From the NCBI GenBank assembly GCA_905182255.1, contig CAJJAH010000001.1:281508-345507 (forward strand): DNA of 64,000 nt, given 5' to 3'. How positions within the stretch are numbered: the first letter of the stretch is position 1; the number at the start of each line of letters is the position of its first letter. Position numbers and translations under genes: made by a program. Of this stretch, positions 1 through 64,000 are shown one piece after another. Origin of the DNA: Cryomorphaceae bacterium BACL11 MAG-121001-bin54. GTDB taxonomy: Bacteria > Bacteroidota > Bacteroidia > Flavobacteriales > BACL11. The notes under the pieces were generated by a model. That model had not been told where the DNA came from. It was given only the letters and a program-made list of their open reading frames with translations, and did no database searches.

Positions 1-49
1 TTCTTTGGGCCAATAAGAACGTAAGATTTATATGTAATATCATTTTCAT
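1..49 (-). CDS. Start of an unidentified gene leaving the left edge (partial)
   Basis: On the minus strand an ATG at 47-49 opens a frame that stays open to the window edge and reads MKMILHINLTFLLAQR, which looks like the beginning of a signal peptide. A TATGTTTG box lies 10 bases upstream, matching the Bacteroidota -7 element seen before other genes here. Only 16 codons are visible, so no function can be given. It could also be chance. Confidence 0.35.
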   Translation of the reverse strand, partial: MKMILHINLTFLLAQR

Positions 50-59
50 TTTTTATTTG

Positions 60-67
60 CAAACATA
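60..67 (-). promoter_or_regulatory. -7 promoter box TATGTTTG
   Basis: Matches TAnnTTTG on the minus strand, 10 bases before the ATG of the partial gene at the left edge. No clear -33 TTG was identified. Confidence 0.35.
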
Positions 68-153
68 AAACATATTATAAAGAATCAATCTAAATAAATA
101 TATATTTTCGATATAATACTTAAGAGAAAATAACTAATTTTAAAAAGTATCTA

Positions 154-1137
154 TTAGTTAAAATGTTTTTTTTTCTTAATCATTCTTGTAATAGAGTATG
201 TAAAAGTCTTAAATGGACTTAACAAGTTCTTTAATAAAGAATCAAATTGAGAATTATCCTTATCTACTCCAAAACTAATTCGACCTACGGATTTAGATAA
301 AACCAAAGTACCTAACATCCAGTCCCAAAGTGCAAACTTTGAACCCATATTTTTATTAAAATGCTTCGGGTTATTACTATGGTGAATTTGATGTTGAAAT
401 GGACTAATGAAGATGTATTCTAAAAATTTTGGATACTTTAATTTAACATGAGAATGCCTAAGATTAGCACCTAAAAGTAGAAAAATAAAATGAAAAATAT
501 TTACCCCTAAGAAAACTAACTTATCAATTTGGTGAGCTGATAAATAATCAAATAGACCTGTAACTAAGCCAAAGATTAAAATGCTTCGAATATTATTTAT
601 AATCAATTCAAAAGGATGAATTCTATACTGTGTAAGTGGATTCAAAGATGTCGCTGAATGATGAATTTTATGAAACTCCCATAGAAATGGTAACTTATGC
701 ATTCCTAAATGAATAATATAACTGAACAAATCATTTAGAACAGTTAGTACAATTGTATAAAAAACTAAAGTTTGAGTAATTCCAATGGATTCCTTTGGAA
801 AACCAAAAGTAACAGTAAGAAATTCATCAGTATAGAATGCAATATAAAAACCGAAAATTATATATGGACCAATTAGAACAATTTTAACTAAAGAATTAAA
901 ACAAAATAATGAATAATCGACAAAAGCAGATTTACTAAGCCAAATCTTTTTGGGAAATAAATATTTTATAAATGATGACTTAATACTACTTTTCTTGTAC
1001 ACATAGAAAGCCAAAATTATAGATGTTAAAAGATATAATACATGTATTCTTTTGTTGGTATTAACAAAATAAGAAAGAGACAATGATATTGTTTCCTCTA
1101 GTAAATAATATATTTCTTTAATATAATCTAATAACAT
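154..1137 (-). CDS. Sterol desaturase / fatty acid hydroxylase superfamily protein
   Basis: An integral-membrane di-iron hydroxylase of the sterol desaturase superfamily. It carries the family's histidine clusters: HLGMH near residue 145, HKIHH near 158, an HSH in the middle and HQIHH near 252, which ligate the two irons. Several hydrophobic segments lie between residues 30 and 150. The ORF track starts at a TTG (1155), but an ATG at 1137 follows a TATCTTTG promoter box by only five bases, so I use the ATG; the extra six residues would be upstream of transcription. The substrate (sterol, hopanoid, carotenoid or fatty acyl lipid) cannot be told from sequence. It stands alone, with no pathway neighbours. 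Confidence 0.85.
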   Translation of the reverse strand: MLLDYIKEIYYLLEETISLSLSYFVNTNKRIHVLYLLTSIILAFYVYKKSSIKSSFIKYLFPKKIWLSKSAFVDYSLFCFNSLVKIVLIGPYIIFGFYIAFYTDEFLTVTFGFPKESIGITQTLVFYTIVLTVLNDLFSYIIHLGMHKLPFLWEFHKIHHSATSLNPLTQYRIHPFELIINNIRSILIFGLVTGLFDYLSAHQIDKLVFLGVNIFHFIFLLLGANLRHSHVKLKYPKFLEYIFISPFQHQIHHSNNPKHFNKNMGSKFALWDWMLGTLVLSKSVGRISFGVDKDNSQFDSLLKNLLSPFKTFTYSITRMIKKKKHFN

Positions 1138-1142
1138 ATTTG

Positions 1143-1150
1143 CAAAGATA
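1143..1150 (-). promoter_or_regulatory. -7 promoter box TATCTTTG for the sterol desaturase gene
   Basis: TATCTTTG on the minus strand fits TAnnTTTG and sits five bases from the ATG at 1137. If transcription starts about seven bases downstream of the box, the mRNA is leaderless. Confidence 0.55.
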
Positions 1151-1213
1151 TACAATTAAGAATTAATCTAAACAATTTTTTATTTTTAATGAGTCTAAAT
1201 AAAGATATTTTTA

Positions 1214-1221
1214 TATTTTTG
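1214..1221 (+). promoter_or_regulatory. -7 promoter box TATTTTTG for the DUF4856 lipoprotein
   Basis: TATTTTTG matches TAnnTTTG about 39 bases before the ATG at 1261. No -33 TTG is evident upstream. Confidence 0.45.
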
Positions 1222-1260
1222 CCGTCGAATTAAAATTAAATCAACTAAATAAAGAAACAA

Positions 1261-2598
1261 ATGGAAAGAAAAAATTTATTAAAAGTATTATTACTTTCAA
1301 CTGTAATTGTACTTAGTTCATGTAAAAAAGATAGCCCTACGCCTACTGATCCTGTAGATCCAGTTGCATTAGCAGATTGTAACGAAGTGGTTGGAGGAAC
1401 ATCATTAATGGATGAATGTGGAGTGTGTCAACAAGCTTACATATACAATGTTGTGACTCATGATGTAACATTTTTAGATGATACTTCTGGAGTTGTAGCT
1501 GGAAATAATGAAATGTTAGTTATGCCAGACTCTCCTTCTAGTTCTTATTGGTCAAATGTATCAATGCCAGCTGAATTCTCATTTACAGCAGATGGATACA
1601 ACACTGTTTCTTACGGAGGGCAAACTACAAGATTAGATATGGCATCAGAAATGATGAGTGCAATAGCTAGCACTGGAACAACTGCTGATGCACTTATGGG
1701 AATGTTTGCTCACGAAGCTGGTGGTATGGATTTTGAAGATGCAGATTTAAATGCTTCATCAAAACAAATTAAAAGCAAAACTGCAGCATATAGTACTTCT
1801 GGAGTACAAATGGCTATTCACAGTTCATTTGATTCATGGTTTATAGACTATGCTAATAACGTCGCTCCAATTATTGGAGTAATTCCAGTAGTGGATGCTA
1901 GTGCAGGATCTGCTGGAATGTCAGGAACTCGTGAACTAAATGCTAAAGGAATGGAGTATGACCAAATTGCTGCAAAAAGTTTAATTGGAGCTCTTTGTCT
2001 TGATCAAGTTGTTAATGGTTACTTAAGCGATTCTAAAATTGGTGATGCTGTAGATAACGTAACAAGAGATCCAAATGAAGATAATAATGCTACAGCAATG
2101 GAGCATCATTGGGATGAAGGATTTGGCTATGTATATGGAAAATTTGGCCCAGATAACGTATCAGGTGATTTAGATAGTGATGGCTTATTAGGAAAATACC
2201 TAAATAAATACCCTGAATGGAATACTATCGTATTTGATGCATTTAAAAAAGGTAGAGAGGCAATAGTTGAAAATTGTTCGAAAGTAAGAGATGAGCAAGC
2301 ACAAATTATTAAAGAAACTCTTTCTATGGTAATAGCAAAAAGAGCTCAAGTTTACCTGGATGAAGCTGCAGATAATGATGATCTAAGTCCAGATTACTTC
2401 CATGCTTTATCTGAAGGTTATGGATTTATATTAAGCTTACAATTTACATATACATCTACTGGATATGCATACTTTACTAATGCTGAAGTAAATGATATGC
2501 TTGCAATATTAGAGGCTGGAAATGGATTCTGGGATCGATCAGATGATGAATTAAGAGCTATGGCTGATCAAATTCAAGCTGTAACTGGATTAGAATAA
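1261..2598 (+). CDS. DUF4856 domain lipoprotein of an iron-uptake locus
   Basis: A lipoprotein: the N-terminus is a hydrophobic signal ending LSSCKK, so Cys21 is the likely lipidated residue. Residues about 39-58 form DCNEVVGGTSLMDECGVC, resembling the short cysteine repeat (DC..GG...D.CGVC) common in marine Bacteroidota surface proteins. From about residue 110 the sequence YGGQTTRLDMASEM and the following helical region match DUF4856 as I know it. DUF4856 proteins typically sit next to imelysin lipoproteins and TonB receptors, exactly as here, and are thought to help acquire iron at the cell surface, but the biochemical role is unknown. A strong terminator separates it from the imelysin gene. 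Confidence 0.85.
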   Translation: MERKNLLKVLLLSTVIVLSSCKKDSPTPTDPVDPVALADCNEVVGGTSLMDECGVCQQAYIYNVVTHDVTFLDDTSGVVAGNNEMLVMPDSPSSSYWSNVSMPAEFSFTADGYNTVSYGGQTTRLDMASEMMSAIASTGTTADALMGMFAHEAGGMDFEDADLNASSKQIKSKTAAYSTSGVQMAIHSSFDSWFIDYANNVAPIIGVIPVVDASAGSAGMSGTRELNAKGMEYDQIAAKSLIGALCLDQVVNGYLSDSKIGDAVDNVTRDPNEDNNATAMEHHWDEGFGYVYGKFGPDNVSGDLDSDGLLGKYLNKYPEWNTIVFDAFKKGREAIVENCSKVRDEQAQIIKETLSMVIAKRAQVYLDEAADNDDLSPDYFHALSEGYGFILSLQFTYTSTGYAYFTNAEVNDMLAILEAGNGFWDRSDDELRAMADQIQAVTGLE

Positions 2599-2615
2599 CA
2601 CTTATTTAAATATTT

Positions 2616-2646
2616 AAGAAGAGGAGGGTTTCCCTCCTCTTCTTTT
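2616..2646 (+). terminator. Strong hairpin terminator after the DUF4856 gene
   Basis: A perfect 13-bp stem, AAGAAGAGGAGGG and its complement around a three-base TTT loop, followed by TT. It ends where the next gene's -7 box begins. Confidence 0.75.
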
Positions 2647-2653
2647 ACTTTTG
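2646..2653 (+). promoter_or_regulatory. -7 promoter box TACTTTTG for the imelysin gene
   Basis: TACTTTTG fits TAnnTTTG, 18 bases before the ATG at 2672 and directly against the preceding terminator. The imelysin and receptor genes may therefore have their own transcript. Confidence 0.55.
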
Positions 2654-2671
2654 CATTAACAAACAAAAATC

Positions 2672-3787
2672 ATGAAATATCTATATTTAGTTCTAATAAG
2701 CATCTTATTTATTGCCTGTAGTAACGAAAATGGTTCTTCAGGAGACCCTATTATCCCAGCCGACAATTTTTCTAGAACTAATTTACTTGAAAACCTAACA
2801 AATAATATTATTGTACCTGCTCATATAAATTTACAGAGTAAGTTAGAAAACTTAAATAACAAGCTAGAAAATTTTACATCTAATCAAACTCCAACAAATT
2901 TTAGTGAATTAAGAAATTCATATGTAAGCACTTATGTAGCATGGCAATCTGTAGAAATGTTTAATATTGGAAAAGCAGAAGAAATAAATTATATAAAAGC
3001 AATGAATACTTTTCCATGTAATACGACTAAAATTAATAATAATATAATTGAACAAGTATATGACCTTAATGCTGCAAATTGGCCTAGCTGGACATCACAA
3101 GGTTTACCTGCTTTAGATTATTTATTATACGGATTAGATACTGATTCGAATTTGGTAATAAACAATTATACTCATCCAGTTAATGGAAATAAGTATTTAG
3201 ATTATTTGAATAGTATAATCAATCAGATGATAATTAATACTAATACTGTACTACAATACTGGGAAACAAATACAACTTCCTTCATTAACTCAAATACTAA
3301 TACTTCAACTTCAAGTCTAAATCTTTTAACTAATGATTTCATTTATTATTATGAAAAAGGGTTAAGAGCTAACAAGATTGGTATTCCATCTGGAAAATGG
3401 AATAATTATCAGATATATGAAATAGGAGTTGAAGCATATTACAGAAAAGATATATCCAAACAGCTTGCCCTAGAAGCTCTAAGTGCGTGTAAGGATTTTT
3501 TTACAGGAGTTGGATTTAATTCTAATACAATTGACGGCCAATCATATGTTGACTATCTTACTAATAATGGTGATGCAGATATAAGTGCTGACATAATAAG
3601 TGGATTAGATTTAGCAAAAGATAAGATCAATAATCTTGATGACAATTTTAGATTGCAATTACTAAACGATAATTCTAGTATGCTTGAAGCTTATGATGCT
3701 TTACAGCAAGTAGTGGTTGATTTAAAAACAGACATGCTAATTAGTATGCAGATCACTGTAGATTATGTTGATGCAGATGGAGACTAA
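2672..3787 (+). CDS. Imelysin-like (peptidase M75 family) lipoprotein
   Basis: A 371-residue lipoprotein with signal peptide and lipobox FIACS (Cys16). The helical body contains WQSVEMFNIGKAEE near residue 90, NTFPCNTTKI near 112 and GLPALDYLLYG near 144. The last aligns with the GxHxxE motif of classical imelysins (GFHAIE...), but here the His is Pro and the Glu is Asp, as I recall for the imelysins paired with DUF4856. Imelysin-like proteins are periplasmic or surface iron-regulated proteins, best known from IrpA and EfeO-type systems; protease activity is doubtful. It lies 29 bases upstream of a FecA-like receptor and is probably co-transcribed with it. Confidence 0.87.
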   Translation: MKYLYLVLISILFIACSNENGSSGDPIIPADNFSRTNLLENLTNNIIVPAHINLQSKLENLNNKLENFTSNQTPTNFSELRNSYVSTYVAWQSVEMFNIGKAEEINYIKAMNTFPCNTTKINNNIIEQVYDLNAANWPSWTSQGLPALDYLLYGLDTDSNLVINNYTHPVNGNKYLDYLNSIINQMIINTNTVLQYWETNTTSFINSNTNTSTSSLNLLTNDFIYYYEKGLRANKIGIPSGKWNNYQIYEIGVEAYYRKDISKQLALEALSACKDFFTGVGFNSNTIDGQSYVDYLTNNGDADISADIISGLDLAKDKINNLDDNFRLQLLNDNSSMLEAYDALQQVVVDLKTDMLISMQITVDYVDADGD

Positions 3788-3816
3788 ATTTTCCATAAAA
3801 CAAGCTGTCGAAATAT

Positions 3817-6246
3817 ATGTGGATGAATAAAAAGTTAATCAGTATATTTATATTATTAATTTGCTTTACGCACCATTTAAAGGCCCAAAATTATTTTATA
3901 AATGGATACATAAAGGATGCTAATAGTAAAGACATAATTGTATCTGCAGAAATTTATGATCTTTCTGGTTCATTATTGTCTGTTTCAAATAAAGAAGGTT
4001 ATTTCAATTTCAATACTTCTCTTAGAAGTTTAGACTTAGTAATCTTTACTTCAGATTACAAAGTAAAACAGAAAAGATTACAAACAAAAGATTCTTTATT
4101 TGTAAATATTCTAGTAGAGTCACTATCAATTAAATTAAAATCGATTGATATTAATGAAAAAATAAAATCCCTATTTGCACTTGAGAGGCTAGACGATGTA
4201 GTGGGAACATCAATATACGCTGGCAAAAAAACTGAAGTAATACTCATAAGTAAATCAAGTGCTAGCTTAGCACTAAATAATGCAAGGCAAATATATAGCC
4301 AAGTATCAGGTCTAAATATTTTTCAAAATGATGATGCTGGCCTTCAATTAAATATTGGGGGAAGAGGACTTGATCCAAATAGAACTTCAAACTTCAATAC
4401 CAGACAAAATGGCTATGATATTAGTGCTGATGTTCTAGGTTATCCTGAAAGCTACTACACTACACCAGCTGAAGCATTAGAAAAAATTGAAATTATTAGA
4501 GGGGCTGCTTCATTGCAATACGGGACACAATTTGGAGGCCTTATAAATCTCATAATAAAGAAACCTTCTCAAATAAAAGGAAATAGATACCTGATGAGAA
4601 ATACAAGTGGCAGTAATAGTTTCTTTAATAATTTTACTAGCGTTGATGGTTCTAATAAAACAGTGAGTTATTATGCTTTTATTAATTATAAAAAGGGAAA
4701 TGGATTTCGTGAAAATTCAAATTTCGAATCAAATACTTCATATATAAACATAACAAAGAATATTAATAAGAAGCTAACTGCTTCTTTTGAGTTCACCTTA
4801 ATGGATTATTTAGCTAAACAATCAGGAGGACTAAATGACAGAATGTTTATAGAAAATCCATTACAATCTAATAGAACAAGAAACTGGTTCAAAATCAATT
4901 GGCTATTATATAATTTTAAGCTAAATTACCGTCAATCACAAAATACTTTACACACTCTAAGCATATTTGGCCTAGATGCAGAAAGATCTGCATTAGGATA
5001 TAGATCTAATCGTGTAGATCAAGAAGACCCCATGAAAGAGAGGGACTTAATATATGGTGAATTTGATAATTATGGATTAGAATATAAAACACTTTTCAAA
5101 AAAGAACTCAAGAACATAAACACAGCTAGTTTAATAGGTTTAAAATTATATAAATCAAAGAATACAAGTCAACAAGGTCCTGGATCAGAAAATTCTGACG
5201 CTGACTTTAATTTTTATTCAAATCTATTTCCAGCTTATAGTAATCAGTCTTCATATAAATATCCTAATACAAATATTGCTTTATTTGGAGAATCTATTTT
5301 TTATTTAAATGAATCCTTCTCCATAACTCCAGGCGTAAGATTTGAATATATTGACACCAAAAGCGATGGATACTATAAAAAGATGCTATTTGATAATGCT
5401 AATAATCTTATATTTGACACGACAATATATAATAAGACCCAAAATAAAAGAGATTTTGTTCTATTTGGTTTAGGACTATCATACAAAACCAACAAAAAAC
5501 TTGAGTGCTACGCTAATATATCTCAGAATTACAGATCAGTGACATTTGCAGATATTAGTATATTTAATCCAGCATACGTTATTAATCCAAATATACAAGA
5601 TGAAAAAGGTTATACAGCTGACTTGGGAGTTAGGGGTAATATAAATAATTTCATCTCTTATGATATAAACTCATTTTACTTGATGTATGAAAAGAGAATT
5701 GGTTTCATTCAAAAATTACAAAATGATGGTAATGTAAAAAGTGAAAGAGGCAATATTGGTGATGCAAGAATAATAGGTGTCGAATCACTCATTGATATTA
5801 ATCTTTCTAAATTAATACCAGGTAATTTAAAATCTAATTATTTCATTAACACATCTTTTATTAAGTCTGAATATATTACATCTCAACAAAATGGGATTAA
5901 AGGAAATTCTGTTGAGTTTGTACCTGCAATAAACATAAAAACAGGTATTAACCTAAAATATAAATCAGTAAACACTAGTCTTCAATACACTTACCTTAGT
6001 CAACAATATACTGATGCATCAAATGCTATAGAAAGTAACCTAAGTGGAGTTGTTGGTGAGATTCCTGAGTATAATGTTTTAGATATGAGTTTTTCGTATA
6101 ACAAAAAGACATATAAAATCGAAACAGGCATTAACAATTTGCTGAACCAATCTTACTTTACAAGAAGAGCAACAGGATATCCTGGACCGGGAATAATTCC
6201 CTCTCCATTAAGAAATTATTATTTAACACTTGAGTTGAAAATTTAA
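3817..6246 (+). CDS. TonB-dependent receptor, FecA-like (iron chelate uptake)
   Basis: An 809-residue outer-membrane receptor. After a signal peptide ending LKAQ comes a divergent carboxypeptidase-like regulatory domain (about 26-110), then a plug with RQIYSQVSGLNIF, the block GGRGLDPNRTSNFNTRQNG and IEIIRGAASLQYGTQFGG, then the beta-barrel ending LRNYYLTLELKI. The RGLDPNR and ASLQYGTQFGG blocks are typical of Bacteroidota FecA-like receptors for ferric chelates. It likely imports an iron complex prepared by the two upstream lipoproteins. A second in-frame ATG two codons downstream (3823) is an equally possible start. It converges with another receptor gene. Confidence 0.9.
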   Translation: MWMNKKLISIFILLICFTHHLKAQNYFINGYIKDANSKDIIVSAEIYDLSGSLLSVSNKEGYFNFNTSLRSLDLVIFTSDYKVKQKRLQTKDSLFVNILVESLSIKLKSIDINEKIKSLFALERLDDVVGTSIYAGKKTEVILISKSSASLALNNARQIYSQVSGLNIFQNDDAGLQLNIGGRGLDPNRTSNFNTRQNGYDISADVLGYPESYYTTPAEALEKIEIIRGAASLQYGTQFGGLINLIIKKPSQIKGNRYLMRNTSGSNSFFNNFTSVDGSNKTVSYYAFINYKKGNGFRENSNFESNTSYINITKNINKKLTASFEFTLMDYLAKQSGGLNDRMFIENPLQSNRTRNWFKINWLLYNFKLNYRQSQNTLHTLSIFGLDAERSALGYRSNRVDQEDPMKERDLIYGEFDNYGLEYKTLFKKELKNINTASLIGLKLYKSKNTSQQGPGSENSDADFNFYSNLFPAYSNQSSYKYPNTNIALFGESIFYLNESFSITPGVRFEYIDTKSDGYYKKMLFDNANNLIFDTTIYNKTQNKRDFVLFGLGLSYKTNKKLECYANISQNYRSVTFADISIFNPAYVINPNIQDEKGYTADLGVRGNINNFISYDINSFYLMYEKRIGFIQKLQNDGNVKSERGNIGDARIIGVESLIDINLSKLIPGNLKSNYFINTSFIKSEYITSQQNGIKGNSVEFVPAINIKTGINLKYKSVNTSLQYTYLSQQYTDASNAIESNLSGVVGEIPEYNVLDMSFSYNKKTYKIETGINNLLNQSYFTRRATGYPGPGIIPSPLRNYYLTLELKI

Positions 6247-6335
6247 TATCAAATACAATCTAAATCAAAAGGTTGTTTTACTAAAATTGAGATCCAATTT
6301 TAAGTAAGGCAAACTAAAGGCTAAATGTTATAATA

Positions 6336-8645
6336 TTATATAGATTTTAATACAAGGCCAAAATAAATAGTTCTTGGTAAGCTAGGTCCATAAATAAAAT
6401 TACTATCACGATCTTTAAAGGAATCAAATTCATTTTGAAAGTCATTAGTTAAGTTTTTGATACCTACACTATACTCAACCTTAATTTCTGATTGCTTAAA
6501 AGTCTGAATATAAGTTGATTTCAAACCAATGTTATTAAAAACAGGAGAAACTAAAAATTCATCATTCAATTGCCCTGGAGCACCAGCTAAATGAAGTACA
6601 GTCATTGCACCAGTATGAACTAAATTAGCAGCAAAACTTATTTTAGAATTAGGATTGTAAGAAAATGTAGCATAGCCATAATAATCCGGAGACCTTAAAA
6701 ACTCTTTTTTTAATGGTAAATTCTCTGAGTATTGAACCGCTTCATCATATAACGACTGCTGAAGAGTAAAACCAGATTCTAACTGAACCTTTTGCTTTAA
6801 GTTTGCTCTAAATTCAATAGTCAATCCCTTTACTATAGCTCCCTCCCCATTTCTTTTAACAAATATATCTCCATAAGAATCACTCCCGCTTAAGTCCTGA
6901 TAAAAAGCATCTTTTAAATGAGTATAGAATCCTTCAAATGTAAAACCATACACATATTCCTCTGTTGCCTTATCATAATTTAAAGAAGCGCTTAAACTTT
7001 TAGAGCGTTCTTGCTTTAAATCATCAGCTAATATAATTCTAGAAATCCCACCACCTGAAAATGCCATATGTAAATCAGTATCAAAAGCCTGAGGAGCTCT
7101 AAAGCCTGTACTATAAGATAATCTAAACTGCGTCTCCTTTCTTAATTTATACAAAAAGGATAATCTAGGGCTAATAACTATATTATCTAAAAGTGAATGC
7201 TTGTCAAATCTAGCTCCACTAAGCAAATTAAAATTTTCTGTTAATTCCCAATCAGATTGAAAAAAGACACCCTGAGTTAAAACCTTTTGATCAACTAGAT
7301 AATTGTAAGTAGAAATCTCATCCATAACATCATCAGAAATAACTTCAGAACCAAGAGTTAAGACATTTGGTCCAAAAATCTCCTCTATTGTATGATTTAT
7401 CTGAAAACCAGCTTGTTTTGTAGTGTTTAAAGATGTTCCGTAAGGAGGGTTTTCCAAATGAATAATATCATCACTAGAACCAATCTCTGGTCTAATTCCA
7501 GTGTAATGTGTACGATTAGTTTTTTGTGCAGCTAAATAGCCTATAAAAGATGAACTTCCATCTTTAGAATTAACTTGATAATCTAAATTAGCTAATAATA
7601 TATTATGCACTCTCTCTTCTGATTGCATCGAAAAGTGTGGAACTCCATCAATCATCTCACCACCATATCGATATTCATGTATACTACCTAAATTAGCTTC
7701 TAATTTTTGATTTTTTGATGGCAATAGAAATAAAGTAGCACCAAAAGTATTATCTCTTAAAGAGGGAAGTTCTGAAAAATTATCTCCATTATGATCGTAC
7801 CAACCTCTGTTACGGTTATTTAAAAAAAAAGTAGCTCCCGAATTTTTATTACTTGAAATGACTGTAGCATTTCCATAAATAACCTTATCTTGTGTATCAC
7901 CATTAATAATACTAAAATCATACCCTAAACTATAGTTGTTGCTAGAAGGAATTTTTGTAATCACATTTACAATACCACCAATTGCAGAAGAACCATATAA
8001 AGAACTACCCCCTCCTCTAACTACCTCAATCCTATCAATCATATTAGTAGGTATTTGCTCCATACCATAAAGACCCGTAAGGGGACTAAAAATTGCTCTA
8101 CCATTTATAAGAATCTGAGAATAACCGCCTGTCAATCCATTCATTCTTAACTGAGTGTAATTACATGTTTGACAGTCAGTTTCTACACGTAAACCTGGCT
8201 GAAACTTTAATCCTTCAGCAAGATTACAGGCCTGAACATTCTCTAATTGCTTACTATTAATAACATTTACAATTACAGGAGATTGGGTTCTTCTTTTAAA
8301 AGTTTTTGTTCCAGTTACTACTACTTGATCTAAATTATACACATTAGGCTTTAAATCGAAATCAATAACATTTATACCATCCTTTATATCAATATCCAAT
8401 TTCTTATTAATCATACCCAAAGAAGAAACAATAATTTGATAATATCCCTTTTTTAATTTTTCAAACTTATAATAACCAGACTCATTAGATGAAACCCCAA
8501 TACCACTATCTTTAAAAACAATATTTGCATAAGGAACTTCAACACCATTAGATGTAATTTTTCCATTTAGTGTCTGCGAACTAGCAATTAATGGAGTAAT
8601 ACATAAGGTTAAAATAAATAGCTTACTTATAAATTTCATTTTCAT
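6336..8645 (-). CDS. TonB-dependent receptor with regulatory domain (colicin-I/BtuB-like plug)
   Basis: A 769-residue receptor: signal peptide ending ASSQ, carboxypeptidase-like domain (about 25-100), then the plug from VVVTGTKTFKRRTQSPV to VRGGGSSLYGSSAIGG, and a barrel ending TIYFGLVLKSI. The plug holds ETDCQTCNYTQLRMNGL, a CxxC block that marks one Bacteroidota clade often labelled ferrienterochelin/colicin, haem or cobalamin receptors. The ligand is not decidable from sequence. It faces the iron locus tail to tail, and its 264-base upstream gap shows no recognisable riboswitch, which weakens a cobalamin reading. Confidence 0.87.
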   Translation of the reverse strand: MKMKFISKLFILTLCITPLIASSQTLNGKITSNGVEVPYANIVFKDSGIGVSSNESGYYKFEKLKKGYYQIIVSSLGMINKKLDIDIKDGINVIDFDLKPNVYNLDQVVVTGTKTFKRRTQSPVIVNVINSKQLENVQACNLAEGLKFQPGLRVETDCQTCNYTQLRMNGLTGGYSQILINGRAIFSPLTGLYGMEQIPTNMIDRIEVVRGGGSSLYGSSAIGGIVNVITKIPSSNNYSLGYDFSIINGDTQDKVIYGNATVISSNKNSGATFFLNNRNRGWYDHNGDNFSELPSLRDNTFGATLFLLPSKNQKLEANLGSIHEYRYGGEMIDGVPHFSMQSEERVHNILLANLDYQVNSKDGSSSFIGYLAAQKTNRTHYTGIRPEIGSSDDIIHLENPPYGTSLNTTKQAGFQINHTIEEIFGPNVLTLGSEVISDDVMDEISTYNYLVDQKVLTQGVFFQSDWELTENFNLLSGARFDKHSLLDNIVISPRLSFLYKLRKETQFRLSYSTGFRAPQAFDTDLHMAFSGGGISRIILADDLKQERSKSLSASLNYDKATEEYVYGFTFEGFYTHLKDAFYQDLSGSDSYGDIFVKRNGEGAIVKGLTIEFRANLKQKVQLESGFTLQQSLYDEAVQYSENLPLKKEFLRSPDYYGYATFSYNPNSKISFAANLVHTGAMTVLHLAGAPGQLNDEFLVSPVFNNIGLKSTYIQTFKQSEIKVEYSVGIKNLTNDFQNEFDSFKDRDSNFIYGPSLPRTIYFGLVLKSI

Positions 8646-8909
8646 TTTTTTAATTTCTAGGTAAAAATAAATAAATTTTTAGACATAACTAAATTTATAT
8701 TTAAATTAATTTAAATTATTGTTTTACAGAATAAATAAATGCAAAAGGTGCTTGTATTTAAAGAATAAATATTAATACAGCAAGAAAAATAATTTTAAGA
8801 TCAGATAGCATAAATTCACTCTAATAAGTAAAATATCTTATTTCATAAATTAAAAGTACTGACTAATTTTCTTTCGTAAATACAGCAAAAAAGATAGTTA
8901 TAATCCTTT

Positions 8910-10439
8910 CTATAGTTCGCTATACTGAGTATTTATAACACTTTCAGTATTCTCAGGAGGAAATATCTTAGAAACAATATAACCTACTATCATTGCCAAG
9001 GCGAAAGAAGGGGCTAAAACATCTAACTCTTTTAAATAGGCGCCTATTCCTTCAATATTAGAAAATACGAACTTGAATAATATTACAGAAATAAATCCTG
9101 TTATCATAGAAGCAATAGCTCCCTTTTCAGAATATCCCCTCCAAAAAAGAGATAGAATAATCACAGGGCAGAAAGTGGCTGCAATTCCAGACCAACCAAA
9201 TATCATAATCCAAAAAACTTGCCTTTCAGGATACAAATTGTATAACAGAATGGCAATCCCCAAGGCAGCTAATGCCATCACAACAGTAACCATCCTAGAG
9301 AAATTTGTTAAATCCTCATCTTTTAAATCAGGCCTAAATATTTTCTGATAGAAGTCTCTAGTAATAGCGCTAGAAGCAAGAATAAGAAGAGAATCAATTG
9401 TTGACATAATTGCAGAAAGGACAATAGCAATAAATATTGCTACTAATATTGTAGGTAAAAACTCGTGGGTTATCATACTTAAAACATTTTCTCCCCCATT
9501 ACCTAATACTGATTCAGGATCCTGACCTTCTTTTGTGAAATAAATACGAGCTAGAATTCCAATTGTCACTGCAGCAGCATCTGTTAAAAGAGTAAAAAGA
9601 AGTGCAACCCATTTTCCTTTATCAATTTCTTTTTCACTTTTAATTGACATAAAACGAACATAAACTTGAGGAGAACCTAAGAAACCTAGTCCAATCATTG
9701 AGAAACCAAGAATTGTAAATAAATTCATCCATAAATCATCACTTCTCCCCATTATTTGAGTTAGAGTCGGGTCAATAGCATTCAACCCCTCAGTAATTCC
9801 AGCCCCATGATCCATTGAAAACCAGACAACAATAGGTAATAAAACTAATCCAAAGAACATTAAAATACCTTGAAACATATCTGACCAAACCGCAGCGACA
9901 AATCCACCAACAAAAATATAGAGAAGAACAATGCAAAAGCCAATTAGAGCACCAATTCGATAGTCAATATTAAGCATTGATTCAAAGGCAATTCCTGTTA
10001 CATCCATTTGAGAAGCAACATAAATAACAACAAAAACTACAAGTGTAGAAGCTGAAATAATTCTAAGTGTGTTGGTAGATGATTTAAAATGACTTTGAAG
10101 ATAATCAGGTATAGTAATAGCTTTGTATTTGTCAGACCAACTTTTAAATCTCTTAGCCATAAATTGCCAGGAAATATAAACCCCTAGTAATTCACCAACA
10201 ACAACCCAATATCCAGAATAACCAGCCATTGCCCCCATTCCTGTTAACCCAATTAACAACCAGCCAGACTCACCAGTTGCTCTAGCAGAAAAAGCAACTG
10301 CCCAGAAACCCATTTTCTTGCCACCTAAATAATAATCGCTCATACTTTTGACTCTACGAGAAGCAAGTATTCCAATCAAGAATAAAATAGCTACATAAAC
10401 ACCTAAAACGATAATTTTTGTAACAAAAGCACTATCCAC
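8910..10439 (-). CDS. Sodium:solute symporter, PutP-like (sodium/proline type)
   Basis: A 509-residue transporter of the SSS family with about 13 hydrophobic helices. The block ARATGESGWLLIGLTGMG near residue 50, followed by YWVVVGELLG, is characteristic of PutP sodium/proline symporters, so proline is the best guess for substrate. It starts with GTG (10437-10439); no ATG lies upstream in frame before the intergenic gap. No proline catabolism genes are adjacent, so substrate rests on similarity alone. Confidence 0.88.
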   Translation of the reverse strand: MDSAFVTKIIVLGVYVAILFLIGILASRRVKSMSDYYLGGKKMGFWAVAFSARATGESGWLLIGLTGMGAMAGYSGYWVVVGELLGVYISWQFMAKRFKSWSDKYKAITIPDYLQSHFKSSTNTLRIISASTLVVFVVIYVASQMDVTGIAFESMLNIDYRIGALIGFCIVLLYIFVGGFVAAVWSDMFQGILMFFGLVLLPIVVWFSMDHGAGITEGLNAIDPTLTQIMGRSDDLWMNLFTILGFSMIGLGFLGSPQVYVRFMSIKSEKEIDKGKWVALLFTLLTDAAAVTIGILARIYFTKEGQDPESVLGNGGENVLSMITHEFLPTILVAIFIAIVLSAIMSTIDSLLILASSAITRDFYQKIFRPDLKDEDLTNFSRMVTVVMALAALGIAILLYNLYPERQVFWIMIFGWSGIAATFCPVIILSLFWRGYSEKGAIASMITGFISVILFKFVFSNIEGIGAYLKELDVLAPSFALAMIVGYIVSKIFPPENTESVINTQYSEL

Positions 10440-10564
10440 AGTATTATAAATTTAAAGGTATTAGTATTTCACAAACTTACTTAATATTTTTGTAAAAAAG
10501 TTAGAATTCAAAGCCTTAAGACTAAATGAAAAATAAACTCACTCATTCATTGTAATTTATTTTT

Positions 10565-10572
10565 TATATTTG
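10565..10572 (+). promoter_or_regulatory. -7 promoter box TATATTTG for the small lysine-rich gene
   Basis: TATATTTG fits TAnnTTTG, 39 bases before the ATG at 10612. This supports the small downstream frame as an expressed gene. Confidence 0.5.
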
Positions 10573-10611
10573 TAGCTTTGACAAACTAAAGAAAAAAATT
10601 AAAAATATATC

Positions 10612-10710
10612 ATGGGAAAAGGACAAGATTCAAAGAAAAGCGTTAAAAAAGCACCTGCCAAAACTGCAAAAGAAAAAAAAGCAGAAAAAAGAGCTAAAAA
10701 AGCTAAATAA
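10612..10710 (+). CDS. Small lysine/alanine-rich basic protein (32 residues)
   Basis: Too short for the ORF track. The frame starts MGKGQDSKKSVKKAPAK and ends KKAEKRAKKAK, with about 14 lysines and no aromatic residues except none at all, so it is strongly basic. The promoter-like TATATTTG box upstream, a clean ATG and a stop before A/T-rich spacer support it. The MGKG start recalls the small ribosomal protein bS22/Thx, but the rest does not match what I know of Thx. It may be a nucleic-acid-binding peptide of the Bacteroidota lysine-rich type. Function unknown. Confidence 0.6.
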   Translation: MGKGQDSKKSVKKAPAKTAKEKKAEKRAKKAK

Positions 10711-10762
10711 AGATACATTTATTTTCAAGTTACTTGAAATTAGAAACTTAAGCCTAAATCAC

Positions 10763-10794
10763 AAAAAACACCTGTAAAAACGGTATTTTTTTCT
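10763..10794. terminator. Possible bidirectional terminator
   Basis: AAAAAACACC and GGTATTTTTT can pair with one mismatch around a nine-base loop, between the convergent lysine-rich gene and the ABC transporter gene. The stem is short in G/C, so this is tentative. Confidence 0.35.
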
Positions 10795-10811
10795 AATATA
10801 ATTAGGCTATT

Positions 10812-12548
10812 TTATATCCTACTCTGATAAGTAAACAAATCAAAGTATCTACCTTCACTCTCTATCAATTCAGTGTGATTACCTTGCTCTACAATTTTAC
10901 CATGTTCAATAACTAGTATTTGATTGGCTTGTCTAATAGTACTTAAACGGTGAGCAATAACAAAAGTAGTCCTCCCCTTCATAAGATCAGCTAAACTTTT
11001 CTGTATTAAAGATTCACTTTCTGTATCAAGATTAGATGTTGCTTCATCTAAAATTAAAATCCTAGGATTAGCTAATACAGCTCTAGCAATTGCAATTCTC
11101 TGTCTTTGACCCCCTGAAAGCTTCACCCCTCTTTCTCCTATTAAGGTATCTAAACCATCATCAAAACGGTCTGTAAACTCATCAACATATGCGGATTTAA
11201 CAGCATCTAAAACTTGACTTTCACTTGCGTTAGGTCGCGGGAAAAGTATATTTTCCCTTATGGTTCCTTCAAACAGGAAATCATCTTGTAAGACAACCCC
11301 AAGCTGACTCCTAAATGAATTTAAGCTTACTTTTGAAATATCATTTCCATCAATTAAGATAATGCCTGAATCTGGACTAATAAAACTAGCTACCAAACTT
11401 GCAAGAGTTGATTTACCCGAACCAGAGGAACCCACTAAGGCTGTAACCGAACCTTTATTAGCTTTAAAACTAATGTTACGTACAACTTCTTTCCCTTTTT
11501 CATAAGAAAAAGAAACATCCTTAAAATCTATGTCTCCAACAATCTTATCGAGCTCAATAGTTCTCATTTTATCATCTGATTCGGATTGTATGCTCATTAT
11601 TTCTTCTGTTCTATCCAAGCCTGCAAATGCTTCTGTAAGTTGGCTGCCAATATTACTCATCTGAATAATAGGAGCAATCATAAAACCTAGCAATAAAGTA
11701 AAGGCTAAAAAATCACCAGTAGATAATGTCCCTTCAATAATCATAGCGCCTCCCATACCCATAATTCCAACTGATGATAATCCTAACAAAAAAGCAGATG
11801 AACTCGTCATAATTGCTGTTGCTGTCAAACTTTTTTTTACGTTCTGAAATAAACGATCTACACCTTTTTCAAAACTAAGATTCTCTTGCTCTTCAGCATT
11901 AAAACCCTTTATTACTCTAACCCCATTTAAAGTTTCAGTTAATCTACCCTTAACCTCTGCATTTATCATTCCTCTCTTTCTAAAGATAGGACGGATGTAC
12001 CCAAATGCTTTTAAAGCAATAATAGCAAATAAGAATACTGGTGCAAGAACAAATAAGGTCATTTTCCCACTAATATTAATTAATAATACTAGAGAAATAA
12101 TTGCAGTAACTGTCCCTCCGAACAATTGAACTAAGCCTGTACCAATGAGGTTACGCACACCCTCTACATCGCTCATTATTCTAGAAACTAAAGCTCCTGA
12201 TTTATTATTATCAAAATAGGAGATAGGTAAGGAGAGTACTTGTTTCTGTACTTTCGCTCTTAACTTAGAAATTAATAATTGCGCTTCAACGCTTAACAAC
12301 CTTGTTAAAGCAAAAGAGGTAATAGCTTGAATTAAAATAGCTCCAGAAACAATTAGCACCATACTCATTAAAGCATCCAAATCTTTATTAGGGATTATTT
12401 CATCTAATAATTCTTTGCTTTTTAAGGGCAGAACTAAACTTGCCAAACGGCTAATTACAATAAGAACCAAGCCAACAGACACAATTCCTTTCCTAGGCCA
12501 AATAAACTCCTTAAAAGCCTGCATAACATTTACCTTCTTCTTTTCCAT
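10812..12548 (-). CDS. ABC exporter, fused permease and ATPase (MsbA/BmrA type)
   Basis: A 578-residue half-transporter. The first 320 residues form a six-helix ABC type-1 membrane domain; the rest is the nucleotide-binding domain with Walker A GSSGSGKS (about 373), Q-loop region VLQDDFLFEGTI, signature LSGGQRQRIAIARA (about 476), Walker B ILILDEA and switch IAHRLSTI. It would act as a homodimer exporting lipid, peptide or drug. Lipid A core flipping (MsbA) is possible because exporters of this kind serve that role in Bacteroidota, but there is no direct evidence. It follows the CotH-type gene by 45 bases and may share a transcript. Confidence 0.9.
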   Translation of the reverse strand: MEKKKVNVMQAFKEFIWPRKGIVSVGLVLIVISRLASLVLPLKSKELLDEIIPNKDLDALMSMVLIVSGAILIQAITSFALTRLLSVEAQLLISKLRAKVQKQVLSLPISYFDNNKSGALVSRIMSDVEGVRNLIGTGLVQLFGGTVTAIISLVLLINISGKMTLFVLAPVFLFAIIALKAFGYIRPIFRKRGMINAEVKGRLTETLNGVRVIKGFNAEEQENLSFEKGVDRLFQNVKKSLTATAIMTSSSAFLLGLSSVGIMGMGGAMIIEGTLSTGDFLAFTLLLGFMIAPIIQMSNIGSQLTEAFAGLDRTEEIMSIQSESDDKMRTIELDKIVGDIDFKDVSFSYEKGKEVVRNISFKANKGSVTALVGSSGSGKSTLASLVASFISPDSGIILIDGNDISKVSLNSFRSQLGVVLQDDFLFEGTIRENILFPRPNASESQVLDAVKSAYVDEFTDRFDDGLDTLIGERGVKLSGGQRQRIAIARAVLANPRILILDEATSNLDTESESLIQKSLADLMKGRTTFVIAHRLSTIRQANQILVIEHGKIVEQGNHTELIESEGRYFDLFTYQSRI

Positions 12549-12593
12549 TTATTAATTTTAGAAATACCTTTACAAAGGATTTTAAATTTTTAT

Positions 12594-14366
12594 TTATTTT
12601 ACAATAAATCGTTTTTCTACATTTCCATCACTGTAAATATATAATAAAGGTATATTATGAGTTGGTGTAATTGTCCGACCTAAGATATCAGTAATTTTAA
12701 TAAGGACTGGATTTTCAGTAAAAGTAGACTCCAGGATACTTGTTGCTGGAGAATAAGTATAGAACTCATACTCTGCTCTTTGTGGGTTAAGCTTTATAGC
12801 ATCACTATTCTCTGATCTAATATAGAATTTCACCTCTAATCCAATAGACTGAAATGGTGGTATTACTGAGTAAACACCATCATTTGCAACTATGTCTCCA
12901 TTTGTACCATCGTCTAGCATTGTAAAAGATTGAAATTTTGAATTATACTCACTTGTTGTAGCCATCAACTCTACAGAATTAGCATTAGATACCTCAGCAG
13001 TTATCAAATTAGTATTTAGCATTACATTATTAATTATAGGTGAGACTAAAGAAATTTCTGGATGATTAAGAAGATATTGTTTTCTCTCGTTTATTGTACT
13101 CAATATCCCCCCAAAACCCCAACCTGTCCATAATGGATTATTTACATTACTATAATAATCACCCATTGAAAAAGCCTTATTATAATCTTGTAATGCTGCA
13201 TTATATGCTAATGATTGTAAATTGTCAATATTAGTGCTTATAGCACTTGTATCTAATGACTCTTCAATTATAGTATTGATATGTGCAGTATATATTTTTC
13301 TATAGTGTGTGTTGTTTAATAATTTATATAACAAAGGTCTTTCTTCCCAGGGCTGAGTTACCCCGCCTAATGAAGGTCCAGTAAAATACGGATCATATTC
13401 ATATATGTTAGAAGGACTCCAAAAATCAAATCCCATAATTGCTCCTGAAAAACTATTATCAAGATCCCAGGGAATCATTTGAAACAATCCATCTTTGGTT
13501 TGATATAAATAATAATTATGAATGTAATAAGTATTATAACAATCTAAGTTCTGAATTACCTGATTGACAGCAAATGCCCAAAGTGTTCTATCTACATTTA
13601 AAACACTATCTATATTTTGAAAATCTAAATCAATAACTTTTACAAGGTTAACTAGTTCTTCCCATCCCTGAGTAGATTTCATATCATAACTGTCATAATA
13701 CAAAGTTGTATCATCACCCATATAATACAAATTAGGAGGCATTGCAGAAGGTGCACCAGATGTATCACAAAATCTATCAATATTGTCACATTTAAATAAT
13801 GGACCTGATTTTTCATCAAAGTGCTTTTTAAGAAATTGCTTGTTTATTGATTCATCATTAACATAAAGCCCCAGATAATTACCTTGCACATTTAGCTTTA
13901 ATAAATTAGACTCTCCTGTTGGTAAATATTTCCTGTAAATATTACTACTTACAATCTGCTTTACAAATGTAGGATCCATCCATGCATTTGCTAATTTCAT
14001 TTTATTATACCCCAACAACTGTTGCTCCTCAATAAAATAGTTCATGTCAATGTTGTACGGAACTTTAGGATTTAAATTATCATTTGGAAGACAAAATGTA
14101 GAATTTCCTTTATAGCGCACTCCAACACTATCATAAACAGTGCCATTTAATGTTAATTTAGCAGGAATTCTTTCACTTGGTGAATAGAACCATGAATTTA
14201 CTAAGTAATTATGATAATTTTGATTATCAAATTCCAAATCAATAATTCTAATAGAATCTTCATCAAAAATACCTCCAGGACTATCATATAAAACTTGAGG
14301 ATTGTACACACTTTGAGCTGAAAGAACAAAAGGGCAAACAAAAAAAAGAAAGGTGTATTTTTTCAT
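12594..14366 (-). CDS. CotH kinase family secreted protein with T9SS-type tail
   Basis: A 590-residue exported protein. A signal peptide (MKKYTFLFFVCPFVLSAQ) precedes the CotH domain: VRYKGNST near 85, VPYNIDMNYF, KLANAWMDPT and IPWDLDNSFSG near 298, where the Asp-containing block corresponds to the metal-binding site of CotH protein kinases. The C-terminus has a beta-rich module and ends with VLIKITDILGRT...RFIVK, resembling a T9SS sorting domain, so the protein is probably surface exposed or secreted. CotH proteins phosphorylate spore-coat proteins in Bacillus; the target here is unknown. Confidence 0.85.
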   Translation of the reverse strand: MKKYTFLFFVCPFVLSAQSVYNPQVLYDSPGGIFDEDSIRIIDLEFDNQNYHNYLVNSWFYSPSERIPAKLTLNGTVYDSVGVRYKGNSTFCLPNDNLNPKVPYNIDMNYFIEEQQLLGYNKMKLANAWMDPTFVKQIVSSNIYRKYLPTGESNLLKLNVQGNYLGLYVNDESINKQFLKKHFDEKSGPLFKCDNIDRFCDTSGAPSAMPPNLYYMGDDTTLYYDSYDMKSTQGWEELVNLVKVIDLDFQNIDSVLNVDRTLWAFAVNQVIQNLDCYNTYYIHNYYLYQTKDGLFQMIPWDLDNSFSGAIMGFDFWSPSNIYEYDPYFTGPSLGGVTQPWEERPLLYKLLNNTHYRKIYTAHINTIIEESLDTSAISTNIDNLQSLAYNAALQDYNKAFSMGDYYSNVNNPLWTGWGFGGILSTINERKQYLLNHPEISLVSPIINNVMLNTNLITAEVSNANSVELMATTSEYNSKFQSFTMLDDGTNGDIVANDGVYSVIPPFQSIGLEVKFYIRSENSDAIKLNPQRAEYEFYTYSPATSILESTFTENPVLIKITDILGRTITPTHNIPLLYIYSDGNVEKRFIVK

Positions 14367-14375
14367 TTTGCGAAT

Positions 14376-15182
14376 TTAGGAAAATAAACTGTTGTCAAAC
14401 AAATGACCTGATTTTTTAAAAAGTAGCTTCACTGCCTTCCTGCCTTTTTTTCCTAAGGAAATAGAATAATCATTAACATATAAAGCTATATGAGCATCCA
14501 CAACTTTCTTTTCCATTTCTTGCGCATGACACTTTACAAAATTATTAGAACTACTTGGATTTTTAAATGCATACTCCACTGACTTTCTAATTACCCTTTC
14601 TATTTTCTTTTGCTCTGATAAAGGCAACTCTCTTTTCACTACAATACCACCTAGTGGAATGGGTAGGTCCGTTTCTTTTTCCCAAAACTCACCTAAATCA
14701 ATTACCTTTTTTAAACCTTTATCTTTGTAGGTGAATCTGTTCTCGTGAATAATAAGCCCTGCATCTACTTTTCCTTCAAGTACCTGATTTTCAATTTTAG
14801 AAAAAATTGTTTCAACTTTATTTTGATTTTTAGGAAAAGCAATATTTAACAACATATTGGCAGTCGTATATTTTCCAGGAATAGCAATCTTACTCTCCAT
14901 GTTTAAAATAGTATTTGGCTTCTTAATAAGTATAGGGCCACAATTATTTCCTAGTGCAGAGCCACTATCCAAAAGAACATAATCCCTTACACAATGTGTA
15001 AAAGCATTATAACTAAGTTTTGTAATATCTAGTTTTCCTTGAAAAGCCCACTTATTTAATTGCTCTACATCAGCAAAAACAACATCAAATATTAACCCTT
15101 CGGTATCAATTTTATGATGAACAAGTGCATCAAAAATGAAAGTATCATTTGGACAAGGAGAAAAACCTAAAGTTAAGTTCAT
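14376..15182 (-). CDS. mqnD: 1,4-dihydroxy-6-naphthoate synthase (futalosine pathway)
   Basis: MqnD converts cyclic de-hypoxanthinyl futalosine to 1,4-dihydroxy-6-naphthoate on the way to menaquinone. The 268-residue protein begins LTLGFSPCPNDTFIFDAL, with LDITKLSYNAF near 55 and GNNCGPILI near 80, all hallmarks of MqnD, a periplasmic-binding-protein-like fold that acts in the cytoplasm. Its start overlaps the stop of mqnB by four bases (ATGA), so the two are translationally coupled. The other futalosine genes (mqnA, C, E) are not in this window. Confidence 0.93.
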   Translation of the reverse strand: MNLTLGFSPCPNDTFIFDALVHHKIDTEGLIFDVVFADVEQLNKWAFQGKLDITKLSYNAFTHCVRDYVLLDSGSALGNNCGPILIKKPNTILNMESKIAIPGKYTTANMLLNIAFPKNQNKVETIFSKIENQVLEGKVDAGLIIHENRFTYKDKGLKKVIDLGEFWEKETDLPIPLGGIVVKRELPLSEQKKIERVIRKSVEYAFKNPSSSNNFVKCHAQEMEKKVVDAHIALYVNDYSISLGKKGRKAVKLLFKKSGHLFDNSLFS

Positions 15183-15757
15183 AGTCCCATAATTATTTTA
15201 GCTACTTGATTATTTAAATTATGAATTGCTAAGGGCATATTCCAATTTGCTTTATTTCGCTTTTCCACATTATTAGAAATCGCTCTTATCTGAACGCAAG
15301 AAACTCCAAATTCGTTACAGACTTTAAAAATAGATGCCCCTTCCATACTTTCGACATCAACATTTAGTCTATTAACAATTTTATTTATTGACTGATCATT
15401 TCCATGAACGGTATTCACGGTAATTCCTTTCACTTTTTGTAGAGCAGTCCTACTTTCTACCCTATATTTAGTCACTATATCAGATTCAGAAAACAATCCA
15501 AAATCATTTCCATTTTCAAAACCTAATTCTGAAAAATTATCTTCCACTACCTCAACAACATCACCTATCATATAATCTTTAGAAAAAGAACCAGCAACAC
15601 CCATATTAATCACTAAATGGTATTTATTTCGAGATAACTCTTTAGTAACTTGAATAGATGTATTAACCATTCCCATTCCTGTAATAAGTATCTTGCAATC
15701 CTTAAATTTATCTTTCATAACTTCCTGATGAGTCGCCACAACCAATAGTATCTTCAT
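15179..15757 (-). CDS. mqnB: Futalosine hydrolase
   Basis: MqnB cleaves futalosine, releasing hypoxanthine and dehypoxanthine futalosine. The 192-residue protein has the purine nucleoside phosphorylase fold: INMGVAGSF near 50, [12 protein letters not shown] near 136 (substrate-binding Glu) and [23 protein letters not shown], a block specific to futalosine hydrolases. It overlaps mqnD. The ATG lies only four bases from a TACATTTG promoter box, suggesting a leaderless mRNA. The promoter is back to back with that of folE. Confidence 0.93.
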
Positions 15758-15761
15758 TTGG

Positions 15762-15769
15762 CAAATGTA
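15762..15769 (-). promoter_or_regulatory. -7 promoter box TACATTTG for mqnB-mqnD
   Basis: TACATTTG on the minus strand fits TAnnTTTG and is separated from the mqnB ATG by four bases. It overlaps the upstream region of the divergent folE promoter. Confidence 0.6.
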
Positions 15770-15785
15770 CCAAAAGAAAAGGTAG

Positions 15786-15793
15786 TATATTTG
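15786..15793 (+). promoter_or_regulatory. -7 promoter box TATATTTG for folE
   Basis: TATATTTG fits TAnnTTTG, 18 bases before the ATG at 15812. It lies inside the longer ORF of the track, which argues against the earlier start. Confidence 0.6.
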
Positions 15794-15811
15794 CAGACTA
15801 TTTATAAAAAT

Positions 15812-16375
15812 ATGAGTGATAATTATAATAAGAAAATAGCCGATAATATTCGATCGGTTTTATCAGAAATTGGAGAAAATCCAAAAAGAGAAGGCCTTTT
15901 AAAGACACCTGAACGGGTTGCAAAATCCATGGATTTTTTAACTAATGGCTATCAAAAAGACCCTACTGAAATATTAAAATCAGCCATGTTTGCTCAAGAC
16001 TACAGCCAAATGGTATTGGTAAAAGATATCGAACTTTATTCATTGTGCGAACATCATATGTTACCTTTTTTTGGAAAAGCTCACATTGCATATATCCCAA
16101 ACGGCCATATTGTTGGATTAAGTAAAATACCAAGAATTGTAGATGTCTTTTCTAGAAGATTGCAAGTTCAAGAACGATTAACTGATCAAATAAAAGATTG
16201 CTTGCAAGATACTTTAAATCCTAAAGGAGTAGCAATAGTAATTGAAGCACAACATCTTTGCATGCAAATGCGAGGTGTCCAAAAACAACATTCATCTACA
16301 ACAACATCTGCTTTTTCAGGAATATTTATGTCTGATGAAAAGACAAGAGCAGAGTTTATGAATTTAATAAAATAA
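15812..16375 (+). CDS. folE: GTP cyclohydrolase I
   Basis: FolE converts GTP to 7,8-dihydroneopterin triphosphate, the first step of folate synthesis. The protein of 187 residues carries [13 protein letters not shown], the zinc-site region [42 protein letters not shown] and the second zinc Cys in [24 protein letters not shown] place the start at ATG 15812 (MSDNYNKK), because the ORF track's ATG at 15758 lies upstream of the TATATTTG promoter box. Length fits the family. fabD follows 56 bases downstream. folK and folA lie elsewhere in the window. Confidence 0.95.
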
Positions 16376-16431
16376 GTTTTGTTATTGAAATATTTAATTT
16401 CAAACTAAAACCAACAACTAAAAAACTAACT

Positions 16432-17313
16432 ATGAAAGCATATGTGTTTCCTGGACAAGGAGCCCAATTTCCTGGAATGGGGAAAGATTTATATGAGACA
16501 TCAGCTGAGGCAAGACAGCTATTTGAAAAAGCAAATGAAATTTTAGGATTCTCAATTACCAACATTATGTTTGGTGAAGATGCTGAAGCATTAAAACAAA
16601 CCAAAGTAACCCAACCAGCAATTTTCTTGCACTCTGTAGTATTAGCTAAAGTACTTGGAGATTCATTTGAAGCAGAAATGGTTGCAGGGCATTCTTTGGG
16701 TGAATTTTCAGCTTTAGTTGCTGCAGGCTATTTATCATTTGAAGATGGATTAAAATTAGTATCCGAAAGAGCAAAAGCTATGCAAAAAGCATGTGAACAA
16801 AACCCATCAACTATGGCCGCTGTTTTAGGTTTAGAAAATGAATTGGTTGAAAATATCTGCAAAGAAATTAAAGAAATAGTTGTGCCTGCAAACTATAACT
16901 GTCCTGGTCAATTGGTGATTTCTGGAAGTAATAAAGGAGTAGATATTGCCTGTGTAAAACTAATAGAAGCTGGAGCAAGAAGAGCGATTAAATTACCTGT
17001 GGGAGGAGCATTTCACTCTCCACTTATGGAACCTGCTAGAGCAGAATTAGAAAAAGCAATTGACTCAACTAATTTTTCTAATGGAATTTGTCCTATATAT
17101 CAGAATGTAACAGCAACAGCTATTACTAATCCTGAAGAAATTAAAGTGAATTTAAAAAAACAACTTACTGCATCTGTACTTTGGACCCAAACTATGCAAC
17201 AGATGATTTCTGATGGTTTATCCTATGTAACTGAAGTAGGCCCAGGAAAAGTATTACAAGGTTTATTTAAAAAAGTTGATAGAAAGTTAGATACTCAAAG
17301 TGCTAGCTTATAG
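16432..17313 (+). CDS. fabD: Malonyl-CoA:ACP transacylase
   Basis: FabD transfers malonyl from CoA to acyl carrier protein for fatty acid synthesis. The 293-residue protein has the N-terminal FPGQGAQFPGMG, the catalytic serine in GHSLGEFSALVAAG (about residue 86), the Arg of SERAKAMQKA and the catalytic His in GGAFHSPLM (about 198). Length is typical. The last six bases overlap the convergent capsule phosphatase gene. Confidence 0.96.
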   Translation: MKAYVFPGQGAQFPGMGKDLYETSAEARQLFEKANEILGFSITNIMFGEDAEALKQTKVTQPAIFLHSVVLAKVLGDSFEAEMVAGHSLGEFSALVAAGYLSFEDGLKLVSERAKAMQKACEQNPSTMAAVLGLENELVENICKEIKEIVVPANYNCPGQLVISGSNKGVDIACVKLIEAGARRAIKLPVGGAFHSPLMEPARAELEKAIDSTNFSNGICPIYQNVTATAITNPEEIKVNLKKQLTASVLWTQTMQQMISDGLSYVTEVGPGKVLQGLFKKVDRKLDTQSASL

Positions 17314-18045
17314 ATGAGTGTTTAGTAGTTTTTCGCTATTTACTAAATTATGCCAGGCTTTTTGAGTTTGGCATTTTTTATAAAGTTCAGCATGATTCAA
17401 ATTATGACAATCAGTTCCTACCAGACCTACCATATCTGCATCAATTAAAGATTCTGTTTTTTTCTTTACTTGAGGTGAATAATAACCAATTAACGAAAGA
17501 AAATTAATTTGCAAAATTACTCCTCTAGTTATAAATTCTTTATAATCTTCCATTGTATAATAATTATATCTTTCAGGGTGTGCTAATACTACTTTGTATC
17601 CCTCTAATTGCAATTTAAAAATAATATCAAAAAGATTTATAGGTGCTTGAATGAAAGAAAGTTCCACCAAAATATAATTATCACCAAAAGTTAGGAATTT
17701 TTCCTTCCCTATCTTCTGTTCAAAATCATAATCAATATAGTACTCAGCTACAGCATCTATTTCCATGTTTATGTTAAGTACTTTCAGTTCTTTACGAATA
17801 TCAGCTAGTCCTTTCAATATTATTTCAGAAGAATTTTGATAGAAATCACTCATCACATGAGGACTAGTAATTATCTTTTCAAAACCCAAATCCTTCATCT
17901 TTTTTATTAATGCTATTGTAGTTTCCATGTTAGGAGAGCCATCATCAATACCTGGAATTAAATGTGAATGGATATCTGTTTTTAAAACAGAAAAATCAAG
18001 TGGATCGCACTCCTTTACCTTCTTTTTTAAAAACCATTTTAACAT
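17308..18045 (-). CDS. CpsB/CapC-family tyrosine-protein phosphatase (PHP domain)
   Basis: A 245-residue metal-dependent PHP-fold phosphatase. Metal ligands sit in DIHSHLIPGIDDG near residue 24, ITSPHVMSDFYQN near 60, LAHPERYNYY near 155 and VGTDCHN near 212. In Gram-positives such enzymes (CpsB, YwqE) dephosphorylate the tyrosine kinase that governs capsule polymerisation; in Bacteroidota they usually sit in polysaccharide clusters, consistent with rfbB three bases upstream. No signal peptide, so cytoplasmic. No tyrosine kinase or Wza-type exporter is visible in the window. Confidence 0.88.
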   Translation of the reverse strand: MLKWFLKKKVKECDPLDFSVLKTDIHSHLIPGIDDGSPNMETTIALIKKMKDLGFEKIITSPHVMSDFYQNSSEIILKGLADIRKELKVLNINMEIDAVAEYYIDYDFEQKIGKEKFLTFGDNYILVELSFIQAPINLFDIIFKLQLEGYKVVLAHPERYNYYTMEDYKEFITRGVILQINFLSLIGYYSPQVKKKTESLIDADMVGLVGTDCHNLNHAELYKKCQTQKAWHNLVNSEKLLNTHL

Positions 18046-18048
18046 AAC

Positions 18049-19098
18049 TTAACTATATTGTTGTTCGTAATATTTTTGATAATCTCCAGAAACAATATTT
18101 TCTAACCATTTTTCATTAGCTAAATACCATGTAATGGTTTTTACCAATCCCTCATTAAATTGTAAAGAAGGTTCCCAGCCTAATTCATTTTTCAACTTAT
18201 TGGCATCAATAGCATAACGCTTATCGTGTCCAGGCCTATCTTTAACATAAGTTATTAAACGCTCAGAAGTTCCTGTTTCATTTCCTAAAGCAATATCCAT
18301 TTGTTTACAAAGTATTTTAATCAAATCAATATTTCTCCACTCATTAAAACCACCTATATTGTAGGTTTCCCCATTTCTACCTTCGTGATATATTTTGTCA
18401 ATTGCTATTGCATGATCTACAACATACAACCAGTCTCTTGTAAATTTGCCATCACCATAAACTGGAAGAGATTTTCTATTTCTAATATTATTAATAAAAA
18501 GAGGAAGAAGCTTTTCGGGGAATTGATTAGGACCATAATTATTAGAACAATTTGAAATAACATAAGGCATACCATAAGTATTTCCGTAAGCCCTTACAAA
18601 ATGATCGGAACTTGCTTTTGAAGATGCGTAAGGTGATTGAGGGTCGTATGAAGTGTTTTCTGAGAATAAACCAGTATCTCCTAAACTTCCATATACCTCA
18701 TCAGTTGAAACATGATAGAATAAATTTCCGTCTATATTTTCTTTCCATAAATTTTTAGCAGCATTCAAAAGGTTAACTGTTCCCACCACATTAGTCATAA
18801 TAAATTCCATGGGATTTTTAATGGAACGGTCAACATGGCTTTCAGCTGCCAAATGAATAACACCATCAAAGTCATATTTTGCAAATAATTCGTTTACACA
18901 ATCTTCATCAACTATATCTCCTTTTTCAAAAATATAATTTTCCTTATTTTCAAGGTCCTTTAAATTTTCAAGGTTTCCGGCATAAGTTAATTTATCTAGG
19001 TTTACAATTTTATAATCTGGATATTTATTTACAAATAAACGTATTACATGCGAACCTATGAAACCTGCTCCTCCAGTAATTAACAGAGTTTTACTCAT
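18049..19098 (-). CDS. rfbB: dTDP-glucose 4,6-dehydratase
   Basis: RfbB converts dTDP-glucose to dTDP-4-keto-6-deoxyglucose for L-rhamnose and other deoxysugars. The 349-residue protein has the NAD-binding GGAGFIGSHVIR, HLAAESHVDRSI near 82, VSTDEVYGSLGDTG with the catalytic Thr-Asp-Glu triad, and YASSKASSDHFVRAY (YxxxK). RDWLYVVDHA, ETYNIGGFNEW and DRPGHDKRYAID complete the family signature. The other dTDP-rhamnose genes (rfbA, C, D) are not in the window. It is probably in an operon with the phosphatase downstream. Confidence 0.95.
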   Translation of the reverse strand: MSKTLLITGGAGFIGSHVIRLFVNKYPDYKIVNLDKLTYAGNLENLKDLENKENYIFEKGDIVDEDCVNELFAKYDFDGVIHLAAESHVDRSIKNPMEFIMTNVVGTVNLLNAAKNLWKENIDGNLFYHVSTDEVYGSLGDTGLFSENTSYDPQSPYASSKASSDHFVRAYGNTYGMPYVISNCSNNYGPNQFPEKLLPLFINNIRNRKSLPVYGDGKFTRDWLYVVDHAIAIDKIYHEGRNGETYNIGGFNEWRNIDLIKILCKQMDIALGNETGTSERLITYVKDRPGHDKRYAIDANKLKNELGWEPSLQFNEGLVKTITWYLANEKWLENIVSGDYQKYYEQQYS

Positions 19099-19208
19099 AT
19101 TTTATTTATCATTTAAATTTCGAAGCAAATGTAGGTAATTATTATGCAATCCATTACGTTAATTAGATACTGAAAATGTATTTTAGCCCACAAATCTGAT
19201 AATCAATT

Positions 19209-19940
19209 ATGAGAAAGCTAACAACCCTTTGTTTTATTTTCTGTTTTTTGACCTCTTTTGCCCAAAAAAATAAGCAGACCGCTATTACTTTTGGCTACAC
19301 TCATCAATTCCCTATTGGCGACTTAGCCGAAAGATATGGAGATAATTCATCTGTTGGATTTTCTTTCTTTAAAGAAAAAGAAAAGAACTTTTTTTATGGC
19401 ATAGAAGGAGGGTACCTCTTTAGTAATAATGTAAAAGATATTTCTATTTTTGATAATATTACTACCTCATCTGGGGCAGTCATTGGTGCAGATGGAACAT
19501 ATTCAAATATAAATCTTATGCAAAGAGGTTTCGATGTTCATGCCTTTATAGGATATGCATACCACCCAAAAGAAAATAATTTAAGTGGTCTTTATCTCTC
19601 AATAGGAGGAGGATTTTTGCAACATCAAATTTTTATTGACACTAAAAACCAAAATGCACCACAATTGGATGAGGAGTACAAAAAAGGATATGATCGCTTA
19701 ACTAATGGGATTAGTACAAAATGGGATGCAAGCTATAAATTTTATAGCCCAAATGGAAAGTTTCAGATGTATACTGGAATAAATATAACTATTGCTTACA
19801 CAAAAAATAAACGCCCATACCTATTTGACAAAGAGGAATACACCTCAAATACAGGAAGCTGGGACAATCTATTAGGAATCAATATGGGTGTTATTATTCC
19901 TATCCAACGCAAAAATGAAGAAGAATTTCATTATTACTAA
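19209..19940 (+). CDS. Outer-membrane-type exported protein beside waaA
   Basis: A 243-residue protein with a signal peptide (CFIFCFLTSFAQ) and alternating hydrophobic/glycine segments such as GYTHQFPIGDL, GIEGGYLF, HAFIGYAYHP and LSIGGGFLQHQIF, ending near LLGINMGVIIPI; this suggests an 8-stranded outer-membrane beta-barrel. Its stop codon is directly followed by the waaA ATG, so the two are one transcript. It was not recognised as a named family; a role in LPS or envelope biogenesis is inferred only from position. Confidence 0.7.
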   Translation: MRKLTTLCFIFCFLTSFAQKNKQTAITFGYTHQFPIGDLAERYGDNSSVGFSFFKEKEKNFFYGIEGGYLFSNNVKDISIFDNITTSSGAVIGADGTYSNINLMQRGFDVHAFIGYAYHPKENNLSGLYLSIGGGFLQHQIFIDTKNQNAPQLDEEYKKGYDRLTNGISTKWDASYKFYSPNGKFQMYTGINITIAYTKNKRPYLFDKEEYTSNTGSWDNLLGINMGVIIPIQRKNEEEFHYY

Positions 19941-21131
19941 ATGAATATTTTATACACTATAAGTATTCAGCTTTATATAATTGCAATTCATATTGCAGCC
20001 TTATTTAATGCTAAAGCTAAATTATGGGTAAAAGGAAGAAAAACTATTTTCCAGAAACTAACTGAAGCAATAAAAGAAGATCAAGATATTGTTTGGTTTC
20101 ACTGTGCTTCATTGGGTGAATTTGAACAAGGAAAACCTATTATCGAAGGTTATAAACTAAAATATCCAAATCATAAAATATTACTAACCTTCTTTTCGCC
20201 TTCTGGTTATGAAATTCAAAAAAACTATGATGTGGTAGACTGGGTTTTCTATCTTTCTGCTGACACAAAAAAAAATGCAAAAAAATTCATAAACATTGTA
20301 AATCCTATAAAAGTAATTTTTATTAAGTATGAATTTTGGTTCAATTATATGGCTGAATGCAAAAAACAAAATATTCCATTTTATTCCGTTTCTAGTATCT
20401 TTAGAAAGGAACAATCTTTTTTCAAATATGATTTTTTTGCAAAGCAACTTAATAACATAAGTCATTTTTTTGTTCAGAATAACAACTCAAAAGAATTATT
20501 ACAAAAAATTGGTTTTTCCAACTGTACTGTTACTGGCGACACCCGTTTTGATAGCGTTGCTTCTAATACTCAAAACGCAATAAGCATTCCATTAATTGAA
20601 AAATTTTCCGAAAATAAAACCACCATTATTTGTGGTAGCACTTGGCCTAAGGATGAGGCCCTTTTAGCAAAATATATTAAGGAAAATCCTAATTACAATT
20701 ATATTATCGCGCCACATGAGATGCAGCATATTATTGAATTAAAAAAACAGACTAATGCTTTATTATTTTCAAAAGCAGACAGCACAAATATCAGTAATAG
20801 TACTGTACTGATTATTGACAGTATCGGTATCCTTTCTAATATCTATAAATATGGTAATCTTGCTTACATTGGGGGAGGATTCGGGTCAGGAATTCATAAT
20901 ATACTTGAAGCTGTTGCTTACGGCTTGCCTGTTGTGTTTGGCCCTAATTATCAAAAATTTAATGAAGCAAATGAATTGATAAATAAGAAAGGAGCTATCT
21001 CGATTTCTAATTATACAGAGCTAACTTCAGCGATTGATTTCTTTAATACTTTTGACAAATCGATTGCGACTGATTATATCCAAGAAAATAGTGGCGCTAC
21101 AACAAAAATATTAAATTCTATCGTTACATGA
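19941..21131 (+). CDS. waaA: 3-deoxy-D-manno-octulosonic acid (Kdo) transferase
   Basis: WaaA (KdtA, family GT30) adds Kdo to lipid A precursor at the inner membrane. The 396-residue protein has an N-terminal membrane anchor, then FHCASLGEFEQGKPII near 53, LLTFFSPSGYE near 88, KYEFWFNYM near 130, and the C-terminal nucleotide-sugar region GNLAYIGGGFGSGIHNILEAVAYGLPVVFGP. The catalytic Glu is in SLGEFEQG. It overlaps the next gene by four bases, so the three genes 19209-21670 form an operon. Confidence 0.95.
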   Translation: MNILYTISIQLYIIAIHIAALFNAKAKLWVKGRKTIFQKLTEAIKEDQDIVWFHCASLGEFEQGKPIIEGYKLKYPNHKILLTFFSPSGYEIQKNYDVVDWVFYLSADTKKNAKKFINIVNPIKVIFIKYEFWFNYMAECKKQNIPFYSVSSIFRKEQSFFKYDFFAKQLNNISHFFVQNNNSKELLQKIGFSNCTVTGDTRFDSVASNTQNAISIPLIEKFSENKTTIICGSTWPKDEALLAKYIKENPNYNYIIAPHEMQHIIELKKQTNALLFSKADSTNISNSTVLIIDSIGILSNIYKYGNLAYIGGGFGSGIHNILEAVAYGLPVVFGPNYQKFNEANELINKKGAISISNYTELTSAIDFFNTFDKSIATDYIQENSGATTKILNSIVT

Positions 21132-21670
21132 AAACATTAAAATTTCTTATTATATTATTATGGATATTATTTTCAAAGAGTTATGATGCGTATTGTACTT
21201 TTCAGCATACCCCGGATTTATCAAAAGAAGCAAATCCTTTAGTTTCACTGTTAGGCTTTAATTGGTTTTGGCTCTTATTAGTAATTGGATTATTAACCAT
21301 CTATACTTGTTATACTTTATATCTAATTTCATTTAAATCTATTAAACTTTATCCGCAAGAAAAAGGATATTCTTTTAGTAATTTTATTGCACATATGTAT
21401 TTCGGCAAGAAAAGTAGTTTACTTTCAATTCTTTACAAATTTCCATCTATAAAAGATGAAAGATTTCATTACACTTTTGGCAATATATTTGTAAGGTATT
21501 TGGTGTTTGCTGGTTTTGTTTCAACTATTATGTGGCTCTTGATAAATAATTCTGAATTGTATAAAAATATTCATAATGCATTTGTGATTTATGGTATTCT
21601 TATTTCAGGCACATTTCTTATAGTTTATAATTACTATAAGGCCAACTATAACAAATATCAAATGCAATAA
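21128..21670 (+). CDS. Small membrane protein in the waaA operon
   Basis: A 180-residue protein with hydrophobic segments at about 4-16, 48-70, 123-142 and 150-167, so three or four membrane helices. A conserved-looking stretch reads DAYCTFQHTPDLSKEANPL near 20, then charged loops. It overlaps waaA by ATGA and ends just before a terminator, so it is the last gene of the operon. No family recognised; a membrane role linked to LPS is only guilt by association. Confidence 0.65.
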   Translation: MKTLKFLIILLWILFSKSYDAYCTFQHTPDLSKEANPLVSLLGFNWFWLLLVIGLLTIYTCYTLYLISFKSIKLYPQEKGYSFSNFIAHMYFGKKSSLLSILYKFPSIKDERFHYTFGNIFVRYLVFAGFVSTIMWLLINNSELYKNIHNAFVIYGILISGTFLIVYNYYKANYNKYQMQ

Positions 21671-21699
21671 AAAAGCAGAGACTTTGGCCTCTGCTTTTT
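21670..21699. terminator. Bidirectional terminator between waaA operon and tRNAs
   Basis: AAAAAGCAGAG pairs with CTCTGCTTTTT around an eight-base loop. It ends the plus-strand waaA operon and, read on the other strand, the tRNA-Gly/tRNA-Leu transcript. Confidence 0.85.
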
Positions 21700-21700
21700 G

Positions 21701-21784
21701 TACCCGGGACGGGACTTGAACCCGTACGGACTAATGTCCATTGGATTTTAAGTCCAACGTGTCTACCAATTCCACCACCCGGGC
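21701..21784 (-). tRNA. tRNA-Leu (anticodon TAA)
   Basis: 84 bases, GCCCGGG...CCCGGGT plus discriminator A. The anticodon loop CTTAAAA in the stem TGGA/TCCA gives anticodon TAA. A long variable arm and the T-loop GGTTCAAGTCC are present. No CCA is encoded. It follows tRNA-Gly on the minus strand. Confidence 0.95.
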
Positions 21785-21809
21785 AGGGTAATGTTTTTAA
21801 CTACTAGCG

Positions 21810-21881
21810 AGCGAGTGATGAGATTCGAACTCACGACCCCCACCTTGGCAAGGTGATGCTCTACCCCTGAGCTACACTCGC
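21810..21881 (-). tRNA. tRNA-Gly (anticodon GCC)
   Basis: 72 bases, acceptor GCGAGTG/CACTCGC plus T. The anticodon loop TTGCCAA gives GCC, and the T-arm GAGTTCGAATCTC is canonical. It lies 25 bases upstream of tRNA-Leu and shares its promoter and terminator. Confidence 0.96.
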
Positions 21882-21892
21882 AATAAGGATGG

Positions 21893-21923
21893 CAAATTTA
21901 ATTAAATAATCAATACCACAAAA
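21893..21923 (-). promoter_or_regulatory. Promoter of the tRNA-Gly/tRNA-Leu transcript
   Basis: On the minus strand TTTTG, an 18-base spacer and TAAATTTG form a full -33/-7 pair of the Bacteroidota sigma-factor type, 11 bases before the tRNA-Gly 5' end. Confidence 0.7.
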
Positions 21924-21930
21924 CCAAAAA

Positions 21931-24531
21931 CTACTTTCCTAATAGTTTTTTTATTTCATTCAATTTCATTAAGGCTTCAACTGGGGTTAATGTATTGATA
22001 TCCAATATTTTTATTTCTTCTCTTAACTCTTCTAATATAGGATCATCTAACTTAAAAAAGCTCATCTGCATATTACTTTCCTCAGTTATCGCATCAGTAT
22101 TACTTTCTTTTGTTCTTAGAGATTCTAATTGTCTAAGGATTTTTTCTGCTTTTCTTATAATCTGCTTTGGCATTCCTGCCATTTTAGCTACCTGTATACC
22201 AAAACTATGCTCACTCCCTCCTTCCTTTAATGTTCTGATAAAAATAATATTTTTCCCACTTTCCTTTACTGATACATTATAATTTTTTACTCTAGAAAAC
22301 TGCTCTGTCATTTCGTTTAGTTCATGATAATGGGTAGCAAATAATGTTTTTGCTTTAGTAGGATGCTCATGCAGATATTCAGCAATTGCCCATGCAATAG
22401 ATATCCCATCATAAGTACTTGTTCCCCTACCTATTTCATCTAATAATATCAAGCTATTATCAGAAATATTATTCAAAATACTAGCGGTTTCATTCATTTC
22501 TACCATAAAAGTTGACTCTCCCATAGATATATTATCTGAAGCTCCCACTCTTGTAAATATCTTATCTACCAAACCTATTTCTGCTCCTTCAGCAGGAACA
22601 AAACTTCCTATCTGAGCCAAAAGAACAATAAGTGCAGTTTGCCTTAATAAGGCTGATTTACCAGACATATTAGGACCAGTTATCATCATAATTTGCTGTT
22701 GATCTCTGTTCAGTGTTACGTCATTAGGAATATAAGGTTTACCCATTTCCAGTTGCTGTTCAATTACTGGGTGCCTTCCTTTTTTTATTATTAAATCAGA
22801 ACTACTATTAATAACTGGTTTAGCATAATTATATTTTTTCGCTATTAATGAAAATGAAAGTAAACAATCCAATTGCGAAACTATATAAGCATTTTGCTGT
22901 ATCGGCTGTATATATTCCAATATACTTTGTACTAATTCATGAAACAGGCTATTTTCAATTTCTGAAATTCTGCCTTCAGCACTTAAAATCTTGTGTTCAT
23001 ACTGCTTTAATTCATCAGTTATGTAGCGCTCAGCACTTACTAATGTCTGTTTTCTAATCCATTCCTCAGGGACCTGTTCCTTAAACCTATTTCTCACCTC
23101 CAAATAATATCCAAATACATTGTTAAAGGATATCTTTAAAGAGGTTATGCCAGTACGTTCAATCTCTCTCGCGAGCATTTTATTTAGATATTCCTTCCCA
23201 GAATTTTGAATAGAGCGTAATTCATCTAACTCAACATTTATCCCTGCTTTTATTACGTTTCCTTTATTAAGAAGTATGGGGGGGGTATCATTCAATTCTT
23301 TTTCTATCCTATCTATTATATTCGCGCAAGGATGTATCTTAGATGCTAATTTTTTTAAATTCTTATCTGATGAAGAGCAAATTTCTTTAATAGGACCCAA
23401 GGCAATTAACGCCTCTTTTAACCTCGCGCATTCTCTGGGGTTTAAACGCATAGTAGCGACTTTTGATATTAAGCGCTCTAAATCTCCAATAATAGATATC
23501 TCTTTTAATAACACATTTGAGAGCTTCTCACTTGCAAACATCTGTTCAACAATATTGTGACGTTCTGCAATCTGTTCTTTATTTTTTAAGGGCAAGGCCA
23601 ACCATCTTTTCAACATTCTAGCTCCCATCGCTGATTTTGTGTGATCCAATACTTGAATCAATGTCTTCGCCCCTTCATTTGGCGAATAAAATAGTTCTAA
23701 ATTCCTGATGGTAAATCTGTCCATCCAAACGTACTTATCTTCTTCAATACGAGAAATTCGTAAAATATTTTTTGTTTGATGATGATGCGTTTCTTTAAGG
23801 TAATGTAACGCTACACCTGCCGCAATAACACCGTCAGTGAGCTCAATAACACCAAAACCTTTTAAAGAATTTGTACCAAATTGCTTGTTCAATAGATCAG
23901 TTGTATAATCAGTTGTAAAGGCCCAATCATCTAACATGTGAGTGAAGAGAGAAGAGCCAAAATCTTGTTTAAAATTTTTGTTTTTTGATTTCTGGTAAAT
24001 TACTTCAGTTGGGCTTAAACTTTGTAATAATTTATCTACATAATCATTATTACCTTCTGCTATCAAAAATTCTCCTGTCGAAATATCCAAGAAAGAAACT
24101 CCAATATTTTTCTTACCATAAAAGACTGCTGCTAAAAAATTATTCTTATTAGATTCTAGAGTTAATTCATTGTACGAAACTCCTGGAGTAACTAATTCAG
24201 TAACACCTCTTTTGACTATTCCTTTTGCCTGTTTTGGGTCTTCTAACTGATCACATATTGCAACTCTTTCTCCAGCCCTTACCAATTTAGGTAAATAAGT
24301 ATCTAGTGAATGATGTGGGAAACCAGCTAATTCAATTTTTGAGTCCCCATTATTCCTTGCTGTAAGCACAATACCTAAAATTCTAGATGTTTTAATAGCA
24401 TCTTCACCGAAGGTTTCGTAAAAATCACCAACTCGAAATAATAACAACGCACCTGGGTGTTTGGTTTTTATTGCATTATACTGACCCATTAAGGGAGTAA
24501 TTTTCTTTTCTTTCTTCTTCTTAATTGACAA
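21931..24531 (-). CDS. mutS: DNA mismatch repair protein MutS
   Basis: MutS recognises mismatches and small loops and starts methyl-independent or -directed repair with MutL. The 866-residue protein has the mismatch-reading block [14 protein letters not shown] near residue 30, the lever/clamp region, Walker A GPNMSGKS near 620, STFMVEM, Walker [17 protein letters not shown] and [13 protein letters not shown]. The assigned start is a TTG (24531), and there is no earlier ATG; the same bases form part of a TATTTTTG promoter-like box. If that box is real, translation would start at ATG 24489 (MGQYNAIK), still upstream of the mismatch domain. Confidence 0.96.
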
Positions 24532-24543
24532 AAATATATTCTT

Positions 24544-24551
24544 TAATTTTG
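24544..24551 (+). promoter_or_regulatory. -7 promoter box TAATTTTG for the SpoU methyltransferase
   Basis: TAATTTTG fits TAnnTTTG, 15 bases before the ATG at 24567. A TTG lies 17 bases or so upstream (TTGAC). Confidence 0.5.
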
Positions 24552-24566
24552 CAACAAATATAAGTG

Positions 24567-25097
24567 ATGAAAAAGTTAAAAAACAAAGATTTACAAAGAA
24601 TAAATATTGAAGAGTTTAAAATAGCTAAAAAAACTCCTATTACAATTATACTCGACAATGTAAGGAGCGCATTAAATGTTGGTTCGATATTTCGCACCTC
24701 AGATGCTTTTTTAATTGAAACCATAATTCTATGTGGAATAACAGCTACTCCTCCTAATAAGGAAATCAGAAAGGCTGCACTTGGCTCAACAGACTCAGTA
24801 AATTGGAAATACGCTAAAAATACAACAGAAGCTGTAAAAAAATTAATTAAAGAAGGATATTATGTTGTTGGTGTAGAACAAGCTGGTAAATCGACTCCAT
24901 TAAATAAATTTAAATTACCTAAAAAACCAATCGCTATTATACTAGGCAATGAGGTGAATGGTGTTGCTCAAGAAGTAATTGATATTTGTAATGAAGTAAT
25001 TGAAATACAACAATTTGGCACAAAACATTCTTTAAACGTATCTGTAACAACTGGAATCGTTATCTGGAAAATATGGGAAAAAATGAATGATTCTTAA
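24567..25097 (+). CDS. SpoU/TrmH-family RNA 2'-O-methyltransferase
   Basis: A 176-residue SPOUT-fold enzyme that methylates a ribose 2'-OH in tRNA or rRNA with S-adenosylmethionine. Motif 1 is [18 protein letters not shown] near 31, motif 2 is [11 protein letters not shown] near 128 and motif 3 is [14 protein letters not shown] near 152, forming the trefoil-knot cofactor site. It lacks the N-terminal substrate-binding domain of RlmB. The exact target (for example tRNA G18 as in TrmH) cannot be set. I use ATG 24567, not the GTG at 24564 of the track. Confidence 0.9.
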
Positions 25098-25112
25098 TTA
25101 TAAACCAAAAGA

Positions 25113-25958
25113 TCAATCTATCAGTTTATCCTTAGAAGCAACTGTTCCAAGGTCATATGCTAACCCAAGTGAAAAAAGAGAAAATTTATCTTTTGCATTA
25201 TCACTTTTCATTATAGATGAGTCCCATCTATCTGAATTATTAACTCTTAATGTGTAATCTAATAATAAACTAACTCCACTAATCATTTTATACTTTATTT
25301 TACCCCCAAAAACCATCACAGATTCAGAAACAACATCTGATTCATTTTTAGTAAGCTCTTCATATCCATGACTATATATGTATTCATCAGAATATAAGTT
25401 CGTCCGCAAACTTCTAAACTGAGATAAACCAAAACCAGCTTTTACTATAATAGAAAGATTTTCAGGCATTTCTGTTTTTATTAATTTTGAAATATCCGAA
25501 TTTAAGTTATAATTTAACAACACATCAGTCTCGTTAAAAGTCGTTACAAATTTCTGACCATTCATTCCTTCAGTAGTCTCTGCAATAATTCCATAAGGGT
25601 CATCAATTTCAAGACCAATATATTCATTTGGTCTTCTTAGACCAGCAAACTCTCCAACTACATGTTCTATACTAATAGAAGTTCTCTCATCAATCTTTTT
25701 CTCTAAACTGAAAGAAAATGCATATCTTAACTCTTTAAAATCTTCATCTTGGTATACCAATTCTGTTTGGGTAGAAGGGGCATAATCATACTGAGTTATA
25801 TCACCATCAAACTTAGTTGCTCCATAGTTAAAACCAATAGACCAATCTTTTAATAGATTATCAGATCCAGATGCATTTTCCTCTAAAGCTTTCTGAGCAA
25901 ATAATAAACTGCTAGAGAATAAAATAACTGTAACAATGAGGGATATATTTTTTAACAT
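25113..25958 (-). CDS. Outer-membrane beta-barrel-like exported protein
   Basis: 281 residues with signal peptide (LFSSSLLFAQ). The body has alternating strands such as WSIGFNYGATKFDGD, ISIEHVVGEFAGLRR, DVLLNYNLNSD, IIVKAGFGLSQFRS, VMVFGGKIKYKM and FSLFSLGLAYDLG, which look like transmembrane beta strands. No family recognised. It is divergently transcribed from the OmpA/TPR lipoprotein at 26109 with TAnnTTTG boxes for both, so they may be functionally paired. Confidence 0.65.
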   Translation of the reverse strand: MLKNISLIVTVILFSSSLLFAQKALEENASGSDNLLKDWSIGFNYGATKFDGDITQYDYAPSTQTELVYQDEDFKELRYAFSFSLEKKIDERTSISIEHVVGEFAGLRRPNEYIGLEIDDPYGIIAETTEGMNGQKFVTTFNETDVLLNYNLNSDISKLIKTEMPENLSIIVKAGFGLSQFRSLRTNLYSDEYIYSHGYEELTKNESDVVSESVMVFGGKIKYKMISGVSLLLDYTLRVNNSDRWDSSIMKSDNAKDKFSLFSLGLAYDLGTVASKDKLID

Positions 25959-25977
25959 AATATTTATTTATTTATTG

Positions 25978-25985
25978 CAAATTTA
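25978..25985 (-). promoter_or_regulatory. -7 promoter box TAAATTTG for the 25113-25958 gene
   Basis: TAAATTTG on the minus strand, 19 bases before the ATG at 25958. Confidence 0.5.
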
Positions 25986-26069
25986 AATAAAAAATTTATC
26001 ATAACATAATTACTAACAACATAATTGTAAAATCTATAATTGTGAGACAATAAGTCGACAATAATTTTT

Positions 26070-26077
26070 TATTTTTG
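26070..26077 (+). promoter_or_regulatory. -7 promoter box TATTTTTG for the lipoprotein at 26109
   Basis: TATTTTTG fits TAnnTTTG, 31 bases before the ATG at 26109. Confidence 0.5.
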
Positions 26078-26108
26078 CAATAATTATAAATTAAACAAAA
26101 ACATCGTA

Positions 26109-27773
26109 ATGAGAATTTCAAAAATATTTTATGTTTTAATATTAGCTACTTTATTAAGTAGTTGTGGATTAAATAATATGGCAAGTAAATATGAAACAGT
26201 AAGCTTTAATGTAACGCCTTCAACTTTACAAACACATGCTGGAAAAGTATCATTAACGTTAGATGCAACTTTTCCTGAAAAGTATTTTTCAAAAAAAGCA
26301 ACTGTTGATTTTACTCCAGTATTAGTGTATGCTAATGGAGAAACTGCTTTTAAAACTATTACGATACAGGGTGAGGAAGCTACTGGTGGTGAGGCTACAA
26401 TTTTTAACGAAACCGGAGGTAATTTCAACTATCAAGACTACATCAAATATAGTTCAGATATGATGACTTCTAATTTAGAATTAAGAGCTACTGCAAAAAT
26501 AAAAGATGAAGAAAAGGTGTTAGGCCCTATCAATATTGCAAATGGTGTTATTGCAACATCAACAAGAGTTCTTGACAATGAAGAATTAGCAAATAACAAT
26601 CATGAATATGAACATGAGACTATTTTAGAAGAATCAGCTACCATATATTTTTTAGTGAACCAATCTAATATCAGAGTAACTGAAAAAAGCGATGAAGATA
26701 TTAAGAGATTAACTGCATTTGCTGAAAATGGATACAAAACTCATTCTATTGAAATTAAATCTTTTGCCTCTCCTGAAGGGTCTGTAAATATGAATGATAA
26801 TGTTTCGGACAATAGAATGAAAAGTACCCTTACATATACTAAGCGGTTATTGCGGAATTTAAAACTAGATGGCGCAAGAAATTCTGAATTATACACCGAA
26901 ACTTCAGTTGGAGAAGACTGGGCAGGATTTGAATCTTTAGTGCAAGCTTCTAACATAAAAGACAAAAGAAGAATTAATAAAATTGTAAATTCTGTTGAAG
27001 ATTTAGAACTAAGAGAACAACAAATAAGAGATCTAGCTGAAATTTATGATGCACTAGAAGGGGATGTGTTACCACAATTGAGAAAAGCAATTATTGTAAT
27101 TCGTTCATTCGAACCAAAAAGAACTGATGAGGAAATTGCAACACTTTCAACAACAACTCCTGAAATTTTAGATGTAAAAGAATTATTATTCTCAGCAACT
27201 TTAACTGATGATGCAACTGTAAAGGAAGGTATTTATAGTAAAGCTGTTGAACTACACAATGATTGGAGAGGATACAATAATATTGCTTGCATGCATATAG
27301 CTAATGGTGACTTAAATACTGCTATGATTTATCTTAATAAAGCTGTATCTATATCTAGTGAAAACTCTGACATATGTACAAACAAAGGAATTATTGCATC
27401 AAGAATTGGTGAGCTATCAAATGCTCAGGTATTGTTTGACAAAGCGAATACTTCTGAGCTGAATCAAGCTACATTAGACATAAGACAAGGAGAATACAAA
27501 AAAGCAGCAAGATTTTTTAAAAATGGAAAATCACATAATGCTGTATTAGCACAAGTTTTAAATGGCAAAAATTCAACATGCAATGAGGAAACTGCTGCTT
27601 GCTATTATCTAAATGCTATTTCTGCGGCTAGATCAAATGAGAATGGGGCTGTGATTAGCAACTTAACAAATGCTATTTCTTTAAATGCAAACTACAAAGC
27701 AGAAGCTAACATTGATTTAGAGTTTGTAAATCTAAGAACAAATGAAGCTTTTATCGCTTTAACTAAACAGTAA
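26109..27773 (+). CDS. Lipoprotein with OmpA-like region and TPR repeats
   Basis: A 554-residue lipoprotein (lipobox LLSSCG, Cys19). Residues about 30-160 form a beta-rich module. Around 175-240 the sequence YFLVNQSNIRVTEKSDEDIKRL... IEIKSFASPEGSVNMNDNVSDNRM resembles an OmpA-type peptidoglycan-binding domain (the SFASPEG...N..VS..RM block). From about 370 on it contains helical tetratricopeptide-like repeats (NNIACMHIANGDLNTAMIYLNKAVSIS, AGR-type spacing). Such lipoproteins sit on the inner leaflet or face of the outer membrane and bridge it to peptidoglycan or partner proteins. Partner unknown; the divergent barrel gene is a candidate. Confidence 0.7.
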   Translation: MRISKIFYVLILATLLSSCGLNNMASKYETVSFNVTPSTLQTHAGKVSLTLDATFPEKYFSKKATVDFTPVLVYANGETAFKTITIQGEEATGGEATIFNETGGNFNYQDYIKYSSDMMTSNLELRATAKIKDEEKVLGPINIANGVIATSTRVLDNEELANNNHEYEHETILEESATIYFLVNQSNIRVTEKSDEDIKRLTAFAENGYKTHSIEIKSFASPEGSVNMNDNVSDNRMKSTLTYTKRLLRNLKLDGARNSELYTETSVGEDWAGFESLVQASNIKDKRRINKIVNSVEDLELREQQIRDLAEIYDALEGDVLPQLRKAIIVIRSFEPKRTDEEIATLSTTTPEILDVKELLFSATLTDDATVKEGIYSKAVELHNDWRGYNNIACMHIANGDLNTAMIYLNKAVSISSENSDICTNKGIIASRIGELSNAQVLFDKANTSELNQATLDIRQGEYKKAARFFKNGKSHNAVLAQVLNGKNSTCNEETAACYYLNAISAARSNENGAVISNLTNAISLNANYKAEANIDLEFVNLRTNEAFIALTKQ

Positions 27774-27797
27774 GTCTAAAAAAAATATAACATGGAT

Positions 27798-27827
27798 AGC
27801 CCCATTTAAAAGATGGGGTTATTTTTT
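27798..27827 (+). terminator. Terminator after the OmpA/TPR lipoprotein
   Basis: AGCCCCAT pairs with ATGGGGTT around a seven-base loop, then ATTTTTT. The 200 bases that follow to 28029 show no gene or structure I can name. Confidence 0.8.
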
Positions 27828-28029
27828 GAATATAAAACTCAATAACAAAAACTAACTTCAAAATTACTTAAGCTACCAAAAGAATGGTTAAATCATTTTT
27901 GATCACTTAGGTTAATATTCGGATTGATTGTGGAATCTAACGGCTTTTAATGATATAAAAAACAAAAAAACAACTCTACTTGTCATCTAGTTAAAATTAA
28001 TGCTTGAGCATAATTTTAAATTATAAATA

Positions 28030-28674
28030 CTAAAAAAATTCTTTAGCTAAGTTAAATTGATGCACACCTAATTCATATGAATTCTTTAATAGCTGTTTTA
28101 TTTTTGAATATACTTTTTCATCTTCTTTAAAGTCAGCCTTAGAAATATCAAGTAAAAGCACTGGAAAATACTTCTGTTTTCTCAAATAATCTAAATACTT
28201 ATCTTGGATGTTTTGCAAATAAACATCGGTGATTTCTTGTTCAAAATCTCTTCCTCTTTTCTTAATATTCTGTTGTAGATGAGCAATATCGGAATGCAAA
28301 TATATTAACAAATCAGGCTGAGGCATAGAAGAAAAAATAATCTCAAATAAATTATTGAATAATTGAAGTTCATCTTTTTTTAAATTGTTTTGTGCAAACA
28401 ATTTAGATTTTTCGAAAAAATAATCTGCAATAGTAATTGACCTAAATAGATCTTGTTCTTTTTGACTTTTTAGCTGATGATATCGTTCTGTCATAAAAAA
28501 GAGTTCTAAAGGAAAAGAATTTTTTTCTGGATCTTTATAAAATTTTGGCAAAAAAGGATTTTTTTCAAAGCACTCCAAAATTAAATTAGCTTGATAATGC
28601 TTAGCAAGCATATTTGACAAGCTAGTCTTCCCAGCCCCAATATTTCCTTCAACAACTAAAAAATTATAGTGCAT
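28030..28674 (-). CDS. Deoxynucleoside kinase (first of two paralogues)
   Basis: A 214-residue dNK-family kinase that phosphorylates deoxyribonucleosides for salvage. It has the P-loop VVEGNIGAGKTSL near residue 8, ECFEKNPFLPKFYKDPEK near 34 (a Glu of the substrate site), TERYHQL near 63, TIADYFFEKSKLFA (DRS-like region changed to ADY) and the lid region KKRGRDFEQEITDVYLQ near 135. It overlaps the 3' end of folK by 11 bases, so the two are coupled. Specificity (dG/dA or dC) is not certain. A second, clearly different dNK lies at 33442. Confidence 0.9.
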   Translation of the reverse strand: MHYNFLVVEGNIGAGKTSLSNMLAKHYQANLILECFEKNPFLPKFYKDPEKNSFPLELFFMTERYHQLKSQKEQDLFRSITIADYFFEKSKLFAQNNLKKDELQLFNNLFEIIFSSMPQPDLLIYLHSDIAHLQQNIKKRGRDFEQEITDVYLQNIQDKYLDYLRKQKYFPVLLLDISKADFKEDEKVYSKIKQLLKNSYELGVHQFNLAKEFF

Positions 28675-29149
28675 ACTCCTTTACTAATTCAGTGTCTTTA
28701 CAAACTTTCAATAATTCTGCTATTGTTTTATTGTATTTTGGATGAATCATTTCTGGCACAATATCATGTAAAGGCTTAAGTACAAACATACGCTCATGTA
28801 AATGCTTGTGAGGTACGCATAGTTCTGGCGTCTCAATAATAGAATCATTATAAAAAATAATATCAATATCAATAAGTCGTTCACCCCATTTTTCAAGTCG
28901 TATCCTTCCAAGTTGCTTTTCAATATTAAGTACAGTGGACAATACTTCACAGGCTAATAAAGTTGTTTTTACTTTAATTATTTGATTCAAATAATTGTTT
29001 TGCCCTTCAACTCTCCATGGCGTGCTTTCATAAACTTTTGAAAAATCAACAATATTACCCACTCTATTTTCAATTGCTAATATTGAATCTTTCAATAATT
29101 GTTCTCTAACTCCAAGATTACTTCCTAATTGTAAAAAAACTATATTCAT
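28664..29149 (-). CDS. folK: 6-hydroxymethyl-7,8-dihydropterin pyrophosphokinase
   Basis: HPPK transfers pyrophosphate from ATP to 6-hydroxymethyl-7,8-dihydropterin in folate synthesis. The 161-residue protein carries LQLGSNLGVREQLL near 6, VYESTPWRVEGQNNYLNQ near 41, the metal-binding region WGERLIDIDIIFYND near 90 (DxD) and CVPHKHLHERMFVLKPL. It is the first gene of a two-gene transcript with the deoxynucleoside kinase. Its start is 19 bases from a TAAATTTG box. Confidence 0.95.
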   Translation of the reverse strand: MNIVFLQLGSNLGVREQLLKDSILAIENRVGNIVDFSKVYESTPWRVEGQNNYLNQIIKVKTTLLACEVLSTVLNIEKQLGRIRLEKWGERLIDIDIIFYNDSIIETPELCVPHKHLHERMFVLKPLHDIVPEMIHPKYNKTIAELLKVCKDTELVKEYAL

Positions 29150-29168
29150 ATTTATTTTTAATAACCCT

Positions 29169-29176
29169 CAAATTTA
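29169..29176 (-). promoter_or_regulatory. -7 promoter box TAAATTTG for folK-dNK
   Basis: TAAATTTG on the minus strand, 19 bases before the folK ATG; divergent from the sppA box 33 bases away. Confidence 0.5.
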
Positions 29177-29209
29177 AAAATAAACTATGACAAACACTTT
29201 TAAAAAGCT

Positions 29210-29217
29210 TAATTTTG
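29210..29217 (+). promoter_or_regulatory. -7 promoter box TAATTTTG for sppA
   Basis: TAATTTTG fits TAnnTTTG; its last three bases are the TTG that the ORF track took as the start codon. The ATG at 29236 is 18 bases further on. Confidence 0.55.
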
Positions 29218-29235
29218 AAAAAATTTAAAATAAAT

Positions 29236-30996
29236 ATGAAATCATTTTTCAAAAATGTCTTATCCACCATTGTTGGAATGGTGTTAGCAGTGTTTGTAGT
29301 AGTTTTGCTTTTTATTGGTATTGTAAGTGTTAGTATGTCTTCTCTTAACGATGACAAGAAAGTAAAAGTAAAAGAAAATAGCATCCTAAAAATAAATCTT
29401 GCTGAAATTTCAGTAGTTGAACGCACTTCAGAAAACCCTTTAGAAGGACTAAACTTTTCTGGCGACCTACCTAAGTCTATTGAATTAAAGCAAGTATTAG
29501 ATAACATTGAAAAGGCGAAAACAGATAAGAACATTAAAGCTATTTATATTAACACACCTTATGTAAGTGCAGGATTATCTCAAATAGAAGAAATTAGAAA
29601 TAAACTTCTTGAGTTTAAACAAACAGGTAAGTCTATTATTTCTTACTCAGAGGTATATAACCAAGCTGCATATTATTTATCATCAGTGGCAAACAAAATT
29701 TATTTGAACCCCGAAGGAATAGTAGAGTTAAAAGGATTATCAGCAAGTATCATGTTTTACAAAGGCTTACTAAATAAATTGGACATAGATGTGCAAATAA
29801 TACGTCATGGAAAATTCAAAGGTGCCGTTGAACCCTTTATCTTAGATAAAATGAGTACTGCTAATAGAGAGCAGATGCAATTATTACTTAATTCTTTTAA
29901 TGATAATATTATGGATAGCATTGCTAATCAAAGGGGGTTAACGTTAACAGAAGTTCAGAAACATGCCAATAATTTGACTCTGGAAAACGCAAAATCTTGT
30001 ATTGACTATAATTATGTAGATGCACTTTTATATCAAGATCAATTAGAAGACAGCTTAAAATCTTTATTAGGAGTAGAAAAATTATCTATTGTAACTTTAA
30101 GCAATTATACAAACGTAGAAGGTAAAAAGAAAGATATTAGTAGAAATAAAATTGCTATTATTTACGCAACAGGCTCTATTAAATCAGGTAAAGGTGATGA
30201 AAAAAGTATTGGTTCAGCAAGTACTTCTGCGGCAATAAAAAAAGCTAGAAAAGATAAAAATGTGAAGGCCATAGTACTTAGAATTAACTCTCCTGGAGGA
30301 AGCGCCTTAGCTTCAGATGTGATTTGGAGGGAAACTATTTTAGCGAAAGCTGAAAAACCCATTGTAGTTTCTATGGGTGATTATGCGGCAAGTGGAGGGT
30401 ATTATATTGCCTGTGCTGCAGACAGTATAGTAGCAAACCCAACAACACTAACAGGCTCTATTGGTGTATTTGGCATGATTCCTAACCTAAGTAAATTTTA
30501 CAAAAACAAATTAGGTATTACCATTGATACAGTAAATACAGGAAAATATGCTGACATGGGAGTAAACAGGCCACTATCAACTTTTGAAAAAAATAAATTA
30601 CAAAAAAGTGTGTCTGACATGTACATTGGTTTTATTACTAAAGTAGGAGAAGGTAGAAACATAAGCACAACAGAAGTAAATGAAATTGGGCAAGGAAGAG
30701 TTTGGACAGGTTATGATGCTAAAGAAATTGGATTAATTGACACATATGGAGGACTAGAAAAAGCCATTGATATTGCGGCTTATTTGGCAAAAGTAGAGGA
30801 TTATAGAATTATCTCTTTACCTAAGAAGAAAAATCCGTTTGAACAGCTATCCTTAAAACTAGGTGGAGAAGCTAGTATTTCTAATCTATTTCTACCAAAT
30901 TTTGGATTCATAACTCAAATAACCCAGCCAATTGAAGAGTTAATTAAAGGGGATAAAATACAGGCAAGAATGCCTTTTATTATAGACTTAAAATAA
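29236..30996 (+). CDS. sppA: Signal peptide peptidase SppA, long (67K) type
   Basis: A 586-residue inner-membrane serine protease of family S49 that degrades cleaved signal peptides. One N-terminal membrane anchor (about 9-33) is followed by two tandem S49 domains. The catalytic Lys is in RHGKFKGAVEPF (about 192) and the catalytic Ser in DYAASGGYYIACAA (about 385), then NPTTLTGSIGVFG, giving the Ser/Lys dyad of the double-domain form. I start at ATG 29236, since the TTG of the track overlaps a TAATTTTG promoter box. Its 3' end overlaps the convergent DUF2797 gene by nine bases. Confidence 0.93.
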   Translation: MKSFFKNVLSTIVGMVLAVFVVVLLFIGIVSVSMSSLNDDKKVKVKENSILKINLAEISVVERTSENPLEGLNFSGDLPKSIELKQVLDNIEKAKTDKNIKAIYINTPYVSAGLSQIEEIRNKLLEFKQTGKSIISYSEVYNQAAYYLSSVANKIYLNPEGIVELKGLSASIMFYKGLLNKLDIDVQIIRHGKFKGAVEPFILDKMSTANREQMQLLLNSFNDNIMDSIANQRGLTLTEVQKHANNLTLENAKSCIDYNYVDALLYQDQLEDSLKSLLGVEKLSIVTLSNYTNVEGKKKDISRNKIAIIYATGSIKSGKGDEKSIGSASTSAAIKKARKDKNVKAIVLRINSPGGSALASDVIWRETILAKAEKPIVVSMGDYAASGGYYIACAADSIVANPTTLTGSIGVFGMIPNLSKFYKNKLGITIDTVNTGKYADMGVNRPLSTFEKNKLQKSVSDMYIGFITKVGEGRNISTTEVNEIGQGRVWTGYDAKEIGLIDTYGGLEKAIDIAAYLAKVEDYRIISLPKKKNPFEQLSLKLGGEASISNLFLPNFGFITQITQPIEELIKGDKIQARMPFIIDLK

Positions 30997-31809
30997 TAAG
31001 CCTTGTTGAAGAGTTTCTTTTTGACTGAAAGCAGCAATGAAACCTTCATGTGAACGAATATTAAAAACTCTATCTCCATCTAGTAATAAGTATTGTCCTT
31101 TAATTCCCAATAGTACACCTTCAATAATTGGTGTTCGCTCCAACTTTACACTTTTTATCTTTTTAGGATATTGAGTTACGGGATAGATAATCTCTGTTAC
31201 TGTATTGTCTGGCAATATATACTGCTTTAATTCTTCAGGAACATGAATGGAAAGCTCCTGCTTCATTTTTACTAAGTCGACAGATTCTGGTGTCCCTGAC
31301 AACATCTTACGCCAATTTGTTACATCAGACACGAAGCGCTTTAGTGAAACCTCAATATCTCCTGAAAATCTTCTATTGGGTACTTCAGCTAGCAATATTG
31401 CTTGGCTTGCCCCTTGATCCATCCACCTTATAACTCCTTGTGTACCTCTTGTTATGCCAACCTTTATTCCACTAGAGTTGGCTAAATACACATAATGTGG
31501 AGCGAGCTGAAAATCTTTTTCCCATTTCAAATCTCTTTCCTCAATTCCTAAATGAGCCGTACATAACTCAGGTTTAAAAATACTTTGAGATGCCAAAGGC
31601 GATTCCCAGAAACATTTATAACAATAACCAGAACGATAAAATTTATCAGACTTTTTCCCACACTGACAGATTACAACCCCACTCCATTCAATTTTAATTT
31701 CTTTACCGATATAGTCATTCATCTTATGATCAATTCCATGAATATCAAGCGTGTAATTTACTTCATCATGTAATTCAGTATGCATTTTTTTAAGTGTATC
31801 TCTAAACAT
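30988..31809 (-). CDS. DUF2797 domain protein
   Basis: A 273-residue cytoplasmic protein matching DUF2797 as I know it: a zinc-ribbon-like CxC...CxxC cluster (ICQCGKKSDKFYRSGYCYKCFW near 48-69), then CTAHLGIEERDL, HYVYLANSSGIKVGITRGTQGVIRWMDQGA (a GIY-YIG-like nuclease-fold block) and a C-terminal beta domain. The middle resembles GIY-YIG but the catalytic set is not evident. Function unknown. It starts just upstream of the divergent GH3-like gene. Confidence 0.8.
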   Translation of the reverse strand: MFRDTLKKMHTELHDEVNYTLDIHGIDHKMNDYIGKEIKIEWSGVVICQCGKKSDKFYRSGYCYKCFWESPLASQSIFKPELCTAHLGIEERDLKWEKDFQLAPHYVYLANSSGIKVGITRGTQGVIRWMDQGASQAILLAEVPNRRFSGDIEVSLKRFVSDVTNWRKMLSGTPESVDLVKMKQELSIHVPEELKQYILPDNTVTEIIYPVTQYPKKIKSVKLERTPIIEGVLLGIKGQYLLLDGDRVFNIRSHEGFIAAFSQKETLQQGLLF

Positions 31810-31845
31810 ATATTTTGTATTTTTCCGTCCTTAAAAATACCAAAA

Positions 31846-33357
31846 TTGAGCAATTTTTCTCTTAAAAATTATATTCTTTCATTTATGATGCAAAAACGTA
31901 TTCATAATATTGAGAAATTCTGCATGAACCCAATAAAGACTCAAGAAAAGGTTTTAAAAAAGCTTATTTCAAAAGGAAAGAATACTAAATTTGGAAAGGA
32001 GCATCATTTTAGCCAAATAACTAAATATTCTCATTTCAAAAATAATATACCTATAAGAACATATGAAGAGTTTTCAAAATACATTGAAAGAACAAGAAAT
32101 GGTGAGCAAAATGTAGTTTGGCCTGGCAAAATAAAATGGTTTTCTAAGTCTTCAGGAACAACAAACGCACAAAGTAAATTCATTCCTGTCACTGACGAAT
32201 CACTAAAAGAATGCCATTTTAAAGGAGGAAAAGATATGCTATCTTTATATGGAAATAACTTTCCGTTTTCTGACATGTATAACGGAAAAGGACTAATGTT
32301 AGGAGGGTCTCTAAAAAATTCAGAAGAAGGGGATTATAAAGATGGTGATTTATCTGCTATTCTTTTAGATGAATTTCCTTTTTGGGTGAATTATCATAGA
32401 ATACCCGATATTCATACTGCACTTATGGAAGATTGGGAAAATAAATTAGAGCGTATTGCTCAGCAAGCAGTAAAAGAAAATATTACAAATTTGACAGGAG
32501 TACCTTCATGGATGCTAATCTTACTCAAGCGTGTATTATTAATAAGTGGTAAAAAAAATATCAGTGAAGTTTGGCCAAAATTAGAGCTATATATGCATGG
32601 TGGAATAAACTTTGAACCTTACAAGGAACAGTTCAAGGCTCTTATTCCATCAAAGAAAATGAACTACTTAGAAGGCTACAATGCCTCTGAGGGATTTATT
32701 GCGATACAAGACAAAAGCCCATCAGAAGGTCTATTATTAATGTTAGATTATGGAATTTTTTATGAATTTATACCTATGAAAAATTTCAAAAAAGGAATTT
32801 TAGAAACAACTAATTTAAAAGATGTTCAACTTAATATTAATTACGCATTAGTAATAAGTACTAATGCAGGGCTATGGAGATATCTTATAGGAGATATAAT
32901 TTGTTTTACCAACCTCTCTCCTTTCAGGATTAAAATTATTGGTCGTACTAAAAGTTTTTTAAACACTTTTGGTGAAGAACTGGTTATAGATAATACTGAC
33001 AAAGCACTAATTGAAGTTTGTAAAAAACATCATGCTTCAATAAAAGACTATACGGTAGCGCCTATTTTTATTAATAAAGGATTAGGAGGTCATCAATGGC
33101 TAATTGAGTTTAGTAAAGAACCGCAAGATATACAAGGTTTTAAAGTAGACCTTGACAAATCCTTACAGGAATTAAATTCTGACTATTCAGCAAAAAGAAG
33201 TCAAAATTTATTACTCAATATGCCAGATATAATACTTATTAAAAATAATGAATTTTACCTTTGGCTGAAAAAAAATAAACGACTAGGCGGACAATATAAA
33301 ATACCAAGACTCAGTAATGACCGTAAGGTTGTTGAAGAAATTATTGCACTTCTCTAG
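31846..33357 (+). CDS. GH3 auxin-responsive promoter family protein
   Basis: An acyl-adenylate-forming enzyme of the GH3 family (plant members conjugate amino acids to jasmonate or auxin; bacterial substrates are unknown). Seen: KNTKFGKEHHFSQI near 45, the nucleotide-binding SKSSGTTNAQSKFIPVT near 100, YNASEGFIAIQD near 280, LWRYLIGDIICF near 345 and RTKSFLNTFGEELVID near 370. I choose TTG 31846 because the family normally has about 12 residues before the KKRIHxIE block; ATG 31885 would cut these. The ORF track's ATG at 31780 lies over the start of the divergent gene and looks too long. Confidence 0.85.
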   Translation: MSNFSLKNYILSFMMQKRIHNIEKFCMNPIKTQEKVLKKLISKGKNTKFGKEHHFSQITKYSHFKNNIPIRTYEEFSKYIERTRNGEQNVVWPGKIKWFSKSSGTTNAQSKFIPVTDESLKECHFKGGKDMLSLYGNNFPFSDMYNGKGLMLGGSLKNSEEGDYKDGDLSAILLDEFPFWVNYHRIPDIHTALMEDWENKLERIAQQAVKENITNLTGVPSWMLILLKRVLLISGKKNISEVWPKLELYMHGGINFEPYKEQFKALIPSKKMNYLEGYNASEGFIAIQDKSPSEGLLLMLDYGIFYEFIPMKNFKKGILETTNLKDVQLNINYALVISTNAGLWRYLIGDIICFTNLSPFRIKIIGRTKSFLNTFGEELVIDNTDKALIEVCKKHHASIKDYTVAPIFINKGLGGHQWLIEFSKEPQDIQGFKVDLDKSLQELNSDYSAKRSQNLLLNMPDIILIKNNEFYLWLKKNKRLGGQYKIPRLSNDRKVVEEIIALL

Positions 33358-33441
33358 AAGTTTTCAACAAAAATAGTGGCTAAGTGATATTTCACGCATT
33401 AACTAAATTATCTTTTTTTATTTTAGACGAAAATTTTATAT

Positions 33442-34059
33442 ATGCACATAGCAATTGCTGGAAATATTGGTTCTGGAAAAACAACCTTAACCACAAAACT
33501 ATCTAAACATTATAAGTGGGAAGCACATTATGAAGATGTGGAAAACAATCCCTATTTAAATGACTTCTATAAGGATATGCAAAGATGGTCATTTAACTTA
33601 CAAGTGTATTTCTTAAACAGCCGTTTCAGACAAATTGTTGAAATCAAGGAAAGCAATAAAGATTATATTCAAGATAGAACCATTTATGAGGATTCTAAGA
33701 TATTCGCACCAAATCTACATGCTATGGGGCTCATGAGTTCAAGGGATTTTGACAATTATATTGAGATATTTAACTTAATGGATAATTTCATAGAAGGTCC
33801 TGATCTATTAATCTACTTAAGAGCTTCAGTACCTAAGTTGGTGGAGCAAATACAAAAAAGAGGTAGAGAGTATGAAAATAGTATCCGTTTAGATTATTTA
33901 ACACGACTAAATGAAAGATATGAGGCATGGGTCGGCGAATACTCAAAAGGTAAAGTTTTAATAATTGAAGTAGATGACTTGGACTTTGCAGAAAATGAAG
34001 AAAACCTAGGCAGTATTATTGAAAAGATAGATGCTGAAATTAACGGATTATTCAAATAA
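33442..34059 (+). CDS. Deoxynucleoside kinase (second paralogue)
   Basis: A 205-residue dNK with P-loop IAGNIGSGKTTL near 4, HYEDVENNPYLNDFYKD near 31, the classical RYxxR-like SRFRQIVE, the ERS/DRT block YIQDRTIYEDSKIFA near 75 and the lid QKRGREYENSIRLDYL near 140. It keeps the DRT motif that the 28030 paralogue has lost, so it looks the more standard deoxyadenosine/deoxycytidine-type kinase. It is monocistronic and ends in a strong terminator. Confidence 0.92.
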   Translation: MHIAIAGNIGSGKTTLTTKLSKHYKWEAHYEDVENNPYLNDFYKDMQRWSFNLQVYFLNSRFRQIVEIKESNKDYIQDRTIYEDSKIFAPNLHAMGLMSSRDFDNYIEIFNLMDNFIEGPDLLIYLRASVPKLVEQIQKRGREYENSIRLDYLTRLNERYEAWVGEYSKGKVLIIEVDDLDFAENEENLGSIIEKIDAEINGLFK

Positions 34060-34078
34060 AAACTAAATGATAGACAAT

Positions 34079-34107
34079 AAAAAAGCCACTCATTGAGTGG
34101 CTTTTTT
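34079..34107. terminator. Bidirectional terminator between dNK and hppA
   Basis: AAAAAAGCCACTC and GAGTGGCTTTTTT pair perfectly around ATT. It serves the plus-strand dNK and the convergent pyrophosphatase gene. Confidence 0.9.
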
Positions 34108-34127
34108 ATTTGTAATTAGATTAGGTA

Positions 34128-36761
34128 TTACTGCTTTCCTTTAACAGATAAAGTTATAATATCATTATTCAAAACATCTCCTCCATTAAATGTTAGCATT
34201 CCTGTAAATGAAACGCCATTATTATCTTTTTTCACATTATATAAAAAATCCGAAATAAATTTATTTCCTCCAACAACTAAAATTCCTTTAATCTGTTTTT
34301 CAAACTCTAACTCACCAGAATAATATCCTACATCAGATTTAGATTCAAAATACATTTCTTCTTTTTCCGAAATCTGCATTATTTTTTTACATATCTTCAT
34401 ATATTCATCTAGACAATGAACATTATTAAAAGTAAAACTAGAAATAGATTTATTTTTTCCATCAAAAGTAAATGAAGTGGCCTTTGTATTCACTAAAGAA
34501 GACTGAGTAGATTTATTTAATGCAATTTCAGAAGGTTGAGGACTCAACATTTCTTTAGAAGGTGATTCAGAATGAATAGATGTGCCTTCTCCTAAAATTG
34601 GAGCAATAACTAAACCAATTAAACAAGTTAATTTAATTAGTATATTCATAGATGGACCCGATGTATCTTTAAAAGGATCACCAACAGTATCACCAGTAAT
34701 TGCAGCCTCGTGAGCTGCAGAACCTTTATGCGTCATCTCTCCATTAATCATAACTCCAGCTTCAAATGATTTTTTAGCATTATCCCAAGCACCACCAGCA
34801 TTATTTTGAAAGATTGCCCACAATACTCCACTTACTGTAACCCCAGCCATATATCCACCTAACATCTCAGCAATCATTAATTTATCCATTCCAAATAACA
34901 TAGGTAGGAAAGTAATGACTAATGGAAACCCGATAGTTAATAATCCAGGTAACATCATTTCTCTTAAAGAAGCTTTTGTAGAGATTTCAACACATTTATC
35001 GTATTCTGGCTTGCCAGTTCCCTCCATAATTCCAGGAATCTCTTTAAATTGTCTTCTTACTTCATAAACCATTTCCATCGCAGCCTTGCCTACTGCATTC
35101 ATTGCAAGTGCAGAGAATACAACAGGAACCATTCCTCCAATAAATAACATTGCTAGAACAGGTGCTTTAAAAATATTAATTCCATCAATTCCTGTAAAGG
35201 TAACATAGGCAGCAAATAATGCTAAAGATGTTAGTGCTGCAGAAGCAATAGCAAAACCTTTACCAGTTGCCGCAGTTGTATTACCCACTGAATCTAAAAT
35301 ATCTGTTCTTTCTCTAACGATAGGCTCTTGCTCGCTCATCTCAGCAATACCACCAGCATTATCAGCTATAGGACCAAAAGCATCAATAGCTAACTGCATT
35401 GCTGTAGTTGCCATCATTGCTGATGCCGCCATAGCAACACCATAAAATCCTGCAAATGCATATGAAGACCAAATTGCCAATGCGAATAAGATAACAGTTG
35501 GAAAAGTAGAAATCATACCTGTTGCAAGTCCTGCAATAATATTTGTTCCTGCTCCAGTAGCTGATTTCTCTACAATATTTAAGATTGGTTTTTTACCTAA
35601 ACCAGTGTAGTATTCAGTTACTGAAGAAATAACTCCACCAACGATTAAACCAACAATTGTTGCATAAAACACACGTAATGCTGTAATATCTTTTAATACA
35701 TTACCTCCCGTTTCAAAGAAATTCATTTTCATAGTTTCAGGAAGCATCCATGTAACTAAACCATAACAAGAAATTGCAACTAAAGCAATTGAAAACCAGT
35801 TCCCTTTGTTTAAAGCTGACATTACTTCTGATTCTTTTGCATCATTATTTTTAATATTCACCAACATAGTCCCTAATAAAGAAATCACAATTCCAAAACC
35901 AGCAATGGACATTGGTAGTAAAATAGGACCGATAGAACCAAAACCTTTAAATATATTAATATCATTTACTTCAATAATATAGTTTCCTAATACCATGGCA
36001 GCTAAAACTGTTGCAACATAAGAACCAAATAAATCAGCACCCATACCTGCAACATCACCTACATTATCACCTACATTATCTGCAATTGTTGCAGGGTTTC
36101 TGGGATCATCTTCAGGAATACCAGCCTCAACCTTTCCAACTAAATCAGCACCAACATCAGCAGCTTTAGTGTAAATACCACCACCTACTCTTGCGAATAA
36201 TGCAATAGATTCAGCTCCTAATGAAAAACCTGCTAGAGTTTCTAATACTATAGTCATATCGTGAGTATTAGTCCAGACACCACCCATAAAGTAATTATAG
36301 AAAGCAATAAAGAATACTGTTAAACCTAACACAGCTAAGCCAGCAACTCCTAATCCCATTACAGTACCACCACCAAAAGATACTTTTAATGCATTTGGCA
36401 AACTTGTACGGGCAGCTTGGGTTGTTCTTACATTTGTTTTAGTAGCAATTTTCATTCCCATATTTCCAGCTAAGGCTGAGAAAAATGCACCTAAAATAAA
36501 AGCAATTACTATAAGCCAATGTGTAGAAGGTACTATAGTTGAAACAATAAATAGTAACACACTTACACAAATAACAAAAATTGTTAGTAATCTATATTCA
36601 GCATTCAAAAAAGCTAAAGCTCCTTCATATATATGGTCAGAAATTTCTTTCATTTTTCCATTTCCAGCATCTTGTTTCATTACCCAAGACTTTTTAACCA
36701 TCATATAGGCTAATCCTATTAATGCCATGATTATCGGCGTATAAATCATCATTGATTCCAT
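34128..36761 (-). CDS. hppA: Membrane-bound ion-translocating pyrophosphatase with C-terminal extension
   Basis: HppA couples hydrolysis of pyrophosphate to ion pumping across the membrane. About 16 helices; catalytic blocks [20 protein letters not shown] near 190, [21 protein letters not shown] near 226, and DNAGGIAEM near 470. [10 protein letters not shown] near 495 has Ala where potassium-independent enzymes have Lys, so potassium dependence is likely. DLFGSY replaces the DLFESY glutamate typical of sodium pumps, which suggests protons, but I am less sure. Residues about 727-877 form a soluble tail ([16 protein letters not shown] ... [11 protein letters not shown]) absent from standard enzymes of about 730 residues. 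Confidence 0.94.
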
Positions 36762-36797
36762 ATTCTTTTTTTAGTTTAATTATTTTAAAATGGATTG

Positions 36798-36805
36798 CAA
36801 AAATA
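36798..36805 (-). promoter_or_regulatory. -7 promoter box TATTTTTG for hppA
   Basis: TATTTTTG on the minus strand, 36 bases before the hppA ATG. Confidence 0.5.
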
Positions 36806-36898
36806 GTATTTTTATACAAACCTCATAATATCAGGGGAGTTTAATACAAATATCTGATTTTTAGCCTTAAAATTAGAGTTCATTTTACAGCAATTTAT

Positions 36899-36906
36899 TA
36901 AGTTTG
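36899..36906 (+). promoter_or_regulatory. -7 promoter box TAAGTTTG for the etfB operon
   Basis: TAAGTTTG fits TAnnTTTG, 30 bases before the etfB ATG. It probably drives the long run of closely spaced genes to 43013 or beyond. Confidence 0.5.
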
Positions 36907-36936
36907 CAATCTCAATTAATCAAATCAAAATAAAAG

Positions 36937-37683
36937 ATGAATATTGTAGTTTGCATTAGTAGCGTACCTGACACGACTTCAAAAATTAATTTTACTGAAA
37001 ATAACACTAAATTTGACTCAAGCGGAATTCAATTTGTAATTAACCCTAATGATGAATTCGGACTGACTAAAGCAATGGTGTTAAAAGAAGCAAATGGAGG
37101 GACGTTAAAGGTTATCACAGTAGGAGACGTATCTACTGAGCCGATAATTAGAAAAACATTAGCTATCGGAGCCGACAGTGCTGTAAGAATTAACAAAACA
37201 GCTACAGATAGTTACACAACAGCATTAGAAATAGCAAATTATCTTAAAGATAATCCTGCTGATTTGATTATAGCAGGTAAAGAATCATTGGATTACAACG
37301 GAGGTGCTGTGCCCGCAATGATTGCAGAGATGCTTGACCTTCCTTTTGTAAATGCATGTAACGGATTAGAAATTACAGGAGATATCGCAAAAGTAAGCAG
37401 GGAGATTGATGGTGGAAAGGAAAACTTATCAGCTAACTTACCTTTAGTAATTGGAGGTCAAAAAGGATTGGTTGAAGAATCAGAATTAAGAATTCCTAAC
37501 ATGAGAGGAATTATGCAAGCAAGATCAAAACCTTTACAGGTAATTGAAGCGTCATCAACAGAAGATTTAACAACTTCGATTAGTTTTGAAAAACCAATTG
37601 AAAAAGGAGCTTGTAAACTCGTAGATGCTGATAATGTCTCTGAATTAGTAAATCTACTACATAATGAAGCAAAAGTTATTTAA
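36937..37683 (+). CDS. etfB: Electron transfer flavoprotein subunit beta
   Basis: EtfB is the AMP/FAD-associated small subunit of ETF, which takes electrons from acyl-CoA dehydrogenases. The 248-residue protein opens MNIVVCISSVPDT, with FVINPNDEFGLTKAMVLKE near 33, ADLIIAGKESLDYNGGAVPAMIAEMLDLPFVNAC near 108 and PNMRGIMQARSKPL near 191 (the conserved ETF-beta signature). It is 18 bases upstream of etfA. Confidence 0.95.
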   Translation: MNIVVCISSVPDTTSKINFTENNTKFDSSGIQFVINPNDEFGLTKAMVLKEANGGTLKVITVGDVSTEPIIRKTLAIGADSAVRINKTATDSYTTALEIANYLKDNPADLIIAGKESLDYNGGAVPAMIAEMLDLPFVNACNGLEITGDIAKVSREIDGGKENLSANLPLVIGGQKGLVEESELRIPNMRGIMQARSKPLQVIEASSTEDLTTSISFEKPIEKGACKLVDADNVSELVNLLHNEAKVI

Positions 37684-37701
37684 TTAAAAAGAATTGAAAA
37701 G

Positions 37702-38649
37702 ATGTCAGTATTAGTATATACAGAAAGTTGGGATGGAAATTTCAGAAAAAGTACTTTTGAAGCAGCTTCCTACGCATGTGAAACCGCTAAAATATTAGGA
37801 ACAGAAGTTATTGCAGTTTCTATAGGTGAAGTAAGTAATGATGAATTAAATAAATTAGGAAACTATGGCGTCAATAAAGTAGTTTCTTTCAATGCTATTG
37901 ACAAAGGAGACAGTCAATCTGCAACAAAAGCAATTGCAAAAATTGCAAATGATTCTAGTGTATTAATATTTTCAAATACTAATACTGCTAAAATGATAGC
38001 GCCAAGGCTATCAGCAAAACTCAAAGCAGGAATAGTAAGTAATGTAATTACTTTATCAGAAAGTGTAAAACCTTTACAAGTAAAAAGACAAGCATTTTCG
38101 TCAAAAGCAATTGAATTGGCAACGATAAACTCATCAATTGCCATTTTAGCTATTGCCCCTAACTCGTTTAAGATAATTGAAACTGGAGGCAATTGTACTA
38201 TTGAAAAAGATTCAACTAATGAAAAAGGAGCAATTAATATTGAAGGAAAAGAAACAGCAAGTGGTAAAATTTCTATTTCAGAAGCTGAGATTGTTGTTTC
38301 AGCCGGAAGAGGGCTAAAAGGTCCTGAAAATTGGGGGATGATTGAAGAGTTAGCTGAACTTTTAGGAGCTGCAACTGCTTGTTCGAAGCCTGTATCTGAT
38401 ATTGGGTGGAGACCACATGGTGAACATGTAGGTCAAACAGGAAAGGCCGTAGCAGCCGATCTTTATTTTGCAATAGGCATTTCAGGAGCTATACAACACT
38501 TAGCTGGAATTAATTCATCAAAAGTGATAGTTGCAATTAATACAGACCCAGAAGCTCCTTTCTTTAAAGCAGCTGATTACGGAATAGTTGGTGATGCTTT
38601 TGAAGTAGTACCAAAAATTATTGAAGAAATTAAACAGCTTAGAAGCTAG
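37702..38649 (+). CDS. etfA: Electron transfer flavoprotein subunit alpha
   Basis: EtfA binds FAD and passes electrons to ETF:quinone oxidoreductase, matching the menaquinone supply suggested by mqnB/D. The 315-residue protein has the C-terminal FAD domain: SAGRGLKGPENWGMIEELAELLGAATACSKPVSD near 202, GEHVGQTGKAVAADLYFAIGISGAIQHLAGI near 240 and AINTDPEAPFFKAADYGIVGD near 277, the classic ETF-alpha signature. Three bases separate it from the DUF151 gene. Confidence 0.96.
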   Translation: MSVLVYTESWDGNFRKSTFEAASYACETAKILGTEVIAVSIGEVSNDELNKLGNYGVNKVVSFNAIDKGDSQSATKAIAKIANDSSVLIFSNTNTAKMIAPRLSAKLKAGIVSNVITLSESVKPLQVKRQAFSSKAIELATINSSIAILAIAPNSFKIIETGGNCTIEKDSTNEKGAINIEGKETASGKISISEAEIVVSAGRGLKGPENWGMIEELAELLGAATACSKPVSDIGWRPHGEHVGQTGKAVAADLYFAIGISGAIQHLAGINSSKVIVAINTDPEAPFFKAADYGIVGDAFEVVPKIIEEIKQLRS

Positions 38650-38652
38650 AAT

Positions 38653-39255
38653 ATGGACTTTGTTCAATTAGATATCTCAGCAATTAGGCAAAGCGATTCT
38701 CAGAATAATGCATATGTATTGCTATTGAACGAAACAAATGGGAAAAGGCAACTACCTATTGTGATCGGCTGGTGTGAAGCTCGTTCAATTGCTATTGCAC
38801 TTGATGGAACAGAAGAACCAGACAGACCATTAACACATGATTTACTAAAAACTTTTGGAGACAGTTTTAAAATTACAGTTCAAAAAATTATTATTCATAC
38901 TTTAGTTGAAGGTATTTTTCATGCTTCTTTCCACTGTAAACATACAATTAGTGGTGAAGAAATAGAAATTGATGCTAGAACTTCTGATGCTATAGCTATT
39001 GCTATAAGATATGGATGTCCAATTTTTACCTATGAGGAAATTTTAGCTCGAGCAGGCATCATTATTAATAGTGCCAGAGAAAAAGATGAAGAATTTTCAT
39101 TGGATGGAGAAGAGGATAAAATAATGCAGAACGAAAATATAACAACCTTTGGACTAGCAAAATTAAAAAAACTATTAGCTACTGCAATTGATGAAGAAGA
39201 TTATGAAAAAGCATCAGAATTAAGAGATGAAATAAAAAAAAGAAATCAAAACTAG
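38653..39255 (+). CDS. Bifunctional nuclease family (DUF151) protein with UVR motif
   Basis: A 200-residue protein. The first 135 residues match the bifunctional nuclease (BFN/DUF151) domain: YVLLLNETNGKRQLPIVIGWCEARSIAIALDG near 22, RPLTHDLLKTFG near 57 and IDARTSDAIAIAIRYGCPIFTYEEIL near 108. The C-terminus LAKLKKLLATAIDEEDYEKASELRDEIKKR near 168 is a UvrB/UvrC interaction motif. DUF151 proteins have reported RNase and DNase activity; the UVR motif hints at DNA repair. It is tightly packed between etfA and the nucleoside transporter. Confidence 0.9.
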   Translation: MDFVQLDISAIRQSDSQNNAYVLLLNETNGKRQLPIVIGWCEARSIAIALDGTEEPDRPLTHDLLKTFGDSFKITVQKIIIHTLVEGIFHASFHCKHTISGEEIEIDARTSDAIAIAIRYGCPIFTYEEILARAGIIINSAREKDEEFSLDGEEDKIMQNENITTFGLAKLKKLLATAIDEEDYEKASELRDEIKKRNQN

Positions 39256-40578
39256 ATGAACGAAATAATTCAGACAACAGGCTTCTGTTTTGAATCTCTT
39301 TTAAGAGGAGTTCTAGGAATTTTTTCTTTATTACTTATTGCCTTTACTTTTTCGCGCAATCGAAAAGGAATAGATTGGAAGCTAGTTGCAAAAGGACTTG
39401 GGATTCAGATTCTATTTGCCGTACTTATATTAAAAGTACCATTCATACAAAATGGATTTGAATGGATAAGCTCTATTTTTGTAGTTATTTTAGGATTTAC
39501 AAGGGAGGGTAATATTTTCTTATTTGGTGACCTAGTTGAAAATATAGATTCATTTGGATTTATTTTTGTTTTTCAAGTACTACCAACAATCTTATTTTTC
39601 TCAGCACTTACTTCCTTGTTCTTTTATTATGGAATACTTCAAAAAGTAGTTTATGGTTTTGCTATTTTAATGAAAAAAACATTAAACTTATCTGGTTCAG
39701 AAAGTTTAGCTGCTGCTGGAAATATTTTCTTAGGGCAAACAGAATCACCCTTGCTTATAAAACCGTATATTGATAAGATGACAATGTCTGAACTACTATG
39801 CCTTATGGCCGGTGGAATGGCAACTATAGCTGGAGGAGTATTAGCTGCTTACATTGGTTTTTTAGGAGGAGCTGACCCTATTCAGCAACTATTTTTTGCC
39901 AAACATTTATTAGCTGCTTCTGTAATGTCAGCACCCGCTGCTGTGGTAGCTGCCAAAATATTATTGCCTGAGACTGAAAAGATAAATAAGGATATGAACA
40001 TCTCTACAGAACAGATAGGCACAAATGCTTTAGAAGCAATAACCATAGGAACAACCCAAGGTTTAAAGCTAGCTGTAAATGTAGGTGCTATGCTGCTTGT
40101 CTTTATCGCTTTTGTTGCTATGGCAAACTATTTTCTAAAAGACTTTATTGGAGATTTTACAGGAATTAATACTTGGGTCTCTTCAATTACTAACGGGCAA
40201 TATGATGGTTTAAGCTTACAATTTATTTTAGGCTATACTTTAGCGCCAGTTACTTGGCTAATGGGTGTCTGTAGTCAAGATATGTTTTTAGTAGGACAAT
40301 TATTAGGAGAAAAAACAATACTAAATGAATTTGTAGCTTACGTTTCCTTAGGAGATTTAAAAGCAAGTGGCAAATTCTTCGAAGAAAAATCAATAATAAT
40401 AGCCACTTATATTTTATGTGGGTTTGCCAACATTTCTTCAATTGGTATACAGATTGGAGGGATAGGTGCTTTAGCTCCTAAGAGAACTAAGGATTTATCC
40501 AAATTAGGGATATTAGCTCTAATAGCAGGAACATTGGCTTCCCTATTTACAGCCGTAATTGTAGGAATGATTTTATAA
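39256..40578 (+). CDS. Concentrative nucleoside transporter (NupC/CNT family)
   Basis: A 440-residue inner-membrane symporter importing nucleosides with sodium or protons. Visible family blocks: LKVPFIQNGFEW near 55, LTSLFFYYGILQKVVYGFAILMKKTLNLSGSESLAAAGNIFLGQTESPLLIKPYI near 115-170 (substrate site), MATIAGGVLAAYIGFLGG near 193, and TLAPVTWLMGVCSQDMFLVGQLLGEKTILNEFVAY near 330. It follows the DUF151 gene with no gap (stop then ATG). Position before thyA fits nucleoside salvage feeding the two deoxynucleoside kinases. Confidence 0.93.
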   Translation: MNEIIQTTGFCFESLLRGVLGIFSLLLIAFTFSRNRKGIDWKLVAKGLGIQILFAVLILKVPFIQNGFEWISSIFVVILGFTREGNIFLFGDLVENIDSFGFIFVFQVLPTILFFSALTSLFFYYGILQKVVYGFAILMKKTLNLSGSESLAAAGNIFLGQTESPLLIKPYIDKMTMSELLCLMAGGMATIAGGVLAAYIGFLGGADPIQQLFFAKHLLAASVMSAPAAVVAAKILLPETEKINKDMNISTEQIGTNALEAITIGTTQGLKLAVNVGAMLLVFIAFVAMANYFLKDFIGDFTGINTWVSSITNGQYDGLSLQFILGYTLAPVTWLMGVCSQDMFLVGQLLGEKTILNEFVAYVSLGDLKASGKFFEEKSIIIATYILCGFANISSIGIQIGGIGALAPKRTKDLSKLGILALIAGTLASLFTAVIVGMIL

Positions 40579-40609
40579 TACCATAGAGAAAAGAATAATT
40601 ATCAAATAA

Positions 40610-41404
40610 ATGCAACAATATTTAGATTTAATGACACGCGTGATGAAAGAAGGCACGCTTAAAGCAGATAGAACAGGTACAGGGACTAAAAGTGTTTTTG
40701 GACATCAAATGCGTTTTGATTTATCAGAAGGGTTTCCCTGTATTACCACAAAAAAGCTACACTTAAAATCTATCATCCACGAATTACTGTGGTTTTTAAA
40801 GGGAGATACCAACATAAAATATCTTAAAGAAAATGGAGTGCGTATTTGGGATGAATGGGCAGATAAAAATGGAGATTTGGGTCATGTGTACGGATACCAA
40901 TGGAGAAGTTGGCCAGCACCTGACGGAAAACATATTGACCAAATTACTCAAGTAGTAGAGACACTTAAAAAAAATCCAGATAGTAGAAGAATTATTGTGA
41001 GTGCTTGGAATGTAGGTGAAATTGAACAAATGGCTTTACCTCCCTGTCATGCTTTTTTCCAATTTTATGTAGCAGACGGAAAACTTTCTTGTCAGTTATA
41101 TCAAAGAAGTGCCGATATCTTTTTGGGCGTACCGTTCAATATTGCATCATACGCCTTACTTACTATTATGATGGCGCAAGTCTGTAATCTGAAAGTAGGT
41201 GATTTTGTACACACTCTGGGTGATGCGCACATTTATAGCAATCATTTTGAGCAAACAGAATTACAATTAAGTAGAGATACAAAAGCATTACCAAAAATGA
41301 AAATTAACCCAGAGGTGAAAAGTATTTTTGATTTTACTATTGATGATTTTGAGTTAGTAGATTATGAATGTCACCCACACATTAAAGGAAAAGTAGCGAT
41401 ATAA
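40610..41404 (+). CDS. thyA: Thymidylate synthase (ThyA type)
   Basis: ThyA methylates dUMP to dTMP using 5,10-methylenetetrahydrofolate, which becomes dihydrofolate. The 264-residue protein has [19 protein letters not shown] near 21, [18 protein letters not shown] near 94, catalytic Cys in [12 protein letters not shown] near 146, [24 protein letters not shown] near 161 and HIYSNHFEQ. It matches the E. coli length of 264. It overlaps the next gene by one base (TAATG). Downstream folA regenerates tetrahydrofolate, so pairing is logical. Confidence 0.97.
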
Positions 41405-42507
41405 TGGCAAATATAATAGTATTAGGAGCAGGATTAGTAGGAGGTGTAATGGCTAAAGATTTAGCTAAACAACACAATGTTACTTCTGTAGATATTTCAC
41501 AAAAAAACTTAGATAAGCTAGCTTGCATCAATACTATTTGTGCTGATGTTGCTAATACAGCAACTTTACAAAACCTAATAAAGGATTTTGATTTAGTAGT
41601 TGGTGCAGTACCTGGTTTTATGGGTTATAAAATGATGAAGGATGTCATAGATGCAGGAAAGAATATAGTTGATATTTCTTTTTATCCTGAAGATCCTTTC
41701 GGATTGGATAAGTTAGCAAAAGAAAAAGGAGTTGTTGCAGTGATGGATTGTGGAGTAGCGCCAGGAATGGGAAATATTATATTTGGTCATCATGACTTAA
41801 AAATGGAAATTACCGATTACGAATGTTTAGTTGGTGGCTTACCTGAAAAAAGAGAATGGCCATATGAATACCAAGCGGTATTCTCTCCTATTGATGTAAT
41901 TGAGGAGTACATTCGTCCAGCTCGATATGTACAAAATAGCCACATGATTACCAAAGAAGCCTTGTCTGATACTGAGCTTATTGAATTTGATGGAGTAGGG
42001 ACTTTAGAAAGTTGGAATTCTGATGGACTAAGAAGTTTAATAAAGACCATGGCACATGTACCAAATATGATTGAAAAAACTTTGCGTTATCCTGGTTGTG
42101 TGGAATATCTGAGAGTATTGCGTGCTAGTGGTTTTTTCTCTTATGAAGAGGTTGAAATAAACGGAACTATGATACGCCCGGTTGATATGACAGCCAAATT
42201 ATTATTCCCAAAATGGGAAATGAAAAAAGGCGATAAAGATTTTACTGTCATGAGAATTATCATGAAAGGACTAGAAAATGGAAATGAAGTAAGTTACCAA
42301 TACAATTTATTAGATCGCTTTGATAATAATACGATTTCTATGGCAAGAACTACAGGATTTACTTGCACTGCAGTTGCCAACCTAGTGGTAAATAGAGAAT
42401 ATGAAAGAGTAGGGATTTCACCACCTGAATACCTAGGTGGACACTTTGAATTTGTAAAAAATTACTTAGAAGAAAGAGGTGTTAAATATAAAATAATTAA
42501 GAAATAA
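41404..42507 (+). CDS. Saccharopine dehydrogenase-family oxidoreductase (lysine 6-dehydrogenase-like)
   Basis: A 367-residue NAD(P)-dependent oxidoreductase with the Rossmann motif IVLGAGLVGGVMAKDLA at residue 4, then DLVVGAVPGFMGYKMMKDVIDAGKNIVDISF near 60, VMDCGVAPGMGNIIFG near 115, and the C-terminal catalytic region VIEEYIRPARYV, TLESWNSDGLRSL and EKTLRYPGCVEYLRVLRASGFF. The last blocks remind me of lysine 6-dehydrogenases and bacterial saccharopine reductases. Substrate is unproven. It sits between thyA and folA with one-base overlaps on both sides, so it is co-expressed though metabolically unrelated. Confidence 0.85.
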   Translation: MANIIVLGAGLVGGVMAKDLAKQHNVTSVDISQKNLDKLACINTICADVANTATLQNLIKDFDLVVGAVPGFMGYKMMKDVIDAGKNIVDISFYPEDPFGLDKLAKEKGVVAVMDCGVAPGMGNIIFGHHDLKMEITDYECLVGGLPEKREWPYEYQAVFSPIDVIEEYIRPARYVQNSHMITKEALSDTELIEFDGVGTLESWNSDGLRSLIKTMAHVPNMIEKTLRYPGCVEYLRVLRASGFFSYEEVEINGTMIRPVDMTAKLLFPKWEMKKGDKDFTVMRIIMKGLENGNEVSYQYNLLDRFDNNTISMARTTGFTCTAVANLVVNREYERVGISPPEYLGGHFEFVKNYLEERGVKYKIIKK

Positions 42508-43013
42508 TGGTCGTTTCTTTAATAGTTGCAGTAGCTGAAAATGGAGTGATTGGAAAAGATAATGATCTAATCTGGCATTTACCAAAAGATATGCGTTTTT
42601 TCAAAGAGACTACTTTACGTCATCATGTAATAATGGGTCGAAAAAACTTTGAGTCCATTCCTCATAAATACCGTCCACTTGCTAATAGAACAAATATTGT
42701 AATTACCCGCCAATCAGCATATAAAGCAGAAGGATCTATTGTGGTAAATTCAGTTGAAGCTGCATTAGACGTTGCCAAAAATAATGGAGATAATGAGCCT
42801 TTTATAATTGGAGGAGGACAAATCTACAAACTAGCCCTTGAAGCAAACTTAGTAGATAAAATATACCTAACTAAAATTAATCATGCTTTTGATGGAGATA
42901 CATTTTTCCCTGAGCTAGGAGATGAATGGAAAGAAGTTAAAAGAATAGATTGTAAATCAGATGAAAAGCATTCCTACGATTATAGTTTTTTGACTTTTGA
43001 GAAAATTAAATAA
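42507..43013 (+). CDS. folA: Dihydrofolate reductase
   Basis: FolA reduces dihydrofolate to tetrahydrofolate. The 168-residue protein has the signature SLIVAVAENGVIGKDNDLIWHLPKDMRFFKETT near residue 4 (with the catalytic Asp region DMRFFK), HHVIMGRKNFESIP near 40, NIVITRQ near 66, PFIIGGGQIYKLAL near 94 and DKIYLTKI. It overlaps the preceding gene by one base and shares the transcript with thyA, whose product dihydrofolate it recycles. Confidence 0.96.
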   Translation: MVVSLIVAVAENGVIGKDNDLIWHLPKDMRFFKETTLRHHVIMGRKNFESIPHKYRPLANRTNIVITRQSAYKAEGSIVVNSVEAALDVAKNNGDNEPFIIGGGQIYKLALEANLVDKIYLTKINHAFDGDTFFPELGDEWKEVKRIDCKSDEKHSYDYSFLTFEKIK

Positions 43014-43033
43014 ATTTACCAAAAAATATTCTG

Positions 43034-43828
43034 ATGAAAAATAAAATTTTAAACCTTTGCTTAATTGCAGTTTTAATTTATGCATGTAAAAATGAGGATG
43101 CAGATTTAACAAGTACCCAAGCAACACAAGATCACCTTTTTGCCGAGCAAACTTTTAGTGATGTTGGTAGAACTGTAAAAGAAGCATTTTTAGAAAATGG
43201 TGTTAATAAATCATGTGTTTCATACAGTTTAAAAAATGACAATACATTAGATATTGACACACTTATTATCAATTTTGGAGCAATTAATTGCTTACAGAAT
43301 GGAAAACTCAGAAAAGGAAAGGTGGTTATTACTTACAGTGGAAAATATAGTGACTCCTTAACTGTAATAACTACTACATTTGATAATTACTATGTAAATA
43401 ATAATTTAATTCAAGGGGAAAGTGTCCTAACTAATCAGGGTAGAAATATTGATGGAAATATGTGGTTTAATGTTCTTGTAAACAATTCAAGTATTATCAC
43501 CAAAAATGGTACAATAAACTGGTCTACAAACAGAAAAGAAGAATGGGTAAGCGGATTATCTACTTATGGAAACATAAGTGATGATATATACAATATTACA
43601 GGATTAGCAAATGGAATAGGAATAAATAACAATAGTTTTAGTGTGGATATTACGGATACTTTAAAAGTTGAATTGGGCTGCTTACCTTCTTGCATAATAA
43701 AAAGTGGTACTGCCAAAATATCGCCTAATGGATATTCAGATAGAATTATAAATTATGGTAATTCATTCTGTGATTGTAATTTTAATATTACAATTGACGG
43801 GACAAAATATCCTATAGTTCTAAACTAA
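43034..43828 (+). CDS. Lipoprotein of unknown function at the end of the folA run
   Basis: 264 residues with a lipoprotein signal (lipobox IYACK, Cys19). The mature part is beta-rich and has four or five cysteines including ELGCLPSCIIKSG near 212 and CDCNFNITIDG near 247. No family recognised. It starts 21 bases after folA and its last four bases overlap the convergent clpX, leaving no room for a terminator. Confidence 0.6.
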   Translation: MKNKILNLCLIAVLIYACKNEDADLTSTQATQDHLFAEQTFSDVGRTVKEAFLENGVNKSCVSYSLKNDNTLDIDTLIINFGAINCLQNGKLRKGKVVITYSGKYSDSLTVITTTFDNYYVNNNLIQGESVLTNQGRNIDGNMWFNVLVNNSSIITKNGTINWSTNRKEEWVSGLSTYGNISDDIYNITGLANGIGINNNSFSVDITDTLKVELGCLPSCIIKSGTAKISPNGYSDRIINYGNSFCDCNFNITIDGTKYPIVLN

Positions 43829-45054
43829 GCTACTTTTAGTTTAGTAAATGAATGTTTCGTAAGCTGCTCCCTAACATAAGTAGTTGTAATTCTTAGTTCC
43901 TTCTTACTTTCATCTGAAGGAAACTCAAACATAGCGTCTAGCATAATTGATTCACAAATTGAACGTAGTCCTCTAGCTCCTAGTTTAAATTCCATTGCTT
44001 TATCCACAATAATATCAATAGCTTTTTTATCAAAAGTTAAACTTATACCATCCATATCAAATAACTTTTGATATTGTTTAGTTAATGCATTTTTAGGCTC
44101 AGTTAAAATTAGCTTCAAAGCTGCCCTATCCAAGGGATTAAGATGAGTAACTACAGGCATTCTACCTATCAGCTCAGGTATTAATCCAAAAGATTTTAAA
44201 TCCTGAGGAGCTATATATTGTAGTAAATTTTCTTTATTAATTGCTCCCTCACTTGCTGACTTAAATCCGATAGATCTTGTATTCATTCTAGCTGAAATAT
44301 GCTGTTCTATTCCATCAAATGCACCTCCACTAATAAATAGAATATCTTTAGTGTCTAAGGCAATCATTTTCTGATCAGGATGCTTACGTCCTCCTTGTGG
44401 TGGGACATTTACTATTGTTCCTTCCAATAATTTTAGCATAGCTTGTTGTACACCCTCCCCACTTACATCACGGGTGATAGATGGATTATCACTTTTACGG
44501 GCAACTTTATCAATCTCATCAATAAAAACAATTCCTCTTTTTGCCTTTTCAATATCATAATCAGCCGACTGTAGTAATCTTGTCAAAATACTCTCTACAT
44601 CCTCACCAACATAACCAGCTTCAGTGAGTACAGTTGCATCAGCAATACAAAATGGAACTTTTAATAACTTGGCAATAGAACGTGCAATTAAGGTTTTACC
44701 CGTACCTGTTCGCCCCACCATAATAATATTTGATTTCTCAATTTCAATATCTTCTTCACTAGTATCTGGTTGTAAAATTCTTTTATAGTGATTATAAACG
44801 GCAACTGACATCACCCTTTTTGCATCATCTTGTCCGATTACAAATTCATCCAGATGCACTTTTATTTCCTTAGGTTTTAAAAGAGTAATATTATTGGCAA
44901 TAAAGACTTTATCAGATGCATCTTCTTTGACAATTTCATGCGCTTGTTCAATACATAAATCACAAATATGGGCAGAGGTACCTGCAATCAAGATATTAGT
45001 ATCTTGCTTATCTTTACCACAAAAAGAACATAATACTTTATCGTTTTCTGGCAT
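43825..45054 (-). CDS. clpX: ATP-dependent Clp protease ATP-binding subunit ClpX
   Basis: ClpX unfolds tagged proteins and feeds them to ClpP. The 409-residue protein has the N-terminal zinc domain [26 protein letters not shown] near 8, Walker A GRTGTGKT near 115, pore-loop [12 protein letters not shown], Walker [12 protein letters not shown] near 177, [19 protein letters not shown] near 195, and the IGF-like ClpP contact region [10 protein letters not shown] near 260. It directly overlaps clpP (stop/start share one base), forming the classical tig-clpP-clpX order. Confidence 0.97.
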
Positions 45055-45728
45055 TATTTTTTTCTTTCGAGTACCTCATCAATCATACCGTATGCTTTAG
45101 CCTCTTCAGCTGTCATCCAGTAATCTCTATCACTATCTTCCCATACTTTATCAAAATCTTGTCCTGAATGGTCAGCAATAATTTCATACAATTCATTCTT
45201 TAACTTTTTGATTTCGTTAGCAGTAATTTCAATATCAGAAGCTTGGCCTTGAGCTCCGCCTAAAGGTTGATGTATCATTACTCTAGAATGCTTAAGTGCC
45301 GTTCTTTTTCCTGCTGCACCAGCACACAATAGAACCGCTCCCATTGATGCAGCCATACCTGTACAAATCGTAGAAACATCAGGATTAATATACTGAATAG
45401 TATCATAAATACCAAGCCCTGCATATACGCCGCCACCTGGAGAATTCAAATAAATTAAAATATCTTTTTTAGCATCTACTGACTCTAAAAATAATAATTG
45501 CGCCTGAATAACATTAGCAACATAGTCGTTAATAGGGACGCCAAGAAAAATAATTCTATCCATCATCAAACGAGAGAAAACATCCATACTAGCAACATTC
45601 ATTTGTCTCTCTTCAATAATTGTTGGAGAAATATAGTTTCCATGAATTGAATTAAACTCATGAAGATGTAAGCTGCTTATACCTCTATGTTTTGTTGCGT
45701 ATTTTTCAAATTCCTTTCCGTAATCCAT
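45054..45728 (-). CDS. clpP: ATP-dependent Clp protease proteolytic subunit ClpP
   Basis: ClpP is the serine protease chamber of ClpXP. The 224-residue protein has RIIFLGVPINDYVANVIQAQLLFLE near 58, the catalytic Ser in CTGMAASMGAVLLCAGA near 123 and the catalytic His in KHSRVMIHQPLGGAQGQASD near 146, then Asp in DRDYWMTAEEAKAYGMIDEV. It sits 16 bases after tig and overlaps clpX. The N-terminal 35 residues before the core are slightly longer than in E. coli. Confidence 0.97.
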   Translation of the reverse strand: MDYGKEFEKYATKHRGISSLHLHEFNSIHGNYISPTIIEERQMNVASMDVFSRLMMDRIIFLGVPINDYVANVIQAQLLFLESVDAKKDILIYLNSPGGGVYAGLGIYDTIQYINPDVSTICTGMAASMGAVLLCAGAAGKRTALKHSRVMIHQPLGGAQGQASDIEITANEIKKLKNELYEIIADHSGQDFDKVWEDSDRDYWMTAEEAKAYGMIDEVLERKK

Positions 45729-45744
45729 GATAGTAGTTTTTGTG

Positions 45745-47097
45745 TTATTTTACTGATGCTAATTTAACAAATTCATCATAAGAAATGTTCTTTTCTGTTA
45801 ATTTGAAGTTTTCTTTATAAACGACTAATGTTCTTTCATCAAAAATCTGATCGTATATTTTCTTTCTTTCCTCTTCATTTTTAAGAATGTTTGTTGCAAT
45901 ATCAGTCAATTGCGCATCATCACTTTCAGGCTGACCATATTGTTTCATTTGTGAACTAATTAGCTTTTTGGCTTGATTTAAAACATCTTCCTGAGTAACT
46001 TTAACATCATAATTTTCTAAGATTTTGTTTTCAATCAATTGCCATTGTAAGCTTTTAGCATACATATCATATTCAGTTGCTAGCACTTCCATAGTAATTG
46101 GTTGTTCAGAAGTTTGAAGCAACCATCTTTTTAGGAAATCATCTGGCATTTGTAATTTTAATTTTTCAATAAAATAAGTTACTATATCATTCTTAAGCAT
46201 TCTATCACTTTCTCCAACAAACTGTCCTTCTGCTTCTTCTTGCACTTTAGCTTTAAATTGTTTTACATCTTTTACTGTTCCAACACCATAAACCTTATCA
46301 AATAATTCAGTTGTCAATTCAGCTGGAGCTAATTGATTAATATTTTTGACTGTAAATTGAAATTCTTCAGAAGTCAAATTATGTAAAACATCATGAGAAA
46401 CATTTAACATAGATCCTAAATCAGAATGATTCGTAAAAGCCTTCATCACATTTACATTAATTATATCATCCTTTTTAACGCCAATAAACTTCTTTTTAAT
46501 TTTTGTGTCTGAGATGTATTCCATAGCTACTGTTGCCTCATTTGAAATTCCATTTGACATTACATTTCCATCAACATCAAGCTGAGATATTGCACAAAAA
46601 ATTAAATCCCCTTTAACAGAAACCTCAGGATTACTCATTTTACCATAGCGCTTTGCAATATCAGTACAATATCCATCAACTAATTTAGCGTCTGCTTTGA
46701 TTTTGTAATAGTTTAATTTATCTTTAGATGTAATTTTTACATCAAAATCTGGTGCTAAACCTACCTCATATTTAAAAGTAAAGTCTTCGTTTTTTGCCCA
46801 ATCAATAGGTGTTTCGTCAATTGGTAAGGGAGAGCCTAAAACTCTTACTTTCTCAGTAGATATATGTTTATATAATTCATCCTGAAGTAATTTATTTACC
46901 TCCTCGACTAAAACAGAGGTTCTGTATTTTTTATTTATGATTCCCATAGGTGTTTTCCCTTTTCTGAATCCTGGGACGTCAGCAGTTTTACGGTAATCCT
47001 TTAATACTTTATCAACTTTTTCAGAATAATCTGCCTCTACAACCTCAACAGTAATGGTTGCCATTAAATTTTTTGCTTTGCTTTGTGTAAGTTTCAT
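45745..47097 (-). CDS. tig: Trigger factor chaperone
   Basis: Trigger factor binds the ribosome and shields nascent chains. The 450-residue protein carries the ribosome-binding signature DVPGFRKGKTPMGIINKKYR near 40 and the central substrate domain. The canonical FKBP-type proline isomerase domain is poorly recognisable in residues 150-245, as is usual in Bacteroidota. The C-terminal arms follow (LFDKVYGVGTVKD onward). It heads the tig-clpP-clpX operon behind a TATTTTTG box. Confidence 0.93.
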   Translation of the reverse strand: MKLTQSKAKNLMATITVEVVEADYSEKVDKVLKDYRKTADVPGFRKGKTPMGIINKKYRTSVLVEEVNKLLQDELYKHISTEKVRVLGSPLPIDETPIDWAKNEDFTFKYEVGLAPDFDVKITSKDKLNYYKIKADAKLVDGYCTDIAKRYGKMSNPEVSVKGDLIFCAISQLDVDGNVMSNGISNEATVAMEYISDTKIKKKFIGVKKDDIINVNVMKAFTNHSDLGSMLNVSHDVLHNLTSEEFQFTVKNINQLAPAELTTELFDKVYGVGTVKDVKQFKAKVQEEAEGQFVGESDRMLKNDIVTYFIEKLKLQMPDDFLKRWLLQTSEQPITMEVLATEYDMYAKSLQWQLIENKILENYDVKVTQEDVLNQAKKLISSQMKQYGQPESDDAQLTDIATNILKNEEERKKIYDQIFDERTLVVYKENFKLTEKNISYDEFVKLASVK

Positions 47098-47123
47098 CTC
47101 TTATTTATTTTTTAAAAGGGCAG

Positions 47124-47131
47124 CAAAAATA
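47124..47131 (-). promoter_or_regulatory. -7 promoter box TATTTTTG for tig-clpP-clpX
   Basis: TATTTTTG on the minus strand, 26 bases before the tig ATG. Confidence 0.5.
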
Positions 47132-47252
47132 CACTTATTTATCTGATTATGAAACAAGGGTACACATAAAAAGAAAGAGGTTATTTGATATTTGAGGAAA
47201 AGAAAATCTAATGAAAAATATTAAACAATTACCCAAGCTAGTAGTAAAACTA

Positions 47253-47293
47253 AAAAAGTGGAATTCTATTATTAAAATAGAATTCCACTTTTT
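47253..47293. terminator. Strong terminator after tRNA-Leu(TAG)
   Basis: A perfect 18-bp hairpin, AAAAAGTGGAATTCTATT with its complement around ATTAA, including T and A tracts at the ends. It ends the minus-strand tRNA transcript and could also stop plus-strand transcription. Confidence 0.9.
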
Positions 47294-47294
47294 G

Positions 47295-47376
47295 TACGGG
47301 TGGAGAGACTCGAACTCTCACACCTTACGGCACTAGATCCTAAATCTAGCGCGTCTACCAATTCCGCCACACCCGC
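47295..47376 (-). tRNA. tRNA-Leu (anticodon TAG)
   Basis: 82 bases, acceptor GCGGGTG/CACCCGT plus A. The stem CTAGA/TCTAG with loop TTTAGGA gives anticodon TAG. A long variable arm and T-arm GAGAGTTCGAGTCTCTC are present. Followed at once by a strong terminator. Confidence 0.96.
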
Positions 47377-47387
47377 ATTAAGGACGG

Positions 47388-47421
47388 CAAAGATATTATT
47401 TTTTAACATTTACACACAAAA
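47388..47421 (-). promoter_or_regulatory. Promoter of tRNA-Leu(TAG)
   Basis: On the minus strand TTTTG, a 21-base spacer and TATCTTTG give a -33/-7 pair, with the -7 box 11 bases before the tRNA. This is the clearest full promoter in the window. Confidence 0.7.
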
Positions 47422-47456
47422 GGTAGCTTTAAAGATTTTTTAGTACTTTTTTTATT

Positions 47457-47464
47457 TAATTTTG
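47457..47464 (+). promoter_or_regulatory. -7 promoter box TAATTTTG for the DUF3127 gene
   Basis: TAATTTTG fits TAnnTTTG, 24 bases before the ATG at 47489. Confidence 0.5.
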
Positions 47465-47488
47465 TGAACCTAATTTAAAATACATAAG

Positions 47489-47842
47489 ATGAGTTTATCA
47501 GCAAAAGGAAAGTTAACTAGAAAATTAAGCATAGAAAGCGGAACATCAAAAGCAGGAAAAGAGTGGAAAAAACAATCTTTCCTTATAGATACTGGAGCGC
47601 AATACAATCCTGAAGTTTGTTTTCAGTTATTTGGAGAAGATAAAATTGAAATGTTAAATCACCATAATGAAGGAGATCAGGTTGAGGTTTCTTTCAACTT
47701 ATCCTCAAGAGAATATAATGGAAAATATTTCCATAACATCGATGCTTGGAGAATTGAAAGCCAAGGAGCTGGAAGCCCAGAAATAGATGCAGCACCTGCA
47801 TTTAACGCACCTGCATCAGAAGATGATGACCTACCATTCTAG
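47489..47842 (+). CDS. DUF3127 domain protein with SSB-like acidic tip
   Basis: A 117-residue protein matching DUF3127 (GTSKAGKEWKKQSFLIDTG near 18, VCFQLFGEDKIEMLN near 43, GDQVEVSFNLSSREYNGKYFHNIDAWRIE near 63), whose beta pattern resembles an OB-fold like that of single-strand DNA-binding proteins. The tail is alanine-rich and ends ASEDDDLPF, very like the SSB C-terminal tip DDDIPF that recruits repair and replication proteins. The role is unknown, but DNA binding with an SSB-type interaction tail is a reasonable inference. It is monocistronic with its own promoter box. Confidence 0.85.
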   Translation: MSLSAKGKLTRKLSIESGTSKAGKEWKKQSFLIDTGAQYNPEVCFQLFGEDKIEMLNHHNEGDQVEVSFNLSSREYNGKYFHNIDAWRIESQGAGSPEIDAAPAFNAPASEDDDLPF

Positions 47843-47912
47843 AAAATCATCTACTAATCAGTACAAATTTTTAATACAACATATAAAAACGTAAATAATA
47901 ATAACTATAAAA

Positions 47913-48227
47913 ATGAAAAAAATGAAAAAAAATATTTTAAGCTTGCTTTTAATTGCTTTAACAACAGTATTATTTACTTCTTGTGAGAAGGAGGAGGAAT
48001 CTAATAATTTACCTGCGGTAGACTGTAAGACATGTGGTACTTTTATAACTTTTGATGATACAGTAACTGATGAAGAAATTGCGCAATATGAAGCAGCTGG
48101 TATAGTAGATGCAACAGAAGAATATTGTGGAAATGAATTAAGTGCTTTTGAAGCAGATATGGAAGCAAATGGTGGGGAATTTACGATGGATTATCCAAAC
48201 TACACTCTGTTTGGAGGATGTCAGTAA
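47913..48227 (+). CDS. Small cysteine-containing lipoprotein
   Basis: 104 residues with signal peptide and lipobox LFTSCEKEEES (about residue 25). The mature part has four more cysteines (VDCKTCGTF, EEYCGNEL and a terminal GGCQ), which might form disulphides outside the inner membrane. The layout CxxCG...YCG...C recalls small secreted Bacteroidota proteins, but I cannot name the family. A strong terminator follows. Confidence 0.65.
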   Translation: MKKMKKNILSLLLIALTTVLFTSCEKEEESNNLPAVDCKTCGTFITFDDTVTDEEIAQYEAAGIVDATEEYCGNELSAFEADMEANGGEFTMDYPNYTLFGGCQ

Positions 48228-48264
48228 AAGACTAAAAATATTATAATCTATATTTATAAATATT

Positions 48265-48298
48265 AAAAAAGCATTCTCAGTACTGAGAGTGCTTTTTT
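48265..48298. terminator. Bidirectional terminator between the small lipoprotein and UPF0316
   Basis: AAAAAAGCATTCTCAG pairs with CTGAGAGTGCTTTTTT around TA, with one G-T pair. It suits both converging genes. Confidence 0.85.
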
Positions 48299-48307
48299 AT
48301 TAAAATT

Positions 48308-48809
48308 TTATTTCTTAAGTGAAGTAGGACTTGTCATATCAGTAGTAATATAAGCTTTAGGATTAATTTTTTCAATCATTTTTAAAACAGATTTTAGTTT
48401 TCTCCTAGATATTACACACCAATAAATCTTTACAGGACCATCCTTACCCTCACCATCAATAACTGTAACTCCATGACCGTTTTCTCTAAGCGCTTCAGCT
48501 ACTGAGGGTGAGTTAGCTGGAGAAAAAACTCTTACTACAATATTACCTACACCAACAATACGCTCAATATAAGAACCTAAAATAGTTCCAGCAGCAAAAC
48601 CTGCTGCATAAGCAGCCAATAAGTACGGGATCATCAATATCCTTTATTACTTGTGAAATAGCAACTATCCAAATTGCCGATTCTACTAAACCAATAAGAG
48701 CTGCATAAATTGGTTTATTCTTTGCAACCAATAAAGACCTCATTGTTCCCAAACTCTGGTCAGCAAGCCTAAGAGAGAAAATTATAAGTGCTGAAAATAT
48801 CAATTCCAT
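48308..48809 (-). pseudogene. UPF0316/DUF2179 membrane protein, split by a frameshift
   Basis: Two overlapping minus-strand frames together give one protein of about 166 residues. The first (48564-48809) has ALIIFSLRLADQSLGTMRSLL and SAIWIVAISQVIKDIDDP; the second (48308-48637) continues YLLAAYAAGFAAGTILGSYIE and the soluble DUF2179 domain with GVTVIDGEGKDGPVKIYWCVISRR. Removing one G from GGG at 48627-48629 joins DIDDP to YLLAAYAAGF in frame. It is an inner-membrane protein with a DUF2179 domain, perhaps binding a nucleotide ligand; true loss or a sequencing error cannot be told apart. Confidence 0.82.
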
Positions 48810-48819
48810 TTTTTATCTT

Positions 48820-49873
48820 TTAATTTTTAACATCAAATGCATCACGTAAACCATTACCTAATAACATAAAAGCCAATACCAAACTCATAATTGCCATACC
48901 TGGAATAATAGCCAAATAGGCTTTATCCATAATTATATAGCTATAATGATCTTTAATCATTCCACCCCAACTTGGAATAGGTGGTTGTGCGCCAATTCCT
49001 AAAAAGGAAAGCCCAGCTTCTATCAAAATTGCAGCAGCAAAATTGGCTGCAGAAATTACAATAACCGGTCCAATTACATTAGGTAATATGTGTTTGAAAA
49101 TTATTCTAAATGGTTTGTATGCTAGGGCTTTTCCTGCCTCTACATATTCTAATTCTCTAATCGATAATACTTGACCTCTAACAATACGAGCAACCTCCAC
49201 CCACATGGTAAGGCCAACTGCAACAAATACTTGCCAAAAACCTTTTCCTAAGTGCTAAAGTAATGGCAATTACCATTAGTAAGGTGGGGATAGACCAAAC
49301 TACATTAACAAACCACATAATTATATCATCCGTTTTTCCTCTGAAATAACCTGCAATTAATCCTAAAGTTATCCCAATGAATAAAGAAAGAAATACAGCT
49401 ATAAAACCAACTGATAAAGAAATACGAATTCCATTTAGTATTCGACTCAATAAATCTCTACCGTATTTATCTGTCCCAAAATAAAAGGTTTGACTTTTTA
49501 TCTGATAACTGCCTATAAAGGTTTGCATAAATTCAGAATGATAAGGAAAGTAGGTAACACCATTTTGAATAGCAGTATATTTATCAATTGGAATTCTGTT
49601 TACGTTAGGGGAATTCCCAATAAACAGACTTTCCATAAAAAAAACATGCTTTATATCTTGTTTAGGAATTTCTAAAAAAAGGATTTTAGTAAATGGCTTC
49701 TGGGTAGCCAATTCAATATGCATTTCGTTTGCCATTGGGCTGCTATCAGGACTCAAAACAACAGCAAAAACCCCCAACAACACACATAAAAAAATGAATA
49801 CTAAAGCAGAAAATGATAATTTATCTTTTCTTAATTTTTTCCATGCCAAGATATTTAAAGAATTTGCTTTCAT
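48820..49873 (-). pseudogene. OppC/DppC-type ABC transporter permease, split by a frameshift
   Basis: The N-terminal frame (49178-49873) has a membrane helix near 17-38, a 90-residue periplasmic insert, then FGTDKYGRDLLSRILNGIRISL and TLLMVIAITLAL. The other frame (48820-49206) continues TMWVEVARIVRGQVLSIRELEYVEAGKALAY (EAA loop) to DAFDVKN. Deleting one base near 49252 (C on the minus strand) joins ITLAL to GKGFWQVFVAVGLT. It would be the dipeptide/oligopeptide permease subunit; the partner permease, ATPases and binding protein are not here. Like its neighbour it is broken by one extra base, so an assembly error is suspected. Confidence 0.85.
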
Positions 49874-50977
49874 CTATTTCTTGTGTATTCTCCCCTTCCA
49901 TTCGAAGGATTTTGTAAATGATAAAACAACAATTAAAACAATATAAAAGGCATAGAATAATTCAAAGGGCAATATCCATTTTACTAAATCCTTTCGTTTA
50001 AAAAATAAAAGTACTGGAAATAGAAGTAAAAAATCAACCGCAAATTTTAACGCATAAAATAACAGGAATAAATGAAAATAAGCATCTGAATAAAGATATC
50101 CAACAAATAAAAATACTAATGAAAGGTTGGTAAATAACACCAAAAAAGAAGCATATATGCTCGCAAAATCTTTGTATCCACTAGTCTTAGCCGTCCATCT
50201 TTTTCTTTGATTAATAAAACCTTTAGCCGTTTGTACAGCATCAGTAAGTACAATAGCATTTTCATCTTTTGCAAATGCTATAGCATCCTTGTATTTTTCT
50301 TTTACGCTATGCAAAAGAAAAACATCATCACCACTTACTGCCTCATCATTTTCAAAATCATTCAACTCTAAAAAATCAGCTTTACGATAGGCCATATTAG
50401 CTCCATTACAAAAAATTGCATTTTTAACACAAATAGCACCAGCACCACTCCCAATTAAGGAGATAAATTCTAAAGTTTGTAATCCTATGAAAATACCTTT
50501 TTGTTTATTGTACGAAACAGGACCAGAAACCAATTTTATATTTTTATTAGTAAAGTAGGCAGCCATAGTATGCACCCAAAGAGGTGAAAAACTACAATCA
50601 GCATCTGATGCTAAAATAATATCTCCTTTAGCCTCTTTCATAGCGAAAGCAATAGCACTTTTTTTACCAAACATACCATCTGGCATATTTAAAACTCTCA
50701 AATTGTCAATTACTGAATTAACCAATAATTCTAAAGTAGAATCAGTGGAATGATCATTCACTAAAATAAACTCTAACTTATCAACAGGATATACTTGTTT
50801 TTTAAGTTCAGAAAGCAAATGAATAACTTGCTCCTGTTCATTTCGCAATGCAATGATAATAGAAACTGTAGGAGTGAAATAACTAACTCCAGTAGCGCTA
50901 TTTTTTATCCACCCTATAAAGTATCTTGAGATAAGTAACATATACAGAAGTAAAATAAATAGTATTATTATCTGCAT
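49874..50977 (-). CDS. Membrane-anchored family 2 glycosyltransferase
   Basis: A 367-residue GT2 enzyme. An N-terminal helix (about 2-24) leads to the GT-A domain with SIIIALRNEQEQVIHLLSEL near 40, EFILVNDHSTDSTLEL near 64, ILASDADCSFSPLWV near 117 (DxD metal site) and the acceptor motif QRKRW near 235, then three or four C-terminal helices. It likely extends a polysaccharide or lipid-linked glycan on the cytoplasmic face. It overlaps the flippase-like gene by one base, so the two probably work together. Confidence 0.9.
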   Translation of the reverse strand: MQIIILFILLLYMLLISRYFIGWIKNSATGVSYFTPTVSIIIALRNEQEQVIHLLSELKKQVYPVDKLEFILVNDHSTDSTLELLVNSVIDNLRVLNMPDGMFGKKSAIAFAMKEAKGDIILASDADCSFSPLWVHTMAAYFTNKNIKLVSGPVSYNKQKGIFIGLQTLEFISLIGSGAGAICVKNAIFCNGANMAYRKADFLELNDFENDEAVSGDDVFLLHSVKEKYKDAIAFAKDENAIVLTDAVQTAKGFINQRKRWTAKTSGYKDFASIYASFLVLFTNLSLVFLFVGYLYSDAYFHLFLLFYALKFAVDFLLLFPVLLFFKRKDLVKWILPFELFYAFYIVLIVVLSFTKSFEWKGRIHKK

Positions 50978-51954
50978 TATTTCCTAAAGAATTTAAGAGT
51001 AAAAATAAAAATAACACCTATAAGAGATGGAATTAATAAGTTAATTATCCATAATACAAATGTAGCTGACAAAATACCAACTGCATTGGCTGAAACTAAG
51101 CCAAAAAGAGCGAGGGCAACGGAACCTCTAACTCCAATTTCAGTTATAGCAATAGTAGGAATTACTGAAACAACAAATAACATAGACATAATAAGTATAA
51201 TAGCATCAGCATATAGTATTTGTACATCAAATAATTGTAAAAGAATAAAAAACTGAGTAGTAAATATCACATATCTTCCTATAGAATATGAAAGCACTTT
51301 TAACAATTCTTCAAAAGAGTAAAAAGAAAACACTCCATTATATTTTTCAAATTTCTTTAAAAATGAAATCTTAGCCAATACATTCGTAAGAACAGAAACA
51401 TTAAGGAATAATAAAATTAATAATAAATTCAATAAAATAAGAATAAAGGCTAAAACAGGGTAAGCAAAACTAACTTTATCGAAAAATAGAGAGAAATCTG
51501 ATTTATAATCAGGTAAATACAACAACCCAATAGAACCAAAAATAATAGTAGTTAATAGTTGTGCCATAGAACCAATAACCGTAATAAGTACAGCTTGTAT
51601 TCTATCCGCTTTCTCTAAGCAGAAAACTCTTCCACCATATTCACCAACCCTGTTAGGAGTAAAAGCTGAAACAGTAATACCTGAAAAGATTGCTCTAATT
51701 GAAGTTTTAATAGAAACCTTTTCAATTTTAGCAATTAAGAAACGCCATTTTAAGGCTTCCAAAAACCAATTTAAAAACATCATAAAAACAACTACAATAA
51801 CAATAATGTAATTATTTTTTAAATTAGCAATTATATCATCTACACTGTTCTTATCAACTCCACTTTTTACATTAAGCTGATGATTTAAGAAGAAAAGAGC
51901 TAAAGCCACAATTCCAATTTTTATTAGAAAGCCAATCGTTTTTCTGGATAGCAT
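50977..51954 (-). CDS. Lysylphosphatidylglycerol synthase-like / UPF0104 flippase-type membrane protein
   Basis: A 325-residue protein with about eight hydrophobic helices. The block IFSGITVSAFTPNRVGEYGGRVFCLEKADR near 88 and AIILIMSMLFVVSVIPTIAITEIGVRGSVALALFG near 250 match the UPF0104 (lysylphosphatidylglycerol synthase membrane region) family. It lacks the soluble synthetase half, so a lipid or glycolipid translocation role, in step with the adjoining GT2 enzyme, is inferred. A TATCTTTG box lies 28 bases upstream. Confidence 0.85.
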   Translation of the reverse strand: MLSRKTIGFLIKIGIVALALFFLNHQLNVKSGVDKNSVDDIIANLKNNYIIVIVVVFMMFLNWFLEALKWRFLIAKIEKVSIKTSIRAIFSGITVSAFTPNRVGEYGGRVFCLEKADRIQAVLITVIGSMAQLLTTIIFGSIGLLYLPDYKSDFSLFFDKVSFAYPVLAFILILLNLLLILLFLNVSVLTNVLAKISFLKKFEKYNGVFSFYSFEELLKVLSYSIGRYVIFTTQFFILLQLFDVQILYADAIILIMSMLFVVSVIPTIAITEIGVRGSVALALFGLVSANAVGILSATFVLWIINLLIPSLIGVIFIFTLKFFRK

Positions 51955-51982
51955 TGCTTAGTTTTGTTGTAGAATTTAATTA

Positions 51983-51990
51983 CAAAGATA
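51983..51990 (-). promoter_or_regulatory. -7 promoter box TATCTTTG for the flippase-GT2 run
   Basis: TATCTTTG on the minus strand, 28 bases before the flippase ATG and just before the ruvC start on the other strand. Confidence 0.5.
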
Positions 51991-51994
51991 ACAA

Positions 51995-52549
51995 TTGCAA
52001 ACTGATAAAATCATATTAGGAATAGATCCTGGAACTACTATCATGGGATATGGATTAATTCATATTAAAGGAAATAAAATGGAACTTATCCAAATGGGAG
52101 TTCTTCATTTGTCGAAATTAGGTTCGCACGAGCTAAAATTGAAAAGAATATTTGAACGCACACTGCAATTAGTTGACGAATATAATCCTGATGAATTTGC
52201 AGTTGAAGCACCTTTTTTTGGTAAGAATGTTCAATCTATGCTAAAACTAGGAAGAGCTCAAGGGGTTGCAATGTCAGCAGCACTTTACCGAGATATTCCA
52301 ATTTTTGAATATGCTCCTAAAAAGATAAAAATGGCCATAACTGGAAAAGGAACATCAAGCAAAGAACAAGTTGCTGCAATGTTACAATCTTTACTAAATA
52401 TTAAAGAAATGCCAAAACACTTGGATGCAACAGACGGTTTGGCTGCTGCTGTTTGTCATTATTTTCAAAGAAATCCAACTCAGGGAGGCAAAAGTTATAC
52501 GGGATGGGGCGCTTTTTTGAAAGACAACCCAGATAAACAAAAAAAATAG
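51995..52549 (+). CDS. ruvC: Crossover junction endodeoxyribonuclease RuvC
   Basis: RuvC resolves Holliday junctions. The 184-residue protein has catalytic Asp in [14 protein letters not shown] at residue 10, Glu in [26 protein letters not shown] near 69, and the C-terminal acid pair in [17 protein letters not shown] near 145. The only start that keeps the first Asp is TTG 51995; there is no in-frame ATG before it. It is the sole gene here on this strand and ends against the convergent HIT gene with no gap. Confidence 0.95.
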
Positions 52550-52945
52550 TTACGGTAATACGTTACGAATCATTTGAGCAACTGTACTCATTTCCTCTTC
52601 TGATAAACTTAATTTAGGACGCTCAAAATTAATATCTGAAATGTTATTTAAAGGTACTAAATGAATATGAGCATGAGGAACCTCAAGTCCAATAACTGCA
52701 ACTCCTATACGATTACAATCAAGCACCTTATCCATTGCTTTTGCAACTTGCTGCGCAAACGTCCAAAGCTCCAAGTATTCATCCTTACTAATATCAAATA
52801 AATAATCAGTTTGCCTTTTTGGAATAACTAATACATGTCCCTTTGCTATGGGAAAAATATCTAAGAAAGCTAAAAAATTTTCATTCTCTGCAACTTTATA
52901 TGAAGAAATTTCACCACTTATTATCTTGGTAAATATACTAGCCAT
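52550..52945 (-). CDS. HIT-family (histidine triad) nucleotide hydrolase
   Basis: A 131-residue protein with HVLVIPKRQTDYLFD near 38 and the triad EVPHAHIHLVPL near 95 (HxHxH). It is expected to hydrolyse nucleoside phosphoramidates or similar adenylated compounds in the cytoplasm. It overlaps the greA stop by one base, so the two are co-transcribed. Confidence 0.93.
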   Translation of the reverse strand: MASIFTKIISGEISSYKVAENENFLAFLDIFPIAKGHVLVIPKRQTDYLFDISKDEYLELWTFAQQVAKAMDKVLDCNRIGVAVIGLEVPHAHIHLVPLNNISDINFERPKLSLSEEEMSTVAQMIRNVLP

Positions 52946-53418
52946 TAAAGAGTTGTAATTTTGATAATTTTGAAATGTATGATGCCATTTGGCACCTCAA
53001 TATCAGCAATATCTCCTACTGCTTTGCCAAGCAAACCTCTTCCTATAGGTGATGTAACTGAAATTTTTTTAGCAGACAAATCCGCTTCTGCTTCAGATAC
53101 AATAGCATAAGTCATTTCCATATCATTAGCGATATTTTTAATCGTTGCTTTTGTTAATAGATGTACAGTTGAAGTATCCAGATCCTTATGATTTAGAACT
53201 CTTGCATTAGCTACATCATTTTCTAATTTTGCAATTCTTGCTTCTAATAAACCTTGCGCTTCTTTTGCAGCATCATATTCTGCGTTTTCAGACAAATCAC
53301 CTTTATCTCTTGCTTCAGCAATTTGATTAATTATTCTAGGCCTATCGAATGACTTTAGATTCTTTAACTCAGTTTTCAAGTTATCGTATCCATCTTGTGA
53401 TAAATATATTCTACTCAT
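52945..53418 (-). CDS. greA: Transcription elongation factor GreA
   Basis: GreA rescues backtracked RNA polymerase by stimulating transcript cleavage. The 157-residue protein has the coiled-coil with AEARDKGDLSENAEYDAAKEAQGLLEARIAKLE near 36 (the DLSENAEYD acidic tip) and the C-terminal globular domain ending with SPIGRGLLGKAVGDIADIEVPNG near 120. Length is standard. Confidence 0.97.
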   Translation of the reverse strand: MSRIYLSQDGYDNLKTELKNLKSFDRPRIINQIAEARDKGDLSENAEYDAAKEAQGLLEARIAKLENDVANARVLNHKDLDTSTVHLLTKATIKNIANDMEMTYAIVSEAEADLSAKKISVTSPIGRGLLGKAVGDIADIEVPNGIIHFKIIKITTL

Positions 53419-53441
53419 AATTATTAAGCTAATTAACGCAC

Positions 53442-53465
53442 AAAAAGGAAGTTACCTTCCTTTTT
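53442..53465 (-). terminator. Terminator after the PorV-like surface operon
   Basis: AAAAAGGAAG pairs with CTTCCTTTTT around TTAC, with a T tract in the minus-strand sense. It ends the operon at 53491-62523. Confidence 0.75.
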
Positions 53466-53490
53466 GAACATTATATGTTAAATTTTAAAT

Positions 53491-54570
53491 TTATAAATTG
53501 ATCCTAACCCCAATAGTATGTGAGCCTTGGAAAGGATCAGTGTGACGATAAGAATAGTCCAATCCAAAAGTATTAGCATTACCCATTGGTAATTCTATTG
53601 TGAAACCACCAGAGGGGCCTCTTAGAGCAGTTGTTCTTGTTAACGGAGTCCTTATGCCATCTTCGTAAGTATAACCTAAACGTACCATAAACATTTCTCT
53701 GTAAGAATATTCCCCTCCAAGTCTATATTGATCCTTTTGAAAAGAGTTAGAAGTAAATGTCCCAGCTCCAGTTAATCTATGTCTTAACACGTTGATATCA
53801 TATGACATACCTATATTTAATAATGCTGGTAACTCAAGTTCAGAAGATCTTTGCTCTACAGTCATTTTATAATCATCCTCATCACCGGAAAAACCTCTAA
53901 ATGAAAGACCGTCGCCTGTAAATGACATTCTTGGCCCTACATTTTTTAATGAAATACCAAATTTCAAGTTATCTTTTTCCCCCGTTACATACTGTATACC
54001 AGCATCTAACGCAATACCACTAGCTCCCACGTTAGAAATTTGTTCAGAAATCATTTTGATAGTCATACCACCATAAATACTATTAGAAAATACCTTTGCG
54101 TAAGAAAGAGCTATATTCATAAATTTTGGAGAATAAGTACCAATTCCTGCATCAGGTAAATCTACAGTAGTAATCTCAATTTCACCAAAATCCATACTCA
54201 TGATTGATAAGCCAAGCACACCAGATTCCCCTACTTTTTGAGCAAAACCAAATGAACTTATAGTACTTACTGAACTATTAGCATCAAACATTTTATTGCC
54301 ATATTTTAACCAAGAAGTTTGTGAAAAAATTAATTCCGTTTTTTGAGTAAATGCTAAACCAGCAACATTAGAAAAAATTCCTTCTATTCCTCTAACTCCT
54401 GCTATATTTGCTCCTGCCCATCCCGAGGATCTTGCCCAAGGGTTGATTAATAATTCAGAAGCTCCTGCTTGCCCTGCTCTTTGCTCATTTCCGGCAAAAA
54501 TATCTTGAAATGGAATCATCATTATAGCAACAAAAACTATTGCTTTTATCCAGTTATTAATTTGTTTCAT
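53491..54570 (-). CDS. PorV/PorQ-like outer-membrane barrel protein
   Basis: A 359-residue protein (signal peptide MKQINNWIKAIVFVAIMMIPFQDIFA) of the PorV/PorQ (UPF0164-like) type: AGQAGASELLINPWARSSGWAGANIAGVRGIEGIFSNVAGLA near 30, repeated strand segments and a final barrel strand GSHTIGVRINL. In Porphyromonas PorV is the T9SS shuttle that takes cargo to the sortase, so this copy may serve the 1410-residue neighbour. I place the start at ATG 54570 rather than the TTG at 54594. It ends in a terminator. Confidence 0.82.
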   Translation of the reverse strand: MKQINNWIKAIVFVAIMMIPFQDIFAGNEQRAGQAGASELLINPWARSSGWAGANIAGVRGIEGIFSNVAGLAFTQKTELIFSQTSWLKYGNKMFDANSSVSTISSFGFAQKVGESGVLGLSIMSMDFGEIEITTVDLPDAGIGTYSPKFMNIALSYAKVFSNSIYGGMTIKMISEQISNVGASGIALDAGIQYVTGEKDNLKFGISLKNVGPRMSFTGDGLSFRGFSGDEDDYKMTVEQRSSELELPALLNIGMSYDINVLRHRLTGAGTFTSNSFQKDQYRLGGEYSYREMFMVRLGYTYEDGIRTPLTRTTALRGPSGGFTIELPMGNANTFGLDYSYRHTDPFQGSHTIGVRINL

Positions 54571-54602
54571 ATCTATACTATTTATTATCGTCAATATTTA
54601 TA

Positions 54603-57600
54603 TTAAAATGTATCCATGTCAATTGGGCGCAAAGCTCCAAACCATTTAATTATTTTCTCACCAATTCCAGGAGAATTTATATGAATAATGTAAAGTCCAC
54701 TAGCTATTGGAATTCCATAATCATTTTTCATATCCCAATCTACTGAAGTTACAGAATCATCCTTCATAATCTTACGAACTAAAGTACCACTTACAGTAAA
54801 AATAGAAATTGTTGCTCGTTGGGGCAAATTAGTAATCTTTACTCTATTGTCTAGCTGATTTGTTTCATAAGAAGAAGCACCATAGTAAGGATTAGGAACA
54901 GCTCTAATTAATTCTAATGCATCTTTCGCAACATTTATATCTCCAGTTTTAGCAACAATACTATCTGTGTTAAACCCGTATGTAGGATTAAACGAATTGA
55001 TTGAACTAGCCTCAATAACTCGAGCTTTAGCACTAGTGTTAGAAGTAATTAGATTAGTTGTTGCTACAAAACTTTCACCTATCTCATATGTGTTACCATC
55101 ATGATTTACTGATTTTCCACCCCAAGTAGTTGCTGAATTCTGATAAGCTACCACATAAGTTGAATCAATAAGTAATATTGCATCTCTATCTAATATCTTT
55201 TCAGATGATACAGTTTCATACTGTCTGTATGGTTTAGAAACTCTAAGCTTAATTGTTGCGTCATTTCTTTGTTTTGTTGGATCAGTTTTTAAGCTTGCTC
55301 CAGGTGAAAGTAATGGAATACCACACCAAGAAACATTCTGAAATACTCTCCATTTTCCAACACCAGCATCATTAAGTAGCTTTGCATGAATCCAAGTCCC
55401 TTCATCGTAATTAGGTGGTAGATCAACATCCTCAAAATTACCATTGACATAATCATCCGTACCTTTAACCCAAGAGTTTCCGTTAACAATATAAACAAAG
55501 TGTTTTCCTCCAAGTAAATAATTTCCATTACTAAATTGCTCTCCTACTGGAGCAGTTGGATCAAATTGAGGCAGTTCTTCAGTTGCAATTGAAGATGTTG
55601 GATTCCAGATCATATCTGACCCATTATCTGAAGTTAGCCACGAATCTTCAGCAAAAATAATATTCAATCTTTCACCTGTTTCTACATCGATTGCATATCC
55701 AGGGAACCAACCCATTCCGATAGTTCCACTTGAATCAGGCTGACCATTTTTATTAACTGAAGGAGACTTTCTTAATCCCATTTTAGTCTGCTGACCAATA
55801 GAAAGCGTTTCATCATCCTGTGATTCAACTACACATGATCTAGTCCATTGAGCAGTATCATTAGTAAATACTATATCTACAGAACTCAAATTAATCAGTT
55901 TTGACTGATTTGTAACTGAATTACTAAGCCCAGGTCCATCATTAAAGTAAGATACAAAACGATAAGGAGCCCAAGTTCCTCCATTAGTTTCTAAATCAAA
56001 AAATGTATAACTAATTTTATTTGTTTGCATTACGGCTCCTTCAAAAGAGCCATTAGGATCATCATTTTGATTATAGTCATTAAAAACAGATGCGTCATCA
56101 TTAGTGTAAGAACCAGCTCTAATCCAGTTTAATCCCCATGCAAAAGATGAACCATCATCATCTCTATCAGCTAAACCTGTTAACCATCTATCGTTTACAT
56201 TTTCAAACTCTATAGAGCTAGATATTAACCCATTGTTTAATATATTAGTTGGATCTTCACCTGGGTTGCTAACTTGTTTTACTTTAATATTTAAGCCTAA
56301 GCTACTAATATAAACTTCAGTTCCAACTAGAATATCTTCGTTAGCTGAAGCTACAACATATCCTGTTTCTTCATTAATCAAAGACCATTTACCGTAAGAA
56401 GTAATCAATCCAACATTAGTCACAATTGGTTCCATCAACTTTAAGATAAAACTTCCTTTAGGAATATTGACAGGATCTACAACTGAAATGTCAATTGGAC
56501 CTTCCCCTGCCTCATATGTTAAATGCATAGCTCTATGATCAGAACTTTCAAGAATAGTCTCAATTGTTGCTTTAGTAAGTTCTAGAGCACTACCTCCATT
56601 TCCTGTCCCTTCGAATCGAGTAATTTGTACTCCATCACCATAAGAAGCTTCTAAGGTTGTTCCACCTGCATCAGGAGAAGTAAAATGAGGTATACCTGAA
56701 TAAACTTTAATATTTCTTCTTCCAGAAATAAATGGCTGATTTCTACCATCATAATCAGGAGCATTCACATCATAAGGACTTGCGTTTTCTTCTGCTCTAT
56801 TATAGCCATATGATAGTGACATAAAGTAATAGGTTTTATGATTTACTAAGCGTGTATTTCCTAAGGCAAATTTATCTTCTGTTATTTGAAAAGAGTACTG
56901 AACACCTTGATCAACAGAACCAACAACACCCTCACTTAATATGGAAGCAACTTCCTCAATTGGAGTATACACGCCTAAAATTGGATCAAGATATTGATTT
57001 ACAATTCCTGAAACTGTATCATTAACATCACTTCTAAAAACTAATCTTGCTTTATCTAAATCATCCAAATCAGTAACTGATACTGTAGCACTTTTTAATT
57101 GATAAACTAAGTATCCTTGGAATTCGTAATTCTCTGAATAAGTTGATGCACTAGGGTTAAGATTAGCTGCTAACGTAATGTAAGGATCTTTTTCTGAGTA
57201 TGATTCATTTATATTATTTGAATTTTCTCCATTTGAAAGAGTAAAAATTAATTCTTTGTCTAACTCTCTAATTGTTAAATCAGGAGCGTCAGGTCCATTT
57301 AGGATATCAAAATTATTATCAAATAAAGCCTGAGCCTCCCTGTCATAAATTTTTAGCAGCTGTATAGATGCTGTTTGTCCTCCTGATTTTGCTCTTGCCC
57401 AAACAACACCCGTTGTAATATTATTTACTGCACCTGGCTGTAAAGTAAAAGGTCCAGCTGATTGTAAAAATCTTCTATCAGCAGGAACATTTCCTGCAGT
57501 TTGCTCTGTCCATTCCTGTCCAGGAAATTGATCATCTGATGTTCCAGGGAACATAAAATTACATTCATCAGTTGTTGAACCCGCACCTGCACCATGACCA

Positions 57601-58835
57601 TCACCACCAAAAGTCATTGGTACATTATCTCTCCATATTCCTCTTAAATAATTGTAGAAATCTGTTCCTCCACTAGGGTTTCCTTGTACAGTTCCGTCAT
57701 TGTTGTAATATACGAACTTAGACATAATAATCTGCTCTGCTTCCTCATCAATAGTTCCATCTCTATCGTTATCAATACCATCATTTGGATCAGCCAATGG
57801 TCCTTGAAAAAAATCTACTCCAATAGCAGGTGGATTAAAACCATAACCCTGAGCACCTTCATCTTCAGCATCTCCATTATAACAAAAGCCTAAACCTAAA
57901 TTAACATCACATCCTACATAATCATCTAAATAATAACCTAAATCAGCATCTACCCATTGTCCAAAATAAGTGTCGTTCAGAGGGAGTGTTGAACGATTAA
58001 TAATTTTATAATTATAAAAGGTCATATCATTCACTTCATTGTCGGATGTAAAACCAAAGGCCTGTGCATGAACTTCTAAACCTAGGGCATCAGCCTGTGT
58101 TTCAGAATGAATGTTTCCCTTGTCATTAAATATCCACCACAAAGTTTGATCACCAAATAAGGCAGCAGCATCATTATTACCCGTTATATTGTAATCAGGA
58201 TAATCACCACTGTATGGCTCATATATACCATTGCCATTAACATCATAAAAAGGAGCTAAAAACTCATCTTGTCCCAAAGATTGGTCACCATGAGCAGGCC
58301 AATCTAAAATTGATTCAGGAATAACATAAGTTGGGTCAGTACCAAAACGAGCGTTATATTCCTCAACTATTGAACGATCAATTTTAAAATGCTTATCCCA
58401 TTTGGCACATTCATCAGCCGGAATGGTAGCATTATCAATATTCAAAGGACCTGCCCAGAAATCATTTCCACTCTGACGATAAGTCATAGCAGCAACCTTT
58501 AATTGCCCACCAGCATCTACTCCTCCAATCCACAAAGCACCTGCAAATAAAGAGTGTTTATTACCTCCTTTTGGTATTTCATACTGAGGATCCGCTAAAT
58601 TCCACCACATATCACCTCCACCCATTATAGTGGTTCTCACATTATTAATATCTAAATCAGTTTGTGAATTAGATGGATCACAACCTGCAGCAATTTTCGT
58701 GTTAATAACGGAAGATAAATTTTGATTAACATTCTCCTTTGCTACTAATGTCATAGTAAATAGAACTAAGTAGAGGGTTGCTGCTTTTTTTATTGAATTA
58801 TTCATAAATGCTATATTTTTCAGTCTCATTTTCAT
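54603..58835 (-). CDS. Giant surface protein with T9SS-type sorting tail
   Basis: A 1410-residue exported protein. After the signal (about 15-34) come IMGGGDMWWNLADPQYE and AGALWIGGVDAGGQLKVAAMTYRQSG, typical of a Bacteroidota surface-protein module. DGIDNDRDGTIDEE near 335 looks like a calcium-binding repeat. The C-terminal part, AVPNPYYGASSYETNQLDN... ATISIFTVSGTLVRKI... PIASGLYIIHINSPGIGEKII, is a T9SS-type sorting domain, followed by an extra KWFGALRPIDMDTF. Function is unknown. It lies between a TonB receptor and a PorV-like barrel in one operon, with seven-base spacing, so the three likely act together at the outer membrane. Confidence 0.8.
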   Translation of the reverse strand: MKMRLKNIAFMNNSIKKAATLYLVLFTMTLVAKENVNQNLSSVINTKIAAGCDPSNSQTDLDINNVRTTIMGGGDMWWNLADPQYEIPKGGNKHSLFAGALWIGGVDAGGQLKVAAMTYRQSGNDFWAGPLNIDNATIPADECAKWDKHFKIDRSIVEEYNARFGTDPTYVIPESILDWPAHGDQSLGQDEFLAPFYDVNGNGIYEPYSGDYPDYNITGNNDAAALFGDQTLWWIFNDKGNIHSETQADALGLEVHAQAFGFTSDNEVNDMTFYNYKIINRSTLPLNDTYFGQWVDADLGYYLDDYVGCDVNLGLGFCYNGDAEDEGAQGYGFNPPAIGVDFFQGPLADPNDGIDNDRDGTIDEEAEQIIMSKFVYYNNDGTVQGNPSGGTDFYNYLRGIWRDNVPMTFGGDGHGAGAGSTTDECNFMFPGTSDDQFPGQEWTEQTAGNVPADRRFLQSAGPFTLQPGAVNNITTGVVWARAKSGGQTASIQLLKIYDREAQALFDNNFDILNGPDAPDLTIRELDKELIFTLSNGENSNNINESYSEKDPYITLAANLNPSASTYSENYEFQGYLVYQLKSATVSVTDLDDLDKARLVFRSDVNDTVSGIVNQYLDPILGVYTPIEEVASILSEGVVGSVDQGVQYSFQITEDKFALGNTRLVNHKTYYFMSLSYGYNRAEENASPYDVNAPDYDGRNQPFISGRRNIKVYSGIPHFTSPDAGGTTLEASYGDGVQITRFEGTGNGGSALELTKATIETILESSDHRAMHLTYEAGEGPIDISVVDPVNIPKGSFILKLMEPIVTNVGLITSYGKWSLINEETGYVVASANEDILVGTEVYISSLGLNIKVKQVSNPGEDPTNILNNGLISSSIEFENVNDRWLTGLADRDDDGSSFAWGLNWIRAGSYTNDDASVFNDYNQNDDPNGSFEGAVMQTNKISYTFFDLETNGGTWAPYRFVSYFNDGPGLSNSVTNQSKLINLSSVDIVFTNDTAQWTRSCVVESQDDETLSIGQQTKMGLRKSPSVNKNGQPDSSGTIGMGWFPGYAIDVETGERLNIIFAEDSWLTSDNGSDMIWNPTSSIATEELPQFDPTAPVGEQFSNGNYLLGGKHFVYIVNGNSWVKGTDDYVNGNFEDVDLPPNYDEGTWIHAKLLNDAGVGKWRVFQNVSWCGIPLLSPGASLKTDPTKQRNDATIKLRVSKPYRQYETVSSEKILDRDAILLIDSTYVVAYQNSATTWGGKSVNHDGNTYEIGESFVATTNLITSNTSAKARVIEASSINSFNPTYGFNTDSIVAKTGDINVAKDALELIRAVPNPYYGASSYETNQLDNRVKITNLPQRATISIFTVSGTLVRKIMKDDSVTSVDWDMKNDYGIPIASGLYIIHINSPGIGEKIIKWFGALRPIDMDTF

Positions 58836-58842
58836 TATCTAA

Positions 58843-61800
58843 TTAAAATTGCAAACTAATACCTGCCCTCCACATTCTTGGAAGACTATAGTTAGATGGA
58901 TTATTAACACCTAAAGAATATAAATACCTAAATGCTTCTGCATCATTTTTTGCGTCAATTGCGTTTTGTGCTGCTGCTGAAGTTAGATATCCATCATCCT
59001 CAGGATTACCTGTTGCTCTGTAGACACTAACTATATTTCTAGCATCTAGTAAATTCTGTACTTGTACATATACATTTAAATTAGAGCTCTTTTTATCATT
59101 CCATTTAATTTCGAATGACTTATTCACTTTAAGATTCATTCTGAATTGCCAAGGTAAACGAGAGCCATTAATATTACCTGCCAAAGTAGAACGATCGTTA
59201 ATTCCATCAGCAGCTTCTTGAGTAATATTTGACTGACGAGAATAAGGTGTTCCTGATCCTGCAGAGAACATAAGGTTTGCTCCTGAATTTTGAAAAACAT
59301 TAGCTCCAAACCAAACTGGCCCGTCATAATCTTTTCCGTTACCATAATGATAATCAACTGATGCGGAAATAGCATGTCTTTGGTCATAAGACAAAGGAAT
59401 GGTAGTACGCAGGTTTGGTTGTCCTGTACTAACTAAACTAGCTCCTGATGTAGCCGAGGAACCAGTACCATCAGCAAACTGCAAAGTATAATTAGCAGTA
59501 AGTTGTATATTATTTGTTCTTCTTAAGTCGTAATTAATAGACATCCCTTTTACAGTACCAAAATCTATATTACCGTAAGTATAATACTGTGCAGGGTAAG
59601 CAGACAAAGTATTTGTTATTTGAATCATGTCTCTTAACTCCTTGTAAAATGCAGAAATTTTAAGGGCTGACTTTAAAGATAAAGTTTTAGCAAATCCTAA
59701 TTCATAATCAACTGTTTTTTCAGACTTTAAGTTGGGATTATTCAAAGTTGCACCAACCCTATCAGCCATAAATAAATAATCAACTGGCTCTAATCTATTT
59801 CCTGTAGGAGGTCTTTGTGTCAAAACATCGTAATGAGCAAAGAATTGTGCTTCATCAGAAATAGGAAAAGAAAAGGCAATTCTAGGCATAAATACTGTTT
59901 CTGGAGTGTAGTCTTCAAAAGCATCCATTTTAATATCTCCATTTTTCGCATCATCTGGATTTATTAGATAAGGAGCTATTTTACCTCCTGCAGCCTCAGC
60001 TAATAAAGTAGGGTCAGAAATAACAAGACCATTAGCATTATACCAAACATCTCCATCACGATAACCCACTACAGCTGATGGATTCTCAATATCATCAACA
60101 TAAACAATGTAATCATCACCAATTGTTGAGGGAGTAGAGTTTGAGTTTAATAAATTAACATCAGCACCAGCTGTGTAAGCACTATAAAGCAAGTATTTAT
60201 CTTTTAATACTTTTTGATTTGCATCAAAACGATCAACTCTTACACCTACATTAAAAATTAAATCTTCTATCGCAAATTTATCTTGAATATATCCTGCTTG
60301 GTAGATTGGATTATAAGGAGCAATATTTCTTAAATATTGTCCATCGTCATCCTGGTAGGTAAAGAAATCCTTTAATGTATTACGTGTATCATTTTTATTG
60401 CCATAAATATCATATCCGTAGTAATATACTAATGAAGAACCATTATTCAACAACTCGTCTTGACTAAACATATCTAAAGTAAATGCATCAGGAGTGTATG
60501 AATCAATATCTATGTATTCTAGCTGACCAATATTGAGGGCCTCTCTAAAGTTAGCATCAAAAGTTGATTGCTCACTTTCAATGAACAAACGGTCATAATT
60601 AATAGTATCTTGGTAAATCCCATTTTCATCAAATACTGGATATGGTTTAGATAAATTTCTTTCTAAAATATGTTTATTAGCTTGCTGACGCATTAAGCCC
60701 CACAAATTCATTGGAGATACTCCCCAGTAATAATCTTTTCTTTGCTCGAATTCAAAGCCAAAAGAAAGTTCGTGTGATTTAATGTCAGCAGAACCTGATG
60801 CTTTAAAAGTAGTTTGTGTATTCTCTTGCTTGGCAGAGCCATTATACATAGTCCCATGATTTCCAAATAAAGAATATACGTTTGATGGTAATTGACCATT
60901 CAACAATCCTTGTCCTTGTAAATCTGCAGCAGTTCTTAGTTGCCCATCAGCACCATAACCATCTATGTAAGAAGACATACTGTATTGTGAAAACATGTCA
61001 ATGTATGCATTAGTATAGTTCTCTAATGATTTATTAACGCCACCTGCTGTATATTCAAAAAGTGTATCTGTCCAACCATTTAACGTTCTTCCTGTGTAAA
61101 CAATACCTGTTGAAGTATCAATAGCAGATCCGAAACCGTATATAGGAGCCTTACTAGTAACAAATTGACCAATGTATCCATAATTAAATAAATCCTCTTG
61201 ATGGTCTGCATCAACATATGTATATTTATTATTTGTGTAATTTCCTTGAATAGTAAAGAAAGCATTTTTAATAGTAGCTGATGATTCATCCTCATTATCT
61301 TCGTCAGATCCAAATTTTTGCACTAACTTTCCAAATACACGGTAAGTATGCTGGGTAGATTGACGGTTGTTGTCCCAAGAGAACATTGAACGCCATGAAG
61401 AAAAATCTCTACTTTCACGAGCATAGTAGGAACCTCCTAATGAAAGAAAAGTATTATTACTAGGCTTAAAATCTAATTTACCAGAAATGTTAAATCTTTT
61501 TTCGTTAGCATTAAGTTTTGCCTGAACATTCTCAAAATCTTTTTGTTCTAAAAATTCCGATCTACTTAAAAACCCAGCAGAAGCATTAGGTGCAATTTGA
61601 AATGGATTAGCTTGTAAATCTGCTAAAACATCATCTTTCACTTTCCATCTTCCAATTGCTGAAGGATCAGTATCGTCTACACTTCTAAATTCACCTGCTA
61701 AAAAATAACCAATTACAGAAGAGCCTTTAGACCCATCAGTGTTTCTTTTTTTCAAAATAGGACCAGAAAGAGAAAATCCTAATAAATTGTAGTTGTAACT

Positions 61801-62523
61801 ATCAAATAATGATGAAGATTCAAATTCAATACCTCCAAACAATTTATTAGAAGGTCCTTTTGTAGTTATCGAAATAATCCCTCCAGTAGCATCACCATAT
61901 TGCGCAGGAACACCTCCTGTTATTACAGTGATTTGCTCGATACCTGAAGTGGGTACACCCAAACTACCCCTTACTTTAATACCATCAACATAATATTCAG
62001 TTGCATCAGAACGAGAACCCCTTACATTAACAGCATCCCCTTCATCTCTTTGATAGATACCAGCTGTACTTGCAGCTACAGATGCAATATTTCTTGTAGG
62101 TAAAGCAACAATCTCTTCTGCTGTTTTTGTTTCTCCCGAAAGATTATCCTGGTCCAAAAGCGGCTTCTTGTAAGCTATAACTTTTACCTCCCCAATTGCC
62201 ACACCTTGCTGAAGCTTCACATCTTGAAAGGTAATCTTATTTGCAGAAACAATTACACCAGTAACTTCAACAGTTCCATAGCCAACAAATGTTGCTTTGA
62301 TGGTGTAAGTACCTGGTTCAACTGGCTTAATTGTATAGTTTCCATCAAAATCAGTTGTTGTTCCACCTGATTGATTTCCATTTTTTTCAATAACAATATT
62401 TGCAAAAGGAATTGACTCTCCAGTCATTGCATCAGTTATAACCCCCTTCAGGGTTCCACTTTGCGCCATAGCAAGTGATGAAGTAAGCACTAAAGCTGCT
62501 ATTAAATAAATTTTTCTCAACAT
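58843..62523 (-). CDS. Large TonB-dependent receptor with regulatory domain (operon head)
   Basis: A 1226-residue receptor with signal peptide ending LAMAQ. Residues about 22-110 are a carboxypeptidase-like regulatory domain (SGTLKGVITDAMTGESIPFANIVIEK). The plug runs ALPTRNIASVAASTAGIYQRDEGDAVNVRGSRSDATEYYVDGIKVRGS with ITGGVPAQYGDATGGIISITTKGPS near 205, then a long barrel ending SLPRMWRAGISLQF. It is longer than iron receptors and resembles SusC-sized receptors, but no SusD neighbour follows. Ligand unknown. Seven bases separate it from the giant surface protein gene. Confidence 0.88.
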   Translation of the reverse strand: MLRKIYLIAALVLTSSLAMAQSGTLKGVITDAMTGESIPFANIVIEKNGNQSGGTTTDFDGNYTIKPVEPGTYTIKATFVGYGTVEVTGVIVSANKITFQDVKLQQGVAIGEVKVIAYKKPLLDQDNLSGETKTAEEIVALPTRNIASVAASTAGIYQRDEGDAVNVRGSRSDATEYYVDGIKVRGSLGVPTSGIEQITVITGGVPAQYGDATGGIISITTKGPSNKLFGGIEFESSSLFDSYNYNLLGFSLSGPILKKRNTDGSKGSSVIGYFLAGEFRSVDDTDPSAIGRWKVKDDVLADLQANPFQIAPNASAGFLSRSEFLEQKDFENVQAKLNANEKRFNISGKLDFKPSNNTFLSLGGSYYARESRDFSSWRSMFSWDNNRQSTQHTYRVFGKLVQKFGSDEDNEDESSATIKNAFFTIQGNYTNNKYTYVDADHQEDLFNYGYIGQFVTSKAPIYGFGSAIDTSTGIVYTGRTLNGWTDTLFEYTAGGVNKSLENYTNAYIDMFSQYSMSSYIDGYGADGQLRTAADLQGQGLLNGQLPSNVYSLFGNHGTMYNGSAKQENTQTTFKASGSADIKSHELSFGFEFEQRKDYYWGVSPMNLWGLMRQQANKHILERNLSKPYPVFDENGIYQDTINYDRLFIESEQSTFDANFREALNIGQLEYIDIDSYTPDAFTLDMFSQDELLNNGSSLVYYYGYDIYGNKNDTRNTLKDFFTYQDDDGQYLRNIAPYNPIYQAGYIQDKFAIEDLIFNVGVRVDRFDANQKVLKDKYLLYSAYTAGADVNLLNSNSTPSTIGDDYIVYVDDIENPSAVVGYRDGDVWYNANGLVISDPTLLAEAAGGKIAPYLINPDDAKNGDIKMDAFEDYTPETVFMPRIAFSFPISDEAQFFAHYDVLTQRPPTGNRLEPVDYLFMADRVGATLNNPNLKSEKTVDYELGFAKTLSLKSALKISAFYKELRDMIQITNTLSAYPAQYYTYGNIDFGTVKGMSINYDLRRTNNIQLTANYTLQFADGTGSSATSGASLVSTGQPNLRTTIPLSYDQRHAISASVDYHYGNGKDYDGPVWFGANVFQNSGANLMFSAGSGTPYSRQSNITQEAADGINDRSTLAGNINGSRLPWQFRMNLKVNKSFEIKWNDKKSSNLNVYVQVQNLLDARNIVSVYRATGNPEDDGYLTSAAAQNAIDAKNDAEAFRYLYSLGVNNPSNYSLPRMWRAGISLQF

Positions 62524-62635
62524 GGTATAATGTTTCGTTTTAATATAAATTCTGTTTTTAAAGGCCGTAAAGATAACAAATAAATTAATACATCAATGAA
62601 GGAAAAATCCATTTCTTTTTCATAAAATTGCAATT

Positions 62636-63049
62636 ATGAAATCACTACTCTACATCCTTATCATACCATTGATTTTCTCAACATGTAACACAAAAGACGA
62701 TTATATACAAGATATTTATGTAAATATTAACGTAGATTTAAATTTGCCAGAATATAGTGATTTACAAGCTTCAGGGAGCTCCATTTTTATTGTAGGAGGA
62801 GTTGAGGGCATCATCATTTATCATGGGGTTGGAAATGATTACAAAGTATTTGACAGAAACTGTAGCTACGAACCTTCACTATCTTGCTCTAAAATTGACA
62901 CTGTAAATGCTGGAATTGCCTATTGTGGTTGCTGCTCCTCAGCCTTTTTATTAAGTAATGACGCAAGTGTAATTAACTCTCCAGCATTATTGCCATTAAA
63001 AACTTATAATTGTATCTATGATGATCCTATTTTAAGAATATTTAATTAG
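62636..63049 (+). CDS. Rieske-like fold lipoprotein with altered ligands
   Basis: 137 residues, lipobox FSTCNTK (Cys17). The layout, INVDLNLPEYSDLQ, GVEGIIIYHGVGNDYKVFDRNCSYEPSLSC near 60-85, GIAYCGCCSSAFLLSND near 93, and PALLPLKTYNCIYDDPILRIFN at the end, follows the order of Rieske 2Fe-2S proteins (ligands normally CxH and CxxH). Here the first site reads CSY and the second CGCCSS, so the histidines are missing or replaced by cysteine. This suggests a Rieske-like beta-fold without a normal cluster. Its 3' end overlaps the convergent T9SS gene by eight bases. Confidence 0.65.
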   Translation: MKSLLYILIIPLIFSTCNTKDDYIQDIYVNINVDLNLPEYSDLQASGSSIFIVGGVEGIIIYHGVGNDYKVFDRNCSYEPSLSCSKIDTVNAGIAYCGCCSSAFLLSNDASVINSPALLPLKTYNCIYDDPILRIFN

Positions 63050-64000
63050 ATCCAGTCTTTATTATCTTTTTTCTGATTTTATTCGCATCAAATGAAATAT
63101 CTAAAAAGTATAATCCATTTGATAGCTCACTAATTTCTAAAGAAGATAATCGATAAGGAAATCGATCACTAGCAACAACCCTATTAATAACTTCTCTACC
63201 ATAGAGGTCCGTTAATAAAATTGAAGCGTCGGAAAATTCTGCATTCATTATGTGTATTGTTAATGGGTATCCATTTGAAATAGGATTTGGACCAACTTTT
63301 ACAATTCCAGGAGAAGGTATAGATTCTGAATTCATGAGATTACTTAATAATACTTGCTCTGACGAATAAGTACAGCCAAATTCATCAGTTGCTACAATAT
63401 AATAATTACCATTAACAGATGCTGGGAAAAAAGATTGATTTGCTCCATTAATAATTCCATTATCGCCATACCATTGTAAAATAGAATACAATGCTGAATC
63501 TAACATCCATGCCGTTGAACCATTATGATCTAAGATTGGCTGATAAGTGGTATCGCATATAACTACTAAAGACTCTAAAGAAATAGCAGAGCAACCATGT
63601 TCATTTACAACGACTAAAGAGTACAGTCCAGAAGATAATGGTGAAATAAAAGTATCGATAGCGCCAGGAATTGGACTACCATAATAATACCACTGCATTG
63701 CTATAGAGTCTACAGAAGTAGAAATTAAATTATTTAAGCTATCATAAGTTATAATTGGAACTAAAGGATAATCATAAACATAAATTGTATCTGATGATAA
63801 AACAGTATTTGCTGGAACTTCAATCACTGTGTAATTTATTGACAATCCTCCTCCATTTAAAGAAAAGCTGCCTGGCTGTTGCTGAGGAACAAATGTAACT
63901 CCTCCACAGTACTCAAGACCCCAAGGCCAACCATCATCATCCCATACATCAATTGTTACATCTTGTCCTATTAATTGCAATGGATTAAAAAGATTAATTA
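63042..64000 (-). CDS. T9SS cargo protein, C-terminal part (runs off right edge)
   Basis: A minus-strand frame that stays open to the window edge; the Met at 63980 is internal, as INLFNP continues ahead of it. Visible are beta-rich immunoglobulin-like segments such as GSFSLNGGGLSINYTVI and SLVVVNEHGCSAISLESLVV (SPR-like cysteine/glycine modules), NGNYYIVATDEFGCTYSS, and a T9SS type A sorting domain, KVGPNPISNGYPLTIHIM ... ILLTDLYGREVINRVV ... LSNGLYFLDISF... KIIKTGSN. It is a secreted or surface-attached adhesin-like protein. Full length and N-terminal domain are unknown. Confidence 0.82.
   Translation of the reverse strand, partial: INLFNPLQLIGQDVTIDVWDDDGWPWGLEYCGGVTFVPQQQPGSFSLNGGGLSINYTVIEVPANTVLSSDTIYVYDYPLVPIITYDSLNNLISTSVDSIAMQWYYYGSPIPGAIDTFISPLSSGLYSLVVVNEHGCSAISLESLVVICDTTYQPILDHNGSTAWMLDSALYSILQWYGDNGIINGANQSFFPASVNGNYYIVATDEFGCTYSSEQVLLSNLMNSESIPSPGIVKVGPNPISNGYPLTIHIMNAEFSDASILLTDLYGREVINRVVASDRFPYRLSSLEISELSNGLYFLDISFDANKIRKKIIKTGSN

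Follow-up and report, generated by a model that had tools for sequence, protein, structure and literature searches.

A DUF3127 protein with an SSB-type acidic tip as a probable housekeeping single-stranded DNA-binding protein of Bacteroidia

The single-stranded DNA-binding protein SSB is regarded as a universal component of bacterial replication. Like canonical SSB (PF00436 / TIGR00621), proteins of the DUF3127 family pair an OB fold, predicted in their case, with a disordered linker and an acidic DDLPF tip; they carry conserved aromatic residues, which one weak profile alignment would place on matching strands, and they have the near-universal distribution of a housekeeping protein. Unlike canonical SSB, they have a shorter body, turned up in our searches in Bacteroidia and in phages of these bacteria, and coexist with a canonical SSB in most genomes. 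A similar single OB fold occurs in PriB, which works with PriA and is among the top PDB matches of our DUF3127 model. In contrast to PriB, which to our knowledge lacks the acidic SSB tip, DUF3127 has both the disordered linker and the tip. PHROG 4932, the phage DUF3127 family, is the same family as the protein studied here over its full length, tip included, and its members are phage copies. The SSB label is already known for these phage members; the role in cells proposed below, the substitution for canonical SSB in endosymbionts and the pattern of tips appear to be new. In the literature searched, one paper mentions DUF3127 incidentally, in connection with a Pantoea phage SSB, and our searches found no experimental study of the family. 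From the analysis of a 64,000-nucleotide stretch of flavobacterial DNA (the window) and its relatives, we propose that DUF3127 is probably a tip-bearing housekeeping SSB of a separate lineage, which can stand in for canonical SSB and sometimes replaces it.

The DUF3127 gene and its acidic tip

The gene is an intact open reading frame (ATG to TAG) at 47489–47842 on the forward strand of the window and encodes a 117 aa protein whose C-terminus reads ...FNAPASEDDDLPF. In a Pfam profile search, DUF3127 (PF11325) was the sole family assigned (E 5e-27; 94.3 bits against a curated cut-off of 27; profile positions 3–85 of 85 covered), and canonical SSB (PF00436) gave no match up to E 10. NCBIfam returned no match. 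The protein matches PHROG 4932, "single strand DNA binding protein", at E 4.5e-27, with residues 6–117 aligned to positions 4–117 of 117 and the tip included; the match persists at E 1.6e-22 after removal of the tail. Sequence searches of the PDB, with the single protein and with a profile, yielded chance matches and no relative.

The gene adjoins clpX, clpP and trigger factor genes (43825–47097, minus strand), with a tRNA-Leu (tag) at 47294–47376 in between. The trigger factor neighbour is common to close relatives only. Neighbours of cellular DUF3127 genes, named by reading their sequences, include trigger factor, a transporter, and flavin-reductase-like, SufT-like and nth-like proteins. We set gene neighbourhood aside as an uninformative clue to function in cells, the neighbours being lineage-specific and unconserved across lineages.

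Residues 109–117 (47813–47839, forward strand) form the SSB-type acidic tip ASEDDDLPF; the tip of E. coli SSB is MDFDDDIPF (PMC7913777). A sequence-only reading of the window had pointed out this likeness, and the homologues bear it out: 120 of 124 distinct DUF3127 sequences across Bacteroidota end in PF. The same reading had named conservation in homologues, beforehand, as one point on which its proposal could fail, and the tip is kept, with an acidic-hydrophobic-PF ending in 115 of the 124. The terminal F is invariant in an alignment of 48 DUF3127 sequences, viral copies included. The background consisted of 958 further ORFs from the fetched loci, each ≥120 aa long. Fifteen of them have an acidic-PF ending, namely 14 canonical SSBs and one phage primase/helicase, which leaves a rate of 1 in about 944 outside SSBs. 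The ASEDDDLPF tip is no chance ending.

Predicted OB fold and kinship with canonical SSB

The window protein was modelled with AlphaFold2 from 48 homologues; the model shows a body with pLDDT of about 90 and a disordered tail. The body, supported by the model, Foldseek and the tail-free PHROG 4932 match, spans residues 1–92 (47489–47764, forward strand) and is predicted to consist of strands 3–12, 16–19, 25–34 and 42–48, a helix at 50–57, and strands 64–76 and 79–91. The linker that follows (residues 93–108; 47765–47812, forward strand) is disordered, with pLDDT of about 50 and no secondary structure, and varies in length and sequence between homologues. Nearly all of the top 50 Foldseek matches to the model in the PDB are SSB, PriB or RPA domains, at E of about 1e-4 and probability 1.0, with a TM-score of about 0.5 when the disordered tail is counted. 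The viral structural matches are DUF3127 and SSB. Model and Foldseek together predict an SSB-type OB fold, in agreement with the earlier remark that the body resembles one.

Six residues within this body, W26, Y39, Y76, Y80, F81 and W87 (47564–47749, forward strand), are aromatic in 98–100% of 56 representatives sharing <70% identity and are candidates for stacking on ssDNA. In one weak profile alignment, Y76 is aligned with W86 of the canonical SSB of locus L081, a residue that we take to be the equivalent of W88 in E. coli SSB.

The sequence evidence for common descent of DUF3127 and SSB is weak but repeated. Body-only segments of family members from genomes G329 and G333, locus L163 and a phage copy match phrog_44, a large phage SSB family, at 3e-5 to 2e-3; the body of the window protein alone reaches only 0.03. 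When G329, G327 and G383 were searched with a canonical SSB alignment at E ≤ 10, their DUF3127 genes alone were returned. In the complete G333 genome (344,793 bp), the best match of the SSB profile is the DUF3127 gene (E 0.006), which is also the sole ORF with a DLPF tip. Part of these one-way profile matches take in the tip. Direct hhalign comparison of the DUF3127 and SSB bodies was not significant (probability 3.4%), so the proposed homology rests on the fold, the family intermediates and the one-way profile matches.

Distribution in Bacteroidota and retention in endosymbionts

Of 297 sampled genomes of the phylum, 172 contain DUF3127, usually as one copy, as do all 22 near-complete close relatives; it is a single-copy, near-universal gene of Bacteroidia. 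Because PF00436 is present in 293 of the same 297 genomes, most Bacteroidia carry both proteins. The genus of the window genome also has canonical SSBs, and those of the genus relatives are tipped. PF00436 was not detected in genome G000, but that absence is meaningless since the genome is only 53% complete. In another genome, G136 (2.6 Mb), the phylum searches detected neither PF00436 nor PF11325.

We read the C-termini of canonical SSBs in 81 sampled genomes, 28 without and 53 with DUF3127. A tipped canonical SSB, one or more, is present in each of the 28 genomes that lack DUF3127. By the pattern used, ten of the 53 genomes with DUF3127 have none, although EEDLPY (G321) and DDDEPF (G280) are near misses. 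The end of DUF3127 was read in eight of these ten genomes, and in all eight it is DLPF or nearly so. The table gives a Fisher p of 0.013 with kinship ignored, and because the two genome sets are phylogenetically unbalanced, those without DUF3127 being largely from other clades, it is suggestive of tip complementarity between the two proteins rather than a test of it. A canonical SSB that is tipless and the only one found in its genome was seen at L193 (G012), L314 (G282), L254 (G007), L265 (G059), L200 (G330) and L146 (G386).

The endosymbiont family of G333 comprises 68 genomes, mostly of 0.17–0.6 Mb. PF00436 was found in one of them and DUF3127 in 64, with tips kept as FDDLPF and similar. 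The sole canonical SSB left in the family, in G386, is tipless, and the DUF3127 of that genome ends in FDDLPF. A full reading of the complete G333 genome revealed no SSB candidate besides DUF3127. A 309,299-bp genome of the same family (L141) encodes a DUF3127 ending in FDDLPF; 309,299 bp is the published length of the Walczuchella genome (PMC3971599), and ssb is tabulated as not annotated in Walczuchella, the Llaveia endosymbiont (PMC5016991). If DUF3127 is an SSB, this would explain how a Bacteroidetes endosymbiont genome without an annotated ssb manages. PF00436 likewise found no match in two larger, near-complete genomes, G329 (1.92 Mb, one contig) and G327, where DUF3127 was the sole SSB-like gene found. 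For some tiny genomes outside this phylum, no ssb at all is listed (PMC5016991). An SSB is thus no absolute necessity, and the keeping of DUF3127 does not by itself prove SSB function.

Neither PF00436 nor PF11325 was detected in four small endosymbiont genomes, G384 and G385 (300 kb, fragmented) and G392 and G394 (200 kb). In genus g170, which has the smallest genomes (170–200 kb), the acidic tip is intact in two of six readable DUF3127 tips. Several tails there (L133–L138) consist of long D/E-rich and lysine-rich stretches, and the DLPF end is often lost.

Phage homologues and alternative roles

DUF3127 homologues are found in phages of Flavobacterium, Cellulophaga, Maribacter, Tenacibaculum and Bacteroides. 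Close reading of its surroundings in four flavobacterial phages showed the gene near those for Erf and exonuclease VIII, RecT, YqaJ exonuclease, NinG and primase/helicase; these recombination and replication surroundings are the usual place of a phage SSB. Copies in Bacteroides/Phocaeicola prophages have no neighbours of that kind. The SSB label in phage records cites PHROG or Pfam similarity, and the label of PHROG 4932 itself appears to rest on similarity; we found no assays behind it.

The sequence-only reading had offered an "extra single-strand-binding" protein. Its single-strand-binding part is well supported by the fold, tip, aromatic residues, phage context and retention. "Extra" fits less well for a near-universal, single-copy gene of Bacteroidia that is the sole detectable SSB in many endosymbionts. 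From these observations we infer the ssDNA binding, oligomer state, partner docking and replication role of DUF3127. The OB fold would bind ssDNA via its conserved aromatic residues, and the flexible linker would present the acidic DDLPF tip to proteins of genome maintenance, which would dock on it as they do on the SSB tip. In Bacteroidia, the protein would work beside canonical SSB as a single-copy housekeeping gene; where canonical SSB is tipless or lost, as in insect endosymbionts, DUF3127 alone would supply the tip-bearing SSB function. Genomes with both SSBs, with a tip on only one of them, or with DUF3127 alone offer natural experiments. A stronger version, to which we give rather less than even credence, makes DUF3127 the main, essential replicative SSB of Bacteroidia and canonical SSB an accessory able to lose its tip or vanish. 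If true, a whole bacterial class would run its replication forks with an SSB whose family is still named for its unknown function.

Among other roles, that of a PriB-like or otherwise specialised OB-fold accessory, acting in the primosome or as a recombination mediator and without general ssDNA coating, would fit the PriB structural matches and the recombinases and primase/helicase that adjoin the phage copies. We consider it unlikely. The acidic tip is foreign to PriB as we know it, and a primosome-only role is hard to reconcile with the endosymbionts: PriA is absent from all ten tested genomes that keep DUF3127, and DnaG from four of these. In the four genomes without PriA and DnaG, the DUF3127 tips are FDDLPF (G383), FDELPF (G388), YDDLPF (G399) and FDDLPF (G400). 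Such endosymbionts, with the tip but without PriA and sometimes without DnaG, narrow which partner the tip cannot spare.

The sequence-only reading had also raised a decoy or regulator that competes for SSB partners through its tip without coating ssDNA. The close likeness of the two tips and the presence of canonical SSB in the same genus, where both proteins coexist, would allow for this, but the idea has lost nearly all its appeal. A decoy should not be the SSB-like gene that is kept once canonical SSB is gone, and with SSB absent from 67 of the 68 endosymbiont-family genomes there is nothing to compete with; moreover, the aromatic residues of the body are conserved and phages carry DUF3127 at SSB-type positions. 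An RNA-binding or other OB-fold protein using an SSB-like tip for another interaction is just as improbable: OB folds bind many ligands and two endosymbiont members show weak IF3_C matches (E of about 0.004), but we rejected that similarity as far below the family cut-off, the fold and family neighbours are SSBs, and the phage context is DNA recombination.

A few genomes depart from the usual single tipped copy. G330 (L336) and G323 (L351) have second, tipless DUF3127 paralogues, ending in HEESQSNE and KQRNQQIV, with the other copy elsewhere in the genome, and G318 has a short second copy (L349). In Cellulophaga phage Nekkels_1, the primase/helicase (L126:9384–11273) itself ends in an SSB-like acidic tip, EEEKEDEVPF, and lies near a DUF3127 gene.

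Follow-up and report, generated by a model that had tools for sequence, protein, structure and literature searches.

A TonB-dependent receptor, a giant secreted protein and a PorV-family barrel form a gene triad kept across Bacteroidota and suggestive of private T9SS carriage

Background

Three neighbouring genes of Cryomorphaceae bacterium BACL11 MAG-121001-bin54, encoding a TonB-dependent receptor (TBDR), a giant secreted protein and a PorV-like outer-membrane barrel, raise the question of whether the barrel serves the giant protein as a private carrier, and whether the receptor belongs to the same surface unit. Type A CTD cargos of the T9SS are described as sharing a single shuttle, PorV (PMC12618676, PMC12635249), while type B cargos have dedicated PorP/SprF carriers, which are encoded directly downstream and stay bound (PMC12618676, PMC12635249, PMC9143113). 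It has been speculated that uncleaved CTDs are shielded by PorV-like barrels cognate to them (PMC10202324). The triad was not described in the literature that we searched on PorV-like proteins and on T9SS with TBDRs. Here, we analyzed a window of 64,000 nt (the whole stretch of DNA under study; GCA_905182255.1, contig CAJJAH010000001.1, 281,508-345,507) and compared its triad with those of relatives throughout the phylum.

Operon structure of the triad

The three genes lie head-to-tail on the minus strand, at coordinates that agree with those of the preliminary description, and encode the TBDR (1226 aa; 58843..62523), the giant protein (1410 aa; 54603..58835) and the PorV/PorQ-family barrel (53491..54570). 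The barrel gene likely starts with the ATG at 54570 rather than with the TTG of the mechanical ORF (53491-54594), which is open from 54594. The gap between the TBDR and giant genes is 7 bp, and that between the giant and barrel genes is 32 bp when counted to the ATG or 8 bp when counted to the TTG. Direct reading revealed an intrinsic terminator 3' of the barrel gene (53442..53465, minus strand; AAAAAGGAAG-GTAA-CTTCCTTTTT), a perfect AT-rich hairpin with a T run that is the sole terminator of the triad and that was absent from an automated scan because its stem is AT-rich. A putative promoter 5' of the TBDR gene (62568..62596, minus strand; TTG, 18 bp, TATCTTTA) was likewise read directly and resembles the Bacteroidota promoter consensus. 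The short gaps and the one terminator confirm the earlier proposal that the triad is a single operon.

Past the terminator lie greA and then a HIT-family gene, both identified from their own sequences; among the triad loci L048-L067, greA was directly downstream in the loci examined, and the HIT-family gene was found in nearly all. On the other side of the operon, the same strand carries a T9SS type A tailed protein (63042-63998, minus strand; PF18962, 35.8 bits) that is cut by the window end, and a small lipoprotein-like ORF (62636-63049, plus strand) sits between it and the operon.

The TBDR was recognized by its CarboxypepD_reg (62.7 bits) and Plug (44.3 bits) domains, both over the Pfam cut-off, and its profile matched solved TBDR structures. 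The giant protein starts with a Sec-type signal peptide without a lipobox cysteine, as read by eye, followed by a beta-rich N-terminal region (residues ~47-700), a variable middle and a C-terminal domain (CTD). Neither the giant nor the barrel gave a useful Pfam domain, and the SusD family had no Pfam match in the giant. Structure prediction was confident for residues 36-740 of the giant (AlphaFold2, pLDDT 90.6, pTM 0.88), and a 1018-aa relative gave pLDDT 85. In Foldseek, the N-terminal half of the giant bore only a vague and partial likeness (TM ~0.2) to one element of GH94/GH116/GH15-type enzymes, their beta-super-sandwich; their catalytic barrel has no counterpart in it. We did not read a function from this likeness, and a carbohydrate-related ligand is no more than a weak lead.

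The C-terminal domain of the giant protein

The giant had been described as a 1410-residue T9SS-tailed protein; its size stands, and its tail proved to be divergent. The CTD, which spans approximately the last 115 aa (54603..54950, minus strand) and has the conserved end KWFGALRPIDMDTF, scored 22.2 bits with TIGR04183, just below the cut-off of 23. PF18962 had no match at the giant locus, though it matched 29 other places in the same genome, and the giant thus lies outside the type A cargos as recognized by either model scoring over its cut-off. The PorZ model matched 17 of 21 giants (best E 6e-12), the match falling at the CTD in those members whose matched stretch was displayed, while the rest of the giant showed no similarity to PorZ. 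A full-length giant relative hit PorZ in Foldseek (5m11, E 1.2e-6, low TM), and the giant profile, when compared with solved structures by sequence, gave a sub-significant PorZ match. Judged by these comparisons, the giant would be a T9SS cargo in the wide sense, with a predicted Ig-like CTD that is related to known T9SS CTDs and falls into a PorZ-like subclass.

We built a giant-CTD profile from relatives of the window's giant and scored it against other cargos. It gave 172 bits on the window giant versus 3-13 bits on eight type A tails of the ordinary kind that this genome also encodes. Five other cargos, which are encoded beside PorV-family barrels and were outside the building set, scored 39-99 bits, and a neighbouring ordinary type A protein scored 10 bits. 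The giants also extend 8-9 conserved residues past the point at which ordinary type A tails stop, with an L-[DN]-x-F type motif and a final F, Y, L or I in 103 of 104 giants, a set whose selection favoured such ends. PorU and PorZ, which keep their CTDs, have three and one extra C-terminal residues, respectively (PMC11285876). The extension of the giant may matter for the choice of carrier.

A separate lineage of PorV-family barrels

The barrel is a member of the PorV/PorQ family (NF033709, 133.3 bits, cut-off 90), and it falls below the cut-offs for PorV (NF033710, 57.1 bits, cut-off 250), PorQ (NF033711, 69.2 bits, cut-off 220) and PorV2 (NF052325, 26.3 bits, cut-off 325). True PorV (485.8 bits), PorQ (298 bits) and PorZ (595 bits) are encoded elsewhere in the window's genome, and a replacement of PorQ or PorZ by the barrel or the giant was ruled out by their separate presence. 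NCBIfam reported neither a type B CTD nor the PorP/SprF family for the giant and the barrel, and solved structures gave only a weak PorV match to the barrel by sequence. A tree of 124 PorV-family proteins, computed by a quick method, placed the 42 triad barrels without exception in one clade (SH-aLRT 98) separate from PorV and PorQ-type proteins, and their nearest neighbours were barrels paired with other CTD cargos (joint group support 88). The triad barrel is a separate, ancient and long-diverged lineage.

Conservation of the triad across Bacteroidota

Within the window's own family, the giant was found in 47 of 52 genomes, including all 15 of high quality, and both neighbours were kept at every giant locus with contig room. 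Beyond the family we followed the best matches, so the triad fractions are no random estimate. The full triad was present in 20/20 loci fetched at the order level; the apparent lack of the barrel at L055, which is counted among the 20, proved to be an ORF-calling artefact. At the class level, a scan of genome contigs yielded at least 574 relatives, and among the 80 kept for the neighbourhood check, 68 retained TBDR, giant and barrel in the same order and on the same strand. The record titles at this level name Flavobacteriales, Bacteroidales, Cryomorphaceae, Crocinitomicaceae, Sphingobacteriaceae and others (unverified MAG titles). The remaining 12 loci comprised two cut by contig ends (L112, L134), two without an adjoining barrel (L123, L149) and eight giants without a surrounding triad, of which some lie close to a contig end. 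For the phylum beyond the class, the triad was present in 19/19 fetched loci (L152-L170), with giants of 1008-1269 aa that share the N-terminal and C-terminal parts; L171 was rejected as a member, having an ordinary tail and neither a barrel nor a TBDR adjoining. The presence of the triad is patchy, with two families of the same order (f3, f6) showing weak giant matches or none.

This conservation goes far beyond chance. Scattering of the genes among relatives had been named in advance as the outcome that would refute the proposed unit; the comparison did not refute it, and the triad held across Bacteroidota. In full triads, the TBDR gene was always immediately 5' of the giant gene.

Divergent second giant paralogs were observed in the own family (G049:C1:540351-543509, G009:C71 and G029:C8), that of G049 sitting in a 2157-aa frame. 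In the window's own genome, identical type A tails occur at C1:387790-388017 and C6:13031-13258 in open frames of 3972 aa, which may reflect either a duplication or an assembly artefact.

Orphan giants and coupled divergence

We checked ten genomes in which a giant is orphaned or the barrel is unlinked, and each had exactly one strong triad barrel (405-507 bits). Their being barrel-less was ruled out, as all ten encode the barrel elsewhere, and among these ten no giant was found without a barrel in the same genome. A giant adjoins the barrel in nine of them, mostly as a full triad, whereas the contig of the remaining one stops at the barrel. One barrel per genome suggests that the giants were multiplied or separated there while the barrel stayed single. 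For orphan giants without an adjoining barrel (e.g., L078, L090, L107 and L140), carriage by the barrel would have to take place in trans. One genome (L123, L302) has a TBDR-giant pair split from a second giant with the barrel. In genome G545, a second giant and a triad-type barrel (L256 3475-8033) occur besides the main triad, with the same C-terminal extension.

Pairwise divergence was tightly correlated within the triad (r = 0.85-0.94, 18 loci) versus r = 0.22-0.57 between the triad and the neighbouring GreA and HIT proteins of the 18 loci, a suggestive contrast given that GreA and HIT are short and the control correlations noisier. The greA and HIT-family neighbours were seen to diverge independently of the triad proteins (L048-L067). 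Partial correlations within the triad, controlled for PorV from the same genomes, were 0.70-0.90. Over 44 loci phylum-wide, the divergence correlations of the triad were 0.91-0.93, a level that vertical inheritance would largely produce for any set of genes. Together with the strict linkage, the tightly correlated divergence supports the proposal of a dedicated receptor.

Linkage and co-divergence also follow from co-regulation, and the giant might then be a T9SS cargo of the ordinary kind, which PorU cleaves and which becomes attached to LPS, sharing an operon with its neighbours but forming no physical complex. The TIGR04183 score only just below its cut-off and the existence of orphan giants would fit this account. 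We nevertheless regard it as quite improbable, as gene order is kept over the whole phylum, a single barrel persists per exceptional genome even with duplicated giants, the barrels form their own clade, and the CTD is PorZ-like with a conserved extension.

Other cargos paired with PorV-family barrels

We sampled distant genomes with 9-18 PorV-family genes each and found that approximately 24 of 39 such genes, the main PorV excluded, lie directly downstream of a CTD protein gene, while several had no CTD protein adjoining. Many cargo and PorV-family pairs were seen in genomes outside the class (L224-L230, L233-L234, L237, L240-L246, L248-L249, L253-L254 and L282-L283); the cargos tested from them had a CTD of the PorZ-like subclass, with KFxxIK/R as the end of most.

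A second conserved cluster encodes a CTD protein (~720 aa), an ordinary type A T9SS protein, a lipoprotein, a TBDR (~950 aa), a PorV-family barrel and an NHL-repeat lipoprotein. It was found in genomes of the window's own taxonomic order at L313 2892-13874, L314 3487-14514, L315 16-11040 and L316 6492-16999, and outside the class at L312 3446-14719 and, less complete, in L311. Its barrel was not among the PorV-family matches of the window's genome. This composition indicates that a TBDR, a cargo and an own PorV-family barrel are a recurring combination.

PorV belongs to the FadL superfamily, and the triad barrel could accordingly be imagined as a FadL-like porin or a transport partner of the TBDR, with the giant as an ordinary T9SS binding protein delivered via the general PorV and the operon serving the uptake of a poorly soluble ligand. 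The PorV-family gene of the second cluster, which directly follows the TBDR gene (L231, L252, L260, L263), would agree with such a role. However, the same cluster also holds, a few genes upstream of the PorV-family gene, a CTD cargo of the same subclass as the giant (L312-L316), some two dozen PorV-family genes have CTD cargo directly upstream, and the CTD of the giant is unlike ordinary type A tails. We therefore consider this reading unlikely.

Distribution relative to the T9SS

SprA was present in 26/26 phylum- and class-level triad genomes compared by hand; the window's own genome, at only 53% completeness, showed none. Those f32 genomes that were displayed as lacking SprA were absent from the matches of the giant, and the sampled f3 and f6 genomes had SprA with a weak giant match or none. 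The co-occurrence with SprA, a phylum-wide and usually single-copy presence, and the PorZ-like CTD could also mean that the giant and the barrel assist the T9SS or surface assembly itself, as a third pair in addition to PorU-PorV and PorZ-PorQ, with the TBDR energising or gating that process instead of nutrient uptake. Yet many T9SS-bearing genomes, including those sampled from f3 and f6, are without the triad, so the T9SS does not need it, and such a role seems to us quite improbable.

Discussion

Gene order, the separate barrel clade, the distinct CTD subclass, the coupled divergence and the presence of SprA lead us to read the triad as a case of private carriage: with somewhat better than even confidence, we favour a T9SS cargo that has a dedicated PorV-family carrier to collect and anchor it and that is displayed with its receptor. 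In this scheme, Sec would export the giant to the periplasm and the CTD would direct it through the SprA translocon, whereupon the adjacent PorV-family barrel, not the general PorV, would collect and keep it. Clasped by the barrel, the uncleaved CTD would go on anchoring the giant in the membrane, an arrangement reported for PorZ with PorQ and for SprB with SprF. In that case the N-terminal beta-rich region would lie at the cell surface, beside or over the TBDR, where it may act as an extracellular lid that binds what the TBDR takes up or senses. The idea that the PorV-like protein is a private shuttle for the giant thus finds good support in gene neighbourhood, the separate clade and the CTD type; private carriage itself, like T9SS export, retention by the CTD and receptor contact, is what we infer from them.

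More broadly, instead of comprising a single general shuttle and PorQ, the PorV family may be one of ancient private carriers, each with a cargo of a separate CTD subclass, among which the triad would be the most widely conserved in Bacteroidia, coupling such a carrier to a TBDR in a receptor complex with an extracellular part delivered by the T9SS; we give this generalization about an even chance. If true, it would widen the picture of a single PorV for type A and private carriers for type B cargos, provide a rule to predict cargos anchored via an uncleaved CTD, and link the T9SS to TonB-dependent receptors. Pairing by gene neighbourhood makes the matching of CTDs and carriers testable in many bacteria.

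Among known systems, the SprB-SprF and other type B pairs (Flavobacterium johnsoniae) resemble the triad in that the gene for a large cargo at the cell surface is immediately followed by that for its carrier, and their dedicated carrier is proposed to stay bound as an anchor (PMC12618676, PMC9143113, PMC12635249), as we propose for the triad. Unlike SprB-SprF, the triad has a carrier of the PorV/PorQ family, a CTD that is PorZ-like and not type B, and a TBDR in the operon. In PorZ-PorQ and PorU-PorV, the cargo CTD is not removed and is kept on a PorV-family barrel (PMC10202324), and the CTD of the giant matches that of PorZ; the triad differs in coexisting with true PorZ, PorQ and PorV, and the giant has 8-9 extra C-terminal residues. 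The general PorV shuttle is of the same family as the triad barrel, whereas the latter forms a separate clade and is linked to one cargo. Finally, SusC-SusD, RagA-RagB and BtuB-BtuG share with the triad a TBDR gene that adjoins the gene for a proposed extracellular partner (PMC12578637 and general knowledge). In contrast to those partners, the giant is neither a SusD protein nor a lipoprotein, but carries a T9SS-type CTD and is accompanied by a barrel gene of its own.
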